From positions 4,464,001 to 4,528,000 of the forward strand of contig CP079103.1 of NCBI GenBank assembly GCA_019285755.1: a stretch of DNA of 64,000 bases, in the 5' to 3' direction. Within the stretch, counting starts at the first letter, position 1, and the number at the start of each line of letters is the position of its first letter. Shown here one piece after another: positions 1-64,000 of this stretch. Position numbers and translations under genes: made by a program. This DNA is from Chitinophaga sp. E66. Its GTDB lineage: Bacteria > Bacteroidota > Bacteroidia > Chitinophagales > Chitinophagaceae. The notes beneath the pieces are model-generated. The model was not told the origin of the DNA and did no database searches. It was given only the letters and a program-made list of their open reading frames with translations.

Positions 1-134
1 TGATCAACAACAATACGCTCACAGAAAGCGACATCAGGATCTTTATTGGCTACTGCGGCTGGGACGCCGGCGAACTGGAAGCAGAGATCGCCGAAGGCAG
101 CTGGACGATACTGGAAGCCGCCTCCCTGTTCTGA
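1..134 (+). CDS. YqgE/AlgH family protein, C-terminal fragment
   Basis: The reading frame enters from the left edge and stops with TGA at 132-134, giving about 43 residues. The visible end holds a Phe-Ile-Gly-Tyr-x-Gly-Trp-x-x-Gly-x-Leu-Glu stretch, then an acidic, Gly-Ser-Trp tail. This is the conserved C-terminal signature of the YqgE/AlgH (DUF179) family of cytosolic proteins of about 180 residues with no settled biochemical role. Only the end is present, so the start and total length cannot be judged. The assignment rests on that one motif, which is distinctive. Confidence 0.75.
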   Translation, partial: INNNTLTESDIRIFIGYCGWDAGELEAEIAEGSWTILEAASLF

Positions 135-235
135 CAGCGCCGGCATTACTTTTACCCCGGTAAGACAATACCGCCGCCATTCCGGCGTTAGATTTGCAGC
201 AAGTAACCATATCCGCTCACCCAAATCCACCCCAA

Positions 236-607
236 ATGCGGAGCATTCTATCTGTCATCGTGATTATAGCGATATGCGGCTGCAATGGCGGCATGCGCTC
301 CGCCTTCCAGCGGAAGGAACGGGTATATGAACCACCCAGGCTGGGGGCGGAATACAGGTTCGAAGATGGCCTCCGCAGGCAAAAGAACCCTCAGAATCTC
401 TGGAGCAAACAGGAACGTAAAGACATGGAAAACGGGACGCTACACCCCAAGAACCGCTGAAGCTCCGTCTACCCGCATCTCCCCATGCAGGCAGACAGCC
501 TCCTCACCGGTAAAACCCGCGACACCACGCAATCTACCCCACCGCAACCTTCAGATACAATCCAGACACACCCTACAGATACCACGCAAAGGCCCCGGCA
601 GCCCTGA
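236..607 (+). CDS. small hypothetical lipoprotein, possibly interrupted
   Basis: An ATG at 236 opens a frame whose first residues (MRSILSVIVIIAICGC) look like a lipoprotein signal peptide with a lipobox Cys. The frame has an in-frame TGA at 458-460. Read on in the same frame it continues to TGA at 605-607 through a Thr/Gln/Pro-rich stretch of low-complexity character, so the true gene may run to 607 with a pair of compensating indels. I do not recognise a domain. It lies convergent with the Rieske gene. The 236-460 part is more secure than the extension. Confidence 0.4.
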
Positions 608-611
608 TTTA

Positions 612-1400
612 TTATAATTGAAGATACAGCTTGCCGCCGGACATCTCCAGCGGATATACAGGTATGCCGGTCTTTGCAGGCCCAGCTTTCGGAGTGCCGG
701 AATGCACGTCAAACTGGGAGCCATGCCAAGGGCATTGTACCGTGCCGCAGATGAGGGTTCCCCCTGCCAGGGAGCCGCCGCGGTGCGGACAATGGTCATC
801 AAAAGCCGCGAAGCCGTGTTCCGTCCGGGCGACGACGATGCGTTTATCTTCCACATGCACCAGCATCATCTGGTCCGTTTTGAGCTCTCCATATCCCAGG
901 ATCTCCACACGGCCGTTATCTGCGGTTAAATGTAATTCCTTCCATCTGCCGGCATCCGCGAACCGGTGATCCACACCGATCTGGTTACGACCTACCAACG
1001 TACCTCCCATCCACCCGGCAATCAGCAATAACACCATCCCTGCTCCTTCCAGGAGAAGAACGACGTTGATACTGGCATCGTCGTTACCTCGGCGGTACAG
1101 CAGTGCCGCCACGAATATGAGTAATACTGTTACGTTCAGGATTCCATGTTTTGCGGCCCGCTTCTTACCGGAACTTTTAGGAGGAACGGTATACAGATAA
1201 TCGATCACACCCGGCACCGCGGCCAGAAGCGCGGTCACGATAGCGGATATGGTGAGGACAACCGCTATCTGGCTGTAGAAAATATTGCCCGTCCACCAGA
1301 ACAGCGCATCGAACACGAAGGTGCCGGTGTAAAATGCGATGGGGAACGAGATCAGCATCGGATGCAGGGAATGGCCTTTAATGCTTGCTTTGCTTCTCAT
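612..1400 (-). CDS. DUF2231 membrane protein fused to a Rieske [2Fe-2S] domain
   Basis: The frame is uninterrupted and gives about 262 residues from an ATG at 1398-1400; a farther upstream start adds 18 residues that do not resemble the family. The N-terminal half is a DUF2231 module with four hydrophobic segments (start HSLHPMLISFPIAFY). The C-terminal third is a Rieske domain with both cluster loops, CPHRGG and CPWHGSQF, each giving one Cys and one His to a 2Fe-2S centre. The fusion suggests a membrane-anchored electron-transfer protein. The partner is not visible nearby; the next gene upstream on the same strand is a small membrane protein. Confidence 0.85.
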   Translation of the reverse strand: MRSKASIKGHSLHPMLISFPIAFYTGTFVFDALFWWTGNIFYSQIAVVLTISAIVTALLAAVPGVIDYLYTVPPKSSGKKRAAKHGILNVTVLLIFVAALLYRRGNDDASINVVLLLEGAGMVLLLIAGWMGGTLVGRNQIGVDHRFADAGRWKELHLTADNGRVEILGYGELKTDQMMLVHVEDKRIVVARTEHGFAAFDDHCPHRGGSLAGGTLICGTVQCPWHGSQFDVHSGTPKAGPAKTGIPVYPLEMSGGKLYLQL

Positions 1401-1473
1401 GGTCTGGGGTTTTGATACGGTTGTTAACGATAAGCTACCGTTATAGCGCATCAAAATGCAGGCCGCAAGGAAA

Positions 1474-1788
1474 TCAGGCGGTCTGTGCCTGCTGCCGTTT
1501 CACCTTTCTCCGCGTTCTCAGGACCCGGGCGATGCGGATAGCAAGTGCCAGCAACGTACATCCGGAAATGAGCACCAATCCTCCTACCCAAATGAATAAA
1601 AAGATCTGAACGTTGTGGAATCCGGGGTAAAGAAATGCAATCAATGGTTCCGTCCATAAGGTGTGCGCCATCGAGAGGAATAGCCAGGCACAGATATAAA
1701 TCAAAATACTCTTACGGATGCTGCAGGTGTCTGTAAAGGTCATAGGGATCGGGTTAATGACGTCAAGATACTGATAATTTCTATTCAA
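1474..1788 (-). CDS. hypothetical small membrane protein
   Basis: An intact frame of 104 residues lies upstream of and codirectional with the Rieske protein. It has two or three hydrophobic segments (around residues 27-45 and 58-85) and a very basic tail with an R/K cluster, so it is probably an inner-membrane protein with the tail in the cytoplasm. An internal ATG at 1743 is an alternative start. I recognise no family. The 74-bp gap to the Rieske gene makes cotranscription plausible. Confidence 0.55.
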   Translation of the reverse strand: MNRNYQYLDVINPIPMTFTDTCSIRKSILIYICAWLFLSMAHTLWTEPLIAFLYPGFHNVQIFLFIWVGGLVLISGCTLLALAIRIARVLRTRRKVKRQQAQTA

Positions 1789-1935
1789 AACCTCACCTCT
1801 TCGTGTAGCCTTCCTGAAGCAAGCCCGCGTTTTTATTGAACGAAATAATCAAAATATCCGGACGGTATGGAAAAATGAAACCCGCCATTCCATGCCAACT
1901 TTACATCATCGGTCAGAAACACAAAATCACGCATT

Positions 1936-2326
1936 ATGAACATCTCCTGGAACAGGCACAACACGTGCTGCAACTCGCCATGGCCAAAGCCATGAAAATA
2001 GACGTCCCTGTCAACATCGTGGTCACGGACAATACCGGTTATCTCAAGGCTTTCGTCCGCATGGACGGCGCGGTGATCGGCAGTATTGACATCGCCATGC
2101 AGAAAGCGAAGACTTCCATGCTCTTTGGCATGAACTCCGAAACGGTAGGGGAATTTCTGAAGCCTGCGGCCAATGCCTATGGCCTGGAGAACACCAACGG
2201 CGGGCTGCTTGGCTTCGCCGGAGGCATGCCCGTACGGCTGGACGGGCACATCGTCGGGTTCATCGGCGTATCCGGGGCGCCATCGTGCAAGACGCTGCCA
2301 TCGCGCAGGCAGGTGCGGAATTATAA
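1936..2326 (+). CDS. GlcG/HbpS family (DUF336) protein, frameshifted
   Basis: Reconstructed from two frames, the protein begins MNIS-LEQAQHVLQLAMAKAM and carries the family's NIVVTD, GGLLGFAGG and FIGVSGA segments, ending IVQDAAIAQAGAEL. One base is missing near 1948, just after the ATG at 1936, and another near 2279, in the GGGGCGCC stretch. About 130 residues is the normal family length. HbpS/GlcG proteins bind haem or cobalamin-like ligands or sit beside glycolate oxidase; the role here is unknown. It is followed 32 bp later by a short-chain dehydrogenase, probably in one transcript. Confidence 0.8.
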
Positions 2327-2358
2327 ACCCAGATTATCATCATTTCAAACATCCCATT

Positions 2359-3169
2359 ATGACAGACAAAAACGAATCCTCATTACCGGGGCGGGCTCCG
2401 GTTTCGGAGAAGGCGCTGCTATCGGACTGGCCAAAGCAGGGCATTACGTAATTGCCGGCGTACAGATTTCGCCACAGGTAACTGCGTTGCGCCAAAAGGC
2501 AGAAGCGCTTGGCTTACAAAATAATATCCAGGTAGAGCGCCTCGATATCCTCGATCCTTACGATGTAAAGTACGCCCTCACCGGGATGTGGACATCCTGT
2601 TCAGCAATGCCGGTATCGGCGAAGCGGGCCCGGTATTCGAGATCCCGGTAGACCTGGTGCGCCGCAATTTCGAAACCAACGTTTTTGCTCCGCTGAGCCT
2701 CGCGCAGCAGTTCATCGCCAAATGGATCAGGGCCAAAAAGAAAGGAAAGGTCGTGTTCACTTCTTCTATGGGCGGCTTGTTTACTCCTGATGGCTATGGC
2801 ATTTATGTGTCTACCAAACACGCGCTGGAAGCGGTAGCCGAGGCATTATCCTCCGAGCTGAAAACGTATGGCATCAAGATCCAGACCATCAACCCCGGCG
2901 CCTATCTCACCGGCTATAACGAAACCATGGCCGACAATCCCTTCCGCTGGCTGGACGACGAGAAGAACTTTACCAAACGTGCCGACATGCGCGCCACTTT
3001 CGACTCGCTGCTTGGCACCCCGCAGGGCCGCCTCGACCCTGCGGAAATGATCGACGCCATGATCAGGATCGTACCGGCGGATACAGGTAAGTTCAGGAAC
3101 GTGGTACCCCAATTTGTCGAAGATATGTTGAAAGACCACCAGGAGAAAGCCTGGAACGTAACCATTTAA
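2359..3169 (+). CDS. short-chain dehydrogenase/reductase (SDR), frameshifted
   Basis: The reconstruction reads M-T-D-K-K-RILITGAGSGFGEG, the Rossmann TGxxxGxG motif. It continues through FSNAGIGEAG (NAG motif), a Ser in FTSSMGG and the catalytic YGIYVSTK (YxxxK), about 270 residues in all. Two single-base losses are visible: an A in the A-run at 2368-2372 just after the start, and a G in the GGG at 2582-2584. All catalytic residues are present, so it should be an NAD(P)-dependent oxidoreductase. The substrate cannot be told. It follows the GlcG/HbpS-like gene in the same direction. Confidence 0.85.
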
Positions 3170-3270
3170 CCGCCTCTTGCTCACATTCCCGGCAACCGCA
3201 ATGAATCATGCTTATGAGATCAACTGCGCGGTTGTCCGGGGATGCATTTCCCACCCTTTACAAACCGACA

Positions 3271-3761
3271 ATGAAACGACTACTTCACATTACCCTCCCA
3301 TTACTGCACCTGATGGCAGGGATTTCTCTTTCTGTAAACGCTCAATCAAACACTATGAATAAAAACAAGGCATTGGTCGACCAGGGGTTCGAAAACTGGT
3401 CGAAAGGCACGGGTAGTTTCTTTGATCTGTTGACGGAAGATGTCCTGGACCATTACCGGCAACAGTCCTATCGCTAAAACCTACACCAGCCGCGAACAGT
3501 TTCTCCGGCAAGCCATCGATCCCCTTAACCGGAGGCTGTCCAAGAAGATCATACCTGTACAATGGGCGGTGTATGCGGAAGGCGACATGGTGATAGCCCT
3601 GTGGAGCGGTGAAGCCACGGCTAAAGACGGCAGGCCTTACAATAACACATATGCCTGGTTCATGACGTTACGCGCAGACAGGGATCGTCACCGTCACCGC
3701 CTTTTTCGACAGTATAGAACTGGCGGAACTTTGGAAGAGAGTGCCGGCCCCCGTAGGCTGA
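3271..3761 (+). CDS. SnoaL/NTF2-like protein with signal peptide, frameshifted
   Basis: Starting at the ATG at 3271 the protein has a hydrophobic leader (MKRLLHITLPLLHLMAG) ending near a VNAQ cleavage site, so it is exported. The mature part shows the NTF2-fold signatures of SnoaL-like proteins: GFENWSKG, then DVLDW-TITG, a TYAWFMTLR strand and, after a second shift near 3686, IVTVTAFFDS-ELAELWKRV. Shifts lie near 3450 and 3686. Proteins of this fold are polyketide cyclase or ketosteroid-isomerase relatives, often of unknown function when secreted. Confidence is high for the fold and low for the reaction. Confidence 0.7.
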
Positions 3762-3946
3762 CATGAAGTCACTACATGCCGGGAATTTCCCGAAACCCAT
3801 CTCCGAATGTTCGTGATAAAAAGCCTGGCCAGATATGTAAAACACTGATTACAAACGTTTCCCCTGCACGGCATATCCTTTGAAAAGCAACGCCATATCG
3901 TGCCGTCCGATTAGCGGCACCTATACAAGCCGTAAAACATGAGCAT

Positions 3947-4839
3947 ATGCATACTACCTTTTCATGGAAAACATTACCACCAAGGCAGCCGGCGCCCACC
4001 GCAACAGGCATTTATTACTTCGGTGAACAGTTGGCGGAAGACGGCCATCTCTGCCCGGACGAGAACGCGATCATATTCATACGCGCCGGCGCATTCCTGT
4101 TTCATTATGGCAACGATATCTATGAAGCGCAGGCCGGACAAGTGGTTTTCCTGCGGAAGCTGACCCTGGTGCGGTATACGTTGCAGGAAACTGCCGACGC
4201 TAACGGCGAAGGTGGATTGCTGCTATTCATCCTCCACCCGCAGGTAGTGCAGGATTTTATCCGGGCGGCAAACCTGGGGCGGCTTTGCGGCGGCGGGGCG
4301 GAAAGGGTAATTTCCACGATCCCGGTCAACGGTTGCTGGCCTGCATGTATTCCGCCTGCGCATATTTTCGGGAAGGTGAACTGTTGACGGAGCATCTCGT
4401 AAGGCTGAAGCTCCTGGAATTGCTGCATTGCCTGGTGGGAGGCCGGCAGGATCAGCTGCTGCTGGATCAGGTGCTGGATATGGGTCAGTCATACCGGGGA
4501 GAAATCAACAGCGTTGTAGAAGAAAACCTTATGAACGTGCATTCGCTACCACAGCTGGCACGCATGGCGGGCAGGAGCATATCCAGCTTCCGGCGGGATT
4601 TTCATGCCATGTATAATATGCCGCCCTCCCGTTGGATCCGGCTGCAGCGGCTGGAGAAAGCGAAGGAATTGCTGGCGGGAACCCGGATGACGGTCTCGGG
4701 CGTATGCTATACGCTGGGCTTCGAGAACATCGCGCATTTCTCGCGGATCTTCAAGGCACACTTCGGGTTTCCGCCTTCAACTTTACGCAATAATGCCTCC
4801 CGTTTGCGGGCAGGGAATGCGTGTCAGTCCATCCGGTAG
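3947..4839 (+). CDS. AraC family transcriptional regulator, frameshifted
   Basis: The N-terminal 120 residues form a cupin-like sensor (GAFLFHYGNDIYEAQAGQVV). The C-terminal 100 residues hold the double helix-turn-helix of AraC/XylS: SLPQLARMAGRSISSFRRDF, then an R-LEKAKELL helix, then VCYTLGFENIAHFSRIFKAHFG. One frameshift near 4300 joins the two halves. Length, about 297 residues, is normal. Its stop overlaps the 3' end of the convergent sigma-54 activator gene by 16 bp. The effector is unknown. Confidence 0.85.
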
Positions 4840-6230
4840 AGGTCTTCCCTGCGGATGCCGAGCTTTTTCATTTTGGATTCCAGGGTGGTAGGCGCCAGCT
4901 GAAGCATTTGCGCGGCGCCGTTATTACCGCTGATTCTTCCCCGCTTTTGCGAAGCGCGAACAGGATGCAGTCGCGTTCATAATCCTGCAGCGACTTAACA
5001 TCTGCCAGGTCAGAAACCGGCATCGGCGCATCGGTATTGGGCGGGCGCTCACCGAAGTATAAAGTGGTATCGGGGTGATTTGGGCCGAGAAGAACCATCC
5101 TTCGGACGGCATTCTCCAGTTCCCGGATATTGCCGGGCCAGGGATATGCAGTAAGCTGTTGGGCAAGTTTGCCGGGCAGCGGAAAGGGTGATTTATTTTC
5201 CTGCCGGCAGATCACTTCTATAAAATGTTGTGTAAGTGCGATGATATCGTTTTCCGTTGCCGGAGGGGCGGTAAATGGATAGGGAACACATTCAGGCGGT
5301 AATACAGATCCAGCCGGAACCGCCCTTCGCCCACTTCCTTTTCCAGATCTCGGTTGGTAGCGGCTATTATGCGAACGTCTGCACGGAGGGTCTCCTTCCC
5401 TCCTATCCGTTCGAATTCCTTTTCCTGTAGCACCCGCAACAATTTTACCTGTACTCCCACGGGCAGTTCTCCTACTTCATCGAGGAAGATAGTCCCTTTC
5501 TCCGCCTGCTCGAATTTCCCGGAGACGCGGGCCACCGCATCCGTAAAGGCGCCCTTTTCATGACCGAACAGGATAGATTCGATGAGCGTGAGAGGCATGG
5601 CGGCGCAATTGACTTTTACAAAAGGACACCCGTTTCGTGGCGACAATTCATGTAATGCCTGCGCGATCCGTTCTTTACCGGTCCCGCTTTCTCCCAATAT
5701 CAATACACTGGTAGCCGAAGGCGCTACTAGCCTGACATGCTCCATGACCTGCAATAGCGCAGGGGCCGATCCGACGATGGCGGAGGCAGCGCCGGAGATG
5801 GCAGGTGCAGAGGATGCAGCTGACTTCCGGGGCTCTCCTGTTTACGCATCATTGCGGCAAAGCCATATTCAAGCTGATAAATGGCAATTTCAAGCATTAC
5901 TTCCACATCCCGCTCGCGGAAAGGCTTCACGAGGAAGCCATGGGGCTGTGTTTTCTTCGCGGCATCTAACGTGGCGGGGTCAGCGTTAGCAGATATGAAC
6001 AGGAAAGGAATATGCCGAGCACGAAGGACCCGCGCCAGATCGATCCCCGTTTGGCCGCCTTTGAGGAAAATGTCTATCAATACGAAATCCGGTTGTTCGT
6101 CGGCCGTAATCGCCAATGCTACCGGTACCGACCGGGCAATACCACAAACGTGATAGCCGGCCTTAACGACAATACGTTCCAGGTTCTTGGACGCTATAAA
6201 CTCATCTTCTACGATAAGGATTTTCTTCAT
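4824..6230 (-). CDS. response regulator with AAA+ sigma-54 interaction and Fis-type HTH domains, frameshifted
   Basis: From ATG at 6228-6230 the order is: receiver domain ([11 protein letters not shown], phospho-acceptor Asp in [17 protein letters not shown] lysine), linker, AAA+ domain with Walker A GESGTGKE, Walker [13 protein letters not shown], arginine-finger region, then a Fis-like HTH ending REDLYRMD. Frameshifts occur near 5770, 5216 and 4915; about 469 residues is normal for NtrC-type activators. The sigma-54 loop reads GAFTDA rather than GAFTGA. No histidine kinase gene is adjacent. It should activate sigma-54 promoters after phosphorylation. Confidence 0.85.
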
Positions 6231-6411
6231 AAAGCGAATGGTGCAATTGAAAGTGAATCCCCCATGAACGGGTGTATGTGCTACGGCAGATATGCCTATG
6301 GCAAATATAGTCAAAAACGGTCCGGGTAATACGCCATTCAGGTTAGACAGGTATAGTGGAATTAGTTGTCGATTCCAGTGAACCGGCATTTGGAAATATC
6401 GCTTCCTTCAC

Positions 6412-6432
6412 TTACTTTGCAATACAAAGTAA
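6412..6432. promoter_or_regulatory. inverted-repeat operator TTACTTTG-N5-CAAAGTAA
   Basis: Perfect 8-bp arms separated by 5 bp (CAATA) lie 18 bp upstream of the DUF2809 gene. The core ACTTTG-N5-CAAAGT recurs at 8332-8348 upstream of the radical SAM gene, whose 3' end faces that of the DUF2809 gene, so both genes may share one regulator. No regulator gene lies between them. Confidence 0.55.
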
Positions 6433-6449
6433 ACTAATAACACCTATCC

Positions 6450-6779
6450 ATGCATTTCCGAGTTTCGTCCGTTACCTTTTGCTGGCGCTGCTGATCTTTG
6501 CAATTGATGTATTGATCGCTTTATTCTCCATGATGGATTTGTGCGGCCTTATGTGGGGATTTCCTGGTAGTGATGCTGATCTATTGTTTTGTGCGGGGTT
6601 TCGTGGAAGCGCCGGTGATACCAATGGCATTGGGGGTACTGGGGTTCGCTTACGTGGTGGAGACGTTGCAGTATTTCCATGTGGTGAAGCTGTTGGGTTG
6701 GGGGCATTCCCGGTTTGCCAACATCGTCATCGGCAATCATTTCAGCTGGTCAGACATGGCGGCGTATACGTTGGGGTAG
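6450..6779 (+). CDS. DUF2809 family membrane protein, frameshifted
   Basis: The pieces join as MHFRVSSV / RYLLLALLIFAIDVLIALF / FVRPYVGDFLVVMLIYCFVR, then VETLQYFHVVKLLGWG and FSWSDMAAYTLG. This is the DUF2809 pattern of four hydrophobic helices with a conserved Gln-Tyr and a terminal Asp-x-x-Ala-Tyr. A G is missing in the GGGG around 6555-6558, and another shift lies just after the start near 6474. About 110 residues is the usual length. The family is uncharacterised and predicted to sit in the inner membrane. Confidence 0.75.
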
Positions 6780-6880
6780 CGTGTATTGTGTTACTGAAGA
6801 GCGTGTTGAAGCGAACTCCTGCCGGAGCCTCGCGCCAGCTGATCCACATGTTTGATGCAGACCAGCTGGCGGGATTAGCT

Positions 6881-8282
6881 TTATCCGGGTAAGGCCGCAA
6901 CTATTTCCTCCCTTATAATTTCAAACTGGATATTCATTTTAGTTTCGGCTGCCAAATAATTGAGATCATCGCGCTTTGTCATATCGATCGGGGTGTTGCT
7001 CCGGATGCGCTTATAGCAGTAAAACCCATTCATGCACAGCGACATGAGAAAGGCGCCCCAGCGGAGGAAAACGCTCCGCGGATTATTCTCCGGAATGCAT
7101 ACCAGGGCGAGAAAGACTTCTTCCATAATGCCCGGTGGGCATTCAGTAATTGCGCGGCATCCATTTTCTTCGGTACAAAAGCTACATTATAGCCGTTATA
7201 AAAATTCCAGTTCCTGTCTTCCAGGATGCGGCCTTCCTTTTGAAGAGTGCTGTATATGGGCGTTCCTCGGAATGGGGTCATTATAGAAAGGAAGGGCACA
7301 TCGATCCCGATCTCCATCAGTTGATCGGCCATTTGTACAATGGATCGTTCATCATCATGATCGAAGCCGGCGATGAATCCTGCCATAACGGCAATCCCCG
7401 CTTCCTGATCTCCTTTATGGCGGTGCTGTAGTTATCAATCTTATTTTGTCTTTTATTAGCATCCGCGAGGGAGTCGGCGCCGAATGACTCGATTCCAGGA
7501 ATACCCCGATACATCCGGAGGCTTTCATGAGATCCAGAAGCTCGGGGTCTTTGGCGATGTCCATGCTGGCCTGGGTTAGCCACCATTTCTTAAGAGGGAT
7601 CATTTCACGTAGCAGCTCCCGGATGTAGGGGCGGCGGATGGTGAGGTTATCGTCCCAGAACCAGACGATCTTTCGCTGCCACCACCAGGGAAGCGGTCGT
7701 AGGAGGCGTCGCGGACCACGTCTTGCACTGGCCGAAGCCGAAAACCCGGGTTGAGAGATGGCACTGTACAGAAAGAACATGAGAAAGGGCAACCTCTTGT
7801 AGCCTGTATCACTTTTTTGACGAAGAAACGGTTAGGGAGCAGGTCGTAACGCGGTGTGGGGAGGTCCTTCATATCGCACGGCGTTCCGGTATAGACGGGC
7901 TTCAGTTGTCCGGCGGCCAGGTCTTTCAATAGTTGAGGCCAGGCATTTTCGGCCTCGCCGGTGACCACGGCATCAAACCAAAGCAGCGCCTCTTCCTTGC
8001 AATAAGTCACATGCGGTCCGCCAGCCACGACGGTCTTCCCCTGCTTGCGGAATTCTTTTGCGAGCTGATAGGCGGGTGTGGCGAAGCCACTGAAGAAAGA
8101 AATGGCAATGAGGTCTGCATCGGAATCCATCGGGATGGGGTCTACTTGCTGATGGAAGACCCTGACACGGTGTTCCGCGGGAGTGATGGCGGCAAGGTGG
8201 ATGCCTGTGATGGGGGTACAAAATCCCGTTCATGGCCAAATTCATAGCGCTGGAGATAGGCGATAATAATGTCAATTTTCAT
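6881..8282 (-). CDS. B12-binding radical SAM protein, frameshifted
   Basis: The N-terminal cobalamin-binding-like domain contains LIAISFFSGF and VVAGGPHVT, with FDAVVTGEAENAWPQLL. The radical SAM core has the cluster motif CPFSCSFC (CxxxCxxC) after IQATRG, and later WFWDDNLTI and a GIESFGA strand. The C-terminus carries FRGTPIYSTLQKEGRI, typical of BchE-like members. Shifts are seen near 8213 (C-run), 7700, 7495, 7400 and 7130. About 467 residues is normal. The substrate is unknown. An ACTTTG-N5-CAAAGT palindrome lies 50 bp upstream of the ATG. Confidence 0.85.
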
Positions 8283-8331
8283 AAACCACCGGCTTTAGGT
8301 GATGGATAGGTGAACTGTGTAAAGGTAATGT

Positions 8332-8348
8332 ACTTTGTATTTCAAAGT
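8332..8348. promoter_or_regulatory. inverted-repeat operator ACTTTG-N5-CAAAGT, second copy
   Basis: Perfect 6-bp arms with spacer TATTT lie 50 bp upstream of the radical SAM gene. The arms and spacing are identical to the site at 6412-6432 in front of the DUF2809 gene; I noticed no third copy in the window. Confidence 0.5.
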
Positions 8349-8399
8349 GCTTTTAAAAGAAAGTATTTTATAATTTCATGGGAAATAACAGCCTATATC

Positions 8400-8943
8400 A
8401 TGAAACATGCTCAGCTATACCTTGCCTGTTTTTAGGTTCATTAGCTGTTATAGTGGCTATCTGGCCTACTGATAGCTATGATTTATTCTTCTTTTGGGTG
8501 GGGATGCACCGTATTTCTTTCTGCGGCGGATAATGGCTGCTACGTATTTCTCATTAAATCTATTGGCCTTTCTAAGGGATAAACGATGGGTTACTTTCCT
8601 GCCTTTTGTCATTTGCATTAGCTGTATCTTGATTGTCATATGGCGGATGCATGTACGTGAAGCGCTGGATAAGTCGTTAACAAAATTTGTTGCATCAACA
8701 GATTTGATCGGCAGTGATGGGGAATGACAATGGATTTCAAGGAGAATGGCCATTTGGTGGTCCACCGTTCCGACACTGGAACTTTATCACTTATTGGGGA
8801 AGTTACCGGCAGTATAACGATACGATTGAGATGATCATACCGCTCAGGTTCCCATTCGGGAACCGGGCAATTTTGACAGATTCCACCTAAACTTCATTGA
8901 TAGTTCGGTATCTTTCGAAGTATCGGAGTATTTCCGTCAATAG
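8400..8943 (+). CDS. hypothetical protein, heavily frameshifted
   Basis: An ATG at 8400 begins a hydrophobic N-terminus (MKHAQLYLACF, then LGSLAVIVAIW). Successive frames then read MAATYFSLNLLAFLRDKRW, a second hydrophobic segment FLPFVICISCILIVIW, and a hydrophilic aromatic-rich part (EWPFGGPPFRHWNF). The end is HLNFIDSSVSFEVSEYFRQ, closing at TAG 8941-8943. At least four shifts are needed, so the model is tentative. It looks like a small protein with two membrane segments. No family is recognised. Confidence 0.4.
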
Positions 8944-8994
8944 CTATAATGCAACGTGTAACAGTAGCAATCTACCTAAATCACAAATCTATCA

Positions 8995-9565
8995 ATGGAC
9001 CCGAAACAATTGCTAAAAGAACATATAGAAAAAACCGTCAAACTTTCTGAAGAAGTTTTTGATGAGTTCTACAACAGCTTTTCTATTGAAAACCATAAGA
9101 AAGGCGCATACATTTTGCCGCCGGCGACAGGGTAGATAGTGAATACTTCGTGGTAAGCGGGTGTATTAAAACCTTTTACATCAACGACAATCTGAAGATG
9201 TTCGTTATGCAGTTTGCCATGCCCGGATACTGGGCATCGGACTATACCGCATTAAACGGCAGCATCAGAGCGACGATAAACATCGGGTGCATAACCGATA
9301 CCGTGGTGTTGCGTTTATCGAATAAAGACAGGAAAACGCATGTAAGAAGCATCATCAACTTGAACATTTCTTTCGCGCACGGGTAACGGCTGAATATGTG
9401 GCTTCGCAGAAACGATTACTAAGTACGATGAATAATGATGCAAAATACCGGTATGAGGAGTTGATTACTTTATTCCCTGACTTGTATAACATCGTACCTA
9501 AGAGATTGATAGCTGCCTATTTGGGTGTTTCAAGAGAAACCCTATACCGGTTGAATAATGGCTAA
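8995..9565 (+). CDS. Crp/Fnr family transcriptional regulator, frameshifted
   Basis: The reconstruction begins MDPKQLLKEHIEK. It shows a cyclic-nucleotide-binding beta-barrel (GDRVDSEYFVVSGCIKTFYI, FAMPGYWASD) and a short HTH end (LIAAYLGVSRETLYRLNNG) in the Bacteroidota style. Shifts lie near 9120 and 9372. About 190 residues is the usual size. A perfect TGTGA-N6-TCACA palindrome begins 7 bp after its stop, in front of the next gene, and is a natural candidate for its binding site. The effector is not evident. Confidence 0.75.
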
Positions 9566-9571
9566 AAAACT

Positions 9572-9587
9572 TGTGATATACATCACA
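9572..9587. promoter_or_regulatory. Crp-like palindrome TGTGA-TATACA-TCACA
   Basis: The site matches the classical CRP half-sites TGTGA and TCACA with 6-bp spacing. It sits between the Crp/Fnr-family gene and the following NTF2-like gene, 51 bp before the latter's ATG. It suggests control of the downstream gene by the adjacent regulator. Binding is inferred only. Confidence 0.45.
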
Positions 9588-9637
9588 CAATTTCCTGAAA
9601 GCCCGACTTACCTTCATGGCATAAAATTGAAAAGGAA

Positions 9638-10019
9638 ATGACAACTGATCAACATGAAAAAGCTGCCATTACGCAAGCCCTGGAGCAGTATTACTTTCAA
9701 GGAAGCTATGAAGGTGATTTGAACAAACTGAACCATATCTTCCATCCCGGCAGCTTATTATTCGGGGATGTAAAGGCCAACCCTATGCCAGGACATTAGC
9801 CGAATGGCTGGATGTGGTAGCAAACCGGCAAAGTCCGAAAGATTCCGGGAAACCGTTCCAGGAAAAATTCTGAACATCCAGGTAATCAACTCTATAGCTA
9901 TTGCAGCGGTGCAGGTGAAAGCTTATGATATGCTTTACCAGGATCTATTATCGCTACACCGGATCGACGGTAACTGGCAGATCGTTGGTAAACTCATGAG
10001 CGGTATCGAGCAGCATTGA
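9638..10019 (+). CDS. lumazine-binding/NTF2-like protein, frameshifted
   Basis: Starting at ATG 9638 the protein reads MTTDQHEKAAITQALEQYY, followed by FQGSYEGDLNKLNHIFHP, the opening of Lumazine_bd_2-type NTF2-fold proteins. After one shift near 9778 it runs into RTLAEWLDVVANRQ and a C-terminal strand pair QDLLSLHRIDGNWQIVGKL. About 127 residues is normal for these small cytosolic proteins of unknown function. It is codirectional with the Crp/Fnr regulator. Confidence 0.65.
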
Positions 10020-10036
10020 GCCAGCCCCGGGAAGCA

Positions 10037-11211
10037 TCACGGATCATTTTCATCCAGGTTTGGCGCTACTGTATGCAAGGCACTGTCTCCCATACCTAAG
10101 AATACATTAAAGAAGACAGCACTCACGGCAGACTGGGGAAGATTATAGTCCCTTTTTACATTCTTTATCTCTTTCCCTCCTGCAAATGCGTTATCTGCCT
10201 TTCGTAATAAAATAGCTGCAAAAACCGGCGCCAGTTTAAGTTTGGGTATATTCTTCAGCGTTGCGTAATCAATGGCATCCCTGACCGACTGCCAGGATAG
10301 ATTAAACATCTGACCTACAGAATATTTTTTCAGTAAAGTTTCAAAAGCGGCTATTGTTTTTTCGCCTGATTCATCAAAGGAATGATTTCTGCTTTCAAAT
10401 AAGTAGGATAGCTGCTCTAAACATTCATGTAATGCGATCAAATGCCAGAATTGCTTCGATTCCCTAAGCCAGTTTTCGGGCAGGAACGGCTTTCAATCAT
10501 CCGTTCCAGCTGGTTTATATAGTCTTTCTTTTCTTTCAGCGTGTAAGCCGGTAAGAATTCCCATTTTACTTTTGAAACGTAATACCCGGTAATTGCAGAT
10601 ATTTCCTCATCATAAGCAAAATCATCCACTTCACTTAAGGCACTAACATTAATAAACCCTGCATTTTTAAGATTTACAAGAATGGTTTTTGTAAACTCAG
10701 CCGAGGGAAATAGTTTAACGGGATGCTGGCCGAAGGGTGAGGCAAACTTCAAATCCTCATGTAGCGAATGTTTCGTCAATGCCATTAAATATACCGCAGT
10801 GTCGAACGATAAATCCTGAACATCGGGAGGAGTGGAACCTGCTTCATAACAGCTTTCGATTAATTGCCTTTTCTTATCGTAGATAGTTTCTCTATGCCGG
10901 GATCTACTCTCCCGGCAGTTACGACAGCTGCAATATGGTTCATCTATATGATCGCAAACAGGACAGCGCGGTACAACATTGGTAAACGAAGAATACTCCC
11001 TTGATTGGTGTGCAACTACAAAATTCTGGTCAATACAATAACAACAATACTCGTCCTCACACTTTTTCGGCGGGAAAGTCCTCACAAGGTTGCCTGGTTT
11101 GACTTTTAGTTGAAATGCTGTTATAAGCTCATTTATTTTTTCTCCACGATAATATCTTTGAATAAGTTGCTCAACCTGCTCATCATTTAAATGTGACAAT
11201 TTTGGGTGCAT
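10037..11211 (-). CDS. unknown protein with paired Cys zinc-ribbon motifs, frameshifted
   Basis: One frameshift near 10490 joins a 250-residue N-terminal part to a 134-residue C-terminal part. The N-terminal quarter is an acidic, Tyr/Gln-rich helical region. Residues about 50-110 carry CEDEYCCYC and CPVCDHIDEPYCSCRNC, which would suit one or two zinc sites. The C-terminal part is helical, without recognised motif. I do not recognise the family. It lies downstream of the ABC permease on the same strand, but 139 bp separate them. Confidence 0.55.
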
Positions 11212-11349
11212 AACAATTTCTCGAGTTCTAAATTAGGTTCTTTAGTAAGAGTGTCATGCACATCAAAAGGGGGAAGTAGATTAGATATTATTTTTTTCAA
11301 TCTGAGGTTGTGGTTATCATGGAAAAATGGGCAAAAGGTTACTCCTCCC

Positions 11350-13725
11350 TCAATCCCCAGGCTCTTCACCGGGTTGGCGGGGCGGCCCGCGCGGATTGCA
11401 GTCCTACTGTAAAGAGCGCTACCAGTAAGATAGCGCCTCCCGCCAGGGAGTAAATCCACCAGGGCATGTCTGCCCGGAGGGCAAAATCCTGCAGCCAGCG
11501 GTGCTGTAGCCAAATCGCCATAGGAATGCCGATGCACATGGACACCGCTGCCAGTTTCACATAATCCCTGGCAAACAGGCGAATGATCCCTCCTACGCTG
11601 GCGCCCAATACTTTCCGGATACCTATTTCCCGGGTGCGCCGTGCAATGCTGTGGGCAGTGAGCCCCAGTAGTCGAGGCAGGTAATGAATACGGAAAACGC
11701 GGTAAAGACAGACACGATCGATCCAAACTGCAGATCCGCTTTAAACTGCCGGTTGTATTGCTCGTCCAGGAAGAAGTAGTCGAATGCCCGTCCGGGTTGA
11801 TGGGTGCGCCATATCTTTTCTATGGCGGCAATGCTTGCGGCGGCATCGCTCGTTTGCAACTTTACTGAGAAATACTGCGCAAACTGTGATTGGTTAACAA
11901 GTATCATGGGTATGGCGGCATCTTTGACTGAACGTTGTGCGAAGTTTTTCGTGACGCCAACTATTGTGCTGCCGCCCTGATAGGAAATCCTATGCCCGAT
12001 CGCTTTCTCAGGCGATGCGAAGCCCAACAGCCTGACCGATTCTTCATTAATCAATACATCGTGGTCACTGCCGCCGGTTTCGTAGAAATTCCGGCCTGCG
12101 GCGAGCTGGATACCCATTAGCGGCAGAAAATGTGCGTCTACCGGGTATGCGTAGAAATTATAACTATTCTGCGCTGCTCCCTCTCGCTGTACGTTGTTGG
12201 TGGTATTCATGTCATTCACATCTGCGCCGGGAAGCGATGTGGACCGCGACACTTCCTGAATGGCCGGCAGCCGTAGTAACGATTCCCGAATAGCCAACTG
12301 TCGGCCTAAGCGGGCGGAGTCATTGTTACCGTCAGACAAGTCCTTTATTACCAGCACTTGTTCGAGGTTCACGCCTTTGTCCTGATTTCTCATGAAATGC
12401 AGCTGCCGGTAGATAACCATTATGAAGGAAATGACTACTACCGCTACGGTGAATTGTCCAACTACCAGGACTTTCCGCAACATGCCGCCTTTAACCCTGC
12501 CTCGACCGGTGGTCCTGGCCATCACGGCCACGGGGTTGACGGTAGCCATCATAAACGCGGGTTGGAGTCCGGATAGAATACAGTTGACAGCAAAAGTATC
12601 GAGCAGAGCCACCAGAATCCTGGCGCGCCGATTACCGAAAGGGTCGTCGGTTTATTCACCAGTTGCAAATAGTACGGCGTCAACACCGTGACGAGCACCA
12701 ATGCCAACAGGAACGCCGCGAAATTCACGATAACGGATTCCAGGAGAAACTGTCTGACGAGCGTAGCGCGGGTGGCTCCCATTACCTTACGGATGCCTGC
12801 TTCCTTCCAGCGCTCGGAAGCGCGGGCAGTGGTGAGATTGACGTAGTTGATGGCGCCGATCAGTAAGATCAAGACAGCTATGACCAGCAGGAAGTTGACG
12901 GTATCGATGTTGCCGGGAGGCTCTGGTTCATAGCTGCGGGTGGAGTAAAGGTGGATGTCTTTGATAGGCGCCGCAGTAAGGATCTCATTGCGGAGCCTCT
13001 CTCCTGGACAGCTGATGCAGCTTTCGGTTGAAATCTTCCAGTGAAGCGCCATCGGCGAGTTCCACGTACGTATAATTATTGTTGTTATTCCAGGAATCGA
13101 GCCCCGGGTCGGTTTTAGTGACCCGTTGGAAGGGCTGCAACATATCGAATTTGAGGTGGGTATTTTCGGGGATATCTTTAAAGACGCCGGTGATGGTGAG
13201 GGGTTCCCCGGCGATGGTGATTACCTGTCCTAAGGGATCTTTCTGGCCGAAGAGTTGCGCTGCCGTTGATTCACTGATAACGGCTTCGTTTGGTCCCCGT
13301 AGCGCCCTGGCCTTCACGCCTTTCACGAAATCCATATTGAACAGCGAAAAATATTGGGAGTCGGCTGCAAATACGCGGTCTACGATAAAGCCTTCCGCTC
13401 CTATGCCTACTTCCGTATTCCCGATATGTTCCACGCGGGCGTAGTTGACTACCTCGGGGAAGTCGCGCTGGAGCCTTGGTCCGAGGACGGGGTAGGATTC
13501 ACAGTCGGTCACGACAAACTCGGAGCCGTTGTAAAGGTCTAGGGTGATGCGGTGGAGGCGATCCGCTTTGGCGTGTATGTTTTCGTAGCTATGTTCGAGT
13601 CGGACGTAATGGAGGATGAACAGGAAAACGGTAACTGCCAGCGCCAGTCCGGCGATGTTGAGGCTGCTGTAGGACTTATCTTTCCAGAGGTTCCTGCATG
13701 CGATCTTGATCTGGTTGTAGAGCAT
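11350..13725 (-). CDS. FtsX/MacB-type ABC transporter permease, frameshifted
   Basis: The start reads MLYNQIKIACRNLWKDKSYS, the standard opening of the roughly 790-residue Bacteroidota permeases. A first membrane helix is followed by a MacB periplasmic core domain, an FtsX block (INYVNLTTARASERWKEAGIRK-like, with VMGATRATLVRQFLLESV), a second periplasmic domain and a second FtsX block ending NPVKSLG. Shifts occur near 13030, 12600, 11650 and 11400, and a G loss at the end makes TGA at 11350 the likely stop. No ATPase gene is adjacent, which is common for this family. Substrate unknown. Confidence 0.8.
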
Positions 13726-14086
13726 ATGCGGGGTGTTTCCGGGAATGGAGCGACAGGAATCGGGCCAGAGATTAAGTGATTGATTTTCAAATGCACAGTA
13801 TCAGGGAGGCGTCCGGAATTGGACAGGGGACGTTCGGGTTTGGGCGGTTAGTAATTGCCTGTCAAGATTAATCTAAACACCTTTTTACGACTATACTCTT
13901 GCCTTCTGCCATTTTACCTGCACATCAGCATCCGGAACTTTCGGAAGCTCGAATAAATTTGCGCCATAAGCAACTGTTCGGATTTTCCGATCAGTTCGAA
14001 AAGCTGAGGGAAATAGACCACAAGACACTTATCCTGTATACACACAACTCGGCTTCAAACAGCCATCTGCTTCGGCTGCGTCCTAA
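13726..14086. other. gene-free stretch upstream of the permease
   Basis: These 361 bp separate the S41 protease stop from the permease start, both on the minus strand. I see no convincing gene. Short open frames here lack domain resemblance. It presumably holds the permease promoter; no clear TAnnTTTG box or palindrome was found. Confidence 0.4.
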
Positions 14087-15498
14087 CTAATGCTGCCCTT
14101 TGCTTAAATCATCCACGATAAAATCTATCCATTTGTTTTCAGGAAGTTCGATACGTACGTCCGGAGTAAACCCTGTTTGGTCAATTGGATTCCTGTCCGT
14201 CCAACTAGATTTGGCAATAGGAATAGTCAGTACAAATTTGCTATAGGGCAATGGAGTTGGATTTGACATGCCTTCATAATCCATCATCCCCATTGTGTTA
14301 ATACCATAGGTGGTTACTTTTTTAGATTGACGGGTGAGGAACATAAAATATTCGGATGAACTACCACAAAAGTTGTCAACAATTATGGCTACTCTTTCGG
14401 GATGTTTAGTGATGGAATCAAGCGGGAAGGTTACAGCGGGCAATGGATAAAACGGCGCGTTTGTAGTGGGAAGGTCCATGTAAGCCTTCTTATAGGCGTT
14501 CAAGACCTCGGCCGGGAAATACTTTTCGTACTCAGCGCTGATAGGATTCTTTACAAAATATTCCAGCTCAGGTAATTTGTGTTTGATATTAGCAGGCGTA
14601 ACGCGCAGCAAGGAAGGTTGCTGAACGACAGGATTGGTCATGAGATAGGGCATAAAATTAACCCAACCCGTATTACCTCCGCCATTGCCTCTCAGGTCAA
14701 TGATAAGGTACCGGGTGTTCCGTATGATAGAATCACTGGAAGCTACCAGTTGCTGCACCTTGTTATCGTTATTATAGAAACTGGGGACTTTAAGATAACT
14801 TACAGTGGGCGCTATTTTCTTAAATACGAGGCCATTGTTATCATTCCTCCAGGTAGCAAGTTCATCGGATTCGTCTGCGGTCATTTTTTGCGGCGATATT
14901 CTTCCCCATACCTCGTGGTTCCATATCCGTAATAGGTTTCCTGTTTGTTTAGCAGGAATCTCAGTGCTTAGAAATGCATTATATTTCTTCGTCACGTACT
15001 GATCTCTTTTGGGTGTAAGGGTAAAATACACGAAGCCTTCCGGAAAAGCGTCCGAAGTTGATTCCAATTTAATGGCTTCGAAAGTTCCATTGGCAGATCG
15101 CTGGATGGCAATTTTGACAGTGCTATCGGCATTTCTCCAGATTCCCTCTATAGCCGAATTTGGTTTATCGTGGTAATCGGTAACGATGCTGTCGAAGTCC
15201 TTATCGTTTGAGTAAGAAATAATAAAGTGCTTATCCTTGAAGAATTCGACATACTCTCGAACCAGGTAGTAGCATTTTTGGGATCGGTAACTCCAGCCGC
15301 TTTTGAATAAAGGGTTGCTACCAATTGTTTGTACCCGGCGTTGACTTTTGCAGGGTACCCTGCATAATTGGCTTCCGTTTCCCGGATAGTTTTGTTCAGG
15401 TTATCGGGACAATTACAAGTTTCGGACTGGGCTTTTACCGCTGATGTTGTAAACAGAAAACAAAGGACGGCAGCCAGATGGGTTAATAGCAGTTTCAT
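14087..15498 (-). CDS. S41 family C-terminal processing peptidase, exported, frameshifted
   Basis: The start MKLLLTHLAAVLCFLFTTS followed by AVKAQ is a signal peptide. The C-terminal 320 residues hold the tail-specific protease core: YLIIDLRGNGGG, then VDNFCGSSSEYF with the nucleophilic Ser, then a TYGINTMGMMDYEG loop. About 470 residues are recovered with shifts near 15240 and 15070. The Ser and its surroundings are intact, so activity is likely, in the periplasm. Substrate unknown. Confidence 0.85.
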
Positions 15499-15638
15499 AA
15501 TGGTTACAATAGGTTACGAGAATAGTAAAATACTGTAATTATTAAGAAGATGCAATAGAACTAAGGTCGACATATGGGCTAATTATTAAATGGCTAACGG
15601 ATTGTTACGTCAACAATGTCAGTGGCGCCGTTGCGCTG

Positions 15639-16864
15639 TTAGCGCAAGATCTTGTAGGTGCCAGGATATAACAGCAGGGGAATGTCGGCCGATCCGGCGG
15701 GAGCATACAATACATCCACAGCTATTGCCCTGTTGCCGAATTTTTCAAATTCGCTGCTATAGTAGGCGGTAAAAAGATAATCTGCTAAGGTACCTGTTTG
15801 TTTTGCAGGGTAATATGCTACTCTATCTTCTACGTCGTTGAACAAGTAACCGGGGCGCCCAAGGCTATCAGGTAGTATGGCATTAGCCATAATGTAGTCG
15901 ACCGTAAAATTGGGGTTATTTTCCTTGTATGTGTTGTGGGTGGTTTTATACCTGATAAATGCATCAAACCGGGGTTTCAGCGTATCGTTTGTCAGTGAAT
16001 CGGTTATAAAAACCTTGTCGCTGAGCATCGACTGCTCGATAGTCATTATATCCATATCCAGCAACGTTTTTAAACGTTCGCCCAACCGTTCATGTGTTTC
16101 GTTGATATGTCCTTCCCCACCAACATAATGGCTTTCATCGGCAGGTACTTTTTGATAATGGAATATGCATTCTGCGCCTGCCCGCGCTCGCGATTGTCGG
16201 TAAAAATGTATTCTTTCAATCCGTTTTCATCATATATCACAATCAGGGAATCCGGCGGATTGCGGCTGATATATTTGACACTTCCGTACTTATCCAGTTT
16301 AACGCTGTCGTCCCATTTATCGCTCTGATAATATTCGTACGCCTGAACGGAGTATCCCAATTTCATGGCATACCTGAATAGCTGTCCGTAAGTAGGCTCA
16401 TTTAACAGCAGGCCATCATTACTTGTGGGAGCACTATTCAGGGCGAGCTGATTATTCAGCTTTAGCCCTTCGGCGAGCAATACGCGGTACCCTTTATGAT
16501 AGAGTTTTTCTAATAACGACTTGACAAACAAACGATGTTCGGGCCTGATATGTGACTCATTCAACATCAGCACATTGTATTTATCAGCCGCATTAAGTAT
16601 AGCTAATTTGGCCGGCTCGAGGGAAATATCGTTAAATGGCAGCAATACCTGGCGGTTGTTGCTTTGCCGGGATGCCTCCAGCGCTTTTGCCTCCTTAAGA
16701 TAACCAGAAACGGACAGGTCGTTCATCAACCACGAAATTTTCGCGGGTTGGTCTTTGTAGCGCGCCCTGATCGAATCCTCATAATCGTAGTGTGGATTTC
16801 CTGTTTGCTGGGCTTTAACGCCTACGCCAATTAAGAGAATGATGCAGGAAAGTAAGGTTTTCAT
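15639..16864 (-). CDS. exported ChaN/TraB-like (haem-binding or erythromycin-esterase-like) protein, frameshifted
   Basis: From ATG at 16862-16864 the protein has a signal peptide (MKTLLSCIILLIGVGVKAQ). It then shows VLMLNESHIRPEHRLFVKSL and GYRVLLAEGL, resembling the His/Glu motifs of ChaN and erythromycin-esterase folds. Later come AIMLVGKDISTKHMNG, GERLKTLLDMD and IMTIEQ. One shift near 16078 joins two blocks; the whole is about 408 residues. Family placement is by motif resemblance only. Its upstream region was the chromosomal left flank at which the mobile element inserted. Confidence 0.55.
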
Positions 16865-16953
16865 CGATTCAGCTATATACGTTTGATACTGGTTCCCCAT
16901 TGGAATTCAAAACGTATTTCCTGTGAATTTTATTTTCTCCTGTATAGCCAAAA

Positions 16954-17035
16954 GAAGTGACGCTCAAAGAAAAAGGGCTGCTCTTTGTAGAACAGCCCTC
17001 TAGTGACTTAGGAGATTCTCCCATTCGTAGCGAGA
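16954..17035. repeat. left attachment-site repeat of the mobile element
   Basis: This copy matches 26250-26331 at 81 of 82 positions. It holds the AGGGCTG/CAGCCCT hairpin that also serves as the tRNA-Met terminator at the other end, and the last few bases of the tRNA acceptor. On the plus strand it is open and encodes LKEKGLLFVEQP, then continues beyond the repeat as EKEQLFEHFLELAEILES to a TGA at 17107-17109. That continuation is the tail the recombinase would have in the circular element. Confidence 0.85.
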
Positions 17036-17217
17036 AGGAGCAATTGTTTGAACACTTTTTGGAGTTGGCGGAGATTTTGGAATCATTAGTAATTTCCATA
17101 AAGCATTGACCATCAAACAAAAATACCTGCTATCTAGTAAAGTATAGAGTTTGAATTCGCCAAGCCATCCCATTCTATATTTTTAGTATATTAGAAAACA
17201 CCAAAACAAATCTGATT

Positions 17218-17908
17218 ATGGATAATGAAAAATTGAAAGAAGGAGCATACTCAATTACTAAAGGAATGATAGGATCAATTCCAGTTGCGGGCTCGCTTGT
17301 GGCAGAAGTATTCGGCTTTTTAGTATCCTCGCCCCTTGAAAAAAGGCGCGAAAAATGGATGAACGAAATTTCTGAGCGCCTGTCCTCTTTGGAGAAAGAT
17401 CCCAAATTATTAGAAAAGTTAAAAGAGGATGAAAAATTCATTGATATTTTAATTGAGGCTACCAGGCTGGCAATTAAGACGTCACAAGAAGAAAAACGCA
17501 CATCTTTTGCGAATGCTGTAGAGAATGCCGCACTTGGACAAGCGCCAGATGCTGCAACTAGCCAAATTTTCCTATCCATACTCGATCAATCAACAGAATG
17601 GCATATTAAGATTCTCAACTACTTCACGGAACCGAACATTTCGTTTTTTGCTCACAATATGGAATTACGTCGATCCGCAATTACCACTGTGAAAAAACTT
17701 TATTTCAGAGATTTCCCGAAGCCCAAAAATCACCTCACTTAACCGATTTTGTGATAAATGATTTAATAAACAAAAATTGCTTAATGATGTAGACGTTAAC
17801 GCAATGGTTTCTTTCGATGCAACCCTCTCCCCTCAAGCCACAGAATTTGGCAGAAACTTCCTTGCATTCATAGCGTTGGATGACAAAAGGAACTCACGAA
17901 GGCAATAA
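17218..17908 (+). CDS. hypothetical cargo protein, frameshifted
   Basis: The first 174 residues are in one frame, beginning MDNEKLKEGAYSITKGMIGS. They include a hydrophobic Gly-rich segment (IPVAGSLVAEVFGFLV) and a charged helical segment (KRREKWMNEISERLSSLE). A shift near 17715 and another near 17780 lead to VNAMVSFDATLSPQATEFG and a stop at 17906-17908, for about 229 residues. I recall proteins of this layout in accessory islands but know no function. Being the first gene inside the left attachment repeat, it is cargo rather than transfer machinery. Confidence 0.6.
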
Positions 17909-17933
17909 GTAAATTGAAATGTAAAAACGCATT

Positions 17934-17989
17934 AGCCAGCTATGTTTTGACTACGTCAAACGCGCTGGCTCCCCTCATGCCTGCGGCAT
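17934..17989. terminator. hairpins between convergent cargo genes
   Basis: AGCCAGC (17934-17940) pairs with GCTGGCT (17964-17970), with an inner GTTTTGA/TCAAAC stem, and a second small hairpin ATGCC-TGC-GGCAT follows. It lies between the 3' ends of two convergent genes and may act as a bidirectional terminator. There is no long T-run on either side, so the role is uncertain. Confidence 0.4.
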
Positions 17990-18000
17990 TCGTGGAGGAA

Positions 18001-18630
18001 TTATTGACAGGGATCGTAGAACGTTTTACCTCTAGCTGTATAACTAGCAATTAAAGAGTTTAATTCTCCATGATCGTCAAAGCCATAGTTGTTGAGAATA
18101 AGATGTTCGTAAATAGCCTCGACATATGCTGGAATGCTATCATTATTTAACTCATCTAGAATTCTGTTTAAAGCTGCACGTACATAGTTACTCAATACAA
18201 AGTTGTTCAGCCTGGGAACGCCATTATCGTTCTCAAGTAAATTATTCCTATGTTCCGCAGCTGTTGACCACATTATTCCTGAAGCTTTTGGGAAAAACTG
18301 ATGCATTATTCCATTCCTGAATAGCTGATAAATAATATCTCCTTTGCACCCATCAGCAGCTGGAAAATACTTCTTTACAAAAAATTTGAAGTTTTTCGCC
18401 ACCTGTTTTGGTTTTATTGGTGTGTCAGTATTTGATTCTCCAACTCTCATAATTTTTCCAAAATAATCTATAACACTACACAGAAACATAGTATGCATCA
18501 AATTCATTGTCCCGTTTAGGTTTTGAGGAACTAATCTTTCGTACAAATCTAAAGATGGAAAAATACTATCTAAATACTGTGTAAAATATTGTCTTAAGAC
18601 TATCTCTTTCTTCTCATTATACGAATGCAT
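18001..18630 (-). CDS. HEPN-motif protein, possible RNase cargo
   Basis: An intact 209-residue frame, all-helical in appearance. The segment YQLFRNGIMHQFF contains R-N-x3-H, the R-x4-6-H signature of HEPN ribonucleases with the usual polar residue after Arg. HEPN proteins are frequent in toxin-antitoxin, abortive-infection and other defence systems. No adjacent MNT-type nucleotidyltransferase antitoxin is visible; the divergent neighbour is mobC. The GC content is clearly lower than that of chromosomal genes. I rely on one motif and on the helical character, so a non-catalytic role is possible. Confidence 0.5.
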   Translation of the reverse strand: MHSYNEKKEIVLRQYFTQYLDSIFPSLDLYERLVPQNLNGTMNLMHTMFLCSVIDYFGKIMRVGESNTDTPIKPKQVAKNFKFFVKKYFPAADGCKGDIIYQLFRNGIMHQFFPKASGIMWSTAAEHRNNLLENDNGVPRLNNFVLSNYVRAALNRILDELNNDSIPAYVEAIYEHLILNNYGFDDHGELNSLIASYTARGKTFYDPCQ

Positions 18631-18656
18631 AGGGATTAATTTACAACGTGAAACAA

Positions 18657-18668
18657 TATATTAATATA
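18657..18668. promoter_or_regulatory. AT palindrome between HEPN gene and mobC
   Basis: TATATTAATATA is a perfect 12-bp palindrome in the 64-bp divergent intergenic region. Five bp farther lies TAATTACGTA (18673-18682), a 10-mer also found in the divergent RT promoter at 21834-21843. It may be a common operator; the AT richness makes chance plausible. Confidence 0.3.
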
Positions 18669-18694
18669 CAACTAATTACGTAACCTTAAACGAT

Positions 18695-19072
18695 ATGATT
18701 ATGCTTGTGAAAAAGAACCGGGGCGGAAGGCCGCGTAAAAAAGTTAAGAAAACGCAACAACTGGCGGTAATGTGCACCTACACCGACCGCTTCATAATCC
18801 GGATTAAAGCAAAAGAGGCAAACCTAACAATTTCTGAATACCTATTAAAAATGGGTACAAGCGCCCAAGCCCCCATTTCCAAAAGCAGGACCTTACCCAA
18901 AGAAATTCTCCAGTTCACAGGGAAAATCAACCACACAGCCGGCCTCCTGAACCAGATGACCAAGAAACTCAACTGCGGCCTATCACTAAATGAAATAGAA
19001 ATGCAACTGTTGCTAAGCTGCCTCGAACAGCTAAAGAAAATTTCCGTCGATATTAAAAACTACTTGTTATGA
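18695..19072 (+). CDS. mobC: MobC-like relaxosome accessory protein
   Basis: An intact frame of about 125 residues opens with a basic stretch (KKNRGGRPRKKVKK). It then has a ribbon-helix-helix-like segment (IRIKAKEANLTISEYLLKMG) and the MobC-typical helical half with ILQFTGKINHTAGLLNQM. Proteins of this type bind near the origin of transfer and recruit the relaxase. Its stop TGA (19070-19072) overlaps the relaxase ATG (19069-19071) as ATGA, indicating translational coupling. No frameshift is needed. An internal ATG at 18701 is an equally possible start. Confidence 0.85.
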   Translation: MIMLVKKNRGGRPRKKVKKTQQLAVMCTYTDRFIIRIKAKEANLTISEYLLKMGTSAQAPISKSRTLPKEILQFTGKINHTAGLLNQMTKKLNCGLSLNEIEMQLLLSCLEQLKKISVDIKNYLL

Positions 19073-19830
19073 TCGGGAAAATTATTATCGGGAAAAGCTT
19101 CAAAGGGTGCATAAACTATTGCCTCAGCCCGAAAAAAAGGCGAGGCAGAGCGGGCGGAGGTTATTCATTATAATAACTGTTTTGGCGATAAATCCGAACT
19201 AGCAAAGCAATTTGAAGAAGTACGGGCGCTTAACCCCAAGCTGGGCAAGCCTGTTATGCATGTGATTTTAAGTCTGGCGCCGGGAGATAAGGTCCGGCCC
19301 GGGCTAATGGAGGCCATTGCCCAAGAGTGCGCGGAGGATTTGGGGTTTGCTGACTGCCAGTACCTCGCCATTTCCCATAACGACACGCAGCACCAGCATA
19401 TTCATATTATTGCCAACCGTGTCCGGTATAATGGGAAAACGGTTTCAGATAGTAACAATTACCGGCAGATTGTCCGGTTCTGTAGGAAGATGGAACAGAA
19501 ATATAACCTCACCAAAGTCCTGAATCCCCGCCGGTATCTTTCCTCCGTAAACCAACTGATTCCCCGAGAGGACCAGCGGAAAAATGCTTTGAAACGTGCG
19601 GTAGGTAGGGCGATACTGGATGCAAAAGACTTCAGTACCTTCCTTTCGCTGATGAAATCTAGCGGGTATGAGGTGGATAAGGGCCAGGGATTGCTTTTAT
19701 TGACGCCCAAAAGGTGAGGACGAAAGGCAGCGAGATTGGATATTCCTTACAAAGCATTCTGGGAACTATCGAACGGTTGAACAATCGACAAATGATTAGT
19801 CAACTTCAAAATCGCGGTATGCGAATTTAA
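19069..19830 (+). CDS. mobA: MobA/MbpB-type relaxase, frameshifted
   Basis: The start is MIGKIIIGKSFKGCINYCLS. After one extra A in the A-run at 19132-19138 it continues EAERAEVIHYNNCFG, VMHVILSLAPGD and the metal-binding triad HQHIHIIANRV (HxHxH type). After a second shift near 19700 it ends AFIDAQKVRTKG to TAA 19828-19830. About 253 residues is on the short side for this family but includes the full nicking domain. It should nick the element's oriT; I could not locate oriT with confidence. Confidence 0.85.
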
Positions 19831-19833
19831 ATA

Positions 19834-19857
19834 GCTAATCCCGATTAGCGTATTTTT
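19834..19857 (+). terminator. terminator of the mob operon
   Basis: GCTAATC-CC-GATTAGC is a perfect 7-bp stem at 19834-19849, followed on the plus strand by GTATTTTTT. It sits 4 bp after the relaxase stop and contains the stop codon of the convergent reverse transcriptase, so one hairpin serves the mob operon while overlapping RT coding sequence. Confidence 0.65.
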
Positions 19858-21414
19858 TCATAAATCTATTTAGAGAATCATTAAAGATTGCCTTATGCTT
19901 ACGTATTTGAAGTCTAATTGCAGGTTCGTTCATGATAGAGCTTGCCCTTTTCACGTAGGAAATATAGTTACCTCTTAGACTTTTGTTATCACTTCGGTTA
20001 AATATCTTAAATTCATACTCCCGCCTAGTATTTAATATTAGGCGCTTCTGCCCTCCTTCAAGCTTTACCTTATTTAATGACTGAAGTGTATAAAGTTTAT
20101 AGAGCTGTCTTTTATAAACCACGATTGAAGTCCTGGAACTTGCCTCGCAACTGAAATGGCTCGCTTAACCTTTCTTCGTACCGAACCAATCATTCTTCTA
20201 TAGAATTTTGCCAAATTAGCCGACTTTATTAAAACCTTTTCTCCATAAAACTCAAAACCTAGATAAGTAAAAGGATGGCCAATATGCCAAAAATCATTAG
20301 ACTGCTTAATTGATGTATAGCGCAAGCCTTTCTTTCCAACATGAATATTCTTAAAATAAAACCTCTCCATCTTTTCAGCACTTACGGACAATAGGCTCTT
20401 GCTTATAGTTAAATTTATGCACTTCTCAATTTCTGCCTGATCCTTCGAGTCGCAAACAATTATAATATCGTCGGAGTATCTCCGATAATATGCACGAAAC
20501 TTTAATACGACTTCCTGATATATTTCCTTATCAAAATCCAGCAAATAAAGATTGGCTAGTACTGCACTTATTGGTAACCCTTGTGGAATACCAACTGGCT
20601 CTTTACGTTCGTTTCTAAATGGGAAACGACAAAGCTTAAACTTTCCTTTCTTAAGCATTTCGCGGAAATCTGCGGATGATTTAAAAAATGCTTGCACCCC
20701 ACTCTTTCTAATTTCAGCGATCCGCTTCTCATCAAAACCAGACCTTACTCCATTCTGTATCTTCTTAACTCTTAGGTCATCTAAATAGATATATGAAAAC
20801 CTTGTGGCCGCTTTAAACACATTATAATGATCATTTGGCAATTCAGGTTGATTCAATAGCTTGGCCCAAGCTCCTTTCAATATGTTGTGGTCTATATTGC
20901 TGAAAAAGTTCTTTATATCGACTTTGAGAACACTGCATCCACTATCCTTCCTATTCTTAATCTCCTCAAAAACGTCAAAAGCAAAATGAATTGTACTCTT
21001 ATTGGCATCAAACCCAGGCACTTTTATTCTGCGATAAGCAGTTATACAATTACATAAATTTACCTCTTGAGCCAACGTTGCTTCATACCTACTCTGGAGC
21101 TGCTCAGCATAAAACCCAAAAATCATCGAATCTAGATGCGTTGCGTAATGTAGAGGCCGATTCTTTTGTTGTTTTTTAACCTTACCGTTGATTTTATAAG
21201 AATGTGCCCTGATTTTCGATTCAGGTTCCACCCTCTTAAATCTACGCTCTTTGATAATAGAGTGAATTAACGGGTGAAATGCATACTTCGCAACAAAGCC
21301 AGGATTTTCAATCAACGCTTTCAGCTTTGCATTTTCTCTTGATATATTTAACTGGTTCGATAAATGCAAATACCCTCTATTTCTTAACCAATTTACTGGA
21401 ACAAGATTCTTCAT
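19835..21414 (-). CDS. DRT/unknown-group reverse transcriptase, frameshifted once
   Basis: I place the start at ATG 21412-21414 (MKNLVPVNWLRNRGYLHLS); an upstream ATG at 21468 would put an ncRNA arm inside the gene. Palm motifs in order: RPLHYATHLDSMIFGFYA, CSVLKVDIKNFFSNID (first catalytic Asp), VGIPQGLPISAVLANLYL, and YYRRYSDDIIIV (YSDD, the other two Asp), then a C-terminal helical region ending FMKKYANRD. One shift near 20110 divides it; total about 526 residues. There is no retron NAxxH or VTG motif and no maturase or endonuclease domain. By recollection it is closest to defence-associated UG2/DRT2-like RTs, but the exact class is unsure. Confidence 0.8.
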
Positions 21415-21426
21415 ATAAAAAAACAA

Positions 21427-21810
21427 AGCCTTGTGACGGTGGTGTAGCAGAATTAAATCAATAAACATACTCTCGCATATCGAGACGGGTCAGTACCCAA
21501 ATCCTTGAGTCACACTAAAATTTGCAATGAAACAAACGAACACAAACCTGAACTAACCATGTGGATGATCAGAATTACAAGAATTTGTCATAAATTCGCT
21601 GCTTTACTAGATTACCTGGCTCTACTCGAGATAGGGACAAATGACCTCCCGCTGCTCTTGACAGTGGTGATCCTTGCCGGTGCTATCGTAATGAGCAGGG
21701 CTAGATGCAATCCTTTACCTGCATAATCTACATATGCAGTGAATGCTTCATCTGAAGCACTTTATGACCCTACCTAGACGTCTATTTTCTTCACTTAGTC
21801 ACAAGGCTCT
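21427..21810 (-). ncRNA. predicted structured ncRNA upstream of the RT
   Basis: This 384-nt stretch has no sense-strand gene but many hairpins. Perfect stems in genomic coordinates are 21719-21725/21733-21739 (7 bp), 21744-21750/21753-21759 (7 bp), 21581-21586/21592-21597 (6 bp), 21471-21475/21481-21485 (5 bp) and 21487-21490/21495-21498 (4 bp), with CTGCTC/GAGCAG at 21652-21657/21693-21698. Its ends pair: GTCACAAGGCT at 21798-21808 is the exact reverse complement of 21427-21437, extendable by wobble pairs. The 5' arm begins about 6 nt after a TATATTTG box, and the 3' arm ends 12 nt before the RT ATG. By analogy with DRT2, DRT9 and retrons I infer a template or cofactor RNA; transcription is not shown. 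Confidence 0.65.
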
Positions 21811-21813
21811 AAA

Positions 21814-21849
21814 CAAATATATCGTAATTTTATTAATTACGTATATTTG
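21814..21849. promoter_or_regulatory. divergent, palindromic promoter for ncRNA-RT and the WYL-like gene
   Basis: TATATTTG on the minus strand (21814-21821) and TATATTTG on the plus strand (21842-21849) both fit the Bacteroidota TAnnTTTG -7 box and face outward. Between them CGTAATT-TTATT-AATTACG (21823-21841) is a perfect inverted repeat. Together they form an almost perfect 36-bp palindrome with one unpaired base. A dimeric regulator bound here would control both directions; the WYL-like protein is an obvious candidate. Confidence 0.65.
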
Positions 21850-21876
21850 AATTTAACCTCACTAACCCAATAACTT

Positions 21877-23019
21877 ATGGAATACAAAATAGGAGACATC
21901 GTTTCCTAAAATCACATCCCTTCAGAGAACAAACCAGTGCGATACAAATATCCGGTGAACTGGACAAGTTCCTCCGCTAATGCTTATTATTGAAATCATT
22001 CGCGATGTAAGAGATCAGTATGATGAGCATACTGGAAGTGTTATTACATTACGAGATCAAGGCCAATGTAAATGCATATGGTATTCTACAAAATCCAACC
22101 AATTTGAAGAGATATGGATACATTCAGGTTCATTGAAACATATCAAAGAAGCTGAAATTAATCAAGATAATCCCCAAATAAAAAAAGGTGACTTAGTTTC
22201 TTTGAAGTCTCTGAAACTTGAATTAGGCAAACAGAAGGTTACTTCTTCAAGTGAAAACGCTGGCTCAAACAAAATGCAGCCAAATATTATTGTCAATTCT
22301 CTACTATCATATTTGCCACCAATCATGGAAGTCGTTGACATAAAAAAATACGAGAGCAAAGATCCATTGTATGACGCCAAATCCGGAAAGAAAAAAGAGA
22401 GGTGCCTACTCAAATAGCAAAGTGCCGTTGGTTTAATTCAGCGCAAGACAAGATTTCAGAGAAGCAACTACCCATAGAATCATTGAAAGTACTTCCAGTG
22501 ATATCAAACATAATCTTTGATACACTCACCACGTATATTAACGCTAAAGCGACTATTACCAATTCAAAAGAACAATTCTAGTCGAGCCCAAAAAGATAAG
22601 TTTCAGAAGTGGGTACTATTACTTATCGGGTTTTGATCTTATTTCAAATAGGTTAATCGAATGTGAAATATCGCCAAACGAAAAGAATTTGCATTAGTTA
22701 AGCCTGCTAAACTAGCAATCGCGCCCGCGCTAATGAATTTCAATGGTGAATCAGATGAAGGTTTAAAGAGTATACGTGATGAAATTACAGACTTAATTGA
22801 TGCAAATGCTGAAAACTATATTCGAATAAAATATGTTAATCGACTAGGGAAATTAACAATTCGAACAATTAAGAACCCTCGTATCAAAAACATTACCGAA
22901 AATGGGGAAAGTGTACCTATGTAATAGCAGATTGCCTTTTAAGGAATGAAGAAAGGGTATTTAGAATCAGCAGGATTCAAAATTTAGAAATATTGGCAAT
23001 TAAAGCGAACGTTGAATAA
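21877..23019 (+). CDS. protein with two YodC/DUF2158-like modules and a WYL-like domain, frameshifted
   Basis: The reconstruction begins MEYKIGDIV-LKSHPF at ATG 21877. Module A (KIGDIV, PPLMLIIEI, CKCIWYST, SLKHI) is echoed by module B (KKGDLVSLKS, PPIMEVVDI, AKCRWFNS, SLKVL). The C-terminal third reads YIRIKYVNRLGKLTIRTI and YVIADCLLRNEERVFRISRI, the pattern of a WYL domain. At least five shifts are needed (near 21905, 21975, 22398, 22580, 22915), so decay cannot be excluded, but the joined product of about 380 residues is coherent. It is transcribed divergently from the ncRNA-RT unit and may regulate it or sense its products. The domain combination is unfamiliar to me. Confidence 0.5.
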
Positions 23020-23153
23020 TATACGTCACACTAAGATATTATCGAATTCTAGACGGTAAAGTAAATTCAGCCAATTTTACTCCTATTAATAATATAAAAA
23101 GTACCCTCCGGTTAAACGAAACAAGCGAGAGTCCGGTAATGTAAATTTAAACC

Positions 23154-23180
23154 GGGAAGGGGCTAATGCCGCCCCTTCCC
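23154..23180 (-). terminator. hairpin after the XRE gene
   Basis: GGGAAGGGGC and GCCCCTTCCC form a perfect 10-bp stem with a 7-nt loop, followed on the minus strand by GGTTTAAATTT. It is 48 bp past the XRE regulator's stop and would terminate that transcript. Confidence 0.6.
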
Positions 23181-23227
23181 CTCCCCTTCCCGGCAGGGGT
23201 TTCCAAACAACTCCCCGCCCACATTAC

Positions 23228-23473
23228 TTATACGATTGCACTTTCGGGCAGAAAATCCTTCGGAGAACAATTAAAGATCCTAGCCAGGTCGTTCAGGTGC
23301 CGGATATTATACTTATGCCGCTGGCTCTCGCTCTCCACATTCGATACAAAACTGTCCGCCAGCCCGAGGTGATGGGATAAATCTATCTGGCGCATTTCGG
23401 CCTTCTCCCTCATTTCCTTTACCCTCTCGATAACGTACAAATCAATTTTGGATGCGTGCGGCTTACTTCTCAT
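23228..23473 (-). CDS. XRE family HTH regulator
   Basis: From the ATG at 23471-23473 the protein has about 81 residues (MRSKPHASKIDLYVIERV). The helix-turn-helix is typical of the Cro/C1 family: MRQIDLSHHLGLADSFVSNVE, residues about 25-45. No sensor domain is present. Frames upstream of this ATG remain open but run through an 18-bp palindrome that is better read as its operator. It is likely the master regulator of the element or an autorepressor, divergent from the genes leading to the recombinase. Confidence 0.75.
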   Translation of the reverse strand: MRSKPHASKIDLYVIERVKEMREKAEMRQIDLSHHLGLADSFVSNVESESQRHKYNIRHLNDLARIFNCSPKDFLPESAIV

Positions 23474-23516
23474 TGGGAATTTTGAGGTAAAGCACGGGCT
23501 AACCAAAGAAAATATC

Positions 23517-23534
23517 AACCACACATGTGTGGTT
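23517..23534. promoter_or_regulatory. 18-bp perfect palindromic operator AACCACACATGTGTGGTT
   Basis: The sequence equals its own reverse complement over 18 bp and lies 44 bp upstream of the XRE start codon. A TATATTTG -7 box points to the right at 23551-23558. It is the natural operator for autoregulation and control of the rightward genes. Confidence 0.65.
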
Positions 23535-23848
23535 ATGTGTAAATATTCACTATATTTGGATAAATAGTTTACCAAACAAAACAACCATGAATTCTTCCTA
23601 GATGCTTAATTTTGGCGTCTGATAAATAATCAAGCGTATTTGCTTTTCTCTCGTACCCGAAAACTACGACCTTTCTAGACTACGAGCGATAAGGTAAATC
23701 GCCTGCATCATACTGGTGTGGGCGTTCTTATCTCGTTGTCTGGGTGTCGTAGCCCATCGGGAACAGGTAGGGACTAACCCACGCCATTTTCTATTTCCCT
23801 AGTTCCTACCCCATCTCCCTTACTTTTTCCTCACCCAAAACTTGACCG
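23535..23848. other. leader region with a TATATTTG promoter box
   Basis: The 314 bp to the next gene contain a plus-strand TATATTTG (23551-23558) and several scattered short repeats, including CTACGA twice near 23666 and 23681. No coding frame is convincing. A transfer origin could lie here, but I see no diagnostic nick-site sequence. Confidence 0.35.
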
Positions 23849-24223
23849 ATGACAGAAATCAAACATCGGATTGGCTACTGCATTGCCAATCAGTACTCCT
23901 ATTTCAAGTCGCTAAGTAACCTATCCAGGGAGTTCAAGGCCAAATTATGCTTGGAGCTGGGATGGACTTCCACCACCTTCGATAATAGCCTGAATTCTTC
24001 AAGGGAAGCCAAAAACATAGAGCGGGAAGCCATTCACAAAGTGGCCTATGAACTGCTAGAGGGAATAATAAAGCAGAACTTCCGCGTACTGGAAACTGAA
24101 TTTACGATAGACATATCGGCACTAGAGACAAAGGCCCAATCCCTGAACAGCGAAATCAACTATATCAAATCTCATGTTTCCTTGTTCACCCAAAAATTTA
24201 CCGATGGAACCGCTGAACATTAA
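23849..24223 (+). CDS. hypothetical mobile-element protein
   Basis: An intact frame of 124 residues starting MTEIKHRIGYCIANQYSYF, helical and charged, with no recognised domain. A C-terminal segment (ALETKAQSLNSEINYIKSHV) could form a coiled coil. Its 3' end overlaps the next gene by 20 bp, so the two are probably translated together. It lies between the element's regulator and its recombinase. Confidence 0.55.
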   Translation: MTEIKHRIGYCIANQYSYFKSLSNLSREFKAKLCLELGWTSTTFDNSLNSSREAKNIEREAIHKVAYELLEGIIKQNFRVLETEFTIDISALETKAQSLNSEINYIKSHVSLFTQKFTDGTAEH

Positions 24224-24449
24224 GAACTACGAAGCCTTCATGCTCTATTTCGAAGGGATTATGGACATCCTCAACGATGTTTCCAGCGACATAAAGGCCG
24301 TTTACATCAACGTACACATGGACGGCGACGTCACGCCATGCATATGCGGGAATGCGCTCAACTACACAACGGAAGTAATCGAGAACCCGCATTTTCATAG
24401 TGAGGTTACCTTTTTCCTTTCGCCGCCATCAGTGAGAAAAGAAATATAG
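24204..24449 (+). CDS. hypothetical small mobile-element protein
   Basis: About 81 residues from ATG 24204 (MEPLNIKNYEAFMLYFEGIM), beginning 20 bp before the previous gene ends. It is acidic with a CICGN motif in the middle. No family is recognised. Placement in the same transcript as the preceding gene and the recombinase is likely. Confidence 0.5.
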   Translation: MEPLNIKNYEAFMLYFEGIMDILNDVSSDIKAVYINVHMDGDVTPCICGNALNYTTEVIENPHFHSEVTFFLSPPSVRKEI

Positions 24450-24747
24450 TCATACTAGTTCGGACGAAAATGGGATTATTACGGGTGGGATATCTATCCC
24501 GCCCTATTTAATGGGAGGCGGTTTTGTTACACATTGTTTATGGTTGGCGTTAGGCTTTACTTAAACACGGTTTTATTTACTCAAAATTGTCCAATTCCGT
24601 TCAGAATCGACCACCATCTTGAATTTTAACAATTTTTCCCAAAGAAAAATTTGGAACCCGCCCCCTCCGTAACGTATATTCGTCATCCCACACTCCACTG
24701 CATCCAGCAGCCAGTTTATTATTCTCCACAATATAAACTCCGGGCAT

Positions 24748-24825
24748 ATGACTCAAGAAGAGAAAGAATTTTGTGAATTAGTGGCCTGTATCATTGTTGA
24801 ACTCATTTTAAACGAAACGTTATGA
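24748..24825 (+). CDS. 25-residue leader peptide coupled to the recombinase
   Basis: ATG 24748 opens MTQEEKEFCELVACIIVELI and ends LNETL at TGA 24823-24825, overlapping the recombinase ATG as ATGA. The overlap, and my recollection of small ORFs before Bacteroidota serine recombinases, suggest it is translated. Its function is unknown; it may only couple translation. Confidence 0.5.
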   Translation: MTQEEKEFCELVACIIVELILNETL

Positions 24826-26342
24826 TCGCAATCGGGTATGTTCGCATCAGCACGAAAGACCAGTCCAAATACTCGCTGGACTATCAGAAAAACAGCATCA
24901 GGGATTATTGCAAGCGGAACAAACTGGAACTCGTCAACCTCTTTGAGGACGACGGCGAAAGCAGCTACACCTTTGACCGCCCCGACTGGATCGCTCTGGA
25001 AGACTTCATCAAGAAGCACAAAGGCAAAGTCCAGTACCTCATCGTCATGGATCACGACCGTTTCAGCCGGAACCTACCGGAAGCCCTCAACAAAATATCC
25101 CACCTCGAAATGAAATTCGGCATCAAGGTACTGGCGACGAACGAACCCATAGACCTCGATCCCTCCGACCCCAACGTCTTCATGACCCGGGCGTTCAAAT
25201 ACATGATGGCGAACAACGAGCTTTTCAACATCCGCCGCCGCACCTCCGCCGGGATTCGGCAAGCATTGGAAAGCGGCCGTTTTGTAAATCGCGCCCCTTT
25301 CGGCTATAAAAACGTCAAGGCAGAAGGCGGGAAAGGTTTCATCGTAATCGACGAGGAACGCTCGTTCATCGTGAAAAAGATCTTCCGGGATTTCCTGATG
25401 GGCCATCCATTCGGGCAAATCTGCAAAGAAGCCCGCGCCCTCGGGTTCACCTATTCCGGCAACTCCGCTATCCCACGCATACTGAATAACCACCTGTACG
25501 CCGGATTGATAAAAGTTCCCGCCAGCAAACAAACCCCGGAGAAAATAATCCCCGGCATCCACCAGCCGATTATTTCAGAAACGGAATTTTGGCGGGCGCA
25601 GGAATTGCTGGGCAACATCAAACCCATCAAATGCATGCCGGTGGATGAAGTGCCCCTACGCGGCATCCTCACCTGCACCTGCGGCCTCAACATGACCGCG
25701 GGCAAAAGCAAAGGCAAACGGAAATATTACAATTACTACCGCTGTCGCGTCCATAATAACCTGAACTTCCCGCTATCAAAGTCCACGATCAACTGGATAA
25801 AATCTTTGACTTGTGCAGCTTCAAGCCGGAACAAACCACCTACATCGCGGAGAAAGCAAAGGAAAGAATGAACGAAGCCCTGGCCGAAAGAACCCAGCAG
25901 GTAGCCATAAAAACAAAAGAATTGGAGGAAGTAAACCGGAAGATCGAGAAGAACGAAGTGCGGTTTATGGAAGACATGATCGAACCGGAAACGTACCGGA
26001 AGTGGCACAAGAAATTCCAGATTCAAAAGCATTGCTCATGGAAGAAATCAATTCCCTCACGCGCAACCGCCACGAAAAACTGGAAAAGCTTTTTCAAGTG
26101 CTCCCTATTTAACATCCCTCAAAAGTATTTATCAAAACGCCGGCGTCAGGCAAAAACATCATCTATTGCGTGGGGTGTTCAAACGTGGGCTCACATATCG
26201 CGAAGGGGCATTTAGAACACCCTATCTCCATCCTGCCTTAATACATAACGAAGTGACGCTCAAAGAAAAAGGGCTGCTCTTTGTAGAACAGCCCTCTGGT
26301 GACTTAGGAGATTCTCCCATTCGTAGCGAGAGAGGGAGTTGA
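24822..26342 (+). CDS. large serine recombinase (integrase of the element), frameshifted
   Basis: The catalytic domain starts MIAIGYVRISTKDQSKYSLD with the nucleophilic Ser in VRIST. It continues through DHDRFSRN, a recombinase domain (NRAPFGYK), a zinc ribbon (GILTCTCGLNMTAG ... YYRC) and a coiled-coil region rich in Glu/Lys/Arg. Shifts near 25765, 26020 and 26105 separate four frames. The last frame reads LKSIYQNAGVRQKHH, FKRGLTYREGAFRTP and LKEKGLLFVEQP, the usual C-terminus of this group, and stops at 26340-26342 inside the tRNA gene. About 507 residues. The last 30 or so codons lie in the attachment repeat. Confidence 0.85.
26250..26331. repeat. right attachment-site repeat of the mobile element
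   Basis: The second copy of the 82-bp direct repeat. On the plus strand it encodes the end of the recombinase. On the minus strand it contains the 3' end of the tRNA-Met and that gene's terminator hairpin. It therefore serves as coding sequence, terminator and recombination site at once. Confidence 0.85.
26267..26297 (-). terminator. rho-independent terminator of tRNA-Met
   Basis: Read on the minus strand, AGGGCTG pairs with CAGCCCT around a 12-nt loop and is followed by TTTTTC. It begins 27 nt beyond the tRNA 3' end. An identical hairpin is duplicated in the left repeat. Confidence 0.75.
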
Positions 26343-26397
26343 ACCCTCGACCTCAGGGTTATGAATCCTGCGCTCTAACCGCCTGAGCTATCTCGCC
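26324..26397 (-). tRNA. tRNA-Met (anticodon CAU)
   Basis: The minus strand folds as a 74-nt cloverleaf. Acceptor GGCGAGA pairs with TCTCGCT (one G-U pair) with discriminator A. The D arm is AGCTCAGGCGGTTAGAGC, the anticodon loop TTCATAA, and the T arm GAGGG-TTCAACT-CCCTC. The anticodon stem has one A-C mismatch next to the loop. CAU could also be a tRNA-Ile2 decoding AUA after modification; elongator Met is more likely. CCA is not encoded. The mobile element is inserted at its 3' end, leaving it intact. Confidence 0.85.
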
Positions 26398-26876
26398 GGT
26401 TCGATCCTGATACCGTTACCGGTTGTTCAAAATCGGAGTGCAAAGATAACGGCTATCCTTTAAAAGTCAAAAAAACATAGAAAAAGTTTTTACAACGGCT
26501 AACAACCTCTCCAGCAAAGGATCCCCGCTTACTTCCACATCTCAACACACAGAAACTAGGCACTCCTTCCCATACATTGGACCATCAATTGCACAGCAAT
26601 TTCACCGGATTATAATCGGCTGGTTCGGGCCGCAAATAACGCCACATAGAAATGAATCTCAGCTCCCGCCAACATCAGGACTAACCTCGAAAACTGTAAA
26701 CCGATTCTGGCAATAGTTGTAAACCTATCCCGTATCAGGCGGAGAAACCCAATAGTAAGAGGATTCAGCCCGGATTTACGGTATTACAAGGCAGTATCTA
26801 CGGAATAACTACGTAGTATCTAGCTAGTATCTCCGAATGGTTATCGAAGGATGATAGTATAATCCCTGCTGATAAG

Positions 26877-26931
26877 GTGGACTTGATGTGGACTTGAGGT
26901 GGACTTGATGCGGATATGAGGTTGACTATCA
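26877..26931. repeat. tandem repeat, 11-bp period, GTGGACTTGAT-like
   Basis: Successive units are GTGGACTTGAT, GTGGACTTGAG, GTGGACTTGAT, GCGGATATGAG and the degraded GTTGACTATCA. The period is exactly 11 bp, close to one helical turn. It lies in a gene-free region. A second, different 11-bp array is at 61399-61490. Confidence 0.75.
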
Positions 26932-27242
26932 ATACACATTGATATAGGGCTGGGGCGAGTTAAAATAATACCGCTCCGCCCCGGAACGCTGGTTCCCAGC
27001 CTGAAAAAGTGATGCTATATATTGAAAGTGAATGCATTGTAATTACTATAAACTTTTGGGCAGCCCAGGCACCGGTTCAAACGAATATCTACTCCCCTAT
27101 AACCGGGTTCTAAAATAAGGCAATGAGTAAAATCATCGCCCTATCTCAAAAAATATTGATAAACACGAGCCACGTGTATATACGAAAATCAAGCCAAAAG
27201 AGATGCTATAAAACAACATTTTAACCACGCAGTTTGGCAACA

Positions 27243-27267
27243 AAAAGCCCCCTGCAATGCAGGGGCC
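27243..27267 (-). terminator. terminator of the NIPSNAP gene
   Basis: On the minus strand GCCCCTGC-ATT-GCAGGGGGC is followed by TTTTTG. It begins about 10 nt past the reconstructed stop of the NIPSNAP gene. Confidence 0.75.
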
Positions 27268-27276
27268 GGAATAAAA

Positions 27277-28036
27277 TCAGATGTCAGAAAACTCCAATGG
27301 CCGCAGGAAAACTTCTCGTTCTTCGACACGTTGTTCTTATACTCCTCCTCGACAGACAATTTCTTCCAGTCCGCATCGGCGGAAAATGCCTTCAATGCGC
27401 GTCCCGGTCTTCCTGGTTGCGGAAGGTGGTCATGTACATGAGATTCGGCATATGCGGGCCCGCCAGCACCTCCCCGTAAAACACGGCGTTGAATCCCAAC
27501 TTGCGGAAAATGCCGATCTCGTCACCAGCGTTGAACATCTTCACTTTGTTGTGATAATACTTCTCCGTAGGGCTCTCATAACTCCGCAACTCATACACCC
27601 GGTCGCGCTTAGGGCCCGTCAGCTCAGGGACCTGCATTTTGGTCATGCCGGAAAAAGCTTTCAACAGAATCGTCTCCACCCGGGCGTAAGGCGCCTGGTC
27701 ATATCTGGCATCGATGTAATCCTTGCCGGCAGACAACAGCTGCGGGTCCTTATCAAGGCGGGACTGCAGAGACGTGAAATGCTCCAGCGACTTGTGCGGA
27801 ACAAACAGGTACAACCGCAGATCGGCCGTATCCTGCTGTATGGGCTCAAACACACCCACAGCCGCAATACCCTGGCGATGCAATGCCGGCAGGTGCGCCG
27901 TGCGCAGGTAGTCGGAAACTCGTTGCAGCTGCGCTACAGATTTAAAATGATAAATTCGGATCTCGTACACTTCGGGCGATGCCGCACGCACCAGCGAAGC
28001 GCACAGGAGCGATGCGGCTAATAGTAATTGTTTCAT
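27277..28036 (-). CDS. NIPSNAP family protein, exported, frameshifted at the end
   Basis: The signal peptide is MKQLLLAASLLCASLVRAAS. The body shows two ferredoxin-like halves beginning VYEIRIYHFKSVAQLQRV and VYELRSYESPTEKYYHNK, the duplicated NIPSNAP layout (EIR-Y and ELRSYE strands). Shifts at about 27395 and 27310 obscure the end, which restores to VFLRPLEFSDI and TGA (reverse of 27277-27279). About 250 residues is normal. NIPSNAP proteins are dimeric alpha-beta barrels, in bacteria often in sugar-utilisation loci; the reaction is unknown. Confidence 0.8.
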
Positions 28037-28136
28037 ATGGAATTTTTAAAATGCCCCGTCAAATTACGACCCCGCGCCCAAAGTTGCAAGAGCGCCGAAT
28101 TTACCCTAGCTTACACGCACAAACCTGGCCTTCCTT

Positions 28137-28400
28137 ATGAAAATCGCTCCGGACAAATGGAAACACTTCTTCGTAGGCATACCGATGGGCGCCGTGCTCA
28201 TGGGCTGTTGCGCTTATATCCTGCCGTCCTTCCCGTATAAAGCCGCCCTGTTAGCGATGGTACCCGTTATCGGGATCAGCTACGGCTTCGAACTGTTCTC
28301 AAAAGTAACTGGCAAAGGGCATTACGATGTAATGGACGCCTTTGCCAGCATATTGGGCGGGTTCATCGGCATTGCCGCCGTGCTCCCTTTCCTCCTCTAA
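28137..28400 (+). CDS. small integral membrane protein
   Basis: An intact frame of 87 residues: MKIAPDKWKHFFVGIPMG, then three hydrophobic helices (residues about 12-30, 35-53, 68-86) with GKGHYDVMDAFASILGG between. The DKWKHF and D-DAFA motifs resemble small VanZ-like or uncharacterised Bacteroidota membrane proteins. It is convergent with the beta-helix gene and stands alone. Confidence 0.65.
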   Translation: MKIAPDKWKHFFVGIPMGAVLMGCCAYILPSFPYKAALLAMVPVIGISYGFELFSKVTGKGHYDVMDAFASILGGFIGIAAVLPFLL

Positions 28401-28405
28401 ATTAC

Positions 28406-29935
28406 TTACTGCACCGCACCGATGCTCGTCTTACCATTTGCCACGCGCGGTTGACCATAGAAGTCTACCGTACCCGCTTTATCATCCGGAATTACGAACC
28501 CGGCGTTCTTCGCGGGCGAATTGTCCGGTATCCGGAAAGTTGTCTGCAATAACGGGTCCTTACCATGCAGGCTCGCCGCATCCACACCGGACGCTGTTTT
28601 CCATGCCCCAAAATCCGTAATGGCAGGACCGTTAATTGTGTTCCATATCCATCCGCCAGGGTTGGAAGGCGCGAAGTACAGATTATTATCGATGACATTG
28701 CCGCTGCCCGTATTGGTATATTTGTGGAAGAACAGGTCGTCCGGACCTGCCACCACCAGGTTGTTACGCACCACATTGTCGAAGCAATGCTCCGTCATCC
28801 GCAACTCACCTTCTATTTCACCGTACGCACCACGGCTCTTGTTGTTGGCCACCAGGGTATTGTTTACCACGTAACACCTGCGGGAACCGCCTCCGGTATA
28901 GTTCAGGTAACCTCCCATGTAAATGCCCACGCGCTGACTGCCCGTTACGATATTGTTGCGGACGATGCAGTCGCTGGTGGGATAGGCGTCCGTTTCGCTC
29001 ACCACCCCTATTCCGCGGTCGCAATCATATACACGATTGCGTTCTACGGTGATGTTCCGCGCACCGTCCACATAAATGGCAATGGCGCCATGGCCGTGGA
29101 TGGCCCCGATCGGACCGGTGGTCATATCGATATTGAACAGCTCGTTTTCCGTGATGACGCCGTTGCGGGCATAGTTACGCTCAGGAACGGGATTCCCTGC
29201 ATATCCTCCCGCCGCATCGATCCCGATATTCTCGGCATTGTAGACTTTATTGCGGCGGATGATAAAACCGTCCACATACCCGTTGATGGTCAGGTTTTCG
29301 CTGTAACCGGTATTGCAATCGTGGATCTCGTTCTCTTCCACCAGCACATTCTTCATCGCCACTTCGGTATTGCCGATGATCTCGATGCCATGTCCGCTGC
29401 GGCCGTCTGTCGGCGCCGCGTTATGCTCGATGTTGTAGATCTTGTTCCGGCGGATAATGATGTTGCCGGACCCTTCGTCTGCCACCACGCCATTGGGGCT
29501 TACCCAGGCGCGCTGCTGGTGAAGTTGCAGATATCGAATCCCTCCAGCACCACATAACTCGCGTTACGGATGAAGACCATCGCGTCTTTACCGGTAACGG
29601 TAAGACCGGTGCCGTCCAGGATAGGGCGTTCGCCGGGATAGGCTTTCAGGGTGATGAGTTTTCCTTCGCGGCCGCTTTTCGGGAATCGGACTTTCTCGTA
29701 GTACTTTCCACCCCTTACCATGACCGTATCGCCCGGGATGGCTTTCGCCAGCGCATCGTTGATCTTAGCGTATGGGGATTCCTTCGAACCGGAAGCGTTA
29801 TCGTTTCCAGTAGTGGATACATAAATGGTGCGGGACACCTGAGACGGGGAGCCTCTTCCTCTCCCCGCCCTTGCCACAAGCTGTAATAGCCATTAAGGCC
29901 AGGAGTGTCATTCCACTGACAATTTTTCCTTTCAT
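28406..29935 (-). CDS. right-handed parallel beta-helix lipoprotein, frameshifted
   Basis: The start at 29933-29935 gives MKGKIVSGMTLLALMAITACG, a lipoprotein signal. After a shift near 29860 comes a DUF1565-type opening (TIYVSTTGNDNASGSKESPY, AIPGDTVMVRGGKY), then many NxIxxN-type coils (IIIRRNKIYN, VLVEENEIHD, NITVERNRVYD). A second shift lies near 29495. About 509 residues. Such folds act as polysaccharide lyases, hydrolases or epimerases. I cannot identify catalytic residues. As the last gene of the SusC/SusD locus it probably acts on the imported glycan at the cell surface. Confidence 0.8.
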
Positions 29936-29942
29936 ATTGCTA

Positions 29943-31235
29943 CTATTCGGATACTATTTTACGAATGCGGTTATTGTTCCTGTCCATGACATAGGAAACG
30001 CCATTATTATCGGTAGCCACCGCGATGGGGGCACGGAATGCAGCGCCTTCATTGAGGGCATTGAAATAGCCATAGGTATTGCTGCCGGCGTAAGTGCTGA
30101 CCGCACCTGTTTTACCGTCTATGAGGCGGATGCTTTGGTCCGCATTTCCCGGATTGCCGTTGTAGGCGCCGTTCCCTGCTACCAGGATATTATCTTCGCC
30201 ATCCAGCGCAATACCCCAAGGGAGGCAAATTTTGCCTGGAGCGCCGGACCGTTTGCATATCCCGGCGTACCCGCCGTACCGGCTACAATACTTTTCGCCC
30301 AGGTATCTTTAGCAAATTTGTAAATGACCTGATCGCCATGCCCGGTAACAAACAGGTTTCCTGTTTTGTCAAATGCGAGGCCGGCGGGAAAGGAGAGACT
30401 AGATGCAATGGTTTCCTGCTGGCCGGGCGCAATGATGCGCGCAACGATGCCGGAGCCCTGACAGGTGGAATAAAATACTTCGCCGTTCAATTTATTGACG
30501 CCTACCATCCAGGGTTCGGTGCTGGTGCTGTGATAGCTGCTTACCACGCCCTGCGGAGTCACCTTTTTGATCTTCCGGTACCGGGGTCGGAGGTGTAGAT
30601 ATTGTCATCTTTATCGATCGCCAGCCCATACAGCAACAGGAAGCGGGCCTGCTGGCCGGTACCGTCGGCGTCTCCCGCCACATTCGTTCCGGCGAAAGTG
30701 GTTACCAGTCCTGAAGGATCGATTTTACGGATGCAACTGTTGCCTACATCGCCCACGAATACATTCCCGTTTTTGTCGATCACGATTCCACCTCCCCGGT
30801 GCCATTCGGTACCGGTGAAGTTGAACATCGCATCTTCCCCTCTCCCGTTGGCATATCCTGCCGTTCCGTTGCCCGCGAAGTTGGTGACAGTACGGGTATA
30901 CACGTAATTAAAGGTTTGTTCGCTGCCTACTTCCTTCCCTGCGATCTTCACGGAAATCTTCCCGGAGCCGCAGCGCTTGGGGACAACGGCCATGATCTGG
31001 TTCATGCTGCTGCCTGTCACCCTTAGTTTTTTGCCATTGATGGTCACTTCCACATCAGCGGTATCACTACTGAAATTAGAGCCGTTGATGAGGATCGAAG
31101 TGCCGTGCCCGCCGGTGGCGGGGAGGAAGCTGCTCAGCGTCATGGGAACGCCGGCTTCGTGCTGTGCCTCGTCTTTTTACAGGCCGACAGTAAGATGGTG
31201 GCGGCCAGTATATATCGTGTGAATACTTTCAACAT
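29943..31235 (-). CDS. IPT/TIG plus NHL-repeat lipoprotein, frameshifted
   Basis: The signal is MLKVFTRYILAATILLSAC with a lipobox Cys. After a shift near 31140 an IPT/TIG domain follows (GGHGTSILINGSNFSSDTA), then NHL propeller repeats (GIVIDKNGNVFVGDVGN, IDKDDNIYTSDPGTG, AFDKTGNLFVTGHG) ending NNNRIRKIVSE. Shifts also near 30570 and 30200. About 430 residues. Proteins of this layout follow SusD in many Bacteroidota loci and probably bind glycan at the cell surface. It sits between susD and the beta-helix gene on one strand. Confidence 0.8.
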
Positions 31236-31267
31236 AGTTTTTTGCATTGAATGGTCTGATCAATGAA

Positions 31268-33097
31268 TTACCAACCGGGGTTTTGCACCAGCGCCCGGTC
31301 GCGCTCCATTTCGTATTGGCTGATGGGGAAGAGATACATTTTATCTCTCCAGTAGCGTTGCTGGTAAAGCTTACGGTTATAGAAGCCGGCGAATGAGAAT
31401 CCTGCTCCTTCGTCGTTAGCGTTTACATCCATGCTATACACGGCGGTATGCTCGGCTTTTCCGGCCAGGAGGCGGCGGTTAAGCGTCCAGTAGCGATCAC
31501 CTTCGAAACAGAGCTCTACCATACGCTCGCGGAGAATATGCTTGCGCATCTCTTCTTTGTTACCAACTGCGGCGGGGTACACGGTCTCGATGCCGGGCAG
31601 GCCTGCTCTTTCGCGTACCAGGTTGAGGTATTTAACGATGTCCGCATTTGCGGGCTGATATTCGTTCAGGGCTTCGGCATAGTCGAGCAGTACCTCTGCA
31701 TAACGGAAGAGGATGTAAGGCGCCAGATGCGTCACCTGGTCCCAGTAGATATTGCTGGTAGCGCTGATACGCTTCAGCGGCAGGTAACCGGTGATGTTGT
31801 TGCTGCCGGACCAGCGCTGCCCCGACTGGCCAGTGTAGTAAAACTCGGAACGCCCTTGCCCATCCTTGTTAGATGTAGAAGAAGAAAAAAGATTGCGGTC
31901 GTCTGTAGTCCTCGCGGGCACTACCGGCCTGCCATTGTAATTAATAAATGCATAGAATCTCGGCTCACGGTTGGCATACATATTCCAGTCGCCAACGCGG
32001 TTGCCCCAGCTTTCTGCCTGGGCAGTGCCGGCGAAGCCTGTTTCCACATAACCGGATGCCGCGTCAGTAATCAACCGGCCATTCTTCATGGCGAAGGCAT
32101 CCACAAGGTTCTGGGTGGGGCAGTACATGGAATAACCACCCGGAGCAGGTGAGGCACACTTGGTGAAGCCCCAGCGGTTCCAGTTGATCACGCCAAAGAT
32201 GATCTCATCATTCCAGGCCGTCACATGCACATCGCGAACGGACTCGTAAGGATTGAAGGAAGTACCGCCATTATCGAGGTTGGTGAACAGTTTGTAAGCG
32301 TTCAGATCGATCACCGCTTTGGCAGCTTCTGCCGCCAGGCGCCAGCGTTGCGGGTCGGCGGTAACGGGCGCCAGTTGCTTGCCGTCCTTATTCTTGAAAT
32401 TGGCGAATGCTGGGTTGCCATTCCACAATTCACTGGCTGCCAGCAGCGCCATCTTTGATTTGATGGTGAGGCATGTGCCTTTGGTGGGACGGCCATTATT
32501 ACTGGGAGATTCCCAGCGCGCAGGAAGCACTGTAGCCGCAGCGTCCATCAGGCCATTGATATGCGCCACGCACTCGTCGAAGGAATTACGGGGAAACTGG
32601 TTATAGTCTTCGTTCTGATCGATCACGTCCGTCACGATCACAAACGGACCGAACTGACGAAGGATCAGGTAATAGAAATATCCGCGGAGGTAACGCGCTT
32701 CCGCTTTGTACTGCGCTTTCAGTTCATCGCTCAGTTGGCTCGACGGTACTTTATCGATATTCTGTTCAAATACGATCGACTTGCGGATACCGGTGTAGAG
32801 GCCCGGCCAGTAGTTAAAGTAGGCTGCGCCCGGGCTCCAGTTGCCGGCAACCATCTGGCGAACGTCTACAGTACCGATGGAAACGGATGATTCGTCGGAT
32901 GCGCCCATGGTGGCGAAGTCGCCCCCATCGCTAAAGTAGATGTGGCTGTATACGTTATACAGGTATCCTTCTGCATTCGTTCTTGTCTGCCAGATCATTT
33001 CTTCGGTCAGCAGGTTATCGGGCTGCTTGTCGAGATACTTCGTGCAGGAGGCTAAGCTGATGGCTGCCAGAAGCGGAAAAAATATTTTCTTGATCAT
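31268..33097 (-). CDS. SusD/RagB family outer-membrane lipoprotein
   Basis: An intact 609-residue frame, one of the few long genes here without an indel. It begins MIKKIFFPLLAAISLASC (lipobox), followed by TKYLDKQPDN. It has the TPR-rich SusD body (KAQYKAEARYLRGYFYYLIL) and the typical end (LRERMVELCFEGDRYWTLNR, YLFPISQYEMERDRALVQNPGW). SusD proteins cap the SusC pore and bind the substrate glycan. It starts 18 bp after susC, so the two are cotranscribed and form the usual complex. Confidence 0.95.
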   Translation of the reverse strand: MIKKIFFPLLAAISLASCTKYLDKQPDNLLTEEMIWQTRTNAEGYLYNVYSHIYFSDGGDFATMGASDESSVSIGTVDVRQMVAGNWSPGAAYFNYWPGLYTGIRKSIVFEQNIDKVPSSQLSDELKAQYKAEARYLRGYFYYLILRQFGPFVIVTDVIDQNEDYNQFPRNSFDECVAHINGLMDAAATVLPARWESPSNNGRPTKGTCLTIKSKMALLAASELWNGNPAFANFKNKDGKQLAPVTADPQRWRLAAEAAKAVIDLNAYKLFTNLDNGGTSFNPYESVRDVHVTAWNDEIIFGVINWNRWGFTKCASPAPGGYSMYCPTQNLVDAFAMKNGRLITDAASGYVETGFAGTAQAESWGNRVGDWNMYANREPRFYAFINYNGRPVVPARTTDDRNLFSSSTSNKDGQGRSEFYYTGQSGQRWSGSNNITGYLPLKRISATSNIYWDQVTHLAPYILFRYAEVLLDYAEALNEYQPANADIVKYLNLVRERAGLPGIETVYPAAVGNKEEMRKHILRERMVELCFEGDRYWTLNRRLLAGKAEHTAVYSMDVNANDEGAGFSFAGFYNRKLYQQRYWRDKMYLFPISQYEMERDRALVQNPGW

Positions 33098-33115
33098 ATC
33101 GGATCGTTGTAGCGG

Positions 33116-36100
33116 TTAGAATTGCGCCCTCAGCCCGAGGGTGATTGTCCTGGAAAACGGGTACCTGGCTGCGTTGGAGCCCAGCTCGGGGTCCCACAGT
33201 TTAAATTTGGAGAAAGTCAGCAGGTTGGTCCGTTGGCATATACCTGCAGGTTGCTGATCCCTTTCACCCGCATGGCGGAAGTGATGATATTATAGGACAG
33301 GGACGCCTGTTTGAGACGCATGAAGCTGCCGTCTTTCAGCCAGAAGCTGCTATTCGTATAGTTGTTATCGGAAGCGTTGGTGATCGTCAGGCGGGGATAG
33401 TAGGCATCCTGGCGGGGATTTTCAGCCGTCCAGCGGTCTTCCACGTTCGCCAGCACGCTTGCGGGATACAGGCCTATGCCGGCGAAAGGCACAATGCCGA
33501 CGCCTACGGCCGTTCCGTTATTACGGTTAATGACAGATCCGTTTGCCATGATGCCCACATCGGCAACGCCGGCAAACAATGCGGAAATCTCCCATCTTTT
33601 ATATCCGAGGTTGAACCCGTAACCGTAAGACCATACCGGGAATGTAGATTTGCCCAGGTAGGTGATGTCGTTCGCGTCTACCCTGCCATCGCCGTTCAGG
33701 TCTTCGAATTTAACATCGCCGGGTTTCAGGGGCGCAACTGTTCGGGGCTGCGGGCAATGTCGTCTTCATCGCGGAAGAGCCCGTTTGCTTTGTAACCTCT
33801 GTACTCATCGAACATCGTCCCTTCATATTGTTGGTAGGGATAGATAGCTACCGGATTGTCGGCATCGATGATGCGGTTGCGGGCATACGTTACGTTTCCG
33901 AAAAGGCGCAGGCTGATGTCTTTGCCGAATGTAGTGTTATACTCGATACTACCGTCAAAGCCCTTATTCTCCATTTCACCGAGGTTGGCGTAGATATCAT
34001 TGCCGCTGTAACCGCCGATTCCGGCAATAGATTGGCGGTTAATCAGGATCTGGCGGCGTTTATCTTTGAAGAAATCAACGGTAACGTTAATTTTTTCCCA
34101 CAGTCCGATATCGATACCGATATTGGTTTTGGTAGAAGTTTCCCAGGTCAGGCCCTGTGTACCGAACACCGTTACGCCCGTTCCGGCATAACCGATCGGA
34201 GACGAACCGAGTGAAATACCAGCCAGGTTATTCTGAATGTAAGTAAGATAACCGAAGCGGTTGTTGTCAATGGCGTCATTACCGGTAGTTCCAACGGAAG
34301 CGCGGATCTTCAGCAATGAAAACGCAGGCATATTTTCCATAAACGCTTCACGGGAGATCACCCATCCTGCGGATGCAGCCGGGAAGAAGCCCCAGCGTTC
34401 GCCTTTCTGGAAGTTCTCGGAACCGGTGGCGCCAAAGTTGCCTTCCAGCAGGTATTTATCTTTATAGCTATAGGTTACGCGCGCTGCGGCGTTCTGGTTT
34501 CTGAAAGGAATGGACCATTTCAGTTCAGAAGCGTTGCCCCACTGCCTGTTGCGGATCGCACCTACCAACAAAGCTCCGATCGTGTGAGCGCCAAAAGTGC
34601 GGTCGTATGTGAGGTTTCCTTCCAGGTACATCATACGCTCGCCGGTGGAGCTGGTACCAAATCCCAGGGATTTGTCACCGAAACGGGTCTGTACCAACAC
34701 CAGGTTTCCATCAGCATCACGGCGGTCGGCCAGGAACAGATCGTTATTACCTCGGCGCTGCGTACCGAATTCGCCATAAGAATCGAATGAGAAACGTGCT
34801 GTTGCGGCAAGGCCCTTCGTCAACCCGTCCAGGTTCTGGTTCAGCGAGAGCACGGACTGTACAGACGGCTTGAACTCCGTGGAATATCCACCATTCTGTA
34901 CTACGTTGAATGGATTCACACCTGCGGTCTGCGCCGGACCGGCCCATACATTATTGGGAAATGAAACCGGAAAAGCGATAGGGTTGGTGGCATAGGTATT
35001 ATACCAGATATCGGCGGCCGAAGCGCCCGGGAACCTGCTGTTTACCAGCATGGCGGCAAGATTCAGTGCCAGCGTGGTCGTTTTGGTAACGTTGAGGTCC
35101 ACATTGCTGCGGAAGTCATACCGTTTGAAGTTCAGGTTAGGATTGTACCCGTTTACCTTCGTTACATTATATTGACCGTCCTGGTTGTAAAAAGACATGG
35201 ACACATAATATCGCATCGCTTCGCCGCCACCCGACACATTTACATTCGCGTTTGCCATCGGCGCCCAGTTCTTGTAAATCCGGTCGATCCAGTTCACGTT
35301 CGGATAAAGGTAAGGATCAAGCCCGCTTGCGGTCTTAGCGATGGTCTCGTCAGAATAACGGATTGCGTCACCGGAATTGACACGGGCTTCGTTATACAGT
35401 TGCATATATTTCACCCCGTCCAGCATTTCCGGTAGCTTGGTCAAGCCGCTCACACCAGCCTCCGCTTTGGCAGACACTTTCGGCTTACCGGCCACACCAC
35501 GCTTGGTGGTAATGATCAGTACGCCGTTTGCACCCTTGGCGCCATACACCGCAGTTGCGGAAGCGTCTTTCAACAAAGAGATGCTCTGGATATCTTCCGG
35601 GTCGATATTATTAAATGCACCGCCATATGTGGAGTTTACATCCTGGCGTTGCACGCCGTCTACGATGATGAGCGGGCTCACGCTGCCTTTGAAGGTACCA
35701 ACGCCGCGCAGCGTGAAAGTCGGGTTATCGTAACCCGGCTCGCCGCCGCCGCTTTGCATGCTGATCACACCGGCTACTTTACCGGCGAGGGCATTCGTTA
35801 ACGAAGGCACCGGCATGCGCATGTCCTGCATGTTCACCGATGCTACGGAACCGGTCACGGTAACTTTCTTTTGTTTGCCAAAACCAACTACCACCACTTC
35901 ATTAAGTTTGTCCACTTTCTGGGAGAGCGTCACTTTGGGTGCGCTGCCCGGTGTAAGGAACTTCTACCGGGTTCATCCCGATCATGGCCACCCGGAGGGT
36001 CTGCCCTTCGGCAACTGCGATGCTGAACACGCCCATTTCATCGGTAGCTGTTCCGCGTGAGGTGCCATTTACCGCCACCGTGGCCCCGGGCAGCGGGGTC

Positions 36101-36529
36101 CCTTCCGGGTCCATCACCTGCCCGCGCACGGTGGTTTGCTTGGGACCCTCGTCCTGCGGCGTTACCGGCTTTGCCACCGGAGCCGCTGGCTTGCGGTCCA
36201 GCACGATCCGGTTGCTGCGCACTGGTACACGAGATTGCGCCCTTTCAGCACGAAATCCAGCACTTCCTCCAGCTTAGCGCCGCGGAAATCCATGTTCACC
36301 TTGTCGTTGTCGTTCAGCAACTGGTTGCTGTACACCAGCGTGAAGCCGGTTTGTTTTTAATGGAGCGGAACACCTGGAGTATCGACATGTTGCTACCCGT
36401 CACCGTCACCTGTTTCTGGAGAGCAGGATCTTTCTCCTGCGCGAACACGGGGATGAACGTGGATAGCATCAGACATACAATCACCAGGGATCGCACTGCC
36501 TGCCGGCAATTGCGCATACATTTTCTCAT
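33116..36529 (-). CDS. SusC/RagA TonB-linked outer membrane protein with STN domain, frameshifted
   Basis: The order is: signal peptide (LVIVCLMLSTFIPVFAQE), an STN domain (NMSILQVFRSIKNKTGF-like, VNMDFRGAKLEEVLDF), a carboxypeptidase-like domain (TTVRGQVMDPEGTPLPGATV), plug (VSPLIIVDGVQRQD, SISLLKDASATAVYGAKG) and barrel ending FSRTITLGLRAQF. Shifts lie near 36350, 36225, 35925, 33730, 33590 and 33220. About 1137 residues is normal. The STN domain indicates trans-envelope signalling to the FecR and ECF sigma genes just upstream. Import is TonB-driven. The plug/barrel region of 735 residues is intact in one frame. Confidence 0.9.
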
Positions 36530-36631
36530 GTGGAAAAATGGTTTTGGTTGATATCAAATCAACATAACTACACCCGTCTTCCCGGATCGGGTGACAGGAC
36601 AGTAAAAAAACTTCTGGGGAGGAAGAAAGTA

Positions 36632-37745
36632 TTAGTGCAAACGGATGGTCCGGCCGTCATAGTCGACCGTTCCGCCAGTGGTGATGGCAAGATCGTTAAG
36701 GAACTCCTGCAGGCGCGCCCTGTCCATCAGCCCTGTCACTTTCACGCCGGAGAACTGCGTAGCGTCGGATTCAAAGGTAAGCCCGTAGAACCGGGAAGCT
36801 TCCGCCATCAGCTCAGGAACGGTAGCGTGATGATAATACTGGATGCCGTTCATCCAGCTCAGCACATCATCCGTCTCAAAAGCAACGGCCCGGAGCCCAG
36901 CGCCGGTATGCTCTGCCTGCTGGCCCGGCTGCAGCTTCAGCTGCTGGCCATTGCGTGCCTGCAGCAGCACGCTGCCTTCTACGAGTGCGGTCCGGTCGTT
37001 GCCGGGCGTATATGTATTAACGTTGAAAGACGTTCCCATACGCGCACGTCGGACTGCGGCGTATGCACGATAAATGGCCGTTCGGTTTCCCGGGCCACGC
37101 GGAAATAGGCTTCGCCTTCCAGCGTCACCTCGCGCTGTTGCTTCCCGAAATGGAACGGGAAATGCAGGCGCGTGGATGCATTCAGCCAGACTTCCGTACC
37201 ATCAGACAGTACCAGGCGGTAAGTGCCCCCTGCAGGAACATTAAGCACGGTCACGGAGGTGTCTGCGCTTTCGTAGTCGAGGCGACCGTTGGCGGAGCGG
37301 AGCGTGGCATCTCCGAGCGACACGGTCTGCGCGGCACTGTCCGGGTGAAAGTGAACGGTTTGCCCGTTCGCCATCGTAAGGCTGATGCCGGGCATGGGCG
37401 CTGCGGCTGTTTGTGGGGTATTCGTTTTGTCTGTTGCGCTTTGTTGGAAAGCAAACCATACGCCGGCTCCCAGGATCGCGGCGGCTGCGGCATAGGGCGC
37501 CAGGGTGCGCAGGAGGCTCCGGGGCTTGCGGCGTTCCTTCAGTTCGCCGAGGTCCGCTTCAGCCGCCACCGCCTTTACGTAGACCGCGGTGCGTTGCGAG
37601 CGGGCATCGGCCGCGAGGGCCTCCAGGCTTCCCGGAACGCAGGATCTTCTTCCAGCTTCCGCTCGATGCCCGCCTCCTCTTCCGGCGTAAGATCGCCGGA
37701 AAGCTTGTGCATGTATAATTGAAATATGTGGTCTTCGTATTGCAT
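36632..37745 (-). CDS. FecR-type anti-sigma factor, frameshifted
   Basis: The start MQYEDHIFQLYMHKLSGDLT is the short cytoplasmic domain. One membrane helix follows (TLAPYAAAAAILGAGVWFAF), then the FecR domain (YRLVLSDGTEVWLNASTRLH, EVTLEGEAYFRV, GTSFNVNTY) and a DUF4974 C-terminal domain (VPELMAEASRFYGLTFE). Shifts near 37625 and 37040. About 370 residues is normal. It should hold the ECF sigma factor until signalled by the STN domain of SusC. Gene order sigma-fecR-susC-susD is the standard one. Confidence 0.9.
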
Positions 37746-37747
37746 GG

Positions 37748-38305
37748 TCAGGTTAACAAGTTATGTTTTTTCTGATGAACGACTGAACGCAGGAGCTTCA
37801 ACCCGCGCTTCAGGTGCGTTTTAAATGAATTGACGCTGATGCCCATTTCGTCCGCCGCCTCCTGGTATCGCTTGCCCTCCATATATACCATGTGGATAGC
37901 CATCCTTTTCTGCCCGGTCACCTGCTCCAGCGAGGATTGCAACTGCCGGTAGTATTCCGTGGCGCCTCCCTCCTGCTCCGGCCGCCAGCTTTCGTCCTGT
38001 AGGCTGGAGAACGCTTCCTGGTGGCCATCGCGGATCTTCTGGCGTTTCATATGGTTGAGGCAACGGTTCTTCACGGCCATATGCAGATAGCCTTTTACAT
38101 CCCCGTTGAACTGGAGATACAACTTCTTATCCCATATATCCATGAAAAAGGTCTGCACGAGATCCTTCGCCTCCTGTTCCTGTTGCAGGAACCAGAACGC
38201 GTTGGCACATAGCACCTTATAATACTTCAGGAACAAAGCGTCGAATGCTGCAACGTCTCCCTCCTTCAGCCGGTCCACCAATAATGTGTCTGGAGATTGA
38301 TCCAT
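37748..38305 (-). CDS. ECF RNA polymerase sigma factor (FecI-like)
   Basis: An intact frame; I choose ATG 38303-38305 (MDQSPDTLLVDRLKEGDVAAF) over the upstream extension, which has no family resemblance. Region 2 shows FDALFLKYYKVLCANAFWFL and DLVQTFFMDIWDKK. Region 4 shows EAADEMGISVNSFKTHLKRGLKLLR. About 185 residues is typical. It ends 2 bp before the fecR start and presumably drives the SusC/SusD locus. Confidence 0.9.
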   Translation of the reverse strand: MDQSPDTLLVDRLKEGDVAAFDALFLKYYKVLCANAFWFLQQEQEAKDLVQTFFMDIWDKKLYLQFNGDVKGYLHMAVKNRCLNHMKRQKIRDGHQEAFSSLQDESWRPEQEGGATEYYRQLQSSLEQVTGQKRMAIHMVYMEGKRYQEAADEMGISVNSFKTHLKRGLKLLRSVVHQKKHNLLT

Positions 38306-38523
38306 AACGTATACCTTAACCCCGATGATAAGCTGTCCGTCTAATGCGTGGAACCCTCCGGGCCCCTGGTTGATTCGATGCCGTAAGTTAGACATTTTTC
38401 CACGGGATTTTCCCAGCTCTTTTTTGTTTCATTTTAGGCTTTTACTTCCGTTCACATTATTTTAATATACTTAAAAATGTTTTTTTATATTTTACCGTCC
38501 TATACTCCTCAAACCACGTCAAC

Positions 38524-41040
38524 ATGGATAACAGAAGGAATTCCTCCGGAAATCAATGCTCTTGTCAGGCGCTGCGGGCCTGTCGTCTTTCATGCCCACC
38601 TCCATCCAGCGCGCCCTGGCCATAGAGCCTGCGCCGGGATCCAGCTGGGCGGATGCCGAGCACATCGTCATCCTCATGCAGGAAAACCGGTCGTTCGACC
38701 ATTGTTTCGGCACGCTCCAGGGCGTTCGCGGATTCAATGACCCCGGGCCATTACTTTGCCAGACCGGAAGCCTGTCTGGCTGCAAACCGACAAGGCAGGT
38801 AAAACATACTCGCCGTTCCGCCTCGATCTGAAAGACAGCCGCATCACCTGGATGGGCGCCCTGCCCCACGGCCGCCACGACCAGGTGGACGCCAATAATA
38901 AAGGTAAATACGACCAGTGGCTGCTGCATAAGCAGTCCGGCAAAGCCGACTGGAAGAGCATGCCCCTCACCCTGGGCTACTTCACCCGCGAAGACATCCC
39001 CTTCAACTACGCACTGGCAGACGCGTTCACCATTTGCGACCAGAACTTCTGCTCCGCCATGACCAGCACCACGCCCAACCGCTCCTTCTTCTGGACGGGC
39101 AAGATCACCGTGCCGGAAAACGGCGCCCCAAAGCGCATATCCGCAACACCGATTATAGTTATGGCAAACTCGGCTGGGAAACCTTCCTGAACTGTTATCG
39201 CAAAGCGGGGTAGACTGGAAGTTCTACCAGAACGACCTCTCCTGCGGCGGCGGCTTCCAGGGAGAAGAACGCTCCTGGCTCGCCAACTTCGGCTGCAACC
39301 TGCTCGAATTCTTCAAGGTATATAATGTGCAGTTCTCCGACCGCTATGTTACCAATCTCCAAAAACAGATAGACGAGCTGCCGGCCGAGATCCGGGCGCT
39401 GACGGAAGCCAGTCCATCGTCTGAGGAAACGACTAAGAAAAACAAAGCCGCCATCCAGAAGAAACAGGAAGTGCTCGATAAAGCGATCGGGGATATGGCG
39501 AAATGGGGAAAGGAAAGCTACGCGAAGCTGTCCGGCAAACAGAAAGACCTCTTCCACCGCGCATTTGTGATCAACACCAACGATCCCCAGTTCCGCAAAC
39601 TCGCAACTGGATTATGATGATAACGGCAAGCAACGCACGCTTCCCGTGCCCGCCGGCGACCTGTTCTATCAATTCCGTTCCGACGTGGAGAACGGCAAGC
39701 TGCCTACCGTATCCTGGCTGGCCAGTCCGCAGAACTTCTCCGACCACCCCAGCGCACCCTGGTATGGGGCATGGTACGTTTCTGAAGTGATGGACATCCT
39801 CACAAAGAATCCCGAAGTCTGGAAGAAGACGATCTTCATCGTAACCTACGACGAAAACGACGGCTACTACGACCACGTGCCCCGTTCTCCATCCCCGACA
39901 GCAACAAACCCGGCACGGGCAAGGTATCCGCCGGTATCGATACGGAAATTGAACATGTACGGCTGGCCAATGAACTGGCGCAGGGCGTTGCTGAGAAGCA
40001 TGCCCGTGAGGCCCCGATAGGACTGGGCTACAGGGTTCGCTGCTCATCGCGTCTCCCTGGAGCCGCGGCGGCAAGGTATGCTCTGAGGTATTTGATCACA
40101 CATCTACCTTGCAATTCCTGGAAACCTATGTCGAAAAGAAATTTAAAAGAAGATCCGGAGCGGGAACATCAGCGAATGGCGGCGTACCATCTGCGGCGAC
40201 CTGACCTCCGCGTTCAGCGAAAAGGATGCGGTCCCCTCCTCCAAACTGCCTTTCCTGGAACAGAAGAAATTCGTGGAAGAGATATACAGCGCCCAGTTCA
40301 AGGATCTGCCGTCCGGCTTCCGCGAAATCAGCGGCAGCGAGCTGCAGAGCATGATTGATCATCCGGAGAAAGCTAATCCGCTCGCTAAGCAGGAAACCGG
40401 TACGCGCCCGTCTACAGCGTTACCTTATGAGCTGAACGCCAACGGTTATTATGATGCAGGTAAACAATCTTTCGTGATCCTGATGGGCGCGGGAAATAAA
40501 CTGTTTGGACAACGTTCCGCAGGTACACCCTTCACGGTATATGCTCCTGAAAGCTATGCCGGCGAAGTTTGCCGCAACTGGCACTTCGCGGCCAAAGCGG
40601 GCGACCAGTTCACCTATGAATGGCCGCTTGCGGAATTTGAGCATGGGAAATATGCGCTCCGCCTTCATGGCCCTAACGGCTTCTTCCGGGAATTCCGCGG
40701 TGGCAAAGAAGACCATGGCGTTCGGGTGGATTGTGCGTACGAGACATCCGGCAAATCGAAAACCCCTACCGGCAACCTCATCCTCCATTTGGAAAACCGC
40801 GGCGCAAAGGCGGTCAGCTTCAAACTGAAAGATCACGGCTATGGGAAATCCGATAATGCGTTTACCCTCGCTCCCGGCGGGCGTAAAGAAATCATCGTCA
40901 CCAAAAGCGAACATAAAGGCTGGTATGATTTCAGCATACAGGCAGATGATTTCCCGGGATGGAGCCAGCGCTTCGCGGGCCGTGCGGAAAATGGGAAGGA
41001 AACTATCACCGACCCTGTGATGGGAAAGGCGATCAGCTAA
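38524..41040 (+). CDS. phosphocholine-specific phospholipase C, Tat-exported, frameshifted
   Basis: Restoring one G after the ATG gives MDNRREFLRKSMLLSGAAGL, a twin-arginine signal. The catalytic domain has HIVILMQENRSFDHCFGTLQGVRG, FTICDQNFCSAMTSTTPNRS, IFIVTYDENDGYYDH. The two C-terminal domains include EVCRNWHFAAKAGDQFTYEW and HKGWYDFSIQADDFPGWSQR. Shifts near 38545, 38750, 39180, 39610, 39880 and 40150. About 838 residues is normal for PlcC/PlcN-type enzymes, which release phosphocholine from phosphatidylcholine outside the cytoplasm. A strong terminator follows. Confidence 0.9.
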
Positions 41041-41062
41041 ATAACACGTCAAAAAATAACCA

Positions 41063-41097
41063 AACAGCCGGCGCCTTGAAGCGCCGGCTGTTTTCTT
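41063..41097 (+). terminator. terminator of the phospholipase C gene
   Basis: AACAGCCGGCGC and GCGCCGGCTGTT form a 12-bp stem with a 6-nt loop, followed by TTCTTT. It lies 23 bp after the stop and also near the 3' end of the convergent SDR gene, so it may work in both directions. Confidence 0.85.
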
Positions 41098-41113
41098 TAG
41101 CAGCCAACGTGCT

Positions 41114-41951
41114 TTAGTTCTCAAATCCAGTAGCGGTGGCCTGCGGCCGGAGGGCATCAGATCGATACCGATGGCGGCGATCTTTTGTTCCGCCAGTTGA
41201 TAGGCATCCGCCCCGAGGAACAGGTGAAGTGGCGCGGAACCATCTTCCAGCACGCGAATCAGCAGTTCAACCGCTTTCACCGGATCGCCGGGTTGGTTGC
41301 CATTGATGTCTTGCTGATGCAGCAACTGCATAGCCCGGACGTTCTCATATTCGGGCATTTCCCTGGCCGGTAGCCCCAGCGACCCTGCCAGGAAATCGGT
41401 ACGGAAATAACCTGGCGACACCACGGTAACCCCTATTCCAAAGGGTTTCAGTTCCTGTGCCAGTGCTTCCGAAAATCCGTGCACGGCAAATTTAGTAGCG
41501 CAGTAAATCCCGAATGCAGGAAATGCCCCCGTGAAACCGCCGATAGATGCGATATTGAAAACATGCCCGCTGCCTTGTTTCCGCAAATACGGCAGCGCCT
41601 GGCGGATGACGTTGAGGGAACCGAATACATTGATATCGAAATTAGCGCGGGCTTCCGCGTCCGTCAGTTCCTCGATGGCGCCTACAAGTCCATAGCCCGC
41701 GTTATTGACGATGACGTCTATCCGGCCAAAGTGCGCAACTGTGGCTGAAACGGCACGCTGAACGGCCGATTCGTCTTTCAGATCCAGCGCGATGGGGAGA
41801 AATTGCCCGGTGGTTTCTCCTAGCGCGGCAATGAGATCTGCTGCGCGGCGGGATGTGGCGGCTACGTGGTAGCCTTTGCTGAGGAGGGTTTTGGCCAAAG
41901 AAAGGCCCAGGCCCTGGAGGCCCCGGTTACAAACCAGACTTGCTTTTTCAT
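41114..41951 (-). CDS. short-chain dehydrogenase/reductase (SDR), frameshifted
   Basis: From ATG at 41949-41951: MKKQVWFVTGASRGLGLSLA (after restoring one G), the glycine-rich nucleotide site. Then IVNNAGYG, NIASIGGF with the catalytic Ser, and GIYCATKFAVHGF (YxxxK). A shift near 41165 restores the end LRPQATATGFEN. About 279 residues. The close match to 'oxidoreductase, SDR family' with a VVSPGYFRTDF loop suggests a classical NADP enzyme. Substrate unknown. It stands alone. Confidence 0.85.
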
Positions 41952-42202
41952 TGATTGTCAGTTAAAGGTGATCGTTCTGAGTGGTGAACGAATGCAAAGT
42001 TAAGGCGCCGGGGCGGGAGGCATTTTACACGTTGGAAACCAAAATTGCATAATTCAAACCTCCCAAATATGCAATTGTGCAAAAAAACGCCTTTCAGGGC
42101 GGAATGGCATGATTTTGATAGAAATAGGTGAACCAGGATAGGATTGGACTGTTTATATTAGTGCTATCAAATCCTTTTTAACCACATTAAATATCGCGTA
42201 TC

Positions 42203-42581
42203 ATGGCAAAATCGGTGAAGCAGCCCGCAAAGAAGGCCGCAACCAGCACAACGGCAAAGAAAGCCGCAACCCCAAGAAAGCCGCCGCTGACAAAGCTGCC
42301 GCTCCTAAGAAGGCTGCCGCCAAAACTGCCCGCAAACCCAATGCGGCCTTCATGGCTCCTTTGACGCCCAGCGCCGACCTCGCAGGCGTTATCGGCAGCA
42401 CACCACTCCCCAGAACTGAAGCCACCAAAAGATCTGGGACTATATCAAGAAAAACGATTTGCAGGATTCCAAAAACAAACGCATGATCAATGCCGATGCC
42501 AAACTGCAAGTTATTTTTGCCGGCAAAAAGCAGGTATCCATGTTTGAACTCGCAGGCATTGTGAACAAGCATCTCAAATAA
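42203..42581 (+). CDS. SWIB/MDM2 domain protein, frameshifted
   Basis: The N-terminal half is a lysine/alanine-rich tail (KKAATSTTAKKAATP), histone H1-like. The second half, after shifts near 42272 and 42425, reads KIWDYIKKNDLQDSKNKRMI and VSMFELAGIVNKHLK, the SWIB fold. About 126 residues. In bacteria such proteins (chlamydiae and Bacteroidota) are thought to bind DNA or topoisomerase; the basic tail supports nucleoid association. A strong terminator follows. Confidence 0.8.
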
Positions 42582-42599
42582 TCCTGCCCATAAGTATTT

Positions 42600-42626
42600 A
42601 AAAAGGAGGCCCAGCGCCTCCTTTTT
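42600..42626 (+). terminator. terminator of the SWIB gene
   Basis: AAAAAGGAGGC-CCAGC-GCCTCCTTTTT is a symmetric stem with A-run and T-run, 18 bp after the stop. Confidence 0.85.
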
Positions 42627-42761
42627 AATGCCCCCGCTGTCCGTTTCCGGACATCCACTTGTACTGTTCCGGACATCCTCCCACTCAAAATCAATTGATT
42701 ATCAGATCAAATAGACTTTGGCCTTTTTTATGTCGCTTAGCTGCTTCATATTCGCAAACGT

Positions 42762-45140
42762 ATGTGGAAGAACCAATTACTCACCGCCTGGCGCCGGCTG
42801 AAGAACAATAAAACCTACGCATTTATCAACATCGCCGGCCTGGGCGCGAGCCTCGCCTGCGCGATCATCCTTTACCTTTTATAGACTATCACCTCCGGTA
42901 TGATAATTTCCATTCCGACTCCGACCGGGTGTTTCGCATCAGCGCAAGGACCATGTATGGCGGCGTGGAAGACTTTAATGACGGGGTGCCGCAACCGCTC
43001 GGAAAAGCCCTGCGCAACGATTACACCTTTTTCGAGGAAGTCTCCATGCGCGTTACTATGGGCCGCCGACTCGTCACGATTCAATCAGGCGATAAGAAAA
43101 GCAAATTTGAGGCGCGCGCCGCGTATGTAGAGCCATCCTATTTTCGCATCCTGAATTTCCCGATCGCCTCCGGTGATCCCAATAAAATCCTGAACGAGCC
43201 ATACAGCGCCATTATCACCAAAGAGATGGCCGCAAAATTTTTCCCGGGGCAGGATCCGGTCGGCAAATCGATCCGCCTGTCTAACTCAAAAGATTTTATA
43301 GTAAAAGGCATTGCAGAGGATATGCCCCGCAATACCGACCATACTATCGATCTGTTTTTATCTTACTCCGCCTACAAGGATGTGAGCCCATATATGGCCA
43401 GCGACAGCAGTTGGGGCAGCATCTCCAGTGCCATCCAATGTTATGTAAAGCTGAAGCCCGGCATTACCCCTCAGCAGGTAGAAAGTGTTTTTCCCCATAT
43501 CATCAATAAATATGAGCCGGAGGAAAACAATCTCATGTTTTTCAACATGCTGCCAATCCGGGATCTCCATTTTGATACGCGATATAGCGGTACCATCCAG
43601 CGGAAATATTTATGGTCGTTGGGATGGATGGGTGCATTTCTCGTGCTGACCGCATGTATCAATTTCATCAACCTTTCTACGGCCCAATCTCTTCGCCGTA
43701 CAAGAGAGATTGGTGTGCGCAAGGCATTGGGCAGCACAAAGTGGCAGATCTTTGGGCAGTTTCTTTCCGAGACTTTCCTGATTGTGGCCACTGCCGTCGC
43801 CATCGCCGCCACCATCGTTTCACTCGCCATTCCCCAGCTTAATAAAACCCTCTTTACTGAAATTACGCTGGATGGACGGACGATAGGCACCGTGATGTTT
43901 TTTCCGTCCTCTTATTGCTCATTGTAGTTTTATTGGCGGGATATTACCCGGCATTCATGCAGGCGCGCCTCAACCCGGTGAAAGCGATCCGTGCTCAGGC
44001 GGCAGGCGCCGGCAATAGCCGGTTCCCGCTTCGTAAAATGCTGATCGTACTTCAATTCGCGATCATGCAGGTAATGATCGTCGGCGCATTGGTTATCGCC
44101 CGGCAGATGCAATACTCCTGAGTGGTGATATTGGAATGCACAAAAACGGAGTGCTGATTGTCAACATACCGCAGCAGGATGCTTCCATATTACGCACGTT
44201 CCGCAGCCGGGTTACACAGCTTGCCGGGGTGCAAAATGCATCTTACTGCCAGGCCGCGCCATTGTCTTATACCAACCGCTCCACAGCCATCCGTTTTGGT
44301 GCGCGTGGTGATGATGAAGATTGGCAGGTTAGTGTAAAATATGCGGATGCCAACTACCTTTCTACTTTTGGTATTCAGCTAATCGCAGGCAGCAACATCC
44401 CGGTTTCAGATACAGCCAATGGCATGCTGGTAAATGAAACGCTTCTCAGGAAACTGAACATAGCGTCCCCCAATGACATTATCGGCCAACCCATTCGGGT
44501 CAGCCAGGTTCAGACCGTTGTGCGCGGCGTTTTCAGGGATTTTCATAACCATAGTTTCCATAGCGATGTGGAGCCACTCTGTTTGTATACGGATAAGAGC
44601 GAATTCGATGAGCTTGCTATCCGGTTAGACATGCAGCAGGCAGCTACCGTCATGCCCGTCATCGATAAGATCTGGAACGAGACATTTCCGGATTACATTT
44701 ACCGCTTCCGCTTTATGGACGACGATATTGCCGGTATGTATGAAGCTGAAACCCTGCTGATGCAATTGGTGGAGATTTTCGCCATCGTTGCAATCCTGAT
44801 AGGCTGTCTGGGGTTGTATGGATTGATCAGCTTCATGGCTATACAAAAGAAGAAGGAAATCGGTGTACGGAAGGTGCTTGGGGCCAGCGTACCGTCCGTT
44901 ATCTGGCTCTTCGGACGCGATTTCTCACTGATGCTGGTGGCGGGTTTCGTTTTATCGGCGCCCTTATCCTGGTGGCTGATGACCAGCTGGCTGGAAGGAT
45001 TTCAATACCGGATCGAGCTAGGCCCGGAAATATATATGGTTACAGTGCTCTTATGCGCTGCCATCACCGTGCTCACGGTAGGATACACTTCCATCCGCGC
45101 TGCTTTGATGAACCCGGCAGTAAGCCTGAAAACGGAATAG
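42762..45140 (+). CDS. FtsX/MacB-type ABC transporter permease, frameshifted
   Basis: The start is MWKNQLLTAWRRLKNNKTYA, then a membrane helix, a MacB core domain (FRISARTMYGGVEDFNDG), an FtsX block (INFINLSTAQSLRRTREIGV), a second periplasmic part and the closing FtsX block (FMAIQKKKEIGVRKVLGASV) ending MNPAVSLKTE. Shifts near 42883, 43905 and 44120. About 792 residues. It resembles the permease at 11350-13725 in design but not closely in sequence. No ATPase is adjacent. Probable inner-membrane efflux or stress-related permease. Confidence 0.85.
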
Positions 45141-45143
45141 TTT

Positions 45144-47270
45144 TTAGTAAGCGAGGATATCGCGGATTTGGGCGGCTACTTTTTCCGCTGTGGGCAACAT
45201 CTGCTTTTCCAGTTCGGTATTGAGCGGAACGGCCGGCAGATCGAGTGCGCCGTAAGTAAATACGGGTGCATCCAGGAAGCGGAAACAATGACGAGATATC
45301 CTCGCCGCCAGCGACTCCGCGAAAGAATTGCCGAGTTGTTCCTCCGTGAGCACCAGGCATTTACCCAGCTTCTTTACCGAGTTGAATACCAAATCTTCAT
45401 CCAACGGGAACAACGTCCGCAGGTCGATGATTTCCACTTTCCCCGGAAACTGCGCCGCAGCGGTTTTTGCCCAGTAAACGCCCATGCCGTAGGTAATGAT
45501 GGTCATGCCTTCCTCACTTTCCAGGACCGTGCGGCCCTTGCCCAGCGGCAGGATATAGTCGGCGGATGGTTCAACGGTCATCGCGTCCTGCGTGCCGGGA
45601 ACCTTGCTCCAGTAGAGCCCTTTATGTTCCAGCATCACCACCGGATTAGGATCGAGGAAAGCGGCTTTCATCAGGCCTTTCAAGTCGGCAGCGTTGGAAG
45701 GATAGACGATTTTAATGCCTTTAATGGTGAGCAACGTGCTTTCCACGCTTCCCGAGTGGTAAGGTCCTCCCCCTCCATAAGCCCCGATGGGCACACGAAT
45801 GAGCGACTGTACCGGGAATTTCCCGCAGGATAAGTAACAGCTTTTCGACAGCTCCGTCACGAGCTGATTAAAGCCGGGATAGATATAATCCGCAAATTGC
45901 ACTTCCACGATGGGTTTCACGCCGGTGGCAGATAATCCCGCCGTGCTGCCGATGATATAGGCTTCCTGGATAGCCGTATTATAAACCCTTTCGTCACCAA
46001 ACTTTTCCGCCAGGGTGGCTGCCTCGCGGAACACTCCACCCAGTCTGCGCCCTACATCCTGACCGTAAAGGATCGCTTCCGGATACGTGGCCATGATCTC
46101 TTCGATGGCATGCAGGGCCGCATCTACCATAACAACTTTACTACCCCCTGAGGGCTGGCGCTCTCCGCTTTCAGCAGTAACAGTCGTGGGTGCAAAGACG
46201 TGATGGGTAACGGTAGTAGTATCCGGATCCGGGCTGGCGACCGCCGCGGCAAAGGCTTCTTCTACTTCGCGCTGCGCCTCCAGTTCTATGTCAGTGGCTT
46301 CGCGGATGCTGCCGATCTGGCTGCGCAGGCGGGGCAGCGGGTCGCGCTGCTGGTGGCGGGCCAGATCCTCCGGCGTACGGTACCACTCCCGGCGCACACC
46401 GGAGGTATGGTGACCGAGTAAAGGGACGGTGGCATGTACGAGGATGGGCTTGCGTTCACTGCGTACAAAGGAGATCGCCGATTCCATGGCTCGGTAGCTG
46501 GCTTCGAAATCGGCGCCATCGACCCGGATGCGTTCCAGCCCCTTGAAACCGGCAGCATATTCATAGGCATCCATAGCACGGGCTTCATCGGCACTCACGC
46601 TGATTCCCCAGTCATTATCCTGAACGAGGAAAATTACGGGTAACTGTTTCAATGCGGCAAACTGAAAGGCCTCGCTTACTTCACCTTCCGTTACGCTGCC
46701 GTCGCCCAGCGAGCAGAGCACCACGGGCCTTTCGTCATCGGCGAGCAGGCCGGCGTTTTCCAGTATTGTACCCCTGGGCCATGCCGGTGGTGGGTATGAC
46801 CTGCATTCCGGTGGCGCTGCTTTGGTGCGGAATGAGCGGTTTATCGGAATCGCGGGAGCTGGGATGACAATAATAAGAACGACCTCCGCTGAAGGGGTCT
46901 TCGCCTTTGGCGAGGAGCTGGAGCATGAGGGTATAGGGAGAAAAACCGAGCGCGAGCATCATGGCATCGTCGCGGTAATAAGGACTTACATAGTCGTAAG
47001 GTTTGAGCTGAAGGCCCGCGGCGATCTGGATAGCTTCATGGCCGGCGGATGTGGAGTGTACGTACTTGCAGATGGGCCTGTTCGCTTCATATTGGTCTGC
47101 CATGCGGCGTGCGGTGCACATGAGGCCGTACGCCTTGCGAAGGAGGGCCTGAAATGCGGGGTCTCCTCCCGGTGCGTAATGGTGGCTTTCAAAACAGGAA
47201 CGCTTATGTTATCTTTAAGCACGCAATATTGTTTTGGTGATGATGGTTGGGTTCTAATAATAGTTGCCAT
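45144..47270 (-). CDS. fused alpha/beta E1 component of a 2-oxo acid dehydrogenase, frameshifted
   Basis: The alpha half shows CKYVHSTSAGHEAIQIAAG, YVSPYYRDD and the thiamine-diphosphate motif SLGDGSVTEGEVSEAFQFA. The beta half shows ILYGQDVGRRLGGVFREA, YNTAIQEAYIIGSTAG, IRVPIGAYGGGGPYHSGS and a transketolase C-domain. Shifts near 47140 and 46755. About 690-708 residues, depending on the start. The start is unsure: the ATG at 47270 lies within the MarR-type palindrome at 47259-47280. The enzyme decarboxylates pyruvate or branched-chain 2-oxo acids as part of a multi-enzyme complex whose E2 and E3 are not in the window. Confidence 0.85.
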
Positions 47271-47280
47271 AGCAACTATT
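47259..47280. promoter_or_regulatory. MarR-type palindromic operator
   Basis: AATAGTTGC and GCAACTATT are perfect 9-bp arms separated by CATA, 20 bp before the marR-like start and at the 5' end of the divergent E1 gene. The TAGTTGC-N4-GCAACTA core resembles known MarR/SlyA sites. It implies repression of both genes by the MarR protein. Confidence 0.65.
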
Positions 47281-47300
47281 GCTACTGCAAATTACTGAAT

Positions 47301-47732
47301 ATGCATGAATCTTTCGTGAGTAATCCGTCTTTTTTAAGCTGGATGCCACATTAAAAAAATAAAGAATTACTGGCAGAAGAGTTTCGATGCCCGGGGCCTG
47401 GACATAACGGTGGACCAATGGTTGCTGATCGAGAATTTGTACAAGCACAAGCGAATCACGCACAATGAGTTAGCGAGGCTCACCTCGAAAGATATTACGA
47501 CAGTATCGCGGATTATCGAGTTATTGGTGCGTAAGGAGCTTGTGGAGCGGCAGGGGTCTACGGACGATCGCCGGAAGGTGTTTTTGCAATTAACGCCGGA
47601 GGGGGTCGCTAAATATAAAGAAGTTAGGCCGCTGGTGCTGGAGATGCGCGAGACTGGCTGGCGGAATCTGACGGAGGGGATTTCCAGGAGATGACGAGGA
47701 TTCTGGACGTTATTTATTCGAATATCCCGTAA
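47301..47732 (+). CDS. MarR family transcriptional regulator, frameshifted
   Basis: After shifts near 47335 and 47347 (A-run) the protein runs FKLDATLKKIKNYWQKSFDA, then DQWLLIENLYKHKRITHNEL. The winged helix follows: LARLTSKDITTVSRIIELL and VERQGSTDDRRKVFLQLTPEG. A last shift near 47680 gives FQEMTRILDVIYSNIP. About 144 residues is normal. It is divergent from the E1 dehydrogenase gene with a 22-bp palindrome between them. The ligand is unknown. Confidence 0.85.
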
Positions 47733-47820
47733 AGAAAAAAATTAAAAAGGAAAAAGCCCGTACTCTTTTAACTTTTTAATTTTTACTTTTTAGTCTGGCG
47801 GAGACTGAGAACGGGATCGT

Positions 47821-48428
47821 CTATTTTACCATGAATTCCAACAGGCTGTCATCTTCGATGAAGGCTTCCAGCGTGTCGCCGATTTCTAAAGGCCCTACGC
47901 CTTCGGGGTTCCGGTGAAGACGAGGTCGCCGATGTTAAGAGTGAAATACCGCGAGATGTAGGCGATCAGTTTGTCGAATGTGAACAGCAGGTCGCCGGTG
48001 TTGCCTTGTTGAACGATCTCCTTGTTTTTGTAAAGACAGAAGTTCGTGTCTTTGAGGTCCATGGTTTCCGTAATGGGAATAAACTTGCCTACAACGGCGG
48101 AATTATCGAACGACTTTGCGATTTCCCAGGGCAGGCCTTTAGCTTTCTGTTTCTCTTGCAGATCGCGGGCGGTAAAGTCGATGCCAACCGAAATATGGTC
48201 ATAATATTTACTGGCAAATCTTTCCTGGATGTGCCCGTTTTTCGAAATCCGCAGCACCAGCTCGCATTCATAATGCAGGTTATCCGTGAATTCCGGATAA
48301 TAAAAGGGATGGTTGTTTTGCAGCAGGGCATTTTTGGGTTTCATGAAAATCACGGGTTCGGAGGGCACTTCGTTCTTCAATTCTTCTGCATGTTTGGCAT
48401 AGTTTCTTCCAACGCAGATAATTTTCAT
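47821..48428 (-). CDS. fumarylacetoacetate hydrolase (FAH) family protein, frameshifted
   Basis: The protein begins MKIICVGRNYAKHAEELKNE. It has the metal-site pattern HYECELVLRISKNG, SVGIDFTARDLQEKQKAKGL and GDLVFTGTPKA. One shift near 47900 restores PEGVGPLEIGDTLEA and the end LLEFMVK. About 202 residues is the usual size of single-domain FAH enzymes (acylpyruvase or hydratase-like). Metal-binding acids are present. Substrate undetermined. Confidence 0.85.
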
Positions 48429-48624
48429 AATGCGTGTATTTTGTAAGGTTAATAAAGCCTATGGTTTGACCCATAGCCCACAATACATTGCCCACTGTAC
48501 GTACTATCATCCGGATAATTTAAGAAAATATGCCGGTGGATATAACGATCAGTGGTACACGGATCATGACCTATAGCGGTTAAGGTAGGGGCACCTTTCG
48601 GCATGAAATATACAATTTACATTT

Positions 48625-49200
48625 CTATAATGGAAAAGTAAGGTTGTTATAATTGTTCATGGAGCGCTGTAAGCCGATAGCGGCAAAACTTTCCAGGATT
48701 TCGACGCATTTGTCGGTTTTCTGGAGCACAACGGGCTCCTCTTTGGCCGACCATTTGCCGAGCACGTAATCCACCTGCCTGCCTTTGGGGAAATCGTTGC
48801 CGATACCAAACCGGAGGCGGGGATATTGATTGGTTCCGATGCTTTCCTGTATGCTTTTAAGGCCATTATGACCGGCATCGCTGCCGCCGGGGCGGAGGCG
48901 CAGCGTTTCGAGGGGCAGCGCCAGCTCGTCTACGATCACCATTATATTTTCTACGGGGATCTTCTCCTTGTCCATCCAGTATTTCACGGCGCGGCCGCTG
49001 AGATTCATGTAGGTGGTTGGCTTGATGACCACGAATACCTTCCCCTTCCAGCGGATTTCGGCAACATCCGCCAGCCGGTCGCTCCGGAATACCGCCTGAT
49101 GTTTGGCGGCAAACGCGTCTGCCACATCGAAGCCGATGTTGTGACGGGTATGATGGTACTCCGGTCCGATGTTTCCTAATCCTACGATTAAATATTTCAT
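48625..49200 (-). CDS. pth: peptidyl-tRNA hydrolase
   Basis: An intact frame of about 191 residues from ATG 49198-49200 (MKYLIVGLGNIGPEYHHTRH). The catalytic His is in HNIGF. Other conserved parts are KPTTYMNLSG, DELALPLETLRLRPGGSDAGHNG and RLRFGIG. Pth recycles peptidyl-tRNAs by cleaving the ester bond. It follows rplY on the same strand after a terminator, the widespread rplY-pth neighbourhood. Confidence 0.95.
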   Translation of the reverse strand: MKYLIVGLGNIGPEYHHTRHNIGFDVADAFAAKHQAVFRSDRLADVAEIRWKGKVFVVIKPTTYMNLSGRAVKYWMDKEKIPVENIMVIVDELALPLETLRLRPGGSDAGHNGLKSIQESIGTNQYPRLRFGIGNDFPKGRQVDYVLGKWSAKEEPVVLQKTDKCVEILESFAAIGLQRSMNNYNNLTFPL

Positions 49201-49245
49201 ATGGCAGGTAGTCAAATATTCCCGTTAAAAACGGATGCCAAAAAT

Positions 49246-49278
49246 AAAAAGCCCGGCCGATATTCTGCCGGGCTTTTT
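49246..49278 (-). terminator. terminator between rplY and pth
   Basis: AAAAAGCCCGGC and GCCGGGCTTTTT form a 12-bp symmetric stem around a 9-nt loop, 21 bp past the rplY stop. It would end most rplY transcripts before pth. Confidence 0.85.
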
Positions 49279-49298
49279 AATATAATTATTTTGCCAAT

Positions 49299-49888
49299 TT
49301 ATTTCTTCTTGGACTCCTTCTCTGCCGCAGCTTCTTCCTGTTTCAGCTGACGGGTCATTACCACGGAAGCAACAGGGATACGGGGAGAGTTGAGCAGTTC
49401 GATACCTTCAGCCTTCACGTCTTCTACACGGAGGTTTTCGTTGAGGTTGAGGTTAGTGATATCCAGCTCGAGGAATTCGCGAAGATCTTTCGGGAAAGCT
49501 TTCACTTTCAGGGTCTTCAGTTTTACAACCAGTTTACCACCGGCTTTAACACCTACAGACTGGCCAACAACGCGCAGGGGCAGGGAAGCCACTACTTTCT
49601 TGTCTTCTACCAGTTCCAGGAAGTCGATGTGCGTCAGCTCATCGGTAACGGTGTCGAATTGCAGATCTTTCAGGATCGCGCGGTAGGTTTTACCTTCCAG
49701 TTTGATTTCCGCAACCTGGAAGTCGGGCGTGTAAACCAGAGTCTTAAAAGCAGTAGCCGGAGCGGAAAAAGCAACGATTTCTGCACCCCATAAATAACGC
49801 AAGGCACTTTTTCCTCAGAACGGAGAAGGCGGGTGGCTTTTTTGCCGAAGTCGCTTCTGAGTTGTCCTTCGATGGTTATTGTTTTCAT
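49299..49888 (-). CDS. rplY: 50S ribosomal protein L25/general stress protein Ctc, frameshifted
   Basis: It starts MKTITIEGQLRSDFGKKATR and continues to EEKVPCVIYG. A shift near 49785 leads into FKTLVYTPDFQVAEIKLEGK, the L25 domain that binds 5S rRNA, then the long TL5/CTC beta domain (HIDFLELVEDKKVVASLPLR, VGVKAGGKLVVKLKTLKVKA). A charged tail ends EKESKKK. About 196 residues is normal for the long form. Confidence 0.9.
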
Positions 49889-49923
49889 TGTTTAAACATT
49901 TATGTTGTAAAAAATACACTTTG

Positions 49924-50873
49924 TTATGCCATCCGGCGCTGGCTGTGAACGAACAGGCTGGTGATGGATTTGTTTTCGTACATGTTGCGGATGGCAACGG
50001 CGAAAAGTTCGGCCACGCTGATCACTTTCACTTTTGAGCTTTCCTGTCTGAGCGGGATGGTATCGCATACCACCAGTTCTTCGAGGACGGAGTTTTCAAT
50101 ATTTTCGTACGCCTTGCCGCTGAACACGGGGTGGGTACAAAAGCCCTTACGCTGCGGGCGCCTTTCTCTTTCAGCAAGGCGGCGGATTTGGTAAGGGTGC
50201 CTGCCGTGTCGCAAATGTCATCGATCAGAACAATGTCCTTATCTGTTACATCCCCGATCACTACCATGGAAGCGATCTCGTTGGCACGCTTACGGTGCTT
50301 GTCGCAGATCACCATTTCGGCATTGAAATAGCTGGCTACTTCACGCACCCGGGTGGTAGAACCCACGTCAGGGGACGCAAAGGTAAGGTTTTTAAGCTTG
50401 AGATTCTCTATATAAGGTATAAAAATCGCGGAGGAGTCAAGGTGATCCACCGGGATATCGAAGAATCCCTGGATCTGGGGAGCATGCAAGTCCATGGTAA
50501 TCACCCTGTTAGCTCCGGCAGCGGTCAACAGGTTAGCGATCAGTTTGGAGCCGATGGCCACCCTGGGCTTATCCTTCCGGTCTTGCCGGGCAAACCCGAA
50601 ATACGGAATTACAGCCGTTATGTAACCCGCCGAAGCACGCTTCGCAGCGTCTATCATCAGCAGCAGCTCCATAAGATTGTCTGACGGGGCATTGGTGCCC
50701 TGAACAAGGAAAACGTAGTCGCCACGGATGCTTTCCAGGAATACTGGCTGGAACTCACCGTCGCTGAATTTCTGGATATTCACTTTACCCAGACCGTTTC
50801 CATACCTGGCGGCGATTCGCTCAGCCAGAGCGGGATTACTGTTACCCGTAAAGATTTTTACCGATGGATTCAT
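49924..50873 (-). CDS. prs: ribose-phosphate pyrophosphokinase (PRPP synthetase), frameshifted
   Basis: From ATG 50871-50873: MNPSVKIFTGNSNPALAERI. It has the ATP-binding FSDGEFQPVFLESIRGDYVF, the YFGFARQDRKDKPR loop, DLHAPQIQGFFDIPVDH, and the PRPP loop DIVLIDDICDTAGTL. A shift near 50130 restores THPVFSGKAYENIENS and the end LFVHSQRRMA. About 316 residues is standard. It makes PRPP from ribose 5-phosphate and ATP for nucleotide, His and Trp synthesis. It lies just upstream of rplY and pth on the same strand. Confidence 0.95.
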
Positions 50874-51087
50874 GACAAAGAAAAGAGGTGGCAAAACTAA
50901 GATTTAATCGTGGATATGCAAAAAAATATCCCGTACGTCAATTGCAAATACTAAATATTTTAGCATAATCCAGGGAAATTGATGTAAATTGAAGGATAAT
51001 CTGATGAGATATGCAAGCCGTTTACGTTAACCCCGCCTACCGCGAACCCGCGCCGGTACGGCGTATGCAATAATTAAACGCCACCGT

Positions 51088-51758
51088 ATGAAAGATTGGC
51101 CGGAAGATGACCGGCCCCGCGAAAAACTATCCGGATGGGCGCCCTTCCGCTGAGTACCGCGGAATTGCTCGCCGTTTTAATCAACTCGGGCTCCAAAGAG
51201 AAGTCGGCACTGGATCTGGCTCACGAAATTCTTGACTATTGCGGTAACGATCTCCGCGAGCTGGGCCGCCTTAATGCGCGTCAATTATGTAATTTCCGGG
51301 GCATCGGCCCCAAAAAGGCTGCCACGATCCTATCCGCATTAGAGCTCTGCCGCAGGCGGCAGATCGTTCCCCTGCCAGACAGAACCGAAATGACTTCCAT
51401 TCCCATGGCTGCGGAATACCTCAGGTCGCTGCTCTCCGATCATCCCTGCGAAAGCTTTTTCGTCCTGTTCCTCAACCATGCCAACCGGGTCGTACATGAA
51501 GCCTGCATCAGCGAAGGCGGCATAACATCCACAACCGTAGACGTCCGTGTAGTATACAGGATAGCATTGGAGCATAGGGCTACCCGCCTGATCCTTTGCC
51601 ACAATCACCCTTCCGGCACATTACGCCCCAGCAAAGCAGACATTAATATCACACGCCAGCTGCAGGAAGCCGGCCGCCTGCTGGATATCGAAGTCCTGGA
51701 CCATCTCATCGTTTCGGAATTGGGATATCACAGCCTCCGCGAAGACGGAGCGCTGTGA
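51088..51758 (+). CDS. radC: RadC family JAB-domain protein, frameshifted near the start
   Basis: ATG 51088 gives MKDWPEDDRPREKL. After a shift near 51132 come LSTAELLAVLINSGSKEKSA, a helix-hairpin-helix (LCNFRGIGPKKAATILSALE) and the JAB metalloprotease-like motif HNHPSGTLRPSKAD with its preceding Glu. About 223 residues is normal. The family's role is unsettled despite its name. It stands alone between prs and the surface-protein gene. Confidence 0.9.
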
Positions 51759-52035
51759 AACATACTGTTCGGCAGGCCGCTGTTGTGCACTCGGGATACC
51801 GCACATTACTGTTCAGCTTGTAGCAGACTGGCGGCACGCCGTTGCCAGGGTACCCCTGCCGCAATGGCGTTGTATCGTTATACTGGAAAATTCATGTGGC
51901 TCAGTTCAGAATGTAGCCGGCCGATAATATGTTATTGCATGGAACAGCCGCATCATGTAGCCGACGGGGAACACGACAGTCAGGGTCTCCCCTATCGCAA
52001 AAGCGTCGTAATGCCTTTCTGGAAAATCCGGGTAT

Positions 52036-54022
52036 TCAATTCGGTTTGGTAAACTCCAGGAACCAGGCATAGGTTCCCACAGGCGCAGGAGCCCCGTTAA
52101 TCCGGCCGTCCCATTTCTGCATCCAGTTACGCGTTTCAAACACCATTTGCCCGTTCCGCGCAAACACCCGGAACAACAAATCGGCCGTCTTCCAGCCGTT
52201 CAATGGGTACAGGTAATCATTCACACCATCGCTATTGGGCGTAAATGCAGTAGGTACCGTCACATAACAGCTGGGGACCGTCTTCAGCTGATGGACCGCC
52301 GTATCTTCACATTGCAGGTTGTCCACCACAATAAGCCGGACCGTATATATCTGCTCCCGGTCAGACATCGGATAGCGGTAAGGTACCGGCGTCCGCATCG
52401 GAGACCCCGGGCCATGGCCTAAACTCCACCGCTGCGTTACAATATTACCCGTACTTTCATTCGTAAGCCGCACCATGTCCATCGGGCAAAGTACCATTGC
52501 ACCCGGCGTAAAGGCCGCCACCAGCTCATTTGGAAGATCGATCCTTTCCATATGCTCATCCATGCACTGACGGTTCCAAACCGTCAGCCGAACGTTCTTC
52601 AAACCAAAATTGCCTTTATAATATACCGCAGACGCCGTCCGCGTAGTTTGCTGCGTCCCATTATCAAATTCCAGGCCCAGCGGGAAACGTTATTCGCGCC
52701 GTTATGCTCCACGAAAATCGTATCAGATGCACAATCCAGGCTCGTCCTGAAACTGAACGCCGCATCTACTACATCGCTGGTCAGGAATGGTACCGATTGC
52801 CCCAATGGCGTTTCCACCCGGCACTCACTGATCATTGTGTTGCCATCCCGCCCGCGAACTAAATCTATACGATAAGATCCATCCAGTAATACCGGCCCAT
52901 TCAATATCAATTCAATACTATCCGCCAGTTGGTCCGTACAAGTCACGTTTGCACGTACTATGGATACCGCCGGGCCCGTCCCCATATTGACGATTACAAA
53001 ATCGCTGCCGTCCGCCGCTATCGAATTACAATAAACAGCGCCGCTAAGCCTTACCATCAGCCTGTCTGGCCGGCAGCCGACAGGGTCGATTGTATTGAAA
53101 GGCACCGGTTGCGGCACATCAATGGTCATGATAATGTTCTTCCCAGCAGTCATGGGATTATCGCAGGCATCCAGCAATGTATTGCCATCGGCCCCGTTTT
53201 TCAGGCGGATGGTATAATTACCGGGGCCAAGCGGACGATCGAGCTGCAACACTACCGAATCCATATCGAAGCCACCGTTGCAATTCACACCCGTTGCGCC
53301 TGTAATAACGGCGCCGCCGCCCACCAGTTCAAACTCGGTTCCATTGGCGGACAGACTGTTGCATTGAAATTTCTTGGAAAACTTCACGCCAACCCGGTTA
53401 TTGAGGCAGCGATATGACGCCTTGGTGAAATCACCGGTATTGGGATCCGTAATCACGGCGGTGCCCCCGCCGAACGACAAAGTATAACCACTTTGCGTGT
53501 TGGTGAAATGGCTCACCAGCAGCATATACTCGTGCCCTGCCTGCAGCACCGGCATTTCACTGAAGTTGGGATAGCCGAATCCCGCGCAATGAATGAGCCC
53601 CGACCTGCCGCACTGGCGCCCGTCCGCCCGGGATGCGCACTCCAGTTACCGCAAATCTGCATGGAACGGTCGGTAAAGATATCATTCACATTCCTCCCGG
53701 TAACATCGAAGACATGCCAGTCATAGTCATCCGCCAGGTCGTTGGGCAAAATGGTAAAGCCCAGCGTCCCGGATTGATAACAGGTGAATTTATAGTAAAA
53801 GGGATTCCGGTCCGTATAATCGGTATCCGGGTCTACCGTACCGCAAAGGTTCAACGAAAGGACGCGCCCCGCACAAAGGGGCACGGAAGACTGCGCAAGA
53901 TTTTTAGTCCCGCAGACCGGAAAAGCGCTCTGAGGCGACTGTCCGAGGCGCGGACATGCCTGTCCGGCCGCCCGAAGCGTCGACAATAGTGGTAAGCATA
54001 TGACTAGCAGCAAAAAACGCAT
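52036..54022 (-). CDS. T9SS type B sorting-domain (gliding-motility C-terminal) surface protein, frameshifted
   Basis: The signal peptide is MRFLLLVICLPLLSTLRAAG. The middle has repeated Ig-like strands with the recurring words CNS-A-DGSDF and GNTL-D-C. The C-terminal 95 residues are the CHU_C/gliding-motility module: VPTAFTPNSDGVNDYLYPLN, RVFARNGQMVFETRNW, WDGRINGAPAPVGTYAWFLE. Shifts near 53575 and 52675. About 660 residues. The C-terminal module directs export by the type IX secretion system to the cell surface. Confidence 0.85.
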
Positions 54023-54109
54023 GGATGTTAGGGGCTCGTGCGAATATATATAAAGTAATAACATGTCGTTTTGTTACATTTGCAGGAATTTTCTTAAAAA
54101 CATCAGCGC

Positions 54110-55078
54110 ATGCTTAAAATTGGCTTGTTTGGAGTAGGGCACTGGGCAAAATCCATCTTTCCCAGTTATCGACCATGAAAGACGTGGAAGTGACAGGATA
54201 TTTCGATCCCAGCGACGCCAACGCAGAGAGTATCCGGGATTTGTACAACATTCCCCGGTTCGAAACGGCTGAAGAGCTGATCCGCGCATCCGATGCGATC
54301 GATATCGTTGCCCCTACCACTCAGCACTTCCAGCTGTGCGAATCTGCCATACGCATGGGCAAACATGTTTTTGTAGAAAACCTATGACCAACACCATGGA
54401 GGAAGCCCGCCTGCTGGTGAAACTGGTCGAAGAAGCCAATATCAAGTTCCGGTAGGCCATGTGGAACGCTTCAACCCCGCCTTCCTCGCGCTGAAGGGAT
54501 ATGACCTCAAACCCATGTTCATTGAAGTACACCGCCTGGCGGAATTCAATCCCCGTGGCACCGACGTCAGCGTGATCCTGGACCTGATGATCCACGATAT
54601 CGACATCGTCCTCAGCATCGTACAATCCAGTATCAGCCGGATCTCGGCAAGCGGCGTCGCTGTTATGAGCGATACCCCGGATATCGCCAACGTTCGCATT
54701 GAGTTCCACAACGGCTGCGTAGCCAATCTCACCTCCAGCCGCATATCTTTAAAGAAAATGCGCAAAATGCGCCTATTCCAGAAAGACGCGTACATCGGCA
54801 TCGACTTCCTCGATAAGAAAACCGAGATCATCAAGCTCAAAACACCGGAAGACGAAGGCCTCTTTACGCTAGACATCGCAACCAACAACGGCAAAAAGAC
54901 CATTGCTATCGACAACCCGGAAATCAAACAATCCAACGCCATCCGTATGGAACTGGAGCTCTTCCGCGACAGCATCCTTGAAAACAAGCCGGTGGCCGTT
55001 AACGTACGCGACGGGTTCCAGGCCCTTGAAGCCGCCCATCAGATCCTTCAAAAAATCGGGAAAGGACAATCAGAATAA
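54110..55078 (+). CDS. Gfo/Idh/MocA family oxidoreductase, frameshifted
   Basis: It begins MLKIGLFGVGHWAKSIFPS (Rossmann GxGxxG-like G-V-G-H-W). After a shift near 54160 come VEVTGYFDPSDANAESI and AIDIVAPTTQHFQLCESAIR, then GKHVFVEN. Shifts near 54385 and 54455 restore MTNTMEEA, FQVGHVERFNPAFLALKG. The substrate domain holds DLMIHDIDIVLSIV with the His and Asp typical of the family. About 322 residues. It is a predicted NAD(P)-dependent sugar or UDP-sugar dehydrogenase. Confidence 0.85.
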
Positions 55079-55235
55079 CAAGGTTCCTAACACGTTCATT
55101 TTCAACTCAGCATTCCTATTCAACGATTAGGGTCATCCATTTGCATTTCAGACGGAGATAGTATTCTCCGCCAACCTATCCAGTATGATGTAACCTTTCG
55201 GATTTGGGGCACGTTTCAGCATAAAACATGCCTAT

Positions 55236-55588
55236 ATGAAAAACGGTCTCCTTCTGCTGATGGCCTGTATTTTAACGGCCACGCTTTCCTGCAAAAAGAA
55301 AAAACCACACCCCAAACACAGGAAATTGCCCTCACTTATACGGAAACGCAATGCTCCGACCCCTGGTATGCGGAAGTCCCGCTAACCGGCAGTGATGTGG
55401 AAAAACGCCTCGAAGCCTGGCTGGAAACCAAAACAGGCGCCTCCATCACTAAATTCACCAGGACTTATGAGGAACCGGTTACCGACTGCAAGTCTTGCCC
55501 CTGTATCAACGGCTACACCATGAAGATCTTGGCCTCCGGCGATGCGGAAAAGAAGTTCCTGGACCTGGGATTCACGAAAGTACCTTAA
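55236..55588 (+). CDS. small lipoprotein, first of three tandem paralogues, frameshifted
   Basis: MKNGLLLLMACILTATLSC is a lipoprotein signal followed by a lysine run. After a shift near 55306 it reads TETQCSDPWYAEV, LEAWLETKTGASI, CKSCPCINGYTMKI and ends EKKFLDLGFTKVP. About 116 residues. The same words recur in the next two genes: (C)SDPW, WLE-TG, CxxCxC-x2-G, KFL-GF. No known family is recalled. The conserved Cys residues suggest disulfides or metal binding in the periplasm. Confidence 0.65.
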
Positions 55589-55639
55589 CCTCCGGGATCG
55601 TAATCGCCCCGCAGACATCACTCATCTCATTCAAACGAT

Positions 55640-55989
55640 ATGAAACAAACACACTGGTTTTTGTTGCTGGCATTCCTCGCCATCGCTTCCTTCTCCTGTA
55701 AAAAGAAAAAGACGCCCCGACCTGAAAGACGCATTATTTTATAACGAAACCGCGTGCTCAGATCCCTGGGTAGACGAGGTCAAACGCGGCAAAGACTTTC
55801 TCCCGAAATTGGAACGTTGGCTGGAATCGGCAACAGGCTCAGTCATGCAAACCACCCCTTTATAAAAATACATAAAGAAAAAACGCAACTTTGCTACGCC
55901 TGCAGCTGCCTTACAGGAAATATCATCTATGTGTGGGTACCGGCCGGCGCTGAGCAAAAGTTTCTCGACTGGGATTCATGAGGCAATAA
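55640..55989 (+). CDS. small lipoprotein, second of three tandem paralogues, frameshifted
   Basis: MKQTHWFLLLAFLAIASFSC, then KKKKT. After a shift near 55715 it reads LFYNETACSDPWVDEVKRG, LERWLESATG, CYACSCLTGNIIYVWVPAG and, after shifts near 55865 and 55968, EQKFLDWGFMRQ. Length matches the neighbours. Spacing of 51 bp before and 38 bp after suggests a single transcript and origin by tandem duplication. Confidence 0.6.
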
Positions 55990-56027
55990 CTTTTAGTATC
56001 TTCCTGCTGTTTTTATAAAAATACTTA

Positions 56028-56377
56028 ATGAGGAAAGCTGTACTATTCGTTATAGCCTGTTTGATCCTGGCCAATATTTCGTGCAAGAAAGATCAACAGA
56101 TAGAACCACTGGGTGATGCGCTCGTATGGAACGAGACGCAATGCGGTGATCCCTGGACGGCGGAGGTAGATCGCAACAGCGCCAACTTTGAAGTGGAATT
56201 GGATAGTTGGCTGGAATCGAAAACGGGTTATAGTATTGCACAGCCTGTCCGCAAGAAGGTTCGGGTTTAGCGCAAGATTGCGCCGAATGTAATTGCAGGA
56301 CCGGCAATTTGATTTACATTTTCCCCAACAATTCGAAGCAGCAGAAATTCCTCTCGATGGGGTTTCGGAAACAATAA
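56028..56377 (+). CDS. small lipoprotein, third of three tandem paralogues, frameshifted
   Basis: MRKAVLFVIACLILANISC, then KKDQQIEPLG. It continues VWNETQCGDPWTAEVDRNS, LDSWLESKTGYSI, and after a shift near 56264 CAECNCRTGNLIYIF and KQQKFLSMGFRKQ. It ends 1 bp from the stop of the convergent ispD. The three paralogues differ most between the lipobox and the DPW motif. Confidence 0.6.
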
Positions 56378-56378
56378 C

Positions 56379-57055
56379 TCACCCTTGTTGCAGCAATACT
56401 TCAGCAATCGCCAGGTCTAAGGGCCGGGTGATCTTGATGTTGCGCTCCTCTCCTTCTACCAGGTAGATCTCCGCGCCATAGCGTTCCGCAACGCTGGCTT
56501 CATCGGTGAACAAAGGATCATAAGCCTGTTCGAACGCAGGTAGTAAATGTTCTGACAGGAAGGTTTGCGGCGTCTGGATAATACGGAACTTGCTACGGTC
56601 TACGGCAAGATTTCCTTCCTCGTCGATTTCGCGCAGGCTATCCTTCACTTCAATCGCTGGTATAGCGTTCCCTTTGCCAGCGCGCCCTCACAGCAACGGC
56701 GGACCAATTCCGGAGAAATCAATGCACGGACACCGTCATGTACGAAGACAACGGCCGGTTCCTTGATGGTAGCCAGTCCGTTTTTCACAGAATGAAATCG
56801 CGTTTCTCCGCCATGTACGATCGTAAGGGAGGGCGGAGTGTCAAATGAAACCAGCAGAGACGCGATAAAGGAACGATGCGCTTCTGGGATTACCAGTACA
56901 ATCTGCATGTCGGGATAGGCGTTGCGGAACGCGTTGATCGTATGATGCAAAACGGGCTTTCCGCCTATTTCCATGAATTGCTTTGGTACGGCGCTTCCCA
57001 TCCGGAGACCGGAGCCGCCGGCAACGATAACAGCTATCTTTTTCCTGTCTGGCAT
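56379..57055 (-). CDS. ispD: 2-C-methyl-D-erythritol 4-phosphate cytidylyltransferase, frameshifted
   Basis: From ATG 57053-57055: MPDRKKIAVIVAGGSGLRMG with the nucleotide-binding loop (GGSGLRMGSAVPKQF). Then HGGETRFHSVKNGL, VVFVHDGVRALIS and, after a shift near 56668, IIQTPQTF, FTDEASVAERYG and IKITRPLDLAIAEVLL. About 225 residues is standard. IspD makes CDP-methylerythritol in the MEP isoprenoid pathway. A shared terminator lies between it and queA. Confidence 0.9.
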
Positions 57056-57080
57056 AAATGCGAAATAAGGGTATTTTGAC

Positions 57081-57115
57081 AAAAAAGGCAAACAGCGTAA
57101 ACTGTTTGCCTTTTT
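57081..57115. terminator. terminator between queA and ispD
   Basis: AAAAAAGGCAAACAG and CTGTTTGCCTTTTT form a symmetric stem with an A-run on one side and a T-run on the other. It lies 17 bp past the queA stop and upstream of ispD. Confidence 0.85.
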
Positions 57116-57131
57116 ACATCCGTTAAGCGGA

Positions 57132-58180
57132 TTAAAGAATGAGCATGGCATCGCCATAGCTGAAGAACCGGTATTTTTCCTTAATGGCCTGTTGATAAGC
57201 TTCCATGATCAGGTCATAGCCAGCGAAGGCGCAAACCATAATGAGGAGGCTGGTTTTCGGCAGGTGGAAGTTGGTCACCAGTGCGTTGGGAATCGAGAAA
57301 TCGTACGGAGGATGGATGAAAGTGTTCGTCCAGCCTTCGGCCGCTTTCAGGTGATTTTGCGCGGTAACGGAAGATTCTACGGCACGCACGGAAGTGGTGC
57401 CTACGGCGCAGATCTTACGGTTTTCCTCTTTGGCTTTGTTCACGATCTTCACCGCATATTCATCGATGTGGAAATACTCCGCATCCATTTTATGCTTGCT
57501 CAGGTCTTCCACCTCGATGGGGCGGAAGGTGCCAGGCCGGTGTGAAGGGTCACTTCTGCGAACTTCACGCCTTTGATCTCCAGGCGTTTGATCAGCTCGC
57601 GGCTGAAGTGAAGACCAGCGGTGGGAGCGGCTACCGCGCCTTCGTACTTGGCGTACACGGTCTGGTAACGTTCCTTGTCTTCTTCTTCCGGCTTGCGTTT
57701 GATGTACTTCGGCAGCGGAGTTTCGCCCAGGCTGTCCAGCACCGCTTTGAACTCTTCGTCGTTGCCTTCGAAAAGGAAGCGGATAGTACGGCCGCGGGAA
57801 GTGGTGTTATCGATCACTTCCGCTACCAGGCTCTCGTCGTCCCCGAAATACAGTTTGTTACCTACACGAATCTTACGTGCCGGATCCACGATAACATCCC
57901 ACAGACGGTTCTGTTTGTTCAGCTCACGGAGCAGGAACACTTCGATTTTCGCACCGGTCTTTTCTTTACGGCCATACAAACGCGCAGGGAACACCTTGGT
58001 GTTGTTCACTACCATCACGTCTTTGTCGTTGAAATAACCCAGAATGTCTTTGAAAACCTTGTGCTCAATTTTACCGGTGGCCCGGTTAACTACCATCAGA
58101 CGGCTCTCGTCTCTTGTCTTGGAGGGATGTTGTGCGATCAGGTTTAACGGCAGATCGAACTTGAATTGTGATAATTTCAT
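57132..58180 (-). CDS. queA: S-adenosylmethionine:tRNA ribosyltransferase-isomerase, frameshifted
   Basis: [20 protein letters not shown] is the canonical start, followed by [36 protein letters not shown] and, after one shift near 57535, [50 protein letters not shown] and the end [12 protein letters not shown]. About 349 residues is standard. QueA transfers and rearranges ribose from SAM onto preQ1-tRNA in queuosine synthesis. Confidence 0.95.
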
Positions 58181-58246
58181 ATTACGGTATGAATGAATTT
58201 AAAGTCTGCAAAGGTACGAAATATAACGTAATTCCGAAAATAAGGT

Positions 58247-59970
58247 TCAACGGCCAGGGATCGCGGCGATCAATTCCCGGGTATAAGCCGACGCCGGACG
58301 ATGGTACACCTCCTCCGCCGGCCCCATTTCCGCGATCTTTCCTTTTGCATCACCATCATGGTATCGCTCATAAAGTGCACAACAGACAGATTATGAGATA
58401 TGAATATATACGTGAAATTAAACTCCCTTTGCAGATCGCGTAACAGGTTGAGGACCTGGGCCTGCACGCTTACATCGAGCGCCGATACGGATTCGTCGCA
58501 AATAATAAATTCCGGGTTCAGTGCCAGCGCCCGGGCAATGACGATCCTCTGCCGCTGGCCGCCGGAAAACTCGTGGGGATACCGGTCATAATGCTCTGGC
58601 AGCAACTGTACCTTCTCCAACAGCTGCAACACCCGCTCCCGGCGTTCTTTATCATTGTTATATAACCCATGTACCTGCATGGGCTCCAGGATCGCCTGTC
58701 CTACGGTCATTCGTGGATTCAGCGAAGAATAGGGGTCCTGGAAGATGATCTGGATATGCTTCCGCATGTCCCGCAGCTCCCGTGCAGACATGGCCAACAG
58801 GTCCTTACCCCGGTACCGGATCGTTCCCTGCGTGGGCTCCACCAGCCGCAAGAGCGTCCGGCTAAGGGTCGTTTTCCCGCAACCGGATTCTCCCACCAGC
58901 CCCAGGGTCTCCCCTTCGCGGACGGTAAAACTGATATCGTCCACCGCTTTGGTCCAATGCTTCACTTTTCCGAAGAGCGTCCTGCCTACCGGAAACCAGG
59001 TGCTCAGCCCCTTCACCTCCAGCAAAGGCGGCCGTTCAGCCAAAGATTCCTCACGCTGCCGCATCTCGAAATCCGGCATTTCCAGCGACCTGACAAAGCG
59101 GCTACCTCCACAGGCTCCCGGCTGCCCGTGAAGTCATTCACGACGGGCAGGCGGCGCAGGCGGAGGTCCATCGGGGCGGCAAGCCAGCAGTCCCTTTGTA
59201 TAAGCATGGGCGGGGCGTTCGAATATCTGCCGCACATCCCCTTCTTCCACGATTTCTCCTTTATACATCACGGCCACCCGGTCTGCGATCTCCGCGATCA
59301 CACCCAGATCATGCGTAATGAAGACCACGCTCATTCCCATTTCGCGTTGTAACTCCTGTAACAGCTCCAGGATGGTCTTCTGGACGGTTACATCCAGCGC
59401 GGTGGTAGGCTCGTCGGCAATGAGCAGCCGCGGCCCGCAGGAAATGGCCATAGCGATCATGACCCTTTGCTTCTGCCCCCGGAGAGCTCGTGGGGATATT
59501 TTTCATACGCCTCTTCCGGCCGGGGCAACCGCACCCGTTCGAACAGGGCGATGGTTTGCCGGCGGGCTTCGCGCGCGGTAACTTTCTTATGTAGTATGAT
59601 GGCCTCTGCCACCTGCCTCCCGCAGGTATGCAGGGGGTTCAGGCTGGTCATGGGTTCCTGGAAGATCATCGCGATCTCATGTCCGCGGTAGCAGCGCATG
59701 GCATCCTCAGGAAGCATTAACAGGTCTTGCGGCGCCTGGTCATTGCCGGGTTGATAGATGATCTCCCCCGCTGATTCGCCCGGGCGCGGCAATAAGCCGC
59801 ATGATACTGAGGGAGGTCACTGACTTACCGGAACCGGATTCACCGACGATACCGAGGATCTCGCCCGGCCTGACGTCCAGCGAAATACTTTTTACGGCGG
59901 TCACCAGGTGATCTTCGCCGCGGAATTCTACAGTAAGGTTGCGGATGGAAACCAACGGTACAGGGCTCAA
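58247..59970 (-). CDS. fused dipeptide/oligopeptide ABC transporter ATPase (two NBDs), frameshifted
   Basis: The first nucleotide-binding domain has Walker A GESGSGKS, a Q-loop in [12 protein letters not shown], signature ELSGGQ and Walker [13 protein letters not shown]. The second has [27 protein letters not shown] and [12 protein letters not shown]. Shifts near 59770, 59455, 59150, 59090 and 58345. About 574 residues in total, the YejF-like fused layout. The TTG start (59968-59970) overlaps the AMP nucleosidase stop as TTGA. The cognate permeases are not in the window. Confidence 0.85.
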
Positions 59971-60734
59971 AATCGAAGATGTTTAACGGTTTGGTGGCTG
60001 TTGATGAGGTTCTTAAGGGAATCGATACCGATCCTCAGATGCCTGTCCACATACTCCGAAGTCACTTTTTATCGCTCTCCTCGGTTTTCACGCCTTCCGG
60101 TACCATGGGCGAGTCTGACACCAGGAGCAGGGCGCCGGTGGGTATCTTGTTATAAAACCCTACTGAAAAGATGGTCGCAGTCTCCATGTCGATAGCCATG
60201 GCGCGGATGCGTTCGAGGTATTTTTTAAAATCGGCGTCATGCTCCCAGACGCGGCGGTTGGTGCTGTAGCAGGTTCCCGTCCAATAGTCGCAACCGTATT
60301 CCCGGATGGTGGTGGAAATGGCTTTCTGCAGGGCGAACGCCGGCAGGGCAGGCACTTCGGCCGGGAAGTAGTCGTTGGAGGTACCCTCGCCGCGTATAGC
60401 CGCAATGGGCAGGATCAGGTCTCCGATATTGTTTTTCTTCTTCAGTCCCCGCATTTCCCTAAGAACAATACGGCCTTGGGCGCGATGGCGCTGAGCAGGT
60501 CCATCACCGTAGCGGCTCCCGGACTGCCCATCCCAAAGTTAATGATGGTGATATCGCCCGCGGTGCAGCATTGCATAGGCCGGTCTGCGCCCACGATCTT
60601 GGCGTTATTCCATTGGGAGAATTGCAGTACGTAGTTGGAAAAATTGGTCAGCAGGATGTGGGAACCGAAGTTCTCCAGCTTCTCGCCCGTGTACCGGGCA
60701 GCCAGTTAGCTACTATCTCTTCTTTCGTCTTCAT
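59967..60734 (-). CDS. amn: AMP nucleosidase, frameshifted
   Basis: From ATG 60732-60734 the reconstruction shows GSHILLTNFSNYVLQFSQWN, TIINFGMGSPGAATVMDLLS, PKAVLFLGKCGGLKKKNNIG, AIRGEGTSNDYFPAEVPALP and AIDMETATIFSVGFYNK, the last with the purine-nucleosidase ME-T motif. Shifts near 60710, 60450 and 60068. About 256 residues matches the short Bacteroidota form. It cleaves AMP to adenine and ribose 5-phosphate. Its stop overlaps the start of the ABC ATPase. Confidence 0.85.
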
Positions 60735-60797
60735 AGCTTTTGACAAGTGAATGTAATGTTTTTCGGCAAACCGCCATTCTATCGGTAGTTTTACGGC

Positions 60798-61284
60798 ATG
60801 ATATCCATCCGCTTCCCGCAACCCGATTTCAAGATCACGGCAACCAACGGCCGGGAGATGATCTATGACGCGTACCGTAAAAAGTACGTGGCGCTTACGC
60901 CGGAAGAATGGGTAAGGCAGAATTTCCTGAACTACCTGGTAAAAGCCCGCGAGTACCCGGGAGCGTTACTAAGCATTGAAAAGGAACTGCACTGGGCGAG
61001 CTCCGCAAGCGCTGCGATATCGTCGTCTACTCCCGCGAAGCCACCCCTGGATGATCGTGGAATGCAAGGAAATGGGCGTCCCCTCAAACAACCCGTTCTG
61101 GAACAGATCGTCCGGTATCATATGGCGCTCCCCGCCCCTGGCTTGTCATCACCAATGGGGTCAACACTGGTGCTGCCGCCTGGACGCTCCGGCCGGCAGC
61201 TGGGTCTTTGAGCAGGATCTGCCCGACTACCCCCTGTTCTCCCCCTCCCTCCGCCCAATAACGAGTTTTTATCGGTGTCAATAG
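60798..61284 (+). CDS. stand-alone HsdR_N-like (PD-(D/E)xK) nuclease-fold protein, frameshifted
   Basis: MISIRFPQPDFKITATNGRE, then a conserved helix (LTPEEWVRQNFLNYLV). After shifts near 60988 and 61041 come LRKRCDIVVYSREATPWMIV, ECKEMGVPL, QPVLEQIVRYHMALPAPWLV and ITNGVNT. Asp in CDIVVY, Glu and Lys in ECK fit the restriction-endonuclease core of type I R-subunit N-termini. About 162 residues, with no helicase part; such single-domain proteins occur widely in Bacteroidota as chromosomal genes of unknown role. No specificity or methylase gene is nearby. Confidence 0.7.
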
Positions 61285-61398
61285 GTAAGCTGCCCTCCGG
61301 CGGCCTTTAGTCGTATGCTATTTCAGTAGTTGTCACCCAGACCGCACCATGTGGAATTATAAAACCATCTGGCCGATACCAAGGCAATTTGAGGCCGG

Positions 61399-61490
61399 TT
61401 AGAAGCAGATTAGAAGGGAGTAAGGGGCAGACGAAGGGCAGACGAAGGGCAGACGAAGGGCAGACGAGCGGCAGACGAGCCGCAGACTAG
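61399..61490. repeat. tandem repeat, 11-bp period, GGGCAGACGAA-like
   Basis: Three exact units GGGCAGACGAA (61425-61457) are followed by GGGCAGACGAG, CGGCAGACGAG and CCGCAGACTAG to 61490. Two or three degenerate units (TTAGAAGCAGA, TTAGAAGGGAG) precede them. The period is 11 bp throughout. Confidence 0.8.
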
Positions 61491-61578
61491 AGGGTGTAGC
61501 AAATTGATTTACATGCAGTTAGAAGGCTTTTTATTATGTAGTACAATTCAATTCATTATCCTTCAATGAGTTACTTAT

Positions 61579-61657
61579 CATCCTCCTACCATCCTCCTAC
61601 TACAGCCAGCTATAGCAAGGGTTTGCTGGTCCCTGGCAGGAGGATGGTAGGAGGATG
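61579..61657. repeat. 20-bp perfect inverted repeat built of 11-bp units
   Basis: The left arm 61579-61598 and right arm 61638-61657 are exact reverse complements. Each arm is two copies of an 11-bp word (CATCCTCCTAC and AGGAGGATGGT). The 39-nt loop contains a further weak stem (CCAG/CTGG, AGCAA/TTGCT). It lies 112 bp past the glutamate dehydrogenase stop and may act as its terminator or protect the mRNA end. Confidence 0.75.
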
Positions 61658-61769
61658 GCAGAAAAATACCCGGAGAGCATGTAAAAGTGAGGTGCAGTGG
61701 GGAAAAAAACGACAAAAAGGGTGGCCAAGATGGCCACCCGGGTCGTACAGTTCCGTATTTGTGCAAAAA

Positions 61770-63202
<1,433 letters not shown>

Positions 63203-63271
63203 AAAAAACGGTTTAGATATGTTGTTTTGGTGTTGTAAGCAGACTTGTAGATGGGGCGGGAGCGCGTCGGG

Positions 63272-63529
63272 CTATTTCTCTTTTTCGAGCCGGGTGATCT
63301 TGCGGTCGAGCCTCACCAGGTATAACGTAATGCAGCTGAAAATGATCACCAGGATGCCCACGGCCACGTAGATTTTGCTGTTGCTACGGAAAAATTCGTT
63401 CACGGCGCCGGTCTCGGTGTTTTGCTGGGTAGCGGCCTGCTGAACAGCGGATGCGGTGTCTTGTCCGAAAACGGTGGTTACGAGCAGCATGAGAACGGCG
63501 AGGAGAGAAAAGGAAATTCTGTTAACCAT
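63272..63529 (-). CDS. CcmD-like small membrane protein
   Basis: An intact frame of 85 residues: signal-like N-terminus (MVNRISFSLLAVLMLLVTTV), a Gln/Thr-rich linker, a membrane helix (IYVAVGILVIIFSCITLYLV) and a charged end (RLDRKITRLEKEK). This is the layout of Bacteroidota CcmD. It overlaps the 3' end of ccmC by 8 bp, which supports a role in cytochrome c maturation. Confidence 0.7.
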   Translation of the reverse strand: MVNRISFSLLAVLMLLVTTVFGQDTASAVQQAATQQNTETGAVNEFFRSNSKIYVAVGILVIIFSCITLYLVRLDRKITRLEKEK

Positions 63530-64000
63530 GAATGATATTTTTAAGAGCCAATCTTTTATAACGGTTGCGAAGGGTATAGATCCAGATGCCGAGCAAGGTA
63601 AAGCCGATGAAAGCGGGCCAGAGCACCATTTTGATGGTACCGGCGGTGTCTTTATCGCTGAACCCCGGGCTGCTGGCGCTACCCGGATGCAGAGAATCCA
63701 CCGTGCGGGGATGATGTAAGTCAGGGGATGAGGAGGGCGAACGCGAAAACGTTATAGATCGCCGATACGCGGGCCTTTTGTCGATGTCGGTGAACGACAT
63801 GCGGAGGACCAGGTATGCCATGTAGATCGCCAGGGCGATGGCGGTGGTCATCTGCTTCGGGTCATTGACGATCGTGCCGCCCCAGGTATAGGTGGCCCAG
63901 AGCATGCCGGTCAGGAAACCCATCACCCCGAACAATACCCCTACGCTTCCGGCGCTGGATGCGCGGACGTCGCGGCGGAGATCGTTGGTTGCAAGGTACC
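63522..64000 (-). CDS. ccmC: cytochrome c biogenesis protein CcmC, partial, frameshifted
   Basis: The gene enters from the right edge. Visible parts are VRASSAGSVGVLFGVMGFLT, GMLWATYTWGGTIVNDPKQM (the WGxxWxW-like region of the haem-handling family), TTAIALAIYMAYLVLRMSFT and a C-terminal helix (MVLWPAFIGFTLLGIWIYTL). Shifts near 63780 and 63720. CcmC loads haem onto CcmE in the inner membrane. The 5' part lies outside the window. Confidence 0.8.
   Translation of the reverse strand, partial: YLATNDLRRDVRASSAGSVGVLFGVMGFLTGMLWATYTWGGTIVNDPKQMTTAIALAIYMAYLVLRMSFTDIDKRPAYRRSITFSRSPSSSPDLHHPRTVDSLHPGSASSPGFSDKDTAGTIKMVLWPAFIGFTLLGIWIYTLRNRYKRLALKNIIHG

Follow-up and report, generated by a model that had tools for sequence, protein, structure and literature searches.

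The window (i.e. the whole stretch of 64,000 nucleotides that was analysed) carries a reverse transcriptase (RT) locus which probably represents a DRT2-like variant that would make a Neo protein by rolling-circle reverse transcription and act as an abortive-infection system on a mobilizable element of Bacteroidota. We put the probability of this reading, which was reached by sequence comparison, at about 0.75. It draws on the family of the RT, on the terminal helix of a long upstream RNA, on a word repeated at the two borders of a putative template, on the phase and openness of the template units in related loci, and on a partner gene that accompanies the RT.

The reverse transcriptase

The RT open frame occupies 21468-20074 of the minus strand. 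Alignment with the relatives suggests the ATG at 21414 as the likely start, which gives a main frame of 446 amino acids (20074-21414) containing the YSDD motif mentioned in the preliminary description; the C-terminal part is found in another frame (19835-20122, minus strand). Both parts match the PADLOC Drt2 profile (E 7.7e-117 and 4.3e-9, respectively). When the frame 21468-20074 is taken as a whole, Drt2 scores 388 bits (E 1.4e-116) and the next family, UG17, 95 bits. Among solved structures, Drt2 RTs match best (9c0i and others, E 5.5e-41 with the query from 21468), followed by Drt3a (1.7e-7). The NCBI curated Drt2 equivalog model has a cut-off of 390 bits, and the window RT, which is frame-broken, reaches 312.8 bits; an intact close relative (L024) and a sister-clade RT (L003) score 347.0 and 348.0 bits, both under the cut-off, and the Klebsiella-type control L004 scores 556.3. 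Because Drt2 wins among the profiles but the NCBI cut-off is not reached, the sequence is that of a DRT2-like RT outside the curated boundary, and we do not class it among the canonical DRT2 systems.

Three other assignments were tried and rejected. The retron profile St85 gave 59 bits (cut-off 235), the group II intron maturase model TIGR04416 gave 76 bits (cut-off 300) with no Rfam intron match at gathering scores, and the Drt9 profile gave 45 bits as compared to 388 for Drt2. The first two scores agree with the preliminary description, which had seen neither retron nor intron maturase features in the RT, and by the profile scores the RT does not group with group II introns or canonical retrons, the outcome which that description had named as speaking against it.

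The RT tree has 58 rows, collected from genome searches, one genome-contig scan and one plasmid record. Duplicates (L034, L039, L045, L051, L052 and L054), the RT fragment L032/L038 and one short match (L006) were left out before the counts. The subclade of the window, A1 (15 rows), the subclade A2 (8 rows) and the group of A1, A2 and L037 each form one side of a 100/99 branch. The last group, i.e. clade A, comprises 24 RTs, and the tree holds 34 other RT loci. In 21 clade A relatives, those uncut by a contig end, the stop-to-stop RT frames are 504-569 codons long. DRT2-like RTs are uncommon: 12 out of 394 genomes from the family of the window matched at E 1e-30 or better, and five of those 12 carry the clade A type. 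A search of viral contigs gave no matches. We also note that L032 (G816:C36) contains an RT part 52% identical to that of the window (query 329-448) within a 466-codon frame, the first part of which is unlike a window-type RT.

The upstream RNA

The preliminary description had placed about 385 nt of hairpin-rich sequence without a sense-strand gene in front of the RT, and this picture is confirmed. The predicted RNA is about 388 nt long (21424-21811, minus strand), the ends being set by a 14-bp terminal helix and by a promoter box. The minus strand of 21469-21870 folds at -122.1 kcal/mol (z = -4.56), which none of 100 shuffles equalled, and the longest stop-free stretch on the sense strand of the region, the upstream end of the RT frame aside, is 49 codons. 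No Rfam family matched the RNA region at its gathering score.

The 5' arm of the terminal helix (21798-21811, minus strand) pairs with a 3' arm located just before the RT start codon (21424-21437, minus strand). Next to the 5' arm is the box TATATTTG (21814-21821, minus strand), a perfect TAnnTTTG, which we take to be the consensus of the Bacteroidota -7 promoter element; it is probably the -7 element of the ncRNA/RT promoter. A perfect TAnnTTTG directly precedes the terminal helix in 13 of the 15 A1 loci (the exceptions are L025 and L048). A TTG upstream of this box was seen in 0 out of 14 A1 loci (for L042 and L044 there was too little sequence).

When the best helix was searched for in the 23 A1 and A2 loci, 22 of them gave an arm immediately preceding the RT start and a partner arm at a span of 316-411 nt; in L024 another helix was found and the arm was set by hand. 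The preliminary description had proposed a covariation check, and the terminal helix does co-vary. In our first arm-swap test the 5' intervals had been chosen for their pairing, a choice that biases the result towards the own arms; the test was therefore repeated with intervals set by the box. In the repeated test the mean pairing energy in the A1 loci is -25.5 kcal/mol for the own arms and -13.9 for arms exchanged between loci. In 12 out of 13 A1 loci none of the 12 swaps was as good; the exception was L008 (4 out of 12 swaps as good), where the rule picked a second box. For A2 the contrast is weaker (-19.0 own versus -15.5 swapped), and these values come from the intervals that favour the own arms.

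Two further elements were investigated. An inner helix would join GGTC (21766-21769, minus strand) to the complementary GACC (21488-21491, minus strand). With position-set intervals the own and swapped energies are -7.8 and -6.1; wide intervals are uninformative in A1 (-13.6 versus -12.7), and hand-picked six-base segments give 5.65 versus 3.77 pairs (20 out of 23 loci), a comparison that is biased by the choice for complementarity. On sequence grounds we regard the support for the inner helix as moderate. The hairpin ACTCA/TGGGT after the template (21495-21510, minus strand) is paired in 75 out of 75 cells in 15 sequences and shows two double changes, a value reached by 1 out of 500 shuffles.

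The putative template and its antisense frame

The putative template comprises 183 nt (21529-21711, minus strand). Its plus strand corresponds to one Neo repeat of 61 codons, which is free of stops, and the first in-frame ATG of this antisense frame is at 21559-21561 (plus strand). The word ATTGCA occurs at both borders on the minus strand: the 5' copy (21706-21711) lies inside the template and the 3' copy (21523-21528) just outside it. It is the longest word shared by the two zones and is unique in them. In other words, a cDNA that slips from one copy of the word to the other would give a concatemer with an endless antisense frame.

For the A1 loci, the words were picked by eye on the aligned 5' and 3' zones, after earlier printouts had shown some of the open frames. 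Outside the window, where the word is ATTGCA, they mostly begin with ATT, and are TTTAT- or TTATCA-like otherwise; the units are 108-198 nt long, with 129 nt predicted for L024 and 195 nt for L007. In 14 of the 15 loci the unit length can be divided by three and the concatemer has an antisense frame free of stops (in L041 after a one-base move of the 3' word); L025 fails with a unit of 145 nt. At a chance of 1 in 3 each, 14 out of 15 such lengths have a binomial probability of 2.2e-6, to be read with the fact that the loci share ancestry and their chances cannot simply be multiplied. Dinucleotide-shuffled templates were endless in 1 to 12% of the cases, and the product of these values, 2.4e-21, is overstated since the loci are related. 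We note that stretches of the same length placed inside the RT genes were endless in 43 out of 286 cases, which is more than the shuffles suggest. Between the junction and the first ATG, no stop interrupts the frame in 14 out of 14 A1 units (chance about 1.3e-4).

A blind rule that takes the longest shared word in fixed zones gave an endless unit for 12 of the 28 top words of the 15 loci. In the window the rule returns a unique top word, ATTGCA, with an endless unit of 183 nt. When only ATT words are considered, 12 loci have one in both zones, and for 11 of these at least one pair of words gives an endless unit. If a border is moved by 1 or 2 nt, 0 out of 15 units stay endless, which merely restates that the lengths are multiples of three. 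A 3' border inside or adjoining the ACTCA hairpin was also tried; it gave some endless solutions, none of them consistent. In A2, the ATT word leads to an endless unit in only 4 of the 8 loci, at inconsistent places.

The open frame has a mean hydrophobicity of 0.55 as compared to 0.45 for the other two frames, and it is the highest of the three in 10 out of 14 units. Codon-position counts in six pairs of loci were mixed; L042/L044, L007/L046 and L047/L048 together sum to 63, 42 and 78 changes at positions 1, 2 and 3, respectively.

Possible promoter sequences on the predicted concatemer

In the window, the Neo strand has an imperfect -7-like box, TAAATTCG (21591-21598, plus strand), downstream of the ATG; it is a weak box with 5 of the 6 consensus bases. 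Among the A1 concatemers a perfect TAnnTTTG is present on the Neo strand in 8 of the 14 units (shuffles: mean 1.4, maximum 5), and the opposite strand has 0. Six of these eight boxes are at unit positions 65-71, i.e. past the first ATG (positions 15-44). The count may in part reflect conservation of the Neo protein. A promoter spanning the junction was found in 0 of the 14 A1 units by scanning for consensus forms; TTG followed by TAnnTTT[GA] at a spacing of 19-21 nt occurs in 1 out of 14 and never across the junction, and a search for exact sigma70 hexamers in the A1 concatemer gave none. If this box is genuine, each A1 repeat could carry the promoter for the ORF start in the repeat that follows it, an idea in which our confidence is low.

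A second set of Bacteroidota loci behaves differently in this respect. Twenty loci were examined, 19 in or near the sister clade together with L027, which the tree places elsewhere, and 12 were carried on as units (not carried: L063, L066, L049, L062, L067, L011, L002 and L016). The words were chosen from a listing that showed the lengths, and the -7 box served as anchor for the 3' border. In 11 of the 12 the unit is a multiple of three and endless; L018 fails with the automatic word (148 nt), and a word aligned to its sister L003 gives 141 nt and an open frame. All 12 have TAnnTTT[GA] 1 to 8 nt from the junction, as expected of an anchor. The TTG, in turn, was not used in choosing the borders, and 9 of the 12 loci (L003, L014, L064, L065, L028, L019, L029, L012 and L027) have one at a distance of exactly 20 nt upstream of the box. 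The pair straddles the junction in every case and is never found within a single unit; in shuffles the combination TTG-N20-TAnnTTT[GA] was seen in 0.08 loci on average and in 2 of 12 at most. By sequence, this putative promoter is the strongest support for such borders in Bacteroidota, though it lies outside the clade of the window. It corresponds to the promoter that is reconstituted in the Klebsiella DRT2, here in the form typical of the host.

Two Klebsiella-type loci, L004 (Proteus) and L033 (Photobacterium), have no second ACA at the right place. Their 5' border was placed at ACA and their 3' border where the published spacing of the promoter puts it. This gives units of 123 and 111 nt, both endless and multiples of three; TTGACA-N17-TATAAT lies across their junction by construction.

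The partner gene

A YodC/WYL-like gene, broken into several frames, runs divergently from the RT on the plus strand (about 21877-22924, the start being read from the sequence). Its segment 21980-22417 matches the PADLOC profile RTasWYL-YodC with E 9.1e-37. A profile was built from the clade A copies, the copy of the window excluded, and used to search the fetched flanks, mostly 1.5 kb. In these flanks the gene was present at 24 of the 24 clade A loci (in L037 as a weak match, E 8.3e-7) and at none of the other 34 RT loci in the tree. The PADLOC partner profiles (RTasWYL-YodC and RTasYodC) reach E 3.3e-100 in L007 and 2.1e-88 in L055. In the A2 loci L059 and L060 the YodC-like gene precedes the RT and shares its strand, i.e. 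it is not divergent. By its distribution the YodC/WYL-like protein is a fixed partner of the system, probably a regulator, a sensor or an antidote. The association of these families with RTs is already catalogued in PADLOC, as protein profiles only, and the literature searched contained no paper joining YodC and DRT.

The probable mobilizable element and the host assembly

The system is flanked by an 85-bp direct repeat, probably an att site. The left copy (16951-17035, plus strand) is 98% identical to the right copy (26247-26331, plus strand) at a spacing of 9296, and the right copy overlaps the 3' end of a tRNA-Met gene (26323-26397, minus strand). Between the repeats there are, in this order, genes for a NikA-like mobilization protein (18695-19072, plus strand; PF21983, E 1.4e-12) and a MobA/VirD2-like relaxase (19256-19717, plus strand; PF03432, E 1.9e-29), the latter probably cut by a frame break, the RT system, a gene for a helix-turn-helix protein (23228-23584, minus strand; PF13443 over the cut-off) located between the partner gene and the recombinase, and a gene for a serine recombinase, probably the integrase (24822-25871, plus strand; PF00239 and PF07508), that adjoins the tRNA. 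The helix-turn-helix protein is possibly the repressor of the element. Two ORFs that follow the left repeat and precede the mobilization genes (17218-17742 and 18001-18630) had no PADLOC match and no Pfam match over the cut-off. From its gene content and repeats, the 9.3-kb stretch looks like an integrated mobilizable element, in accordance with the earlier view of the RT system as mobile cargo.

The background is Bacteroidota, as had been proposed: the host genome gives 73 SusC/RagA-type matches, and the host was assigned to this phylum because of them. In 14 control genomes the same model gives a signal in 4 and exceeds its cut-off in 1, likely Bacteroides ihuae.

The RT changes frame near 20.1 kb, its C-terminal part continuing in another frame, and the partner gene is likewise split, into four profile pieces. 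These breaks, together with the imperfect -7 box on the Neo strand of the window, would fit a decayed remnant in which the frames of the RT and the partner are truly broken. The assembly offers a simpler view. It consists of a single 6.29-Mb contig scored as 65% complete, and the rpoB gene of the same genome (G000:C1:4319870-4323640, outside the window) was matched in seven pieces and in all three frames. Since these two observations suggest that breaks are widespread in the assembly, we read the break near 20.1 kb as technical, i.e. as probably an assembly indel and not a true lesion. Moreover, the phase of the template and the terminal helix are undamaged in the window. We thus consider a decayed remnant unlikely.

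Comparison with known systems

The Klebsiella DRT2 is described in two papers (Tang et al. 2024, preprint, PMC11100668; Wilkinson et al. 2024, PMC12039810). Its RNA is 280-281 nt long; bases 29-148 form the template, which is bordered by two ACA words. The cDNA slips from one of these words to the other, and read in antisense the concatemer gives an endless ORF, neo. As far as these descriptions go, the window resembles the Klebsiella pneumoniae system in the RT family, in the structured ncRNA upstream, in a central template between repeated words, in a unit that is a multiple of three, in a stop-free antisense frame across the junction and in the hydrophobic repeats.

There are also differences. 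The RNA of the window is about 388 nt long instead of 280, and its 5' part of about 100 nt contains the terminal helix, whereas the Klebsiella RNA has 28 nt before the template. The jump word is ATTGCA instead of ACA, and the unit 183 nt instead of 120. The ACA-1/ACA-2 flanks of DRT2 are absent in the window, the relatives having mostly ATT-like words, and L004 and L033 are also without the second ACA. A junction promoter was not found in A1 for the consensus forms scanned, unlike in the Klebsiella system, and the window RT is under the NCBI Drt2 cut-off, unlike the DRT2 control L004. Finally, the DRT2 of Klebsiella is a single-gene system, whereas a YodC/WYL-like gene stands beside the RT at 24 of 24 clade A loci. 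In summary, the RT class is known, and the variant is new by its jump word, by its longer, helix-closed RNA, perhaps by a permuted promoter, and by its fixed partner.

In the literature searched, as far as its text was available, the RNA or the Neo of clade A is not described; supplementary files, which lay outside the search, may hold such clades. The preliminary description had suggested that the RT class and the RNA could both be undescribed. This does not hold for the RT class (Drt2 388 bits versus 95 for the next family, with structure matches to Drt2), but it stands for the RNA architecture, the jump word and the hidden ORF of the template, which are undescribed as far as our searches reach. 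The Neo preprint (Tang et al. 2024, PMC11100668) mentions that Neo was harder to annotate in more divergent DRT2 clades and that other mechanisms are possible there.

Discussion

By analogy, this lineage most likely works like DRT2. The RT would bind the RNA of about 388 nt that is made just upstream of its gene. On phage infection it would copy the 183-nt template (21711 to 21529 in the order of the ncRNA), starting at its 3' end. When a round is finished, the growing cDNA would carry the complement of ATTGCA at its tip, slip to the second ATTGCA and restart, yielding a head-to-tail cDNA. The concatemer, made double-stranded and transcribed, would encode a stop-less ORF of hydrophobic repeats of 61 residues (Neo), and Neo would arrest the cell. 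The genome holds a single copy without the join, meaning that the Neo gene as such would not exist in it.

An alternative is that the cDNA acts as a nucleic acid, in the manner of DRT9, DRT10 or retron msDNA, and that the open antisense frame is incidental. According to the literature, upstream ncRNAs are common to the class 2 DRTs, DRT9 producing a homopolymer and DRT10 tandem repeats, and the present system shares with these two a UG RT, an ncRNA template and a presumably repetitive cDNA. The RT profiles of the two, on the other hand, score far lower (Drt9 45 bits and UG17/DRT10 95 bits, against 388 for Drt2), in 14 of 15 A1 loci the unit is open and its length divisible by three, and the open frame is the more hydrophobic one (0.55 versus 0.45), though top in only 10 of 14. 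We therefore regard this alternative as improbable. An ordinary small hydrophobic antisense gene without any concatemer is very improbable: the window does have a complete short ORF from the ATG at 21559 to a TAA at 21724-21726 (55 codons), but such a gene leaves unexplained the spacing of the words in multiples of three (14 of 15), the in-frame openness before the ATG, and the promoter of the second set, which only the junction completes (9 of 12).

Within the preferred reading, i.e. a DRT2-like system making Neo from a concatemer, a more specific and tentative proposal, which we think somewhat more apt to be wrong than right, is that clade A is a separate, three-part DRT type. Its parts would be a helix-closed RNA with its RT, an endless gene with a promoter that lies within the ORF, downstream of the start codon, which makes at least two repeats necessary for expression, and a YodC/WYL protein that senses the infection or restrains the system; the phase of the hidden gene would be kept across Bacteroidota while the jump word and the promoter are rewritten for the host.

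The phase, the openness and, in one set, the junction-spanning promoter of the Bacteroidota type predict template borders and Neo sequences for divergent DRT2 clades. If the reading is true, the assembly of a gene by rolling-circle reverse transcription would be retained even as its signals change, with a fixed partner protein awaiting a role.
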